32,426 nucleotides of DNA from contig JALUWJ010000270.1 of the NCBI GenBank assembly GCA_027019605.1, positions 1 to 32,426 of the forward strand. Direction: 5' to 3'. A model generated the notes under the pieces. It did not search any database. It saw nothing but the letters and a program-made list of their open reading frames with translations, and was not told the origin of the DNA. Within the stretch, counting starts at the first letter, position 1. Each line of letters opens with the position of its first letter. Source of the DNA: Henriciella sp. (lineage in GTDB: Bacteria > Pseudomonadota > Alphaproteobacteria > Caulobacterales > Hyphomonadaceae). Below, piece after piece: positions 1-32,426 of the stretch. Position numbers and translations under genes: made by a program.

Positions 1-77
1 CTCTCTCTGCGAGGAATCGCAGAAACGCCTCAGGGCACAATTCTGGCACAGTTGGGCAAATCCAAGGTGGTTGAGAC

Positions 78-1121
78 GTGGCAACAATTCGCCAGAAATC
101 ACGCGGCCAGTGGCAGGCGCTCGTGCGTCGCATGGGCTGGCCGCACCAAAGCGGAACCTTCAAAACGCGCAAAGAAGCCGAAATGTGGGCACGGCAGACC
201 GAAGCCCATATGGATCGGGGCGTCTTTGTTGATCAGACTGCTGCGCGGCAAACAACGTTCCGTGAACTGATCGATTTGTACATCGAGCAGGTGACCGCGT
301 ACCGGCCAAGTGAATACAGCCGTGTGTCGGAGACGTGCAGGCTGCGGGCTTTCCAACGCGATGAAAAAGACCTGTGTGCGTACGCCGTCATCAATCTCAC
401 ACCTGACCATTTCGAAGAGTACCGCGACAGATGTTTGCGCGAGGGGAGCCGGAGTGTTGGGCGACCACAAAAACCAGGCACCGTAAAACGCAACCTGACC
501 ACGTTGAAACGTGTGATCGATTTTCGGAAACGTCAGTTGGGATTGATCATCAACCCGGTGAACTCAGAAGACGTGAAGCGGCCTGCCGTGAATGACGAAC
601 GCGACGTCCGTTTGAGTTTGGAAGAACGCGAACGGCTGTTGGAGGCATGCTACGCAGCTCGCAACGATCTGCTGGGCCCGATTGTCGAGTTTGCCTTCGA
701 GACGGGTGCCAGGCGTGGGAACATTCTGCGGCTTGAATGGGTAGATGTGAATTTACGTCGAAATACGGCTTTGCTGCGTGCCATCAAGAATAGCCGGTCA
801 CCTGATCGCATTATCGATCATGAGATCGGGCTAACGCCGCGTGCGGCGGACATTCTTGAGGCGCTGCCGCGAACCGATGATCGGGTCTTTCCCATCACGC
901 CCAATGCATTGCGACTGGCGTTCAACCGGGCGCGCAGGAACGCGGATGTGGAGCATTTCAGGTTCCACGATACGCGGCATGAGAGAATTTCGAGTTTGTT
1001 CGAAGCCAACTGGTCGATGATGCAGGTGATGGCACAATCAGGACATCGCGACCCCAAGTCTGTGCAACGCTACACAAAGATAAGTGGCGACTACCTGGCG
1101 GATGCGCTGGCTAACTTGTGA
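78..1121 (+). CDS. Tyrosine site-specific recombinase (phage/island integrase)
   Basis: Integrase-type recombinase that cuts and rejoins DNA at attachment sites. The C-terminal half carries the full catalytic set: Arg212 in TGARRGN, Lys237, His297 and Arg300 in FHDTRHE, His323 in SGHRD and nucleophile Tyr332 in QRYTKI. Residues about 60-150 form the core-binding SAM-like domain. The N-terminus is short and basic. The start is GTG: an in-frame stop lies only four bases upstream and AAGGTGG sits seven bases before it, so no earlier start is possible. At 347 residues the length is normal. It reads toward the defence genes and lies at the left edge of the window, as expected for the integrase of the left-hand island. 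Its attachment site is not visible; only 77 bases precede it. Recombinase identity is certain, its target is unknown. Confidence 0.93.
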   Translation: MATIRQKSRGQWQALVRRMGWPHQSGTFKTRKEAEMWARQTEAHMDRGVFVDQTAARQTTFRELIDLYIEQVTAYRPSEYSRVSETCRLRAFQRDEKDLCAYAVINLTPDHFEEYRDRCLREGSRSVGRPQKPGTVKRNLTTLKRVIDFRKRQLGLIINPVNSEDVKRPAVNDERDVRLSLEERERLLEACYAARNDLLGPIVEFAFETGARRGNILRLEWVDVNLRRNTALLRAIKNSRSPDRIIDHEIGLTPRAADILEALPRTDDRVFPITPNALRLAFNRARRNADVEHFRFHDTRHERISSLFEANWSMMQVMAQSGHRDPKSVQRYTKISGDYLADALANL

Positions 1122-1214
1122 TATCTTCGCGTTCTAAAAGCGGCACAGCTCTAAACGAACGATCGGTAGTACCATTCGCCAATGGTCGCGCATTTTGCTC
1201 AGTATGCAGAGTGT

Positions 1215-1442
1215 CTATTCATGAGACACAAAAATTTTCTCAGCAGTCTGTTTTGCAATTCGGCGAATCTGAGCTTCGGACAATGTCGAAGCAGCTCGTG
1301 CTGAGTTGCTTTTCCCGCGCTGCAAGTTTGCGGTTAATTGGGCCTGCACTTTTTTGGCGAGCCGAGCTTTCACTGCCTCAATATCTTTGTCGCCGTTTTC
1401 AGATAGTGCCGCGACAGCATATTTTGAAATTAGTTCTGTCAT
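1215..1442 (-). CDS. Small hypothetical protein, helical and basic
   Basis: A 75-residue product beginning MTELISKYAV and rich in Lys, Arg, Gln and Ala, predicted almost wholly helical with heptad-like spacing in the middle. I recognise no family. I took the ATG at 1442; the frame stays open a further 24 codons upstream, but that stretch is Arg-rich and looks untranslated. The ribosome site is weak (AAGAAC-like). It faces the integrase, ending about 90 bases from it. The overlapping plus-strand frame has a hydrophobic, Cys-rich composition unlike a real protein, so this strand is preferred. Moderate confidence that it is expressed; function unknown. Confidence 0.5.
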   Translation of the reverse strand: MTELISKYAVAALSENGDKDIEAVKARLAKKVQAQLTANLQRGKSNSARAASTLSEAQIRRIAKQTAEKIFVSHE

Positions 1443-1775
1443 TCGTGTTCTTCGTTCTCTCTTACTTGCCCCTTGCCATCGAATACGGCCAGCAAGCGAT
1501 TTGACCAACAACAACGCTAGTGGCCAATTAGCATCAATTTTGGCGCCGCAACAAGCCGCCGCAACCCTAGTTGCCTACCCAATTCAGCAGAAATGTGGCT
1601 TCTGAGCAACAAATAACACAAAATACTTGTGAATATCTTGTGGGGAGCTTTCCCGATAGAATAGGAATTGTCTCCTAACGAAGTGTAAAGGCCGGGTGCT
1701 GGTTGTTGCGGGTTGCAATGCTTGATATATGCCTTATCCCTACTTCGACGGCCAATCAAATAATCGGTATGACTT
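1443..1775. other. Gene-poor spacer upstream of the nitrilase-like gene
   Basis: No convincing gene in about 330 bases. It should contain the promoter of the nitrilase-like gene to the right and of the small gene to the left, but no -35/-10 pair stands out. A short near-palindrome (GGGGAGCTTTCCC) lies near 1641-1653. The minus-strand frame over 1517-1882 runs into the nitrilase-like coding region and does not look like a protein. Confidence 0.4.
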
Positions 1776-3656
1776 GTGAAATCTGAAGACGGACCTAGAA
1801 GCCGCGGGCTGACAATCCGAAAGCTTGTTGAGATTGTCTTTCCAGAAGGAACATTCTTTTTGGAGGACCTAATAAAGGACAAGCAGATGGGAACAAGGCC
1901 GGACCTTGTTCGCTATGGCGCTCCGGTTATTCCTTACGACCTCTTCGCATTCTGCGGTCATCTAATTCAGGCAAGCGGTCTGCTCGGATTCTTCGAGCCT
2001 GATCCGGATGCGACGCCTGAGATAGGGCCCGACCAAACTCCCAAGATCATTCTCTCAAGAGAGGAAAGAGATGCCTGCGCCCGTGCAGGTAAAGAGTGGC
2101 TGGACGGAACAAGTGCAGATGGAAGTGATCGCCTGCCGAGACTCGTTGTCGAACTCTGGGACGTCTTGATTGAACATTTTGACTCGCCAATCAGAGCCGC
2201 ATTCTATGAGCCGCTTAGACCCCATCACGATGCAACGAAGTCATGCCCAGATTGGTGGCGTGCTGCAATCAAACTGCTGATCATCGCAGATGAAGCCAGT
2301 GAGCAGATCGGACATGTCCAGCCTGTCGGTGAAGAAAGCCTGTCAACGCATCATGACCTCATAAGACAGCGTTGGGCAGAAGTTCGGCAGGAAGCCGAAC
2401 AGGTAGGCGACACTGATATTCTCCTTCATCGCAAGAAGTACATGGCCACCTACGCCGCCGCCGCTGACCCTGGAATAGTCTGTGTGCAACCAAAAGGGCG
2501 GGTGTCCCAAGTCGGCTGTACACTGAGAAACCTCTCGAAAAACCTGGCCATAACCGGACCGATTGGTGGTGCCAGATGCAGCTGGAACCAGCTCTCCGGT
2601 CAGCCCAAAGCTGAGAATGATGAAGGATTAGACATTCTACTTGTGCCGATTCCATACGAGCTTAATGCTGCGGATTTCTCGGAACGAGCAAACGGCACGG
2701 GACACGGGCAATCGCCAACGACAGTCCGAACCAGCGATGCAAACTTCGAACTTGCGCAACCTTGGCTAGAAGATGATTGGGACGCACTACAACTTAACAT
2801 CAAGGCACTCATTAAGCAGGCACAGCATGATGTCAGAACAATCAATGCGGTTATCTTTCCCGAACTAGCCTTAAGCTACACACGGTTTAGACAATTGTGT
2901 TCGGCAGTGAAGGAGGCTGAAGAAAATATTGAGTTTGTGATCTCGGGAAGCAGTTCAAACTGCGAGGGCGAAAGCTGCAATTGTGTGATGACTGCCATCT
3001 GGGAGGAAAACACGCAGGCGGTTGGCGCTGAAGCTTCAGGTGAGGCTGACCAAAATGAAGTTAGTCGGATAACAAGTCAAAAGAAGCATCATCGCTGGAA
3101 GCTCGACGAACGACAGATCGCGGAGTACGCGCTTTCGGCCACGTTGAATCCCGCGCGCAATTGGTGGGAATCGCATCAGATAGGTCAACGTGAACTGAAC
3201 TTCTTCCAGTTCCGTAAAGACTCTGTGTTTTCTACGCTGGTTTGCGAAGACTTGGCGCGCAGCGAGCCAGTCCACGACGTTATGCGCTCTGTCGCCCCAA
3301 ACCTCCTGTTCGCTTTGCTAATGGATGGAGCCCAACTGCCGACCCGATGGTCATCTCGTTATGCAAGCACGCTCGCAGATGATCCGGGCACCTCAGTCCT
3401 AACGTTAACCTCGCTCGGCTTAATCAAACGGGTCAACGACAATGCCCGGTACGAACCGTCCAACAGCATTGGGCTCTGGAAAGATGAGACCGGCCAGTCC
3501 GTCGAGGTTAGAATGCCCAGCGACGCAAAAGCTGTGCTTGTCTCCTTATGTGCGGCCCAAACCATCGATTCGACACTTGACGGGCGCCAAAGCGAAAACG
3601 CTAGATCCTGGCGCTTTCAAAGTCAGAAACCCATTTACCTGCCGCCAAAGTCCTGA
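1776..3656 (+). CDS. Nitrilase-fold (carbon-nitrogen hydrolase-like) protein with novel N-terminal domain
   Basis: A 626-residue protein whose C-terminal half has the nitrilase Glu-Lys-Cys pattern in order: Glu363 in IFPELALS, a Lys-rich KKHHRWK segment at 436-442, and Cys490 in STLVCEDLAR. Spacings (about 75 and 50) match the family. After it comes the usual small-residue sheet segment (LLMDGAQ, then a WSSRYAS helix). The N-terminal 250 residues hold an unassigned helical region (near 125-190: VELWDVLIEHF, CPDWWRAAIKLL). No reverse-transcriptase motif is present, although nitrilase domains are known fused to defence reverse transcriptases (DRT1/UG1), and no signal peptide is seen. The start is uncertain: GTG at 1776 is the first possible codon; ATG at 1887 has a better ribosome site (AAAGGA, seven bases away). 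It stands alone, convergent with hipA. Family call is good; a defence role is inference. Confidence 0.75.
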   Translation: MKSEDGPRSRGLTIRKLVEIVFPEGTFFLEDLIKDKQMGTRPDLVRYGAPVIPYDLFAFCGHLIQASGLLGFFEPDPDATPEIGPDQTPKIILSREERDACARAGKEWLDGTSADGSDRLPRLVVELWDVLIEHFDSPIRAAFYEPLRPHHDATKSCPDWWRAAIKLLIIADEASEQIGHVQPVGEESLSTHHDLIRQRWAEVRQEAEQVGDTDILLHRKKYMATYAAAADPGIVCVQPKGRVSQVGCTLRNLSKNLAITGPIGGARCSWNQLSGQPKAENDEGLDILLVPIPYELNAADFSERANGTGHGQSPTTVRTSDANFELAQPWLEDDWDALQLNIKALIKQAQHDVRTINAVIFPELALSYTRFRQLCSAVKEAEENIEFVISGSSSNCEGESCNCVMTAIWEENTQAVGAEASGEADQNEVSRITSQKKHHRWKLDERQIAEYALSATLNPARNWWESHQIGQRELNFFQFRKDSVFSTLVCEDLARSEPVHDVMRSVAPNLLFALLMDGAQLPTRWSSRYASTLADDPGTSVLTLTSLGLIKRVNDNARYEPSNSIGLWKDETGQSVEVRMPSDAKAVLVSLCAAQTIDSTLDGRQSENARSWRFQSQKPIYLPPKS

Positions 3657-3753
3657 CATTTCTTTAGAGTTGGTCGCGTGATGCCTGGTTTGTGTAACCG
3701 CTGCGGCTCAATGCGCGGTTTGGTTAAATCCGAATAGCTTCAGACAATCAAAT

Positions 3754-5052
3754 TTACAGGCTTTGCAATCGGTCCTTCACTGCCGCCGAAACGGCAACAT
3801 GGACCTCTTCTGGAAAATGTGGCGGCAACTCGCCTTCGATCCTTTCAATTGCGACACCGACAGCGTCGTGCATTTGGGCTAGAGCGTCATGCACGAGCGT
3901 TTTTGAAAGCCCGACCTTGTCAGCCATTTGCAAGAAGTGCCGTCCATGGATTTCGTCGATGCGGTAGTGATTATTGGTCCCCGCCGACATGGCAAGCTTC
4001 ATCTGCTTTCGCTCAATCTGTCCGGCCGCAAGGCTCGGCTGGGCTGTCAGGATGTCGTATAGCGGCGTTAGGCGATATGTCCCGTCAGGCCCCAGAAATA
4101 CGCTGAAGTTCTTGGCATGGCCATCAGTGGCACTGATAAGCCAAAACAGAATTTGCGCTTTGAGCACTGTCATCTGGTCAGCTTGTGGGTCATCAGCACC
4201 TTTTAGCAGGGTGAGAATGTCTTTTAGGGATGGCCCGCCGTCGCTTTGATATTTGCGGGTGGGAGGCACCGAAAGCGCTTGGCAGAAATCCTCTTGGGGC
4301 AAGCGAAACAAGGTGCCATCCGCGCGCCATTTCCGGTCAAACCGTTCGATGACAAGCGCTTTTGTGTCGCCAAATGTTTCTATGTCTGCGTGTGCAACTG
4401 CAAGCCCACATAGGGCGGCAAGCTTCAGGCAATAGAATTCGTTCTCGACGCTGTTGGACAGATCGATCCCGTTTGGCAACGCGCCAATCTGAGTTTTGAA
4501 GATATGTGTCGTTGGCGTCGTACCGTGCGGCTTAAGCCATTGTCCGTTATAGCGAAGCAGTGCTGTTTTTTCCTGTGCGCCGGCAACTGAAATCCGAAAC
4601 GGATCATCCCTACTTAATCCCAGCGGTGCTTGCACCAACCCCTTCAGCACCCGCTCGATAGCAAGATCGTCTATTTCTTCTCCGACAATGGTGCCTGTCT
4701 GATTGGGCTCATCATCACCGGCGACGAACTGCAACGCGCCGACGCAGTCTTGCCCAATGGCACTAAGGAGACTGTAAGCATCCGTTCCAGCAGCGCCCAC
4801 TTTGTCGGCGACGCGGCTGCGCAATGCATCCAGATCCGGCAAAAGATTGTCGAACACCGCGATGACCGCTGACCCACGATAGGCATCTTCACGAAGTGGC
4901 AGTGACAGCGAGACCGGAAGTGCTTTGTCTGCGGCTAGCCAGCCCTCGTCGTATTGGAACGCAACGGCTCCGTTTGCTTCTTTGGTCAGGTGGCCGACCA
5001 GCTGATTGTTCAGGAGCACGCGCAAGGGCGGGTGTTGGCGGTGGCGCGGCAT
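3754..5052 (-). CDS. hipA: HipA-type serine/threonine kinase toxin
   Basis: Toxin of a type II toxin-antitoxin pair. Characterised HipA kinases phosphorylate glutamyl-tRNA synthetase and cause growth arrest; the target here is unproven. Visible motifs: the SVAGAQEKTALL segment (155-166), whose Ser155 matches the autophosphorylation site of E. coli HipA; ATP-binding Lys186 in THIFK; catalytic Asp310 in SATDGHAKN with Asn315; and metal-binding Asp333 in TPLYDI. The 432-residue length is close to E. coli HipA (440). The first codon overlaps the last base of the hipB stop (TAATG), so translation is coupled and the antitoxin is made first. It is transcribed from the hipB promoter. All kinase residues are intact, so it should be active. 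It converges on the nitrilase-like gene with a 97-base gap. Confidence 0.95.
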   Translation of the reverse strand: MPRHRQHPPLRVLLNNQLVGHLTKEANGAVAFQYDEGWLAADKALPVSLSLPLREDAYRGSAVIAVFDNLLPDLDALRSRVADKVGAAGTDAYSLLSAIGQDCVGALQFVAGDDEPNQTGTIVGEEIDDLAIERVLKGLVQAPLGLSRDDPFRISVAGAQEKTALLRYNGQWLKPHGTTPTTHIFKTQIGALPNGIDLSNSVENEFYCLKLAALCGLAVAHADIETFGDTKALVIERFDRKWRADGTLFRLPQEDFCQALSVPPTRKYQSDGGPSLKDILTLLKGADDPQADQMTVLKAQILFWLISATDGHAKNFSVFLGPDGTYRLTPLYDILTAQPSLAAGQIERKQMKLAMSAGTNNHYRIDEIHGRHFLQMADKVGLSKTLVHDALAQMHDAVGVAIERIEGELPPHFPEEVHVAVSAAVKDRLQSL

Positions 5053-5303
5053 TACAGCAGCTCCTCGATATCTGCGGGGCTGCTCTTGCGCCTGGCTGAT
5101 ATCTTGAGCTCGAGGTCTAGTGCCGCGAGTACCCGTAAGAGCGTGTCGAGCTTGGCGGCACCGTGGCCGGTTTCGATAAGGGAAACCGTCGCCTGCCGTA
5201 GCCCGGCCTTGTCAGCCAGCTCACCTTGGTTCCAACCGTGCTTTTTGCGGACGCGGCGAATAAGGGTGCCGATTTGTAGCGGTGTCCGGGCGAGATGGTC
5301 CAT
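5052..5303 (-). CDS. hipB: HipB-type XRE antitoxin and autorepressor
   Basis: An 83-residue XRE helix-turn-helix protein (helices in residues about 10-66; core NQGELADKAGLRQATVSLIE). In the Hip family it binds HipA, neutralises it and represses the operon. Start ATG at 5303 has a strong GAGGAG site six bases upstream. It is preceded by a good promoter and three operator-like sites at 5322-5393. The C-terminal tail (SARRKSSPADIEELL) is short and charged. Family assignment follows from sequence plus its coupling to hipA. Confidence 0.93.
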   Translation of the reverse strand: MDHLARTPLQIGTLIRRVRKKHGWNQGELADKAGLRQATVSLIETGHGAAKLDTLLRVLAALDLELKISARRKSSPADIEELL

Positions 5304-5319
5304 TTTAACTCCTCGCCTT

Positions 5320-5348
5320 AGTATACGCTAATCTGTATAAACTATCAA
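5320..5348 (-). promoter_or_regulatory. Sigma-70-type promoter of hipBA
   Basis: On the minus strand TTGATA (5348-5343) and TATACT (5325-5320) are separated by exactly 17 bases, close to consensus. The start of transcription would fall near 5313, leaving a 5' leader of about ten bases before the hipB ATG. The -10 element and spacer are covered by the first operator-like site. Confidence 0.75.
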
Positions 5349-5393
5349 TATATAATTTAGCGTATAAAAGATAAATATACGAAATGGCGTATA
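5322..5393. promoter_or_regulatory. Three evenly spaced operator-like palindromes of hipBA
   Basis: Three 18-base sites with the shape TATA-N10-TATA start at 5322 (TATACGCTAATCTGTATA), 5349 (TATATAATTTAGCGTATA) and 5376 (TATACGAAATGGCGTATA). Their starts are exactly 27 bases apart. The best-conserved half is CGTATA or its complement. Site 1 covers the -10 and spacer, site 2 abuts the -35, site 3 is upstream. This fits autorepression by HipB, which in E. coli binds several operators of a different consensus. Confidence 0.7.
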
Positions 5394-5573
5394 TTTCAGC
5401 CCTATTCACTATGCATACAAGCGGGAATGGGCCCACCTGGTTATGCACAGGCGCTTTAGCGCCGACCCTCGGCAGACCGTCTATTTCGCATAAGTCTGCT
5501 GAGGGAAAGGCACTAAGTGAAAATGTTCGGTGCAGCAGTGGTCAGGGAGCAACTCGCCAATCAGTAAAACTGC

Positions 5574-6500
5574 TCATCTGGAGACTGGCGGCATAATGAT
5601 GGTAGTACGCGTCAATGCAGCTACCGGGTAGAGAAGAATTATCACGTTGTAGGTGGTATCAAATGCCTCAGCGATGCATTCGTGCGCAATGCCGTTTTTA
5701 TCCGTTATCGCTAGCGTTGTCGGGCGGGTCATTTTTCGCCCGATTGGGATTACGCGACCTAGTTCGTGGTCCGGCGTGATCGTCGTATCTGTTGGAATCC
5801 CAAATTGCTCGCGAAATTTCGGCGAGGTTTCGATCCGGCGGACAGTTGCTCGAAAGCCGTCTCCTTCTACAAGTTCTACTCTCTCCAGAACGTAGACCGA
5901 GCATGCACGCGAGTTGGTACGCGCGAACTCTCGAGTAGACGCATAGATGGATGCACCAAATTTCTTTGCCAATTTGATTGGTGTCTTAATTTCGAACGCG
6001 CTATCAGCGGCTAGTTGCCGATATGTATCGCCCTTGAACAAGGTGAAGCGGGCAAAGTTGTTTGCTTCTCGCTCGAACTGATCTGCAATTTCCGGCGCCA
6101 GAGTTTTCTCGCAGTCTTGAAAGAAGCGAAACAGCTTCTTGTGAGTTGGCATCTCATGGTGGCCAGTCTCATGAAGCTTGAGAAATGTTTGTCTCGAAGC
6201 AACGACGCTGTCGTCTACGTGGATCAAATTTTCATCTGCATCGTAGAGTCCCAAGACTTTGGAAATTGCTGATTTGATGTTTTCCCGAGCGGAGGCTGCC
6301 TTGCCCGCAAGATATGCAACGAGGTTTGCCGGGTCGAAAGCACTATGCGGAGCAACTTTCACATTTGCAGCAATCAGCAAATCGTCCATCGGTATAGGAA
6401 AGCGATCCCAAGCATCTGCGCGGTCTAGAAGACCCTTTGCTCGCTCCTCCACGATACGGAGGTCTGCAGGATCAAGGCTACTATCGTCAGGTTTGGTCAA
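5574..6500 (-). CDS. ImmA/IrrE-family zinc metallopeptidase
   Basis: A 308-residue protein with HETGH at 110-114 (the HExxH zinc site) followed by a helix EREANNFA (143-150) that supplies the third Glu ligand, the layout of ImmA/IrrE peptidases. These enzymes cleave XRE-type repressors in mobile elements (ImmA acting on ImmR) or regulators after DNA damage (IrrE on DdrO). The start is TTG at 6500, overlapping the stop of the upstream XRE gene by four bases (TTGA), so the two are translationally coupled. The C-terminal half (about 190-308) contains a beta-rich region that could be a sensor, with no family I can name. Likely substrate: the adjacent XRE protein. Confidence 0.88.
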   Translation of the reverse strand: MTKPDDSSLDPADLRIVEERAKGLLDRADAWDRFPIPMDDLLIAANVKVAPHSAFDPANLVAYLAGKAASARENIKSAISKVLGLYDADENLIHVDDSVVASRQTFLKLHETGHHEMPTHKKLFRFFQDCEKTLAPEIADQFEREANNFARFTLFKGDTYRQLAADSAFEIKTPIKLAKKFGASIYASTREFARTNSRACSVYVLERVELVEGDGFRATVRRIETSPKFREQFGIPTDTTITPDHELGRVIPIGRKMTRPTTLAITDKNGIAHECIAEAFDTTYNVIILLYPVAALTRTTIIMPPVSR

Positions 6501-6901
6501 GAGCCCGGATTTCTGCTTCGAATAAATTCCAGATACTGCATTAATTCAACCTCTTCCTCATGGGTCAAATTATGCTCGGCGAAAGTAGCCACTCGTCCGT
6601 GACGTTCTTTTGTTTCACGCTGGTCAGCCGCGGTCACGTATCCTGCTTTTTCCATTAGGCTCTCAAAGCTAATTTTATACACATCGGAAAGAGCATGCAA
6701 AATATTTGGAGATGGTTGCTGTATTTTACCATTCTCAATTTGGCTCAAGTAGGCATTCGAGACTTGCTTACTCGTTTTATTTTCAACAGCTCTCAAACTC
6801 AAACCTCTGTCTTTTCGGATAGATGATAAGTATTTGCCGAGCGGCCCACCGGTAAGCGCCGTGTTGTTGCTTAGGGCGTCTTCTTCGCCTGTATTGGACA
6901 T
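6497..6901 (-). CDS. XRE-family transcriptional regulator paired with ImmA-like protease
   Basis: A 134-residue DNA-binding protein. Residues about 20-82 form an XRE helix-turn-helix (LGKYLSSIRKDRGLSLRAVE, then SNAYLSQIENGKIQQPSPN). The C-terminal helix (HEEEVELMQYLEFIRSRN) may dimerise or contact the protease. Start ATG at 6901 has an excellent AAAGGAGG site. Its stop overlaps the protease start. Upstream lie two palindromes shared with the divergent ubiquitin-like operon, so it probably represses both directions and is inactivated by the protease. The family is sure; the regulatory circuit is inference from gene order and operators. Confidence 0.9.
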   Translation of the reverse strand: MSNTGEEDALSNNTALTGGPLGKYLSSIRKDRGLSLRAVENKTSKQVSNAYLSQIENGKIQQPSPNILHALSDVYKISFESLMEKAGYVTAADQRETKERHGRVATFAEHNLTHEEEVELMQYLEFIRSRNPGS

Positions 6902-6936
6902 GGTGATCCTCCTTTAAGTCACTGTTATTTATGATG

Positions 6937-6966
6937 AATCTAGCACTCATGCGCTTGATACGTCAA
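6937..6966 (-). promoter_or_regulatory. Candidate promoter of the XRE-ImmA operon
   Basis: Minus-strand TTGACG (6966-6961) and TAGATT (6942-6937) are 18 bases apart. The -35 lies inside the first palindrome, so a repressor bound there would block it. The match to consensus is fair, not perfect. Confidence 0.5.
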
Positions 6967-6997
6967 GCATGCATAGAATTTGCTTGATATATCAAGC
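6953..6997. promoter_or_regulatory. Pair of 16-base operators between the XRE gene and the Ubl operon
   Basis: GCTTGATACGTCAAGC (6953-6968) and GCTTGATATATCAAGC (6982-6997) share the arms GCTTGA/TCAAGC around a four-base centre; the second is a perfect palindrome. Their starts are 29 bases apart. The first covers the -35 of the XRE promoter. The second contains TTGATA (6985-6990), which could be a -35 for the Ubl operon, with a weak TAGGTT 17 bases on (7008-7013). The layout suggests one repressor controlling both divergent operons. Confidence 0.72.
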
Positions 6998-7062
6998 GTG
7001 CTTTGTTAGGTTGGGTGTGTCTTCTGGATTGGCCAAAAGACAAACACCTTTTGGAGAAAACA

Positions 7063-7404
7063 ATGAAAGAGAGTGCTGAGCTTGAATCGCGCGACCCGGG
7101 CGAAGAGATCGTGTTGGACGACATCATCGACCTTGAAGAGTTTGCGAAGCGCGGAGAACGCCCTCCGCTTGCGAAAGGGTATCGCATGAGGATCAATGGC
7201 GAATCATACGTGATCCACGACCCCAAACCGACGGGGCGCGAGGTCCTGACCTTGGGCGGGCTTCTGCCAGCGGAGGAATACACGCTCCGCGTCAAACGGC
7301 CCGGTGAAAAACCAGAGAAAGTTGGATTGGATGAGGTCGTCGACCTTCGGAAGCGTGGTGTAGAGAAGTTCAAAGCGCTTCCTCGCGACCAGACGGAGGG
7401 CTAA
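7063..7404 (+). CDS. Multiubiquitin-type ubiquitin-like protein (single beta-grasp domain)
   Basis: A 113-residue ubiquitin-like protein resembling the bacterial multiubiquitin family. The beta-grasp domain spans about residues 40-105 (YRMRINGESYVI, VLTLGGLLP, YTLRVKRPG). The chain ends ...QTEG, so the last residue is a free Gly ready for E1 activation with no processing. Residues 15-38 (EIVLDDIIDLEEFAKRGERP) resemble the tail of the domain itself (EKVGLDEVVDLRKRGVEKF), as if an upstream repeat had been lost; multiubiquitin proteins normally have several domains. The ATG at 7063 has GGAG six bases upstream; the frame is open further left but without a ribosome site. First gene of a four-gene operon with E2-like, JAB-E1 and DUF6527 genes. 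Confidence 0.82.
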   Translation: MKESAELESRDPGEEIVLDDIIDLEEFAKRGERPPLAKGYRMRINGESYVIHDPKPTGREVLTLGGLLPAEEYTLRVKRPGEKPEKVGLDEVVDLRKRGVEKFKALPRDQTEG

Positions 7405-7407
7405 TCA

Positions 7408-7824
7408 ATGGAAGCTCGTCGCGATTTCGATCTTCTGCCCGAGGACGAAAAGTTTCTCAACGAATACAATCTGCCATGGGAGACGATAACTGATGGTTCG
7501 CAGTGGGTACTAATCCACAATTTTCCCTCACAGCATGAAGGTTACAACCATGGGACGGTGACGATCGCGATCCGGCTTGAGACGGGATATCCAAACACCC
7601 CCTTGGACATGGTGTACGTCGATCCACCGCTGGCTCGACGGGATAGACAGGCGATCGGAGCCACCAATGCGCACCAGAATATTGCCGGCAAGACCTATCA
7701 GCGTTGGTCTCGGCATCGGACCGCGCAAAACCCCTGGCGGCCCGGCGAAGACGGGATTTCCTCTCATGTCTTCCTGATTGAGGATTGGTTTGCGCGGGAG
7801 TTTGAAAAATGCCCGCAAAGGTGA
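7408..7824 (+). CDS. E2/UBC-like protein (prokaryotic family E type)
   Basis: A 138-residue protein resembling bacterial E2-superfamily family E. Signs are the opening LLPEDEKFLNEYNLPWE, the core YPNTPLDMVYVDPPL and the conserved QRWSRH...W.PGEDGI..H segment (about residues 97-119). In this operon type it would pass activated Ubl from the E1 to a target. The only Cys is Cys135, three residues from the C-terminus, so the fold core has no obvious catalytic Cys; the His-rich segment may act instead, or the protein may be a non-catalytic adaptor. Start ATG at 7408 has GGAGGG seven bases upstream, inside the last codons of the Ubl gene. Its end overlaps the JAB-E1 gene by 16 bases. Confidence 0.8.
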   Translation: MEARRDFDLLPEDEKFLNEYNLPWETITDGSQWVLIHNFPSQHEGYNHGTVTIAIRLETGYPNTPLDMVYVDPPLARRDRQAIGATNAHQNIAGKTYQRWSRHRTAQNPWRPGEDGISSHVFLIEDWFAREFEKCPQR

Positions 7825-9221
7825 CACTCGGTTTATCCGGCGACCAGCACGCACATCTGAGGAACTTCCTCTTTCCACCTGATGGCAAAGAAGCAATAGC
7901 AATTCTTCTTTGCGGCCAACGGGATGGTGACAGGCGGTATCGACTATCGGTTCGTGAGATACATGAAATTCCCTATGAGTATTGTACCAAACGAACGACC
8001 CAAATGGTGACGTGGTCACCAGATTACGTTGACGATATTCTGGAGCGCGCGGCGACAGAAAAATTGTCAGTGGTCAAAATTCACAGCCACCCAAATGGGT
8101 ACGCGAAATTCTCAGAAACAGATGACGAAAGCGATGATCGCATTCTGCCTATGATCCGAGGCTGGGTGGAAGCCGACCTGCCACATGGAAGCGTTGTGAT
8201 GCTTCCAGGCGGTCAAATGTTCGGGCGAGTTCTGCGAGATGGAGCTGTTGAACAGATCGAGTGCATTAGTGTGGCAGGTGACGAACTGCACTTCTGGTAC
8301 GCCGACGCTGAAGGGTACGAGGCGCCAAGCTTCGTTGCCTCGCATGCTCAGGCATTTGACGAAGGCACTATCGAACGCCTGCAGCGGCTATCCATTGGAG
8401 TGGTAGGCGCTTCTGGTACTGGCAGCCCAACGATTGAACAACTGGTTCGGCTTGGTGCTGGCGAGGTAGTCATGGTTGATGACGACACAACGGAAGATCG
8501 TAACATCAACCGCATTTTAAACTCGACGATTCAAGACGCGAAAGAAGGGCGCGCCAAAGTCGATGTAATTGCCGACTCAGTAATGCGCATGGGCTTAGGA
8601 ACCAAAGTTGTCTCGATCAACAAAAACTTGTGGGATCCCGATGTTGTGCGAGCTATCGCCCAATGCGATGTCTTGTTTGGGTGCGTAGACTCAATTGATG
8701 GACGGTACTTACTGAATGCGATCTCGACTTTCTACAACATTCCATACTTCGACTTAGGTATTCGCTTGATTGCTGATCCGAAAGGTGAAAACCGAGGGCG
8801 AGTTCGGGAGGTGTGCGGAACTGTCAACTACATCCGGCCGGGACGCTCAAGCCTCATGAGTCGTGGTCTTTTCACGATGCAAGGTGTTGCTGCGGCGGGC
8901 TTGGCCAGGAACGATCCGACAGCCCATCAGCGACAGGTAAAGGACGGCTACATCAAGGGCGTTCAAGGAAGTCGACCTGCTGTTATTAGTGTCAACATGC
9001 TCGGTTCTGCGTTGGCGGTAAATGAGTTCCTGGCGCGGCTTCATCCTTACAGAGAGGATGCAAATTGCACTCATGCCGCTGTCACATTCAGTCTGGCAAG
9101 CATGGAGCTGATTAGCGACAGCGAAGAGGGCATCTGCTCTATTTTGAGCTCTTGGGTTGGCGCTGGCGATATGAAGCCTTTGTTGCGCGAAATGGGTTTG
9201 GCAGAAAGGCGGAAGGCATGA
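7809..9221 (+). CDS. JAB/MPN peptidase fused to ThiF/E1-like adenylyltransferase
   Basis: A 470-residue two-domain enzyme. N-terminal JAB domain (about 1-150): the JAMM zinc motif is intact with His92 and His94 in KIHSHP, Ser102 and Asp105 in FSETD, as in deubiquitinases. C-terminal ThiF/E1 domain (about 175-470): nucleotide loop GVVGASGTGSP, acidic strand VVMVDDDTTEDRNINR, the CVDSIDGR segment, and Cys336 in EVCGTVNY as a possible thioester Cys. It should adenylate the Ubl C-terminal Gly, and the JAB part should trim or remove Ubl. Start ATG at 7809 has GGGAG seven bases upstream. It overlaps the E2-like gene on the left and the DUF6527 gene by four bases (ATGA) on the right: a tightly coupled operon. 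Confidence 0.92.
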   Translation: MPAKVTLGLSGDQHAHLRNFLFPPDGKEAIAILLCGQRDGDRRYRLSVREIHEIPYEYCTKRTTQMVTWSPDYVDDILERAATEKLSVVKIHSHPNGYAKFSETDDESDDRILPMIRGWVEADLPHGSVVMLPGGQMFGRVLRDGAVEQIECISVAGDELHFWYADAEGYEAPSFVASHAQAFDEGTIERLQRLSIGVVGASGTGSPTIEQLVRLGAGEVVMVDDDTTEDRNINRILNSTIQDAKEGRAKVDVIADSVMRMGLGTKVVSINKNLWDPDVVRAIAQCDVLFGCVDSIDGRYLLNAISTFYNIPYFDLGIRLIADPKGENRGRVREVCGTVNYIRPGRSSLMSRGLFTMQGVAAAGLARNDPTAHQRQVKDGYIKGVQGSRPAVISVNMLGSALAVNEFLARLHPYREDANCTHAAVTFSLASMELISDSEEGICSILSSWVGAGDMKPLLREMGLAERRKA

Positions 9222-9559
9222 ATTTTCTGCGTACCGCCATCCGTCGCATTTGGGCGACACTAAGCGATTGGTTCATTCCGCGCTTTAAGACCTTAGTAGT
9301 TGAAGAATTGGCTCCCCAGCGGCTTAGAAAGCGGACTCTCTACATCGTGGAAGAAGATGGCTACGAGGAACAAGCAGTAATGGTGTGTCCCTGCGGTTGC
9401 GGGTCAACTCTTCAGATGAATTTGCTGAGTGATGAACGCCCCTGCTGGAAGGTGACACGGCATGCGGATGGGACTGCAACGTTGCATCCATCTGTATGGA
9501 GAAAGAAAGACTGTGGTTCGCATTTTTGGTTTCGTAAGGGACGTGTTCAGTGGTGCTGA
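9218..9559 (+). CDS. DUF6527-like Cys-rich protein of the Ubl operon
   Basis: A 113-residue protein with CPCGCG near residues 58-63 and CGSHFWFRKGRVQWC at the C-terminus, a pattern that looks metal-binding and matches what I recall of DUF6527, a family seen beside bacterial ThiF and multiubiquitin genes. The N-terminal 23 residues (MNFLRTAIRRIWATLSDWF) could form an amphipathic helix that touches membrane or partner. Start ATG at 9218 overlaps the E1 stop (ATGA). Its job is unknown; a zinc-bearing partner of the E2-like protein or target selector is possible. It is the last gene of the operon; no clear terminator follows. Confidence 0.72.
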   Translation: MNFLRTAIRRIWATLSDWFIPRFKTLVVEELAPQRLRKRTLYIVEEDGYEEQAVMVCPCGCGSTLQMNLLSDERPCWKVTRHADGTATLHPSVWRKKDCGSHFWFRKGRVQWC

Positions 9560-9798
9560 AGTTCGCGGAGGCACCATTTTTGGATTGGCTTCATCAAAAT
9601 GTCTGCTAACTCGCGCTCGTGTACTCAAAGCAGCGGGTGCATATGAGTGGGTTCGGACTTGTAAGCTGGCACGCTGCCGGTCGTGATGCGTCTTGAGGAC
9701 AGCCTAAAGGTTACCCTAAGCCCAGATCAAAAGACCTGGTGTTTGCTGGAGCTAAATCTCACGGCCTGACAAAATTCAGTTTTAGCCAATCAACAAGT

Positions 9799-9936
9799 TT
9801 AGTCAGCCCGGTCAATCAGGTATGACAACTTGGCAAGCCGACTATTTGCTGACCTGAGAGTAACTTCGGCTTCCTCCAGATCGGCCATCGCGTCGATAAC
9901 AAGTTCGATCAGCTCATCTTTGTCTGACAGATTCAT
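9799..9936 (-). CDS. Small acidic coupled protein downstream of serine recombinase
   Basis: A 45-residue product starting MNLSDKDELIELVIDAMADL and ending LIDRAD. Its ATG overlaps the recombinase stop by four bases (ATGA), and GGAGG lies just upstream in the recombinase's last codons, so translation is coupled. It is helical and acidic with heptad-like Leu spacing, consistent with a small protein-binding partner. I know no family. The rest of the gap to the Ubl operon (9560-9798) holds nothing I can identify. Confidence 0.6.
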   Translation of the reverse strand: MNLSDKDELIELVIDAMADLEEAEVTLRSANSRLAKLSYLIDRAD

Positions 9937-10535
9937 ACCTCCAGCCCCTCCCGCTTAAAGCTGCGCCTTAGGGTAAGCGGTGTGACGTGCTTGCGCTGTG
10001 CCGCTTCCGTGAGTGAAAGCCCGTGCTTGGTTACAAGCGTATGGGCTTGCCGGGTGCATGCGCTGGTCAGAGCAAAACGCCTTCCGCAGTGAACGCCGCG
10101 CCGTTTCGCGGCTGCCATCTTTTCCTTTGTTCGACGTGAGATTACAGCGCGCTCATACTCAGCATTGTTGACCATGTCGATGAACCACTTCCGGCCTTCC
10201 GGCGTGCGGGTGTCGATCTGCTGGTAGATAGATTCGAACGCGATCCCGTGACTGTGGAGCTCATCCAGAAACGTGATGCCCTCGATGGTGGAGCGGAATG
10301 CGCGATCAATCGCGACAACGACAAAGGTGTCGCCCTGCATCAGCGCATCGCGTGCCTTGGCAAGGCCCGGCCTTTTCTTGGCAACAGCAGATGTTGCCTC
10401 ATCAACAAATATCAGTTCGCATCCTGCCGCCTTGAGCGCATCCGTATACTGGTAAAGCGTCTGTTTGTCTGTGGAGTTACGGGCATAGCCGATGCGCTTG
10501 CCTGTCTCAGAATTGGCGGGTTTTCCTGTCGTCAT
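9933..10535 (-). CDS. Serine recombinase (resolvase/invertase family)
   Basis: A 200-residue enzyme of the small serine recombinases. The catalytic domain (about 14-140) has nucleophile Ser21 in GYARNSTDKQ, the DRAFRS loop with its Arg, and the long E-helix NNAEYERAVISRRTKEKMAA. The C-terminal part (about 155-200: HTLVTKHGLSLTEAAQRKH) is a Hin-like helix-turn-helix. ATG at 10535 is chosen because GGAGG lies seven bases upstream; a GTG one codon earlier is less likely. It could resolve, invert or relocate DNA; no inverted pair of crossover sites is evident. A 45-residue gene is coupled downstream. Confidence 0.92.
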   Translation of the reverse strand: MTTGKPANSETGKRIGYARNSTDKQTLYQYTDALKAAGCELIFVDEATSAVAKKRPGLAKARDALMQGDTFVVVAIDRAFRSTIEGITFLDELHSHGIAFESIYQQIDTRTPEGRKWFIDMVNNAEYERAVISRRTKEKMAAAKRRGVHCGRRFALTSACTRQAHTLVTKHGLSLTEAAQRKHVTPLTLRRSFKREGLEV

Positions 10536-10697
10536 CACACAACCTCCGAACGATCAAAAGGGGACCGTTTTGAACCGGGGTCATGTGGATACTCCGCTTG
10601 TTTTCTGTTGATCTCAGATTTGCAGAAAACCGCTAAATTCTCAATTGCACATTTCATAATTCCTCCATTGTTGGTGTGAGTTCATAAGCGTCCCCTT

Positions 10698-11165
10698 TTG
10701 CATAGGGGCGCACGTCGAGTCGCAACAACAGTGCTTGTGCTTGCGACCGCGCTTTATCCACAGATTTCAATTGGTGCCGATGGCAAGTCCCGTGATCCGG
10801 GGTGCAACGTGCCGCGTGGGTATGATTGCGCCACACCGGGGTATGAGCGACCCGTGACATTGGACGAAGCGATTGAGATTTCTAAAAAAGAGGCGGTCGT
10901 TTATCTGTACGGCAAAGGCATTCAGTCAGTAGATGTGGCCGCGCGTGTTATGGGGCAAAGTGACGTTGGCACGGCGGCGATTCCAGCCGTAGCGATACCC
11001 GGCCTATTGATGCCGCAGGACACTTTTTACATCGTGGTGCTTGGGCATGTTGTGAAACACAAGGTCTCCGGGAAGCCTGCCGACTTCTATCAGGCGTTTA
11101 TCAACCGTGGCACGGTCTTCGTACTGACACGCCAGATGCATGCAAAAGTTGCCGCCGGGCGTTAA
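10698..11165 (+). CDS. Secreted hypothetical protein
   Basis: A 155-residue product with a signal peptide: RGARR, a hydrophobic stretch (VATTVLVLATALYPQISIG), then cleavage near GA-DG. The mature part has two Cys (DPGCNVPRGYDC) that could pair, an acidic helix and a hydrophobic Gly-rich stretch (IPAVAIPGLLMPQD). I recognise no family. The start is a TTG with no ribosome site, set inside a hairpin (about 10688-10711); an in-frame stop lies shortly upstream, and the next option, GTG at 10731, would drop the basic n-region. Its stop overlaps that of the convergent coiled-coil gene by two bases. Real gene likely; start uncertain. Confidence 0.6.
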   Translation: MHRGARRVATTVLVLATALYPQISIGADGKSRDPGCNVPRGYDCATPGYERPVTLDEAIEISKKEAVVYLYGKGIQSVDVAARVMGQSDVGTAAIPAVAIPGLLMPQDTFYIVVLGHVVKHKVSGKPADFYQAFINRGTVFVLTRQMHAKVAAGR

Positions 11166-11875
11166 AGCGTGAATTGGTCCAGCGCGGCATCTAGCGAAAC
11201 AGCGGGCTCTCCATCCTGTGCAGTGGATTTGAGCTCACGTAGTACGGCTTCTCTGTCTAAGTCGGTAGTACGATCCACTTGTTGGTCGAGACCTCGACCA
11301 TTCTGTAAGGCCTCAATGTTGGCTGCGTTTTTGTCGATGGCTTCCAGTGTTTCATCGCGTTCGTTTATTGAGCGCTGATGTTCCGCTGCAAAAATAGCCA
11401 TAAGTGCCTGCGGGTCGGAACGGTCGATTGCCCGGCCAAGGCGCTTTTCCTCTGCTGCGATCATGGCTTCAAGTTCAGCATCGACCAATTTTCCATCCGG
11501 CCCGATCTCCGGCATGTCACCGTCATTCATGCGCTGGACAGTCTGATCCAGCTTGTCGATCTTGAATTCAATATCTGAGAGTTGGTCGTAAAGCGCTTCG
11601 CGCTGTTCATACAGCCGCTCAAGCTGGCGCTGCATCTCGGCGGTGCTGTCGAGCACGGCTTGCATCATTTCATTGGATTTGCGCTTGGAGCCGTTTTTCC
11701 CGGAGTCTTCAGGTTTGGCGGTTCCGCGCGCGGCATAACCTCCAGCAACAGTTTCCCCGGCTTCTGCATCTCGCGAGTGTTCAAGAATATGAGACTCAAG
11801 CGCCTTGGCGCGGGTGTGCACGACGCCCACAAGACCTTTGCTATCCTCATTTCCAATCCCGGCGTGTGATTTCAT
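11162..11875 (-). CDS. Coiled-coil hypothetical protein
   Basis: A 237-residue, highly charged protein. Residues about 65-125 form a long coiled coil (MQRQLERLYEQREALYDQL, then FKIDKLDQTVQRMNDG). The first 65 residues are polar and look disordered. The C-terminal part is acidic (LKSTAQDGEPAVSLDAALDQF). There is no signal peptide or membrane segment. The ATG at 11875 lacks a good ribosome site; an internal ATG pair near residue 69 is an alternative. Convergent with the secreted protein gene. It sits at the end of the left island, close to the tRNA fragment. Function unknown. Confidence 0.6.
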   Translation of the reverse strand: MKSHAGIGNEDSKGLVGVVHTRAKALESHILEHSRDAEAGETVAGGYAARGTAKPEDSGKNGSKRKSNEMMQAVLDSTAEMQRQLERLYEQREALYDQLSDIEFKIDKLDQTVQRMNDGDMPEIGPDGKLVDAELEAMIAAEEKRLGRAIDRSDPQALMAIFAAEHQRSINERDETLEAIDKNAANIEALQNGRGLDQQVDRTTDLDREAVLRELKSTAQDGEPAVSLDAALDQFTL

Positions 11876-11990
11876 AAAAATCAGTATACGGAGTGAAATT
11901 TAAGATATCGTTAACTTCGTGAACATTCTTTTTTTGTCGGTTTGTTGCGAGCGGAATACGGTCCGATGGCCGTTTCCCTTAGCAAGTCCC

Positions 11991-12233
11991 CGCGCCACAA
12001 CCGCGCCACAAGATGTGGCGTGTCTAATCGGTGTGCTGAAGGTTTGTGCGGGTTGCGGAAGGTCACTTATGACCCGTGCCACAATCGCTTTTGTGTGAAT
12101 ATGAAAATTGAAATGACATCTAAGTCATTGATTTTATTCTGGTGGGCGGTACTGGGATTGAACCAGTGACCCCTTGCGTGTCGAGCAGAATAAGTCTGTG
12201 TTTTTTCAGACGGTTGTCTGCTCCGCGCCACAA
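11991..12233. repeat. Four 10-base direct repeats, candidate integrase arm sites
   Basis: CGCGCCACAA occurs at 11991-12000, 12002-12011 and 12224-12233, with a one-mismatch copy CGTGCCACAA at 12075-12084. They flank the tRNA fragment at 12140-12180 and the last lies in the final codons of the integrase gene. Short direct repeats on both sides of a core crossover are the arrangement of arm-type sites of tyrosine integrases. The 330-base stretch 11876-12205 otherwise holds no gene. Confidence 0.55.
12140..12180 (-). other. Attachment site: 3' fragment of a tRNA-Val-like gene
   Basis: On the minus strand this is the 3' half of a tRNA: 3' anticodon-stem strand GCAAG, variable loop, T-arm ACTGG-TTCAATC-CCAGT, acceptor strand ACCGCCC, discriminator A and encoded CCA. 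The anticodon side is broken: position 33 would be C instead of invariant U, the 5' stem is mismatched, and D-arm and 5' acceptor strand are absent. It resembles alphaproteobacterial tRNA-Val (anticodon ending AC). Such fragments mark the far junction of an island integrated into a tRNA 3' end; the integrase gene ends only 26 bases away. Confidence 0.75.
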
Positions 12234-13429
12234 GATGACACATCGCTGTGCGCTCCAAGGTCATCCAGCAATCCAAACCGAGGGCGGTCGCTGTCGGCGT
12301 CTTCAAGGAGATGTCCATATGTGTCCAGCGTCGTCTTGATGCTTTCGTGACCCATCATTGTCTGAATCTTTTTGAGGTCGAGCTTCTTGGCGATCAACAT
12401 CGAAGCGAAGAAGTGGCGCAAGTCATATGGTCGAAACTTCGGCCGGGCTACATCCCGTCCATTGATCTTTACGTGCCGCACCAACCCAGCCTCAAGGCAT
12501 GCAGCATCGAAGCCGCGCCGTTGCCAGTTTTTCCGACATTGCCATTTGCCGTCGGTGGTCGGGAAGACCAATCCGTACTCGCTTTGTGGTGCGTAAAGCC
12601 GCACATAGTGTTGAACCATGTCGATTGTGCTAGCGCTCGCATCAATCATGCGGCGACCCGCTTTGGTTTTGGTCACTGAGATGCTGCGACCGTCGCCCGC
12701 GATGGCTTGTTCCACGCGAATCCCGCCATCCACAACACAATGCCTCGGCAAGCCCAAATACTCCTGTGGGCGCATGCCTGTATCGGCTGCCAGATAGAGC
12801 ATGGGCCGGTATCTTTGCCAGGCACGAGCGGTTGTTCCATTCGGTGAGTTGGCAAGACGGTCGGCTGCGCCCAGTAGTGCCAAGATTTCGCCTTTGCTGG
12901 GAATGACAACGGGCTCGTCGTAGCGCGTATCCGTTCGGATGGTTATCCCAGCCGCAATGTTAGTGGGGATGATGCCTCGCACTGCCATCTCCTTGAGAAC
13001 TGAATGGAGAGTGACCATGACCTTTTGGGCGGTTATGCGGCTGGGTGCAGTGCGCAGGAGCCAAGATCGAAAGGCCGCGATGTCAGGCGCCGTAAGCTGC
13101 CAAAGCTCTTTGCCCCAGTCATGCAGCAAAATGAAATCTGCCCGATAGGCGTAGTTTGACAGCGTATAGGATGTGACAGGCTCTCCACCATTGAGGCCTT
13201 CGCGCTTGCAAGTGCGCAGCCAGAGCGCTACCGCGTCGCTGAATGTGCGAATGCCGGAAGGGGACGAATGCATTGATACGCGCTGTTGCGTTTCGTTGTG
13301 AAAGGCGTGCGCCTGCTTACGCGTGGAGAATGTCTTATAAGCGTAGCCGGACTTCGTGGCCGGATTCCGGAAACGCACTTGATAGGTCAGACTACCGTCT
13401 TTGTTCTTTCGCTTTCTAATGTCAGGCAC
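12206..13429 (-). CDS. Tyrosine site-specific recombinase (integrase of the right-hand element)
   Basis: A 407-residue integrase. The N-terminus (PDIRKRKNKDGSLTYQVRFR) is an Arm-DNA-binding-like domain, then a SAM-like core-binding domain (about 60-155) and the catalytic domain. Active-site residues: Arg220 in DTGMRPQE, a Lys at 254 or 256 in TKTKAG, Tyr335 and Arg338 in PYDLRH (box II with Tyr in place of His, as in many phage integrases), His361 in GHESI and nucleophile Tyr371 in DTYGHLL. The start is GTG at 13429 without a ribosome site; a good promoter places transcription start about at this codon. The gene ends next to the tRNA-Val fragment, so it probably integrates there. Confidence 0.93.
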   Translation of the reverse strand: MPDIRKRKNKDGSLTYQVRFRNPATKSGYAYKTFSTRKQAHAFHNETQQRVSMHSSPSGIRTFSDAVALWLRTCKREGLNGGEPVTSYTLSNYAYRADFILLHDWGKELWQLTAPDIAAFRSWLLRTAPSRITAQKVMVTLHSVLKEMAVRGIIPTNIAAGITIRTDTRYDEPVVIPSKGEILALLGAADRLANSPNGTTARAWQRYRPMLYLAADTGMRPQEYLGLPRHCVVDGGIRVEQAIAGDGRSISVTKTKAGRRMIDASASTIDMVQHYVRLYAPQSEYGLVFPTTDGKWQCRKNWQRRGFDAACLEAGLVRHVKINGRDVARPKFRPYDLRHFFASMLIAKKLDLKKIQTMMGHESIKTTLDTYGHLLEDADSDRPRFGLLDDLGAHSDVSSCGAEQTTV

Positions 13430-13435
13430 ACAGTA

Positions 13436-13464
13436 ACTATATCATATTATCTGTGTACGGACAA
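13436..13464 (-). promoter_or_regulatory. Promoter of the right-hand integrase
   Basis: Minus-strand TTGTCC (13464-13459) and TATAGT (13441-13436) with a 17-base spacer. Transcription would begin near 13429, which is the GTG start codon, so the mRNA may be leaderless. This agrees with the lack of a ribosome site. Confidence 0.5.
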
Positions 13465-13465
13465 T

Positions 13466-13708
13466 CTAATTTATTGAAAGGGTCATGCTGTTCTCGGCCG
13501 CGACCTGCCGCTGCAGATAGATGGAGATAAGCGTGTTTTTATCGATCTTCAGTCGGCCATCTATGGGGTCGACGAAGAACGGAAGCTTTCGATTGCCACT
13601 TGCATCCGGCTCTGCGGCACGCTTGATCTGCCGCTCACTTAGTTTGACGCCGATCTCTTCGAGAACGTCGCAGGCCTCAGGAATGGCGATGTAGTAGGGC
13701 TTGCTCAT
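13466..13708 (-). CDS. Small DNA-binding-like protein, possible excisionase
   Basis: An 80-residue product with an N-terminal helix pair (YIAIPEACDVLEEIGVKLSE, then RQIKRAAE) followed by a two-strand hairpin (KLPFFVDPIDGRLKID), which looks like a winged helix-turn-helix of the kind used by excisionases and MerR-like small proteins. ATG at 13708 is chosen: GGGGG sits five bases upstream, whereas the GTG two codons earlier lies within that site. It is directly upstream of the integrase gene, in the same orientation, and its last codons abut the integrase promoter. A role in directing excision is inference. Confidence 0.6.
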   Translation of the reverse strand: MSKPYYIAIPEACDVLEEIGVKLSERQIKRAAEPDASGNRKLPFFVDPIDGRLKIDKNTLISIYLQRQVAAENSMTLSIN

Positions 13709-13717
13709 GCGCACCCC

Positions 13718-13957
13718 CTAAAGCCCATACTGATCAGCTGCCGAGCGGTAAGGTCCCTCGCTAACCAGCGTTGAAACCACATCGCCGCGCGCATTGCGGC
13801 ATGACACCTGGTCCCCAAAGCCATTGGTTGGGTTGATATAGATAGTGGCGTCGCGGGAGTATCGAATTGCAAACTGCTCTTCGACTTCTAGAAGCTGCTC
13901 AAAGATGCACTGCCGCAATTCGTAAAGTGTCATTTCTCCCTTGATCCTGATCTTCAT
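13718..13957 (-). CDS. Small hypothetical protein upstream of the excisionase-like gene
   Basis: A 79-residue product (MKIRIKGEMTLYELRQ...). It has an N-terminal strand and helix and then a beta-rich half with INPTNGFGDQVSC. I recognise no family. The stop lies nine bases before the next ATG, so the two small genes form one transcript. The upstream 70 bases are AT-rich with a loose palindrome (TATACTTTAGTCTATA, 13970-13985) that may serve a promoter or operator. Confidence 0.6.
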   Translation of the reverse strand: MKIRIKGEMTLYELRQCIFEQLLEVEEQFAIRYSRDATIYINPTNGFGDQVSCRNARGDVVSTLVSEGPYRSAADQYGL

Positions 13958-14112
13958 CCTTCAACCTATACTTTAGTCTATATTTTCATAATACTACTTT
14001 TGGTTGTATTCTGCACCAGTTTCTTGTTGTGCGCTGCAGCAACTGCAGATCCGTTCTTTTGGCGTTTTTGCACGCGAGGAACCCGCTTTCAGCCCCATGG
14101 CACTCTGCGGTC

Positions 14113-14310
14113 ATGAGTGATCTACCTGCGAAGCTTTTGTTCGACTACGACGCAGCTGCCGACGCCCTGTCTATGTCGCAACCCGCATTGCGCGACCTGG
14201 TCTACAAGGGTAGGGGACCGCGAACGACGAAGATTGGGAGACGGACCTTTTTTGCGCGCCAGGACCTCAATGACTTTGTGGAAACCATGAGAGCTCAGTC
14301 CGTTCCATAA
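14113..14310 (+). CDS. Small helix-turn-helix protein (HTH_17/AlpA-excisionase-like)
   Basis: A 65-residue protein. LFDYDAAADALSMSQPALRD is the helix-turn-helix, followed by the short wing GRGPRTTKIGRRTFFARQDL and a final helix NDFVETMR, typical of the HTH_17 group that includes excisionase-like DNA-binding proteins. The frame is open upstream to 14029, but that part is Cys-rich and atypical, so the ATG at 14113 is preferred although its ribosome site is weak. It is divergent from the integrase cluster, as expected for an excision or copy-control regulator of the same element. Confidence 0.72.
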   Translation: MSDLPAKLLFDYDAAADALSMSQPALRDLVYKGRGPRTTKIGRRTFFARQDLNDFVETMRAQSVP

Positions 14311-14442
14311 TTCTTTGTACCTGCCCGACAAAACGATCCAAGCAATCACCAATGATCTTGAGTGTCATTGTTTTGCACACATTGCCCCTTAAGATAGTAT
14401 CGAGTTGTAAAAGACTCCGGTTCTTTCTAGGGGGAAAGCCAA

Positions 14443-16386
14443 ATGTCTATCCGAACAGTTGTTCTCATGTTGACAGTCTTGTGCAGCTCCACGGCCATTG
14501 CTGGCGTAGCCGACGCCAAGGAGCGGTTGACGGTCATGACTTTCAATGTCGGCAATCTCTTCGATTGGATTGACGACCCGAACGTCCCCAATGGTCGTGG
14601 AGGAGAAACTGTTGGCCGCACCGAACAGTCGGTTAGAGCGCACGCCCAAAACGTTGCCAGGGTCGTCGGCCGCGCCGATCATCAAAATGGTCCTGACATT
14701 CTGGTTTTCACAGAAGTAGAAAGCGATGCGGCGCTGGGCGCCCTGCAGGATGCACTTCGCGACGAGGGGCTTGAATATGCATCGACCTACTTCGAAGACA
14801 GCGAAGTAAATCGCGATGGCGTAAAGCCCGATCAGCGAGGGATTGATATCGCGATCCTATCGAAGCTGCCAAAGCACGCAGATCAATCAGATCCGATAAT
14901 CCACCCGATCAATCTCGAACCAATCCAAGTCTGTAGACGTAGGTCCAGTGGAGATGTTGTTTATACAAGGGACATTGTTGAGGGCAGTTTCCTGCTTCCC
15001 GACAACACCACACTAACGGTTCTCGGTGTGCATTTTCCCTCTGGCGGGAACGACGTCGCGTGCCGGAAAGAAGCCTTGCAGACAGCCAAAGCCGTTGCGC
15101 AGACCAAGTCGCACTCGACCATCATTGTGGGTGATTTCAACTTCAATTGCGGTGAAGACGAACAGGCCGCTCTAGATGACGTCTTGAATGGCTGGCATCT
15201 CCCATCTGCGCGCACCAATCGATGCCGCGGACACGGCTCGCACTATTTCCACAAGAACAAGTCCTGGTCTTGGTTGGATCTTGTCACGCAGGCCAACGAC
15301 CGCACGCAGGCCTGGCAAATCGACAGCGCCACCTTCCGGCCAGTTCTGACAGCGCAAGAGCAATTCTTTTGGGACAGATCCCAGAAGGTCCTAAGGCCTA
15401 GCTCATTCAGAGATAACAATGGGCGCGGTGTTTCAGACCATTTCCCGGTCATGATTGATTTGGTCAAACAGGAACCCAATGAACGTGCAGATTTGGCGCC
15501 TAGCATTACGTTACCTTCAGCTTGCCGCTACACGCCCAAAGAAGTGACCGGTACGGTTCAACGAAGAACAAGCTCCCTGGCGGCCGCAAAGGAGCTTGCT
15601 CTAGAACTCGCAGAATCCCGGTCGCCAAGCGAAGTCCTCGTGGTCTTTGACATCGACAATACCCTCCTGACTTCTGCCCAGGATTTTGGATCAGTTCCCT
15701 GGTTCGACTGGCAAGACCAGATTCGTAAAAAGAGTGAGTGTGTCGCTTACGCCGTTCCAAACAAACAAATCTACAACATCGTCCGGCTCGGCTATGCCTC
15801 AGGCGATATGGTCGAAACAGAATCCACTACCGACGAACTCATCGATGAGCTCGCAAATGTGAACGGTTTCCCCGTCATGGCACTTACTGCTCGCGGCCCT
15901 GACAATCGCGATGCCACCATGCGTGAGCTGGAGGAGGATGGCTTAGTGTTTCCAACAGCGCCGTCGTGCAAAGGCGACGGCGGTTGGCTCTGTCAAGGTG
16001 AGCGCATCATCTCCGGTAAAGAACTTGAGACACGCGCAGCAGGCAACCAGCAACTGGAGATGGGCTCCTATCGAAACTTGAGTTTCAACGACGGTGTCAT
16101 GATGGTCACCGGCATGAACAAAGGCGTGATGCTCCGGCTGCTGCTGGACGAAATCAAAGAAGATATCTCCGCCGTCGTATTCGTTGATGACGGCCCCAAG
16201 AACATCATCCATATCCAAGATGCATTCGCCAATGACTCAGCAGTCGAGGTTCGACCCATGCTGTACACGCGTTTCGATGAGGCTAACGCAGCGTATCTAA
16301 GTGATACCGATCGATTGGAAAACTCTATTGCACAATGGCACATGATGTCGGACGCCATCTGCGCAATCACCGGCAGCGGGTGCTGA
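14443..16386 (+). CDS. Secreted EEP nuclease/phosphatase fused to HAD-type (DUF2608-like) domain
   Basis: A 647-residue exported protein with two phosphohydrolase folds. Residues 1-25 are a signal peptide with likely cleavage after VADA. Residues about 27-345 form an endonuclease/exonuclease/phosphatase domain: TVMTFNVGNLF, metal Glu in LVFTEVESD, VHFPSGG, IIVGDFNFN and terminal SDHFPV. Residues about 380-640 form a HAD-type domain: nucleophile motif FDIDNTLL near 402, ALTARG for motif II, the KGVMLR Lys, and FVDDGPKN near 577; it resembles the secreted DUF2608 group. All catalytic motifs of both domains are present. GGGGG lies about eight bases before the ATG. The fusion suggests sequential hydrolysis of an extracellular nucleic acid or phosphoester. 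Substrate unknown. Confidence 0.85.
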   Translation: MSIRTVVLMLTVLCSSTAIAGVADAKERLTVMTFNVGNLFDWIDDPNVPNGRGGETVGRTEQSVRAHAQNVARVVGRADHQNGPDILVFTEVESDAALGALQDALRDEGLEYASTYFEDSEVNRDGVKPDQRGIDIAILSKLPKHADQSDPIIHPINLEPIQVCRRRSSGDVVYTRDIVEGSFLLPDNTTLTVLGVHFPSGGNDVACRKEALQTAKAVAQTKSHSTIIVGDFNFNCGEDEQAALDDVLNGWHLPSARTNRCRGHGSHYFHKNKSWSWLDLVTQANDRTQAWQIDSATFRPVLTAQEQFFWDRSQKVLRPSSFRDNNGRGVSDHFPVMIDLVKQEPNERADLAPSITLPSACRYTPKEVTGTVQRRTSSLAAAKELALELAESRSPSEVLVVFDIDNTLLTSAQDFGSVPWFDWQDQIRKKSECVAYAVPNKQIYNIVRLGYASGDMVETESTTDELIDELANVNGFPVMALTARGPDNRDATMRELEEDGLVFPTAPSCKGDGGWLCQGERIISGKELETRAAGNQQLEMGSYRNLSFNDGVMMVTGMNKGVMLRLLLDEIKEDISAVVFVDDGPKNIIHIQDAFANDSAVEVRPMLYTRFDEANAAYLSDTDRLENSIAQWHMMSDAICAITGSGC

Positions 16387-16406
16387 GGTGAATTGGGTCG
16401 GCTGTT

Positions 16407-16833
16407 TTGGCTGAACACAACAGCAGCTTTCCGCCCGCCAGCGTGAAGGGCCTGCTGTCGCGCCAGAAGATGCAGGGATATGTTCAAGTCGTAGTGTCGG
16501 GAACGGGTGTTGGCGATTATGAACAGAGCCGAGACATGCTCGCCGGAGGTCAGAAGTGGAACGTCTCTGACTTCAACACCAAGAAATCTGTGATCAAGGC
16601 AGGACTCGGCTGGGGCGGCATGCCTGAGCACTTGATTGAGCCTGAATTGAAGACCGGCGAACTTTCTGGGCCTGAACGTGGATGGATTTCCAGCCCGCCT
16701 CACAGAGATTTTTGCGATCCGTCGATGCGATACACCAATGGGGCGCGTGACCGCTGAGATTTGGGACGCGCTGAAGGCACCAGCCGCTTGGATCGGCTAT
16801 GAACCCGGCGTAGCGCAACCTATCTTCCTGTAA
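16407..16833 (+). pseudogene. LysR-family regulator remnant, 5'-truncated and frameshifted
   Basis: The encoded segment YVQVVVSGTGVGDYEQSRDM followed by SDFNTKKSVIKAGLGWGGMP is the C-terminal effector domain of LysR regulators. After GEL (about 16663-16670) the family sequence continues in another frame as GLNVDGFPARLTEIFAIRRC and then PMGRVTAEIWDALK, ending at TAA 16831-16833, so there is a single frameshift. The DNA-binding half is missing; the remnant begins about 20 bases after the preceding gene stops. It is a decayed gene, probably left by a recombination event that joined the EEP-HAD gene to this locus. Confidence 0.8.
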
Positions 16834-16899
16834 CGATTTTGGCCTTATGGAAGTAGAGCCAATCCAGACAACCGGCGCTTCTTGTAGGGCGGACACGCG

Positions 16900-17652
16900 C
16901 TACGGATCAACAAACTCGAAGTCGCCATTGTTCTCGCGGCAAGCGAAACGCACGCGCGGCTTTTTTGCCTCGCAGGTTTGAACCAGGATGCAACTCCTGC
17001 CTTCAACAACGATATCCCTGGCTTCAATGCGTGCGGTACACATGCTGGCCTGACGTAGAATTTCTGTGCGTGCTGACAGCCAACCCCGGCGAACCGCCGA
17101 TCTTCGGTCCTTACTTCCCGGATGTGTTTTGGACGCAGGCCATTCGCCCTTGAACATCTCTTGCGATTCCACAATACCCGCCCCAAACTTTGCGAGAATA
17201 AAGCCGGCAAAATGATCGGCCTCAAGCTCACGCTCGTGGGCTGGAAACTCACTGCTATAGGTGTGAGCAGCAAGATGATGGCCCACTTCATGTGCCATTA
17301 TGCCAAGGTCTGAATAGCTTGCAGTGCCATCCGCCCAACTGAAGTCTTTGCGATCATAAACAATGTGCCGACGGCCATTGCGTAACGCTGCGAAGGCCCG
17401 CCAGGAAACAGTAAAGTCGCCGGCTGTAACCACGAAATTCTGGCGTATGCCCACCGCTTCAGCCATTCGGGATATCACAGCATTTGCTTCGGGTGCGGCG
17501 GGACCTTCATGCTCAACATTTGCCCACCCGTGGGCTTCCTTGAAGGCACAGATGTGCCGGTGCTCCTCTGCACGTGCGGCGGCATGCCCGGTCACAGTGG
17601 CAAGCAATATGAGCCACCCGAACAGGACCAAATATAGATGGTAGCTATCCAT
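16900..17652 (-). CDS. Secreted zinc metalloprotease-like protein
   Basis: A 250-residue exported protein. A signal peptide or membrane anchor (LYLVLFGWLILLATVTG, cleavage near ARA-EE) precedes a domain with HEVGH at 121-125 and ELEADHFAGF, where Glu144 or Asp146 would be the third zinc ligand, as in M48-like gluzincins. Several Cys in the mature part suggest disulfides. ATG at 17652 is chosen because AGGTGAGG lies six bases upstream; the frame is open 14 more codons into the preceding gene's end. It lies 13 bases after the small membrane gene and is last in the minus-strand cluster. The substrate is unknown; a partner of the two membrane proteins encoded upstream is likely. Confidence 0.8.
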   Translation of the reverse strand: MDSYHLYLVLFGWLILLATVTGHAAARAEEHRHICAFKEAHGWANVEHEGPAAPEANAVISRMAEAVGIRQNFVVTAGDFTVSWRAFAALRNGRRHIVYDRKDFSWADGTASYSDLGIMAHEVGHHLAAHTYSSEFPAHERELEADHFAGFILAKFGAGIVESQEMFKGEWPASKTHPGSKDRRSAVRRGWLSARTEILRQASMCTARIEARDIVVEGRSCILVQTCEAKKPRVRFACRENNGDFEFVDP

Positions 17653-17665
17653 TTTGAACCTCACC

Positions 17666-17911
17666 TTAGTTGGCTTCGCAAACACGAATGTCATCTACCT
17701 GGATGCAGCCATCACTCTCGACTGGTTCGTCCTTCTGAACCGTTTGCCGAGGTGGAAGCGGCAAGGGCTCTTCAATGTCCTTGGGCAACAGGCCACCTTG
17801 GACAATGACAATCCCGACAAGTTGAAGACCCACCAGTCCAAGAATGAAAAGCGCAATTGCCGCGGAGATCAGATCCATGGCGTAGTGCCTGAAGACATTA
17901 AGAAGCATCAT
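17666..17911 (-). CDS. Small single-span membrane protein
   Basis: An 81-residue protein with one membrane segment at about residues 12-38 (MDLISAAIALFILGLVGLQL) followed by a Pro-rich, acidic tail (LPKDIEEPLPLPPRQ) with two Cys near the end. The ATG at 17911 lies one base after the stop of the upstream gene and has GGGGTGA ahead of it; the longer frame overlapping the upstream gene is not needed. It is sandwiched between the large membrane protein and the protease in a tight operon, so it is probably a subunit or tether of that complex. No family recognised. Confidence 0.7.
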   Translation of the reverse strand: MMLLNVFRHYAMDLISAAIALFILGLVGLQLVGIVIVQGGLLPKDIEEPLPLPPRQTVQKDEPVESDGCIQVDDIRVCEAN

Positions 17912-17912
17912 G

Positions 17913-19193
17913 TCAATCACCCCTTTGATCTGAAGAATATGGAGCATCATCGCCATCCACGCTTTCACGTCGGGGCCTTCCGTACATCTCGTCATCGAGC
18001 AATGTGCGCAAAGTTGTAGGGGTTCGGGCTTGGCGCAGCAGTTGCTCAGCATCTTTGCGAAGCAGTATGTCTTCCAAATCTATCTGCCCTATCTGATGCA
18101 CGCGCATCTCGGCCCGCGTCATAGACCCGCGTTGCAGACAGGCATAGATCAGGATGAAAATCGGTGAAATATCCAGCGCCAGGCCGCCTATCAGGGCCGG
18201 CAGAATGGCGTCATAGTATCGATAGATGCTTTGCGCACCGGTGATCTGTTCGAAAGCCTCGAACACAACACCATCGCCGTCAGCGAGATCTTTTGAGACC
18301 TTGCGAAGGACGCTGGCAGTAGCGTCAATGTCACGCCCAAGCTTTTCAAAGGCAAGCGTCTGGCGACGCGCGAGATCCTTGTTTTTGGAGATAGAAGCCA
18401 CACCGTCCATCTCTTGGGGAATGATGCTCAGCGCCTGATCCACCATGCCCGCGATGGATGTTGGGTCAAGCTCATTGCCAGCACGACGGAGCTCGTCAGA
18501 ATATCTGCCAATCAAAGTGACGCGGTCTCGATAGGGCCGATCACTTGCGGCTGTCTGGCGAATTTCATCGAGTAGAACACGGATCTCGGCGCCACGTTCG
18601 TTGGTCTGCTGGAGGAATGCATCTACCTCCCGGAGAATGTTGTCGATGCTGTCCTTCACGCGCAGCAGCGACCAATACACAGCACCGCGACCTGCCGAGC
18701 CGGTATATGCGCCATGCAAGCGCTCGCTTTCAGCCTTCTCAAAATAGGTGTCGGACTGTGTTCGCAGAGCAGACTGAACCGCATGAATTTGCGACGCTCG
18801 CTTTTGGGCAAGTGCAGCATTGGAATCGAGTTGGTGAATGTACGACGCCAAATGCTGTACCAGGGTTGCCCCCTGGGAAATGAACTTGGCGTTGTAAAGA
18901 CTCGAGATGTTAAATGCGATGAGCATGCCCGCCACCACCACGCCCCATCCCGTTGCCCGCGCCCAACCAGCATCGAGACGGGGAAGAACACTCCAGGTCC
19001 CCAGCCAGAAGACAGAAATTGCCATTGTGGCCCCAATGGCAAACACAACAAATGATGCATGCTCGATGAAACCAACCGCTTCCATCGATGCCCCGGAGTA
19101 AGTGAAGTAGAGCGAGACAAACATCAGCGTTGCGAACATCTTCAGCACCCGCCTGTTTTCTTGCTTGGTCATAGTGGGAACGATTTTGTTCAT
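17913..19193 (-). CDS. Multi-span membrane protein with long coiled-coil domain
   Basis: A 426-residue protein. The N-terminus has three membrane spans (about 18-120: LKMFATLMFVSLYFTYSG, ASFVVFAIGATMAISVFWLG, GWGVVVAGMLIAFN). A helical domain of about 200 residues follows that is probably extracytoplasmic (ASYIHQLDSNAALAQKRASQ onward), then another span (ILPALIGGLALDISPIFILI) and a charged cytoplasmic tail. ATG at 19193 is chosen for its GGAGG site six bases upstream; the open frame extends 40 codons further without support and would cross the terminator. The layout recalls sensor or channel-like envelope proteins, but I recognise no family. First gene of a three-gene operon with a small membrane protein and a secreted protease. 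Confidence 0.75.
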   Translation of the reverse strand: MNKIVPTMTKQENRRVLKMFATLMFVSLYFTYSGASMEAVGFIEHASFVVFAIGATMAISVFWLGTWSVLPRLDAGWARATGWGVVVAGMLIAFNISSLYNAKFISQGATLVQHLASYIHQLDSNAALAQKRASQIHAVQSALRTQSDTYFEKAESERLHGAYTGSAGRGAVYWSLLRVKDSIDNILREVDAFLQQTNERGAEIRVLLDEIRQTAASDRPYRDRVTLIGRYSDELRRAGNELDPTSIAGMVDQALSIIPQEMDGVASISKNKDLARRQTLAFEKLGRDIDATASVLRKVSKDLADGDGVVFEAFEQITGAQSIYRYYDAILPALIGGLALDISPIFILIYACLQRGSMTRAEMRVHQIGQIDLEDILLRKDAEQLLRQARTPTTLRTLLDDEMYGRPRRESVDGDDAPYSSDQRGD

Positions 19194-19283
19194 GCAGGCC
19201 TCCTTCCAAAAGATCAGCCGTCGCAAATGGATGGCTGTTGAAAGGAGGATTGCCGAATCGAGGGGGGCTGTTCCTCGTGTGAG

Positions 19284-19318
19284 AAAAAAGGCGTTGCCCC
19301 GGCCTGGAGACAACGCCC
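19284..19318 (-). terminator. Rho-independent terminator
   Basis: The arms GGCGTTG (19290-19296) and CAACGCC (19311-19317) enclose a GC-rich loop. Read on the minus strand, a run of six T follows (19289-19284). It ends transcription of the 19343-21684 genes, so the membrane operon at 16900-19193 probably needs its own promoter in the remaining 90 bases. Confidence 0.8.
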
Positions 19319-19342
19319 TTGTTCTGTTCCCAGTTGAGATGT

Positions 19343-19843
19343 CTAGCGGCTGTGGCTGTTGTCGTCGTCTAACCCAAACCCAAGCGTATCCAGATCTTCT
19401 TCGAACATATCTGGCCCCGCCGCCGCGTCGAACGCGTCACTTAGTGTGGGCCCCTGAGATCTTATGTCTTCGTGAACAGCATTGTGGTGCGCATCGATCT
19501 GATCTCGCCGCTGTTCCCATTCTCCACGCCGCTCTATGTACTCTTGTTGTATGGCGCGAGGGTTGTTTGCCATCTCCTGGGGCTCAAAGTCTAAGCTGGG
19601 AGCGTGTGCAAGTCTGTTACGCTCCGCCTGCCAACGATCATCGTGACGATCCAGCGCATCCGTGTGGTCAATTTCATTGCCAATCTGTGCAGCTGCACTT
19701 TTGCCTACACTTGTTGCATCGGGGGTGTGCAGGTCGGGTTTGTCCGTGTCCAACGATGTGTGAGGAGCACCGCGGGATTCCACGAAGTGGTCGGACATGT
19801 CGGGTGCGTTTTCGAACGGCCATGTCGATTTGTTCTTCGTCAT
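19343..19843 (-). CDS. Hypothetical polar acidic protein
   Basis: A 166-residue protein with no hydrophobic segment, rich in Asp, His, Glu and Gln. The middle (AIQQEYIERRGEWEQRRDQID) is helical and charged; the tail (EEDLDTLGFGLDDDN) is strongly acidic. Such composition suggests a disordered adaptor or secretion-type partner, but no family is recognised. ATG at 19843 has GGGAGG about ten bases upstream, and the gene follows the 231-residue membrane protein by 14 bases. A terminator comes directly after it. Confidence 0.68.
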   Translation of the reverse strand: MTKNKSTWPFENAPDMSDHFVESRGAPHTSLDTDKPDLHTPDATSVGKSAAAQIGNEIDHTDALDRHDDRWQAERNRLAHAPSLDFEPQEMANNPRAIQQEYIERRGEWEQRRDQIDAHHNAVHEDIRSQGPTLSDAFDAAAGPDMFEEDLDTLGFGLDDDNSHSR

Positions 19844-19857
19844 CAGCGCCGCCCTCC

Positions 19858-20553
19858 CTAGAATTTCTCAACCGGTTTGCGCAACGGACTAGCCCAGTCA
19901 TTGGATGCGCTCATAACCTGACCAACACCGCGATTGGCGTGTCCATCCATTACATCGCTGGCTGCCAGAAGGCGGGTATGAATCTGCTCGGCCTTCCGGC
20001 GGGTAGATGCTGTGATGATGGTGTGGCGTTGATTGAGATAGATCAGGGAGATGTGTTCCGACCTGCCAAAATAGTCGGTGTAGGGCAGGTTAAGCCACTT
20101 TCGGCCAAAGGTTTCTTCAAGCCAGCGAATGCGGCGTGCTTCTGACTCAGTCTTGTCGTGAGGCACGCGTGTGAAACTGTGGGTAACATTGCGGTTGAAC
20201 GTCTTTGCCGTCCGCAAATCCCGCTTCACAGTGACACTCTCATTCTCAAAGACAACTTGCGTGCGCGATTTAAAGAGCGATCGCAAAATTGTGCGAGATG
20301 CAGCCCATCCCATTGGCGCAGCGCCCACGACAACAAAGATGTCCTGGCCCGTAAGCGTTCCTGAGGCAATGCAAGCAGCCATTGGCCAGACGAAACCAAT
20401 TGCGCCAATGACAACAGCAGCCCTTTGGGCCCATTTGGCCACTCGCGGTCCAACGGACGACAAGTTCACAGTAATAACTGGCGCGCCAGCGCTGTTAGTG
20501 GACTCAACCGTATGCGGCGGCCCCGCAAGTGGCGAGAATGAAGGTCCTGTCAT
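19858..20553 (-). CDS. Two-span membrane protein, hypothetical
   Basis: A 231-residue protein with a polar N-terminus, two membrane segments (about 45-65: AAVVIGAIGFVWPMAACIAS; about 70-90: IFVVVGAAPMGWAASRTIL) and a cytoplasmic domain of about 140 residues with alternating strands (TQVVFENESVTVKRDL, HISLIYLNQRHTIITAS). That strand pattern ending in a helix recalls PH-like membrane-associated domains, but this is only a resemblance. ATG at 20553 has GGAGG seven bases upstream. Transcribed with the following acidic protein gene. Confidence 0.72.
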   Translation of the reverse strand: MTGPSFSPLAGPPHTVESTNSAGAPVITVNLSSVGPRVAKWAQRAAVVIGAIGFVWPMAACIASGTLTGQDIFVVVGAAPMGWAASRTILRSLFKSRTQVVFENESVTVKRDLRTAKTFNRNVTHSFTRVPHDKTESEARRIRWLEETFGRKWLNLPYTDYFGRSEHISLIYLNQRHTIITASTRRKAEQIHTRLLAASDVMDGHANRGVGQVMSASNDWASPLRKPVEKF

Positions 20554-20670
20554 GTGTGTTCCTCCTTAGGATTGGAAGCCTTGGAGGTGAGAGTGACAGG
20601 ATATGGTCAGGCCAATCCTCGCGATGGATTGCGAATACGACAGTCAGAAAGTGCGGTCGCTGATTTATGG

Positions 20671-21684
20671 CTATGAGGTCTCGTTGTCCGGGCCTCCAGA
20701 ATAAGTCTGGATCAGTTCATCAAGTGGCCTGTCTTCGCCGCTACCATCCCAGGCTCTTGCAATGTTCCGGATACCTGGCGCCATGTCAGGCCGTGGAAGA
20801 ATTTCGCGGAGCCTCTCGAAAACAGCATGACCTTTGCCATATTCCGTGATGAGACTATCAATCATTTCAGGGACACCTGAGTTGACGGCCTCGTTCTCCG
20901 AAGGCAGCACAGGGTTGGACATAAGTGCTTGCCTGAGCCAGGGAAGTTGGTCCTTAAGTCGCCAATAGATCACTCTGGAGGATGTCATTTTACCATCATT
21001 GCCTGTCAGACGGGACATGAGGCCTGAAGTCGGCTTGTTTGCGGTCCGCTCGGCAAACACCATGGTGTGGGTTCTAAAGCTGAAGCCGTCTTCGCCTGCA
21101 TATGGAGCGCCATAGACCCCATGTCCACGCCCAGCAGTGTCAAAAATCATGTGTCCTATCAGAACACGCCTTTTGGTCGTGACGATGAAGGAAGGTGATG
21201 CAGCCGTAGGTCCCAAATACATCAGTTCCTGGTAGATCGCATCATCACCGAACCGTGGCCGCAAAATGAGATGAAAGCCTTCCCGCCCGTCCGGATTGGC
21301 AACTTTCTTAGGATCAGCTCCCAATAGGTGCCGATACAAGACATTCATGTCATTGCTCAGTGCTGCATGCTGATGTTCAGCATGCAGAGTAGGTCTAGAT
21401 GACGCTGCGATGGTCTCCATATACGTTTGGACTTCCTTGAGAAGTGTCTTTTGGTCCAGAAGATCGAGGCCCACCATGCTCTCGGCAAAATCACGCAAAA
21501 AGGCCACGCTTTGTCGTTGCGGGCGTGAGGCAATGTCAGCGTCGGCCCACCTGGCAATGGTCTGGTTCTGTGGACCCTTGCCCCTCAGACTCCGAAACTC
21601 TCTCATCTGCTGAACCAAGCCGTCGGGGCTGTAGTCAAATGAGTGGGCCAGAATCTCAAACCAGTTTGCATCATCAACCTTCAT
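20671..21684 (-). CDS. Hypothetical cytoplasmic protein
   Basis: A 337-residue soluble protein from ATG 21684 (MKVDDANWFEILAHSFDYSP), chosen because GGGAG lies seven bases upstream; GTG at 21744 and ATG at 21702 are in-frame alternatives with weaker sites. The N-terminal half is helical (REFRSLRGKGPQNQTIARWA). The central part has strands with FIVTTKRRVLIGHMIFDT and an Arg-rich GRGHGVYGAPYAG segment. No known motif is seen and no family is recognised. It heads the minus-strand group and is divergent from the basic protein gene at 21858, sharing a 170-base promoter region. Confidence 0.68.
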   Translation of the reverse strand: MKVDDANWFEILAHSFDYSPDGLVQQMREFRSLRGKGPQNQTIARWADADIASRPQRQSVAFLRDFAESMVGLDLLDQKTLLKEVQTYMETIAASSRPTLHAEHQHAALSNDMNVLYRHLLGADPKKVANPDGREGFHLILRPRFGDDAIYQELMYLGPTAASPSFIVTTKRRVLIGHMIFDTAGRGHGVYGAPYAGEDGFSFRTHTMVFAERTANKPTSGLMSRLTGNDGKMTSSRVIYWRLKDQLPWLRQALMSNPVLPSENEAVNSGVPEMIDSLITEYGKGHAVFERLREILPRPDMAPGIRNIARAWDGSGEDRPLDELIQTYSGGPDNETS

Positions 21685-21788
21685 GCGCGCGCTCCCATCC
21701 ATGGTTGTTTTTGGTTGAGTGGATATTGGCGCAGCTTTCCGCACACTTCCATATGCGTATCAGCCATTTTCCGCGCGAAATGTAAGGT

Positions 21789-21817
21789 TTGATGGTTCCC
21801 AAAAAACCGACTATACA
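21789..21817 (+). promoter_or_regulatory. Possible promoter of the basic protein gene
   Basis: TTGATG (21789-21794) and TATACA (21812-21817) are 17 bases apart in an AT-rich stretch. Transcription would start near 21825, about 30 bases before the ATG at 21858. Each hexamer is four of six to consensus. Confidence 0.35.
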
Positions 21818-21857
21818 GAAATTCTACTTGTATTTTTTTGAACCCTGGGCCGCAACC

Positions 21858-22673
21858 ATGCCAAGTCGTCGTAATAGTCAAGGTAACAATCAACCTGCTT
21901 CTGCGTCCGACACGCCGGGAAAGGCATTGAAGCCCGTCGAGCTGCGCGGTAATAGGCGCCGTCGCAATGATCAAAATGATCTCGAGAAGGCTTCGGGCGA
22001 AAAAGTCTGGAAAGATGACAACAAAGATGTCATTATCAACCCGTTGGACAAAGAGAAAGATCGGGACATTTCACGGCGGCGAGGAACCTCAAAACTCAAT
22101 AGGACGGCAAAAAAGAACGTAGAGGCCTTTATCCAACAAGTGTTTCAAGGCGTCGTGGATCCAGAACTGCTGCGAGAAAAAGCACACTACGCGGCAGGGC
22201 GTATCATCGGTGAACTCGTGACGCCACTGCTCAAAGATACCGATCCGGCAAGCACCGTTGATGACGTAGCCAGCGAAGCTTTGATCCTGTCTCAGGAGCC
22301 ATTGGTTCATCCACGCCCGATTCCAAAAAACCATCCAAAGTACAAAGGAAAAAAAGCTGATGGCGATGCCGTCGCCTTTTACGACGCCCATTGGCGCGAC
22401 AGCGACGGGTTCCACACGGTGTATCGAACTGATCTCAATGCCTATGATCCCAAGCTAGTGCGGGCGATGGAAAACGAGTTGCGCGCAAACACGAAACTTG
22501 ATCGGGGAAAAACAATGCCACCGCCCTTGTCTCGTCAGATCGAAGACAGACTCCGGGACCCAAGCACCCCCGAGGCGGAGCGCCGAAGATTGCAGGCGCT
22601 GATAAACGCGCGCGAATCCAAAAGGGCCTACAACCGGCGCAATCGACCGAACATGACGATGACGATAAAATAA
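21858..22673 (+). CDS. Basic hypothetical protein
   Basis: A 271-residue, Lys/Arg-rich protein. The first 90 residues look disordered (PSRRNSQGNNQPASASD, ELRGNRRRRNDQND). A helical middle (about 85-150: NRTAKKNVEAFIQQVFQG, LLREKAHYAAGRIIGELV) may be the folded core. The end is again basic (SKRAYNRRNRPNMTMTIK). Such composition suits a nucleic-acid binder. The start is uncertain: ATG at 21792 follows TAAGG but would add an unusual aromatic stretch that overlaps the likely promoter, so ATG at 21858 is preferred. No family recognised. It leads the plus-strand genes that end at the terminator at 23799. Confidence 0.62.
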   Translation: MPSRRNSQGNNQPASASDTPGKALKPVELRGNRRRRNDQNDLEKASGEKVWKDDNKDVIINPLDKEKDRDISRRRGTSKLNRTAKKNVEAFIQQVFQGVVDPELLREKAHYAAGRIIGELVTPLLKDTDPASTVDDVASEALILSQEPLVHPRPIPKNHPKYKGKKADGDAVAFYDAHWRDSDGFHTVYRTDLNAYDPKLVRAMENELRANTKLDRGKTMPPPLSRQIEDRLRDPSTPEAERRRLQALINARESKRAYNRRNRPNMTMTIK

Positions 22674-22834
22674 ATTTGAGGAAAAACGGTCTAGTAGTAT
22701 TGAAACCGACGTCAGCCGGCCCTATCCTTTGACCGACGCAGTTGAAAACACTGCCGGTGGGGTGGGCTAACCAGCACTCATGTTGCAGAAGTGCAAGGCC
22801 TCCTCATTGGCACTAGCCAACGGAGGAACTGGCT

Positions 22835-23017
22835 ATGCGGACATGGGAAACAGGTGCGCTCAGCATGCTGACGGAAGCGCTCAAAAAAGCTCACTATCAG
22901 CACGAGTTCAGTGGGGGGTATATCGGCCTTGGTCTTGATGCACTCCCCGATGACCACCCGGCGGTAACCGGCGAAGACACCACCGCCGGCCTGGTCGCTG
23001 AACTGGGGGATGTGTAA
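22835..23017 (+). CDS. Small hypothetical protein, translationally coupled
   Basis: A 60-residue protein (MRTWETGALSMLTEALKKAH...). It has an N-terminal amphipathic helix and an acidic C-terminus (PDDHPAVTGEDTTAGLVAEL). The ATG has GGAGG eight bases upstream. Its stop shares one base with the next start (TAATG), so the two are translated together. No family recognised. The preceding gap (22674-22834) shows no gene. Confidence 0.65.
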   Translation: MRTWETGALSMLTEALKKAHYQHEFSGGYIGLGLDALPDDHPAVTGEDTTAGLVAELGDV

Positions 23018-23760
23018 TGGAAGACCCCAATGTGGTGGGCTTTATCCCCCAAGGTGAGTGGCCACGCAAATTTGCAGTTGGCGAAACGAACCCAGACACA
23101 AACGAATTCAGGTACTCTGTGCCCCGCCGGGATCGCCTGAATGGTATTATTGAGCTTCTGAAGAAGAATGATTTCTACCCCTGGGCCGTTACTTATGAAC
23201 ATATGCGGTCGCTGGAGTCTGCAGAGCGCACCGCCGCCATCAACGGGTATGCTCTTCATACAGACATCTCCTTAGCGAGCGGCCTGTTTCGCGGGTTCTA
23301 CATAAACACCAGTGAAGCGGATCGTCCCAAATTTGATACGTTCATTATGGCAAACCACGTGCCGGGCGAGTCTTTGATACGCATTCGGCAAGGCATGCTC
23401 AGCTATTGGAACCAAGGGGTCGATGGCATGGGAGACGAACGTGCCCGCCGCCGCGACGTTCGGCCCAATGATGTCATGCTGAGAGATGGATGGGCCGCCA
23501 TTGAGGCCATTAAAGGATACCTGTTTCAACTTGAGGACCGAAAATCGCTCTATAGCAATGCGCCTATTGGGGACTTCGAACTGAACTCTAAGGGAACCCG
23601 GATCATCAGTTTTACAGCGCCGCCGCTTTTTGGCGGAGGTGACCTGATAGAATATGTGCGATGCGGGGACTACGCCGATCCAAAGATGGTCATGCGTTGG
23701 CTGAACGCTATCCAGAAACCTGAGTTTATTCGCGAATACAGCGCGCTGGCGCGGGCATAG
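23017..23760 (+). CDS. Hypothetical protein of the 22835-23760 pair
   Basis: A 247-residue soluble protein, alpha/beta in composition, opening EDPNVVGFIPQGEWPRKFAV. Segments that stand out are FRYSVPRRDRLNGIIELLKK, an ERTAAINGYALHTDISLASG stretch and SFTAPPLFGGGDLIEYVRCG. No signal peptide, membrane span or known motif is visible. It is coupled to the 60-residue gene by a one-base overlap and followed by a strong terminator, so the two form a self-contained unit at the end of the plus-strand run. It sits beside the coupling-protein gene, but nothing shows a transfer function. Confidence 0.68.
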   Translation: MEDPNVVGFIPQGEWPRKFAVGETNPDTNEFRYSVPRRDRLNGIIELLKKNDFYPWAVTYEHMRSLESAERTAAINGYALHTDISLASGLFRGFYINTSEADRPKFDTFIMANHVPGESLIRIRQGMLSYWNQGVDGMGDERARRRDVRPNDVMLRDGWAAIEAIKGYLFQLEDRKSLYSNAPIGDFELNSKGTRIISFTAPPLFGGGDLIEYVRCGDYADPKMVMRWLNAIQKPEFIREYSALARA

Positions 23761-23798
23761 ATTCCAACATCAGACCTAGACGGGTCAAAGCCGATCAT

Positions 23799-23835
23799 GT
23801 GAGGCCACTGCGCTCGCAGTGGCCTCACTCTTTTG
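23799..23835 (+). terminator. Strong rho-independent terminator
   Basis: A perfect 13-base stem (GTGAGGCCACTGC at 23799-23811 with its complement at 23816-23828) around the four-base loop GCTC, followed by TCTTTT. It ends the plus-strand genes before the convergent coupling-protein gene. Confidence 0.88.
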
Positions 23836-23863
23836 CTGATTGCTAGCAGGACTTGGAATGCAC

Positions 23864-25396
23864 TCAAAGGTCTTCAAAGACCTCAGCAAATGGTCCCTCG
23901 CGATCCCAAAACTCTACCCTTTGCAATATCATCGGCGCCAATCCTGCCAACATGACCAGTTGCCGTCTCAGCGTATCTGCTCTGCCGAAATAGCGGGATA
24001 TCTCATCCTGTGTCATCAGATCAAAAAATGATGTCGAGAGACCCTCGCCTGTTTGCCCTTCGCTGGCAGCGCTACGCCCCACCTCACCTTGCTGCCTTAA
24101 AATCACCGGCGTCTTCCCAAGCCGTTTGGTGATGTATTCCGTTGTCGTGGTGTCCACATTGCCGTGGAAGATCGACACACCACTGTTGGCGGCAAAGCTC
24201 TCCCATCGTTGGCCATAGAGCGCCTGTCCTTGCGACCAATCCTGTAAGAGTGTCCAAAGCTTGAGGCCGAAAGACGCCATCTGCCCTGCTGCATCCTGTA
24301 TCTGCGGCATGAAGCCCAGGACTGGGAATTCATCCAGAACGGCTAGCACCGGGGCTTTGGGTTCTGTTTCTTCCATCTCCATGGCAACGATCAGCTGATT
24401 GATCAGAATGCGAAACCAGCGCGAACAGCTATTCATGCGCGTGGCGGGCAGACACAGATAGACGCTCATACCGTTCGGTTTGCGTTTCAAATCGCGCAGA
24501 TCAAAGTCATTTCCGCTCAGCACATCGCGGATGTTGCGGTACTCCAGAAATGCTGTGTGCCGGTTCATCGTCGAGATTACGCTCGCGCGTTCATCCCGCG
24601 ACTTCTCATAGAGACCGCGCACCGATGCCTCGATCGTATCAGACACATCCGCGTGACCCGCACTTCTTAGCGCGCCTACGCCCTTGATGATCTGACGCCG
24701 TAGTGCAAAGTCCTGCGGTTTGCCATCCACGATGACGGTTTCAAGCGCGCGGGTGACAAAGCGGCGCACGGTGCCAAGATGCCTATCTTTGTCAGGCACG
24801 TCGGGTCCAAAGCACGCATAGAGGATGAGACCCAAAATGGCAGCGCCTGCGCTTTCATTCCAGTGCGGATCCTTCTCTTGTCCCGTGGACACGATCAGCG
24901 CATCCACGATCTGCTGCGCATCCTCAATGACGGTGTCACTATCAAGGTTCAATGAGGCGAGCGGATTGAACCGCGCACGAAACTTCGCAGCATCACCATG
25001 CGCGCGCTTGAACGGGTCAAGCACGTAAACGTCCTGGCCCATCAGTGCGCGGCGCGCTGCAGTCTTGATGGCAAGTTCCGCCTTCATGTCCAGGGCAATG
25101 ACCGAGCCATCGTAGAGCAGCAGGTTTGCAATCACCGTCACGGATTTGCCAGCCCGTGTACCGGCAACTGTCTGGATATGCCGGTCATCGGCAACACCGA
25201 TGAGCTTTGATCCACACGCGCCGATCAGGATTTTTCCGCTTGGGTTCTTCGGATCGTAGGCAAACATCGGACTATTGAGAATCGTCTCCTGACTCATCCA
25301 ATGCGCTTCCGGCATCCTTTGATCTTGCTTGTACCGGCTCGTATTGCCACGTGGCACGTCGGCCAGCAGGTCAATGGTTTCTGATCGCGGCTCCAT
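23864..25396 (-). CDS. TraG/VirD4-family type IV coupling protein lacking membrane anchor
   Basis: A 510-residue ATPase that would link the relaxosome to a mating channel. Walker A is AGTRAGKS (about 78-85) and Walker B is VLAVLDEFP with Asp355-Glu356. Other family features are LDPFKR, KDPHWNESA, ERASVISTMNRHTAFL and the late LLQDWSQGQALYG segment. The usual N-terminal membrane spans of VirD4 are absent: the chain begins MEPRSETIDLLADV and is soluble. ATG at 25396 is preferred to the preceding TTG because AGGAG lies six bases upstream of it. No other channel genes are in the window, so it may serve mobilisation through a helper system. It is convergent with the 23017-23760 gene. Confidence 0.92.
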   Translation of the reverse strand: MEPRSETIDLLADVPRGNTSRYKQDQRMPEAHWMSQETILNSPMFAYDPKNPSGKILIGACGSKLIGVADDRHIQTVAGTRAGKSVTVIANLLLYDGSVIALDMKAELAIKTAARRALMGQDVYVLDPFKRAHGDAAKFRARFNPLASLNLDSDTVIEDAQQIVDALIVSTGQEKDPHWNESAGAAILGLILYACFGPDVPDKDRHLGTVRRFVTRALETVIVDGKPQDFALRRQIIKGVGALRSAGHADVSDTIEASVRGLYEKSRDERASVISTMNRHTAFLEYRNIRDVLSGNDFDLRDLKRKPNGMSVYLCLPATRMNSCSRWFRILINQLIVAMEMEETEPKAPVLAVLDEFPVLGFMPQIQDAAGQMASFGLKLWTLLQDWSQGQALYGQRWESFAANSGVSIFHGNVDTTTTEYITKRLGKTPVILRQQGEVGRSAASEGQTGEGLSTSFFDLMTQDEISRYFGRADTLRRQLVMLAGLAPMILQRVEFWDREGPFAEVFEDL

Positions 25397-25635
25397 CAAG
25401 CTCTCCTATGACAGCAGTTGCATCTATCGACGCTGGACGTTCGGCATCTTCGTTACGCTCTGGTCCCGATGGTGACCGTCATGCCGTGCGAACGAAAGTG
25501 CACTTATCGAGAACCTGTCGTTGTTCGTAGAGAATTCCATTTCTTCGCTCCCCTACTTCGAGTCATTGGGCCAGCCACGCACAGGCTTTGGTCCCATTCG
25601 AACTGGATCAACCTAAAATCATTCGCGCTGGGCGG
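25397..25635. other. Gene-free spacer upstream of the palindrome cluster
   Basis: No convincing gene lies between the coupling-protein start and the palindromes at 25640. Open frames here are short and of odd composition. It should hold the promoter for the coupling protein, which I could not pin down. Confidence 0.35.
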
Positions 25636-25639
25636 GTCA

Positions 25640-25734
25640 AAAGGAAATTTCCGGTGAGCCCCAAGGGGCTCATTCCATCGCGAAGCAAATTTCCTTTGCA
25701 TGCCGTCTCACCTGTTTGACCGCGTTAAACGCGG
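25640..25734. repeat. Cluster of nested palindromes upstream of DUF736
   Basis: The outer pair is AAAGGAAATTT (25640-25650) and its complement AAATTTCCTTT (25687-25697). Inside them is the hairpin TGAGCCCC-AA-GGGGCTCA (25655-25672). Just beyond is the palindrome CCGCGTTAAACGCGG (25720-25734). Nothing T-rich follows, so these are not simple terminators. They precede the DUF736-DUF3768 operon and could be a replication, transfer or regulatory region. Confidence 0.6.
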
Positions 25735-25835
25735 AACAGACGGCAATGACCCATCCCGACCAACGATTTTTACGGCGCTCCATCGAAAGGGCCGCAGCTG
25801 ATTGCGGCTCTCACAACACGAAAGGAGTGATGAAG

Positions 25836-26189
25836 ATGAAAATCGGAATCTTTCAAAAAACTGAAACCGGTGCTTTCGAAGGCACCATCGCAACCCTCAC
25901 CTTTGCAGCCGACCTGGTATTCGAGCCTGCGCAGGAGAAAACCAAAGACCGCTCGCCTGACTTCCGGGTGATCAACACAGCCACTGGCTTTGAGATCGGA
26001 GCCGCATGGCACGACAAATCCGAACGGACTGGCAAGCCTTACGTCTCGGTCAAGCTGGACGATCCGTCGTTCACATACCCGTTGTGGGGTGCGCTGACCG
26101 CAGGTGGGGCTGAGGATTACAGCTTCAACTGGTCACGGCCAAAGCCAAAGACTGATCCCGACACAACCGCCAACGGAGACACGCTCTAA
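25836..26189 (+). CDS. DUF736 family protein
   Basis: A 117-residue protein with the DUF736 pattern: MKIGIFQKTETGAFEGTIAT at the start, then FRVINTATGFEIGAAWHD and YVSVKLDDPSF. The family is common on alphaproteobacterial plasmids and integrative elements; its function is unproven. The ATG at 25836 is eight bases after AGGAG; an ATG six bases earlier is too close to that site, and the open frame further upstream covers the palindrome cluster. Its stop and the DUF3768 start share one base (TAATG). Confidence 0.88.
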   Translation: MKIGIFQKTETGAFEGTIATLTFAADLVFEPAQEKTKDRSPDFRVINTATGFEIGAAWHDKSERTGKPYVSVKLDDPSFTYPLWGALTAGGAEDYSFNWSRPKPKTDPDTTANGDTL

Positions 26190-26557
26190 TGGCGGGGGAT
26201 CAAACCCGGCGTGTGCGGAAGCTGAATGACAGCTTCCGCATTCGCATTTTGGACAATGGGTTAGGCCAGTCCGAAAAGGTGCCCGGCACCTTTGTCATGA
26301 CCGCTGGGATCGCGGGACTTGAGGCTCGGGATCAGACACTTATCTGGCGCGAAGTCGGCCGGTTTGCGTCCTTCAACGAGGACAATGACCCGTATGGCGA
26401 GCATGATTTTGGCAAAATCACCTGGTCCGGTGTCGGCGATATCTTCTGGAAGATCGATATCTATGCCGATGCGAGCTGCACATGGGGCAGCGAGCATCCT
26501 GAAGATCCAGAACGCTCCTACCGGGTGCTGACGGTGATGCTGGCTGAAGAGTACTGA
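26189..26557 (+). CDS. DUF3768 family protein
   Basis: A 122-residue protein with the DUF3768 signature: VRKLNDSFRI, NDPYGEHDFGKI, FWKIDIY and the end VLTVMLAEEY. The family occurs on alphaproteobacterial plasmids and islands next to DUF736; its role is unknown. It overlaps DUF736 by one base and is followed by a strong terminator, making a two-gene operon. Confidence 0.88.
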   Translation: MAGDQTRRVRKLNDSFRIRILDNGLGQSEKVPGTFVMTAGIAGLEARDQTLIWREVGRFASFNEDNDPYGEHDFGKITWSGVGDIFWKIDIYADASCTWGSEHPEDPERSYRVLTVMLAEEY

Positions 26558-26578
26558 AGCTGTACCCTAATGCTGGAA

Positions 26579-26611
26579 CGGCTCCCGCCTTTAGGTGGGA
26601 GCCGTTTTTTT
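26579..26611 (+). terminator. Rho-independent terminator of DUF736-DUF3768
   Basis: The stem CGGCTCCC... pairs with ...GGGAGCCG (26579-26604), followed by seven T (26605-26611). The T run touches the stop codon of the convergent SprT-like gene. Confidence 0.9.
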
Positions 26612-27299
26612 ATTCAGGCTCAAGGCGGAGCAAATGTTCGCCGCAAGCAATGTTCGCGTTGTGCCCCGAATACCCATACTCGTTGCACTTAGGACACACA
26701 TACCTCACGCGCTTGCCGCCCCTTGACCCGCGTGGTGCAATCTTACTGCCATTGCCTCCGATCTCTACCAAAGCATCGCGCTGCCGCTCTGGCTCACGCC
26801 ACTCGATCTGAAACCCGCTTTTCATGAGGTCGGCTGCCGCGCGTTTAAAAGGGCCGTCTTCGATGATGTAGTGACTCATCCTGTCGCCGAGCTCTTTGCC
26901 GCCAGGCCTGCCAGTACTTGAGGGATGAAGCCCAACCGTCTTCATTTTTTCCGCCCATTGGCGGTTGTGGTATCCAGAACGCCCCGGTGTCGCGTAACAA
27001 TCCTGCCAGAGATGGACCTGCTCATGGACCAGCGTTGAAAGCGTTTCTTCGAGGCTCCGGGTCGCAAAATAGGATGGGTTAAGGGCGATCTCATGACTGG
27101 CTTTGCCGTCCTCACGTACAAAGCGCTTGGGCGAGAAATACCCGTAGCTGCGGCTTTTGCGTTGCAGGGTAATCAAGCAGTTGGGTAGTTGTCCGTCGAA
27201 GAGCTGCCAGTTGAAATGCTCATAGGCCGTCTGGAAACCGTCATAGGTGTCCTGGGTCGGCCGCAGATCGAGATCGAGTTCGTTCTCTGGGGTGTACAC
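26610..27299 (-). CDS. SprT-like zinc metalloprotease-fold protein
   Basis: A 229-residue protein with HEQVH at 92-96 and a later His111, the SprT zinc site, and a C-terminal zinc ribbon (Cys202, Cys205, Cys219, His222 in CPKCNEY...CGEHL). SprT-like domains are found in DNA-repair proteases such as Spartan; plasmid-borne versions are of unknown role. The start is GTG at 27299 with GAGGAGG eight bases upstream. It is divergent from the mobilisation genes across the oriT-like region and convergent with DUF3768, so it may act on protein-DNA adducts made during transfer; that is a guess. Confidence 0.85.
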   Translation of the reverse strand: MYTPENELDLDLRPTQDTYDGFQTAYEHFNWQLFDGQLPNCLITLQRKSRSYGYFSPKRFVREDGKASHEIALNPSYFATRSLEETLSTLVHEQVHLWQDCYATPGRSGYHNRQWAEKMKTVGLHPSSTGRPGGKELGDRMSHYIIEDGPFKRAAADLMKSGFQIEWREPERQRDALVEIGGNGSKIAPRGSRGGKRVRYVCPKCNEYGYSGHNANIACGEHLLRLEPE

Positions 27300-27511
27300 T
27301 CCACATACCTCCTCAATACATGCGGGAGCAGTTTCAAGGAGCGTAGTGGGCTAGACTGAGGTCATTCCTCGCGATGCAGAATTCGTGTGGATCGTTTCGT
27401 CGAGGTAATCATGCGCTATGGATCGCTGCCACTCAGGGGTGTAAATTTGTAAAGCTTGGTGCCGACATGGTAAAATGAAGGAATAGTCAGCATAAAGAGG
27501 ATACAAGGTGT

Positions 27512-27652
27512 GCAAAGGAACTACCGTTCTTTGCGCCCCTTGCTGGGGGAGAGAAAAATCTCCCCGCAGACCCCCTCTTGATGTCCTAGATCCACAAAGC
27601 GGATAAGGACATCGGATCAACATCACCACCGGATCGACCGGGTGATGTTGAT
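27512..27652. other. Candidate oriT with four inverted repeats
   Basis: Four consecutive inverted repeats: GCAAAG/CTTTGC (27512-27517, 27529-27534); GGGGAGA/TCTCCCC (27546-27552, 27559-27565); GATGTCCT/AGGACATC (27580-27587, 27606-27613); and a perfect 12-base pair ATCAACATCACC/GGTGATGTTGAT (27616-27627, 27641-27652). They lie within the 600-base gene-free stretch 27300-27914, just upstream of the MobC and relaxase genes, where origins of transfer sit. The nick site cannot be assigned. Minus-strand frames here do not look like proteins. The remaining part (27653-27914) is a leader with no further gene. Confidence 0.65.
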
Positions 27653-27914
27653 GGCAACGCTGCCGTTCGTTGCATCTACGGCCCGGAGACGACATGCCTC
27701 TCCCCGGGACCCCATGCATCAGGACGTGTGCCGCCTGAACCTGCACCAGGACGATGTCGCTCTCCTGGACCATCGACCAATAGGGGAGATTTCGCTCTCC
27801 CTCTTGGAACTCCCATCGATGAAAGGCGGTCCTTTCAAAACCCAACAACACAATCGCACGGCCATCGCCCGACCACGAGGAATGACCCTGCGTGAAAAGG
27901 CTATGGCACATGAC

Positions 27915-28235
27915 ATGAGTGATACCTCTCCCAAACGCACAGCCCCGATTAGCTACCGGCCGCCCGCCAAGCTGGCCGAGGAGTTTGAAGCGCGGGTCCG
28001 CGCATCAGGTCTCAGCACCAACGCATTCCTCAACGAAGCCGTATTCCGCAAAAAAGGGTTTGGCGGCGGTGTTCGTCGTCTTCTCGCCACGCTTCTCGCT
28101 GCGTGCGCTGAGATCAAAGATCTCCTGCGGTCTATTGGAACAAGCGAGGGCGAGCCTGAGGTCTTAGAGCGTGTCGAAGCAGAGCTGCGATTGATCCGCA
28201 CAGCATTGATGCAGCTCTTGGGACGCCGGTCATGA
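27915..28235 (+). CDS. MobC-like relaxosome accessory protein
   Basis: A 106-residue protein beginning MSDTSPKRTAPISYRPPAKL. The first half (SYRPPAKLAEEFEARVRASG, then LSTNAFLNEAVF) fits the ribbon-helix-helix-like region of MobC proteins, which bind oriT and help the relaxase. The second half is helical (LLATLLAACAEIKDLL, LERVEAELRLIRTAL). The start is uncertain: ATGs at 27882, 27903 and 27915 are all in frame and none has an ideal ribosome site. Its stop overlaps the relaxase start by four bases (ATGA). Family by resemblance plus context. Confidence 0.75.
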   Translation: MSDTSPKRTAPISYRPPAKLAEEFEARVRASGLSTNAFLNEAVFRKKGFGGGVRRLLATLLAACAEIKDLLRSIGTSEGEPEVLERVEAELRLIRTALMQLLGRRS

Positions 28236-29788
28236 TTCCCTTCGGATCGCAGCGCGGCAACGGGGCTGATCTTGCGCGGCATTTATCCAATTCAGTGGAC
28301 AATGAAACCGTGGAGATTGCCGATCTGCGCGGCTGTATCGCCGACGACCTCGCAGGCGCGTTTGCTGAGTGGGAGGTGCAGGCCTCATCATTGACCCGCT
28401 CGAAAAACTACATCTATAGCCTGTCCATCAATCCGGACGAGCGCCACGGACGCTGGGAGCGCGGTCTGTATTACGATTTCATTGATCGCGTTGAAGGCGT
28501 CTTTGGGGTCGCAGGTCAGCCACGGGCTGTCGTGTTTCATACAAAAGCCGATGGGGCTGGCGATTTGCGGGAACACTGCCATGTCGCTTGGGCACTGACA
28601 GATGCAGCGGCACAAAAAGCCATCCATATCTCCCATGACAAATACAAACTCATGGACGAGACGCGCCGCTTTGCAGCCGATCATGACCTGAAACTACCGG
28701 ACGGGTATTACGACAGGGCAAAGAATTGGTCGCAACACAGCCAGGCGGACGCCGCTCAACGGCAAGAAGATGGTCTCAGCCCTGAGGAGCGCCGCGCCGT
28801 CATTACCGATATGTGGCACACGAGCGATGGCGCTCGCGCGTTCGTGTCCGGTCTTGCTGACCAGGGCTACATACTGGCAACAGGCCGGCGCCCTTATGTC
28901 CTGGTGGATGGGTATGGGGGCACTTTTGCCTTACCGCGCATGATCGAAGACAAACAGGTGCGCGCTAAAGACATACAGGCATTCCTTAAGCAGGATTTTC
29001 CACCAGAGTCATTGCCGAGCGTGGAAGAAGCTCTGCATCTGGCGAGCGCTGCCATCGACGATCTCACCCAAGAGACAACACTTGATGACGAGCGCGAGAT
29101 CATGCTCCAGGCCCAACAAGAGCTGAGAGAAGCGCTGCAGGTGAAGCTGGAGGCGTTGAAAGCGGAGCAAGCACGCCAGGATGCGCAACTGCACGAGCAA
29201 AGCCGCTCAGACAGTGATGCGCTTGATCAACGCCAAAGCGCCGAAAACAGGCTGGTAGAAGAAACGCGGGCACTGCGCGCGCCCACAGGTCTTGCCGGGT
29301 TCTTGGCTAAGGTGAGCGGTGTGAGCTTTGTGCGCGCAAAACTGCATGCCTATGAAGACAAACGCCGTGACGCGCAGCATGAACAAGAACGTTTGTTGCA
29401 GGCCGAACGGGATGCGCAGAAACAAGCCGACCAACAAGCGCTTCACGATCTTCAGCGCGCAGCGCTAGATCGCGAACAGCGCGCCCTTGAGGCCAATTTT
29501 GTCCGCGAAGAACAGGCGCTGCAGCGACAGGAGAAGAAACACGGTGCCATGCGATCCCGAGATGGTTGCGACCACATGCCATCCGTGCCACCGCCCAAGC
29601 CCGTGCAACGACGCGGCGATGTGTTTGGCAAAATCGCTGACCCGCAGATAGCCGAACCTGACATCGACCTCGCTTATGATTTTGGAAAAGCCGCTGGTCC
29701 GCACACGCAAGCACCGTCGGATACAAGCAGCGTGCCGGATGTATCGATTGAGCACGACGGCGCATCCCGCGATGGCAAAAGCCGTTAG
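28232..29788 (+). CDS. MOBP-like relaxase/mobilisation nuclease
   Basis: A 518-residue relaxase that would nick oriT and lead the strand into the recipient. N-terminal catalytic domain (about 1-200): opening MIPFGSQRGNGADLARHL, KNYIYSLSINPDE, and the metal-binding His set His103 (VVFHTK), His115 and His117 (REHCHVAW). A Tyr near 60-62 or 79-80 is the probable nucleophile but I cannot fix it. Residues about 270-450 form a long Gln/Glu/Arg-rich coiled coil; the tail is polar. Translation is coupled to MobC (ATGA overlap). No traI helicase domain is present, as expected for mobilisation-type relaxases. Confidence 0.9.
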   Translation: MIPFGSQRGNGADLARHLSNSVDNETVEIADLRGCIADDLAGAFAEWEVQASSLTRSKNYIYSLSINPDERHGRWERGLYYDFIDRVEGVFGVAGQPRAVVFHTKADGAGDLREHCHVAWALTDAAAQKAIHISHDKYKLMDETRRFAADHDLKLPDGYYDRAKNWSQHSQADAAQRQEDGLSPEERRAVITDMWHTSDGARAFVSGLADQGYILATGRRPYVLVDGYGGTFALPRMIEDKQVRAKDIQAFLKQDFPPESLPSVEEALHLASAAIDDLTQETTLDDEREIMLQAQQELREALQVKLEALKAEQARQDAQLHEQSRSDSDALDQRQSAENRLVEETRALRAPTGLAGFLAKVSGVSFVRAKLHAYEDKRRDAQHEQERLLQAERDAQKQADQQALHDLQRAALDREQRALEANFVREEQALQRQEKKHGAMRSRDGCDHMPSVPPPKPVQRRGDVFGKIADPQIAEPDIDLAYDFGKAAGPHTQAPSDTSSVPDVSIEHDGASRDGKSR

Positions 29789-29789
29789 G

Positions 29790-29975
29790 TCAGGACGGCG
29801 CCGGCAGCGTCCTGCGCCCAAGCTCCAGGCGTATGCGTTTCACGGCATCTGTAAGTTGAGCTTTATGCACACCATCATGTGGGCAAGCCGCTAGCGCGTT
29901 GAACAGTCGTGCCAACACTCCTTTCAGATCGTGGTCTGTCATGGCTGCCAAAGTGAATTGAACGTGTAACTGCAT
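29790..29975 (-). CDS. Small hypothetical protein
   Basis: A 61-residue, mostly helical, basic-ended product starting MQLHVQFTLAAMTDHDLKGV. ATG at 29975 has a strong GGGAGG site five bases upstream; the open frame further left has no such site. Its stop lies one base after the relaxase stop, convergent. It is divergent from the 30112 gene, and the two ribosome sites lie in the two arms of an inverted repeat (29981-30093). No family recognised. Confidence 0.6.
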   Translation of the reverse strand: MQLHVQFTLAAMTDHDLKGVLARLFNALAACPHDGVHKAQLTDAVKRIRLELGRRTLPAPS

Positions 29976-29980
29976 TATGT

Positions 29981-30093
29981 CCTCCCGTGCTTTCTGCAAG
30001 GCCCCGACAAGTCGGACCCTTTCCTGCCCACACCCGGAACGATTGGTTTGGAAAGGGTCTGCGCTCAGCTGGGACATGCGTCTGCACGGGAGG
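29981..30093. repeat. Inverted repeat between two divergent small genes
   Basis: CCTCCCGTGC (29981-29990) and its exact complement GCACGGGAGG (30084-30093), 93 bases apart. Each arm carries a GGGAGG sequence that can act as ribosome site for the gene facing outward. It may be chance duplication of leader sequence or a regulatory structure. Confidence 0.5.
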
Positions 30094-30111
30094 AAATGCA
30101 CAGGCAGGAAC

Positions 30112-30576
30112 ATGGCGAATGCTGGAAACAACAAATTTTTTGTGTTAAAATATTGTATGGTTAGACGAAGTGTGTATGACGCCTATGATGCGCTTGAGGA
30201 GCCGAAGAAAAGCTTTCAGGCCTTCTTGGTGGATCAGTTGGATCTGTGTGTTGAGGTGCTCTCAGATGTCTGCCGAACCGCAGTAAAGGACGACAACGGC
30301 AATTGCATTGTGCTGGCTGTCGAAAGACCGCGGCATGCAAATGATCCGGGTCCGTCATATTCCTTGTTTTATGAAGACATAGAAATTGGCCGTCTCGCAA
30401 ATCTCGACTATCTGCTTTCTGTCATGTTGGGGGCAAAGCTGAACGCCGCACAGACCGGCATCTGTGTCGAGTGCGACACCGAAGCCTTCAAGGCTTTGGT
30501 GACTGAAAAACTCAATGCCATGCATGGTTGCGTCCGGCCACAATCAGCCGCGGGTTTTGCTGTCAGGTGGCTCTAG
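30112..30576 (+). CDS. Hypothetical protein
   Basis: A 154-residue product (MANAGNNKFFVLKYCMVRRS...) with a mixed alpha/beta pattern: helical YDAYDALEEPKKSFQAFLVD, strands CIVLAVERPR and SYSLFYEDIEIG, and several Cys. There is no membrane span. ATG at 30112 has AGGAA close by; ATG at 30157 is an alternative. No family recognised. It is the last gene before the metal-resistance genes; the gap 30577-30791 shows nothing I trust. Confidence 0.6.
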   Translation: MANAGNNKFFVLKYCMVRRSVYDAYDALEEPKKSFQAFLVDQLDLCVEVLSDVCRTAVKDDNGNCIVLAVERPRHANDPGPSYSLFYEDIEIGRLANLDYLLSVMLGAKLNAAQTGICVECDTEAFKALVTEKLNAMHGCVRPQSAAGFAVRWL

Positions 30577-30791
30577 AGCAAAAACCTAGTCGTCAAATGC
30601 CTACCGCTGTCTTCTAAAGGCTTGCAGTTTTGATCAGCGCATGTTGTCCGCACACGTTTTTAGTATCCTGGGTGGCGTGCTGGTTTTGGTATTGCAGGCC
30701 AGGCTGGCCGCCATTCCAATAGAAACAGCGGCCAGTCTAATCCCGGATCATCTTGGTCAGGGAAGTGCGCACCGTAAGAGGTGGTTAGCGA

Positions 30792-31067
30792 TCAGCTGCG
30801 TTTTTCTAAGAAGCGGTAGATCGGCATGAAGAACAAAGCAATGTACCAGCCATAGGCATACGCACCAATCGCTCCGAACACGAAACCGCTCACGGTGAGC
30901 CACTCAAAGCCGGGCAGCAACGGGGCCCACGCCTCATACATGCGGGCCTCGCCCGGAACCAAAAGTCCAAAACCGATACAGATCAAATAAGTCAGCAACA
31001 AAAACACTGACAAGGCGTGGCCGACCGTGGGAATGGTCGGGATGCGAACAGTATGTGCGTCTGTCAT
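30792..31067 (-). CDS. DUF5676 family membrane protein
   Basis: A 91-residue inner-membrane protein with two spans (about 17-38: ALSVFLLLTYLICIGFGLLV; about 58-82: VSGFVFGAIGAYAYGWYIAL) and the conserved MYEAWAPLLPGFEWLT loop that marks DUF5676. The family is often found beside copper and other metal-transport genes; function unproven. ATG at 31067 has AGGAG eight bases upstream. It lies 250 bases downstream of the copper ATPase in the same direction. Confidence 0.85.
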   Translation of the reverse strand: MTDAHTVRIPTIPTVGHALSVFLLLTYLICIGFGLLVPGEARMYEAWAPLLPGFEWLTVSGFVFGAIGAYAYGWYIALFFMPIYRFLEKRS

Positions 31068-31154
31068 TTATCTTTCTCCTTTTTTGAAAATCTTTCGCGT
31101 TCGGGCCGCTATTCTCCTTTCATCTGCCTGCCCGGTCTGGGTTCACTCAGGCAC

Positions 31155-31193
31155 GCGCCACATAGGTATTGATAAGACCCGTGGGTGTGGCGC
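31155..31193. repeat. Short inverted repeat downstream of the copper ATPase
   Basis: GCGCCACA (31155-31162) and TGTGGCGC (31186-31193) around a 23-base spacer. No T run follows on either side, so it is not a standard terminator. The arms match the core of the repeats near the integrase attachment site at 11991-12233. The rest of 31068-31317 shows no gene. Confidence 0.4.
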
Positions 31194-31317
31194 AGTGATC
31201 GACGGCGTCAACGCGTTCTATGCGAGCGCCGTCAATCAAATCTGGCAAAAGCACCATCAGCGACGATTGAAGCGGCGCAGGCGTGAATATGTCCGGTGCG
31301 GATGTCATGTGATGAAC

Positions 31318-32426
31318 TTACAGCTTTGCGGTTCGTAGACGCAGTGCGTTGCCAATGACAGAAACTGAACTCAGGCTCATGGCAGCCGCTGCAATCATCG
31401 GGCTCAGCAAAAGGCCAAACCACGGATACAGGACACCGGCAGCCACAGGCACGCCAAGCGCATTGTAGATAAAGGCAAAGAACAGGTTCTGCCGGATGTT
31501 GCGCATGGTCGCCCGGCTCAGCGAGAAGGCTTTCTCAAGGCCAAGCAAGTCGCCCTTGACCAGGGTGATGCCTGCACTTTCCATGGCAACATCGGTGCCT
31601 GTCCCCATTGCGATACCAACATCAGCCTGGGCAAGTGCCGGCGCATCATTGATACCATCGCCCGCCATGCCCACAATGGCACCCGCCTCCTGCAATTCAC
31701 GCACGATACGGTTCTTGTCTTCCGGCAAGACATCCGCATGGATTTCATCGATTCCAAGCTGGCTGCCGATAGCATGCGCCGTCGCTTCGCTGTCGCCGGT
31801 CAGCATGATGATGCGAAGGCCCGCTGCATGCAGCGCTTCCAAGGCTTGTGGTGTCGTCTCCTTGATCGGGTCTGCGACGCCGACAAGACCGGCAGGCGAC
31901 CCGTCAATACTCACATACATGACCGTCTGGCCTTGGCGGCGATAGGTTTCCGCCTCCTCGATCCAGGATGGGTCAACGTCAAACAGGCTGGCCATCATTG
32001 CCTTGTTGCCGATCGACACCGCACGACCATCCACCGTTCCCGCGACACCCTTGCCGGTAACCGATGTAAAATCGGCAACGTCACTGAGCGTCACACCATG
32101 GTCCTCAGCTCCGCGAACAATCGCGTCTGCCAGCGGATGCTCACTGGCCACTTCAAGCGATGCGACAAGTTTAAGGAATTCGTTTTTGGAAATACCGCCT
32201 GTTGGCAGCACAGAGACAAGTTTTGGCCGACCCTCGGTTAGCGTACCCGTCTTGTCCACAACGATGGTGTTCACGGTCTCAAAGGTCTCAAGCGCTTCTG
32301 CGTTCTTGATGAGAATACCGTTCTGCGCCCCTTTGCCCGTGCCGACCATGATCGACATCGGCGTTGCCAGTCCAAGGGCGCAGGGGCAGGCGATAATCAA
32401 TACCGCAACGGCGTTGACCAACGCAT
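31318..32426 (-). CDS. copA: Copper-translocating P1B-type ATPase, C-terminal part (cut by window edge)
   Basis: The visible 369 residues are the second half of a CopA-type ATPase that exports Cu(I). They show the membrane metal site CPC in [13 protein letters not shown], phosphorylation motif DKTGTLTEG, the HP motif in [15 protein letters not shown], the hinge [16 protein letters not shown], and two final membrane spans with [16 protein letters not shown], the family's third metal-binding segment. The N-terminal metal-binding domains, first spans and actuator domain lie beyond the right edge. Everything seen is intact. Metal specificity for Cu or Ag follows from CPC and MSxSSxxV. It is followed by DUF5676 in the same direction. 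Confidence 0.95.

What the first reader, a model, noticed from the sequence alone, without database searches (positions are those of the whole stretch)
6497..7404. XRE/ImmA switch probably controls a divergent ubiquitin-like operon
Two near-identical 16-base palindromes (6953-6968, 6982-6997) lie in the only intergenic region between the XRE-ImmA pair and the Ubl operon. One covers the XRE -35, the other a possible Ubl-operon -35. ImmA-type proteases destroy XRE repressors on a signal. This predicts a Ubl conjugation system kept off until infection or damage triggers cleavage.
Basis: inference. Interest (0 to 1): 0.75.

Follow-up and report, generated by a model that had tools for sequence, protein, structure and literature searches.

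The report
Protease-repressor switch beside ubiquitin-like operon
A bacterial repressor gene and its partner protease gene sit back to back with a ubiquitin-like protein-tagging operon, and the short shared stretch of DNA carries a pair of repressor-type sites kept in many relatives; this matches a known kind of DNA-damage switch for bacterial defence genes, so it is a good example of something largely known.

Summary
Two inverted repeats, GCTTGA-N4-TCAAGC at 6953-6968 and 6982-6997, lie in the 161-bp gap between a divergent XRE/ImmA pair and a four-gene ubiquitin-like operon. The second is a perfect 16-bp palindrome; the first is symmetric only in its 6-bp arms. In the 3.37 Mb of genome held (84% complete) the pattern occurs nowhere else. 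The pair is CapH+CapP-like; the operon is Bub-like. In a sample ranked by similarity, 38 of 84 usable loci, window included, have a CapH-like gene divergent and close upstream; 35 of these have the protease too. TCAAGC-N10-15-GCTTGA occurs in 22 of the 38 and 0 of the other 46 (about 0.01 expected in each group). Five fused XRE-ImmA loci carry another motif, so the site seems to follow the regulator. Best reading: an autoregulated repressor occluding back-to-back promoters, removed by protease cleavage, probably on ssDNA. Binding, cleavage and induction were not tested. CapW or CapH+CapP beside Bub operons is in print (219 of 544, PMC13373217, passage), so this is a new member of a known kind; the conserved operator pair is the extra detail.

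The parts
5574..6500 (-). ImmA/CapP-like M78 metallopeptidase, 308 aa, TTG start overlapping the XRE stop codon; HETGH at residues 110-114
   Evidence: Pfam Peptidase_M78 5.8e-6; PADLOC capP 1e-12, its best hit there; profile of 27 relatives finds PDB CapP 7t5t at 6e-18 as best hit; HExxH in 31 of 31 aligned rows
6497..6901 (-). XRE/CapH-like repressor, 134 aa: N-terminal HTH (about 20-86), low-confidence linker (96-108), C-terminal helix (114-130)
   Evidence: Pfam HTH_3 6.2e-9; PADLOC HTH_VI 5.1e-10, then capH 2.6e-6; PDB: immunity repressor 8bny 1.2e-5, ClgR 5woq 3.6e-5, CapH HTH domain 7t5u 1.8e-4; model of mean pLDDT 73.7
6953..6968 (.). left operator candidate GCTTGA-TACG-TCAAGC; its right half is invariant in aligned relatives, its left half is not
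6982..6997 (.). right operator candidate GCTTGATATATCAAGC, perfect palindrome; left half invariant, right half 0.88 mean pairwise identity in aligned relatives
6961..6966 (-). -35 TTGACG of the XRE gene, inside the left operator
   Evidence: TCAA at this place in 16 of 16 aligned regions
6937..6942 (-). -10 TAGATT of the XRE gene
   Evidence: TAGAAT in 9 of 16 aligned regions (read as ATTCTA on the plus strand)
6984..6989 (+). putative -35 TTGATA of the Bub operon, inside the right operator
   Evidence: read from sequence; TTGATA, TTGACA or TTGACG at this place in 16 of 16; not reported by the scan
7007..7012 (+). putative -10 TAGGTT of the Bub operon (weak match)
   Evidence: read from sequence; 4 of 16 aligned regions have CATATT and 1 CATACT here
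7063..7404 (+). BubA-like ubiquitin-like protein with one Multi_ubiq domain, 113 aa, ending in Gly
   Evidence: Pfam Multi_ubiq 1.5e-16; PDB: best hit Ubl-BilA of Methylobacterium 8u38 3.6e-11, then two multi-ubiquitin proteins, then Citrobacter BubA 1.4e-6
7408..7824 (+). BubB-like E2 (Prok-E2_E), 138 aa
   Evidence: Pfam 6e-40; PDB Citrobacter BubB 1.5e-25
7809..9221 (+). BubCD-like JAB peptidase-E1 fusion, 470 aa
   Evidence: Pfam ThiF 4.5e-27 and Prok-JAB 1.6e-7; PDB Citrobacter BubCD 2.6e-90
9218..9559 (+). DUF6527 protein, 113 aa, overlapping the E1 stop codon; last gene of the operon
   Evidence: Pfam DUF6527 7.9e-24; found in 85 of 87 surveyed sequences; no PDB match up to E 1

Best explanation
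This is a CapH+CapP-type switch on a Bub (bacterial ubiquitination-like) operon. The XRE protein (CapH-like) binds, probably as a dimer, to two 16-bp sites 29 bp apart. Each site covers the -35 box of one of two back-to-back promoters, so one bound state represses both the regulator genes and the Bub operon. When ssDNA builds up after DNA damage, the M78 metallopeptidase (CapP-like) becomes active and cuts the repressor, most likely in the linker between the HTH and the C-terminal helix. Both promoters open; the Ubl, E2, E1-JAB and DUF6527 proteins are made, and newly made repressor resets the switch when the signal ends. Supported by comparative sequence evidence: gene identity, divergent linkage, the operator pair, its position on the -35 boxes and its tracking of regulator type. 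Inferred from characterised relatives: dimer binding, repression, ssDNA activation, cleavage, reset.
For: Family: PADLOC capP 1e-12 and capH 2.6e-6; CapP 7t5t is the best PDB match by profile, 6e-18, before PprI/IrrE 4.7e-13; Foldseek of the CapP model (mean pLDDT 85.4) finds IrrE 3dte 5.9e-10, PprI with ssDNA 8sln 1.2e-9 and CapP 7t5t 4e-7; HExxH in 31 of 31 rows of A6. Operon: Citrobacter BubCD, BubB and BubA. Linkage: 38 of 87 surveyed sequences (84 with enough upstream DNA) have the XRE divergent within 700 nt of the Ubl domain, 35 with ImmA next to it. Reverse direction: the 12 best of 27 plasmid records with this CapP lie beside a Ubl/E2/E1 operon: 10 with an annotated multiubiquitin gene, 1 unannotated record with an E2 match, 1 (Deinococcus L114) with E1- and E2-like genes but no Multi_ubiq hit (8 viewed; 4 by coordinates). 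Operators: 22 of 38 against 0 of 46, chance 0.012 and 0.014 loci, and none anywhere in the 49 loci outside the 38; half-sites invariant in 16 of 16 aligned regions, 45-nt core 0.70 pairwise identity against 0.48 elsewhere, 0 of 10,000 permutations; 5 of 5 fused XRE-ImmA loci carry GTTTAC-N20-45-GTAAAC instead, found in no other of the 84 loci (four of the five regions are close to each other); the same pair of sites stands before a differently built Ubl operon in S. fredii L113 and before non-Ubl genes in L119; only exact target in the genome held.
Against: No binding, cleavage or expression data. TTGA inside the half-site is also -35 consensus, so part of its conservation is expected from promoters alone; the flanking GC, the AGC half and the absence from the other loci are not. 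The left palindrome's left half is poorly conserved (0.41 pairwise identity). 16 of 38 CapH-type loci lack the motif: 5 fused, 2 without a peptidase hit, the other 9 with other or degenerate sites as judged by eye. L022, whose E1 is among the closest to the window (72%), has the XRE and peptidase genes about 1.2 kb upstream of the Ubl gene with another ORF between and no motif at all; L096 and L097 are alike in place, L069 has them in the other direction. The motif's spacing range was set after looking at relatives, so the count is not blind. The sample is the 80 best of 259 E1 relatives plus 6 plasmid loci and holds near-duplicates (L016 and L027 have identical regions). The XRE protein's best PADLOC hit is HTH_VI and its best PDB hits are other XRE repressors. 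Foldseek TM-scores are modest (0.54-0.68) with rmsd of 5.9-7.6 for the first five. The window CapP alone matches PDB CapP only at E 0.083. L119 is a close CapH+CapP pair with the operator but without a Ubl operon.
Confidence: 0.8

Rival explanations
1. The XRE-ImmA pair is the regulator of the mobile element in which the window lies (like ImmR-ImmA of ICEBs1) and sits next to the Ubl operon by chance.
For: The window holds integrase, resolvase, relaxase and VirD4-like genes, and an ImmR-ImmA pair controls an ICE in S. mutans (PMC10233336, passages).
Against: The pair lies in the same divergent place at Bub operons of many genera, on plasmids and elsewhere. Within the roughly 5 kb of flank held, relatives of the window's neighbouring genes are few (integrase 12206-13429 0, resolvase 3, hipA 2 of 86 loci); the relaxase (4), VirD4 (2) and first integrase (1) counts say little, because in the window these lie further off than that flank reaches. 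GCTTGA-N4-TCAAGC occurs nowhere else in the genome held, so no integrase or transfer promoter carries the exact dyad.
Confidence: 0.08
2. The pair regulates only itself; the right site is just a second autoregulatory site and the Bub operon has its own constitutive promoter.
For: The Bub -10 in the window is weak and is not reported by the scan.
Against: The half-site GCTTGA is invariant and at -35 spacing from a better -10 in 5 of 16 aligned regions; genes of other regulatory kinds (CapK-CapS, fused XRE-ImmA, sigma-like) lie upstream at other Bub loci.
Confidence: 0.07
3. The repressor is not cut: ImmA acts as a co-factor, or the switch answers to a signal other than ssDNA (for example a phage protein or small molecule bound by the C-terminal domain).
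For: Only distant members were tested by others; the profile match to PprI and CapP covers the N-terminal part only, and Foldseek also lists weak PAS/LOV-like matches.
Against: The HExxH motif is kept in 31 of 31 rows of A6; CapP and PprI are ssDNA-activated proteases that cut their partner repressor (PMC13373217 and PMC10904395, passages).
Confidence: 0.15
4. The palindromes are something else, such as a terminator hairpin or recombination site.
For: 6981-6998 is reported as terminator-like on the plus strand, 1 found against 0.3 in the mean shuffle.
Against: It lies upstream of the operon, has a poor T run, and the conserved parts are half-sites placed on both -35 boxes.
Confidence: 0.02

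Closest known systems
CapH+CapP (CBASS-associated regulator pair; PDB 7t5t, 7t5u; now 'controller of associated/adjacent pathways')
   Same: Small XRE HTH repressor plus M78 metallopeptidase, next to and controlling a defence-type operon; the peptidase has CapP as best PADLOC and PDB-profile match, the repressor has capH as second PADLOC match and 7t5u as third PDB match.
   Different: Low pairwise sequence similarity (window CapP against 7t5t E 0.083); divergent from a Bub operon, not a CBASS operon; activity untested.
CapK+CapS on the Bub operon of Enterobacter roggenkampii (PMC13373217)
   Same: Regulates the same kind of operon, Ubl-E2 / ThiF / DUF6527 (L020); in that paper CapS binds palindromes over promoters and the CapK kinase is activated by ssDNA (passages).
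   Different: Kinase-phosphorylated winged-helix repressor encoded in the same direction as the operon; here a protease and an XRE repressor, divergent.
DdrO/PprI (IrrE) of Deinococcus
   Same: M78 peptidase with C-terminal sensor domain; ssDNA-stimulated cutting of an XRE-type repressor (PMC10904395, passages); Foldseek best hits 3dte and 8sln.
   Different: Radiation and DNA-damage response of Deinococcus (that it has many targets is recalled); here one exact target in the genome held.
ImmR/ImmA of ICEBs1 and TnSmu1
   Same: Repressor and anti-repressor protease in adjacent genes (PMC10233336, passages).
   Different: Controls ICE excision and transfer; here the pair recurs beside Ubl operons in different surroundings.
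Citrobacter Bub system (PDB 9ea4, 9ea5, 9ea8, 9eae, 9eav)
   Same: BubA, BubB and BubCD match the window Ubl, E2 and JAB-E1 proteins.
   Different: The regulator of that locus was not looked at here; the window Ubl is slightly closer to Ubl-BilA 8u38 than to Citrobacter BubA.

Membership tests
CapH+CapP regulator pair | XRE-type HTH gene directly followed by an M78/ImmA peptidase gene | tested here: met
   overlapping stop and start at 6497-6500
CapH+CapP regulator pair | sequence similarity to CapH and CapP | tested here: met
   PADLOC capP 1e-12 (best) and capH 2.6e-6 (after HTH_VI 5.1e-10); PDB 7t5t 6e-18 by profile; 7t5u 1.8e-4, third after 8bny and 5woq
CapH+CapP regulator pair | intact HExxH metal site and downstream acidic residue | tested here: met
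   H110, E111, H114 in 31 of 31; E or D at 143 in 31 of 31; E in 30 and Q in 1 at 145; which acidic residue binds metal was not determined
CapH+CapP regulator pair | CapP/PprI-like fold with C-terminal sensor domain | tested here: met
   Foldseek 3dte 5.9e-10, 8sln 1.2e-9, 7t5t 4e-7; TM 0.54-0.68, modest
CapH+CapP regulator pair | repressor binds the promoter of the adjacent operon | tested here: inconclusive
   footprint evidence only; no binding data
CapH+CapP regulator pair | ssDNA-activated cutting of CapH by CapP | not testable with these tools
   needs purified proteins
Bub operon | Ubl, E2, E1 and JAB homologues of characterised Bub proteins in one operon | tested here: met
   the papers that define Bub were not held, so the definition is taken from PDB names and PMC13373217 passages
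Bub operon | protein conjugation activity | not testable with these tools
   no assay; family activity recalled and from the titles of papers not held
Bil (BilABCD) | separate JAB (BilC) and E1 (BilD) genes and an E2 with catalytic Cys in a CEHH motif, as described in PMC11354881 (passages) | tested here: not met
   JAB and ThiF are fused in one ORF; no invariant Cys in ten aligned E2 proteins; against this, the best PDB hit of the Ubl alone is Ubl-BilA
ImmR/ImmA of ICEs | linked to integration and conjugation genes that it controls | tested here: inconclusive
   such genes are in the window; the exact dyad is found at no other place in the genome held; the flank comparison reaches only about 5 kb

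The most novel reading that the evidence does not exclude
This CapH+CapP subfamily is a near-dedicated controller of ubiquitin-like conjugation operons, with its own operator code: two 16-bp sites 28-30 bp apart that fuse autoregulation and Bub repression into one binding event on back-to-back -35 boxes. Bub conjugation would then be a DNA-damage-induced response in diverse bacteria, switched on by destroying one protein, and the same upstream place would be filled at other Bub loci by unrelated regulators, including a sigma-70-like class that the passages I read do not name (19 of 87 sequences, none of them with a CapH-type hit).
Probability: 0.43. Interest if true: 0.55.

Novelty: new member of a known kind. 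Interest (0 to 1): 0.38.

Why it matters
What Bub operons do is open: PMC13373217 (passage) says they have not been shown to protect against phage and may serve wider stress responses. A conserved operator pair with a protease-controlled repressor gives a concrete, testable handle (when is Bub made, and at what signal), and a consensus that can be used to find other targets of the same kind of regulator, such as the DUF3892-DUF2188 genes in L119.

Tried and rejected
Considered and set aside: mobile-element regulator (same place at Bub operons of many genera, no other exact dyad in the genome held; the flank test is weak, see rivals); terminator or recombination site; other copies of the operator in the genome (none exact; five other loose TCAAGC-N10-15-GCTTGA matches against 2 for the reversed-pattern control); PprI Arg85 equivalence (a basic residue is kept at CapP position 103 in 31 of 31 rows, and lines up with an Arg just before HExxH of PprI, but the numbering could not be matched to the paper, so no claim is made). 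The viral-contig scan for the operator gave 4 hits: L133 and L136 carry the same site, L136 next to CapH- and CapP-like pieces; L134 and L135 have no CapH-like hit in the stretch held. Phage records: no CapP match.

Papers: PMC13373217, PMC10233336, PMC12255303, PMC11354881 and PMC10904395 were read as passages only. Lau 2022 (CapH/CapP), Gong 2025, Ye 2026 and Chambers 2024 are not held, so whether the operator is already described there is not known to me. Paper searches. In one search (25 of 38 papers shown) three defence papers hold both CapH and ubiquitin: PMC13373217, PMC11153139 and PMC10419184; only the first was opened.
Full report
What is there. On the minus strand, 6901-6497 encodes a 134-aa XRE protein and 6500-5574 a 308-aa ImmA-type peptidase; stop and start codons overlap. 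On the plus strand 7063-9559 encodes four closely packed genes: a Multi_ubiq protein, a Prok-E2_E protein, a JAB-ThiF fusion and a DUF6527 protein. PDB sequence matches place the operon: Citrobacter BubCD (2.6e-90) and BubB (1.5e-25) are the best hits of the E1 and E2; the Ubl matches Citrobacter BubA (1.4e-6) after Ubl-BilA 8u38 (3.6e-11) and two multi-ubiquitin proteins. I call the operon Bub-like: JAB and E1 are fused and ten aligned E2 proteins have no invariant cysteine, unlike Bil as described in PMC11354881 (passages).

The observation. The gap between the two gene sets is 161 bp (6902-7062). GCTTGA-N4-TCAAGC occurs at 6953-6968 and 6982-6997 and nowhere else in the 3.37 Mb of own genome held (84% complete). 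Two same-half-site dyads within 60 bp arose in 0 of 200 shuffles of the window. The left site contains the XRE -35 (TTGACG, 18 nt, TAGATT). The right site contains TTGATA, 17 nt before TAGGTT, a weak promoter that the scan did not report.

What the pair is. PADLOC gives capP (1e-12) for the peptidase; for the XRE it gives HTH_VI (5.1e-10) and then capH (2.6e-6). A profile of 27 peptidases finds CapP 7t5t (6e-18) before PprI/IrrE (4.7e-13, 1.6e-12); the window peptidase alone finds 7t5t only at 0.083. The AlphaFold2 model (mean pLDDT 85.4) is closest to IrrE, PprI-ssDNA and CapP, with modest TM-scores (0.54-0.68). HExxH is kept in 31 of 31 aligned rows. The repressor model is weaker (mean pLDDT 73.7, pTM 0.50): an HTH domain, a low-confidence linker at 96-108 and a C-terminal helix; its Foldseek list is led by RghR and ClgR and includes DdrO and, lower, the CapH HTH domain. 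The linker and start of the helix carry a conserved RHGR-x-ATFAE-x-NLT stretch, a candidate cleavage region by analogy with the cleavage-site loop of DdrO (PMC10904395, passages); this is inference.

Linkage in other genomes. The E1 alignment found 259 relatives in genome contigs, of which the best 80 were kept; with 6 plasmid loci and the window this makes 87 sequences. E1 was found in 87, E2 in 86, Multi_ubiq in 85, DUF6527 in 85, CapH-like XRE in 42, CapP-like domain in 54. In 38 the XRE is divergent and within 700 nt of the Ubl domain; 35 of these have the peptidase next to it, in 5 as one fused ORF. Three loci had too little upstream DNA. Four XRE hits fall outside the 38: in L022, L096 and L097 the pair lies about 1.2-1.3 kb upstream with other DNA between, and in L069 it runs in the operon's direction; L022 is among the closest loci by E1 (72%) and has no motif. 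The sample leans to near relatives of the window and holds near-duplicates (L016 and L027 have identical regulatory regions), so these are not prevalence figures.

Going the other way, tblastn with the peptidase found 27 plasmid records. The 12 best lie beside a Ubl/E2/E1 operon: 10 with an annotated multiubiquitin gene, one unannotated record with an E2 match, and one Deinococcus record (L114) with E1- and E2-like genes but no Multi_ubiq hit (8 viewed; 4 by coordinates). The other 15 were not viewed. In a class sample, 3 of 385 genomes matched, own included: of the other two, L120 faces a Bub operon and L119, a 3-kb contig, faces DUF3892 and DUF2188 genes. A phylum sample gave 2 of 398, own included, the other weak and not examined. 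Phage records: none.

The operators are conserved and follow the regulator. TCAAGC-N10-15-GCTTGA is present within 400 nt upstream in 22 of 38 CapH-type loci and 0 of 46 others; dinucleotide shuffles predict 0.012 and 0.014 loci. It is found nowhere in the whole stretches of the 49 loci outside the 38. In an alignment of 16 regions, window included, chosen from the motif-bearing genome-contig loci, the half-sites at 6963-6968 and 6982-6987 are invariant, the right half of the right site has 0.88 mean pairwise identity, and the 45-nt core has 0.70 against 0.48 elsewhere (0 of 10,000 column permutations reach this). Against a simple two-palindrome picture, the left half of the left site is poorly kept (0.41). 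The XRE -10 is TAGAAT in 9 of 16; the Bub -10 is CATATT in 4 and CATACT in 1 of 16. All 5 fused XRE-ImmA loci carry GTTTAC-N20-45-GTAAAC instead, seen in no other of the 84 loci, though four of the five are close to each other; other subtypes show yet other dyads (L053, L039). The same pair of sites stands before a differently built Ubl operon (L113, separate JAB gene) and before the non-Ubl genes of L119. So the site goes with the repressor type, as expected of its operator. Caveats: the spacing range was chosen after seeing relatives, TTGA is also -35 consensus, and 16 of the 38 lack the motif.

Mechanism. One repressor-bound state would block both promoters, giving autoregulation and Bub repression together. 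Cutting by the peptidase would open both. PMC13373217 (passages) states that CapP is activated by ssDNA and cuts CapH, and that 219 of 544 Bub operons are associated with CapW or CapH+CapP; PMC10904395 (passages) reports ssDNA-stimulated cutting of DdrO by PprI. Applying this to the window is inference. PMC13373217 also says Bub operons have not been shown to protect against phage, so 'infection' as trigger is open.

Is it instead the mobile element's own regulator? The window has integrase, resolvase, relaxase and VirD4-like genes. Few relatives of the window's neighbours occur in the other loci, but those loci reach only about 5 kb to each side, so the test is weak for genes further off. The recurrence of the pair at Bub operons of many genera and the lack of another exact dyad in the genome argue against it.

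Novelty. The association and its logic are in print; what is added here is a specific operator pair, its position over both -35 boxes, its tracking of regulator subtype and its single exact occurrence in the genome held. I could not read the CapH/CapP paper itself or the Bub papers, so part of this may be known.

Side observation. Among loci outside the 38, 36 upstream minus-strand ORFs were picked and scanned; 9 match Sigma70_r2 and 4 match Peptidase_M78. A profile grown from one of them finds a sigma-like family in 19 of 87 sequences, never together with a CapH-type hit, upstream on the opposite strand in 18 of the 19. Two Bub neighbours are UvrD helicases with an N-terminal M78 peptidase domain (L033, L059). 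These look like further regulator classes for Bub operons and deserve their own study.

Noticed in passing
L018, L038, L060, L067, L070, L072, L075, L081, L082, L084, L086, L088, L090, L092, L093, L099, L100, L101 (upstream of the Ubl gene); L045 7816-8448 (downstream): A sigma-70-like protein family is encoded near the Bub operon in 19 of 87 sequences, upstream on the opposite strand in 18, and never with a CapH-type XRE hit. It may be another regulator class for Bub operons.
   Followed up: partly
L033 624-4148, L059 3-2843 (Pfam); L018 1-3156, L094 3-3311, L123 753-4163 (own M78 profile only): Large ORFs near Bub operons with an ImmA/M78-like domain; in L033 and L059 it is the N-terminus of a UvrD helicase, and L033 also has a PD-(D/E)XK nuclease domain.
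   Followed up: partly
L119 1280-2336: CapH+CapP pair with the same operator facing DUF3892 and DUF2188 genes instead of a Ubl operon.
   Followed up: partly
L022 1903-4309: A close relative of the window operon in which the XRE and peptidase genes lie about 1.2 kb upstream with an acetyltransferase-like ORF between, and without the operator motif.
   Followed up: partly
L021 3115-4111: The CapP gene of this Rhizobium plasmid is split into two ORFs, so the switch there may be stuck off or the record has an error.
   Followed up: no
L136 12889-13561 and L133 63-97: CapH- and CapP-like pieces and the operator pair on a viral contig (L136); an identical site at the edge of another contig with the same sample number (L133).
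   Followed up: partly
window 3754-5303: HipB-HipA toxin-antitoxin-like pair beyond the CapP gene.
   Followed up: no
window 14443-16386: One ORF joining an endonuclease/phosphatase-type domain to a DUF2608 domain.
   Followed up: no
window 7408-7824: Prok-E2_E proteins have no invariant cysteine but an invariant WSRH motif in ten aligned, so the E2 chemistry may differ from the usual thioester route.
   Followed up: no
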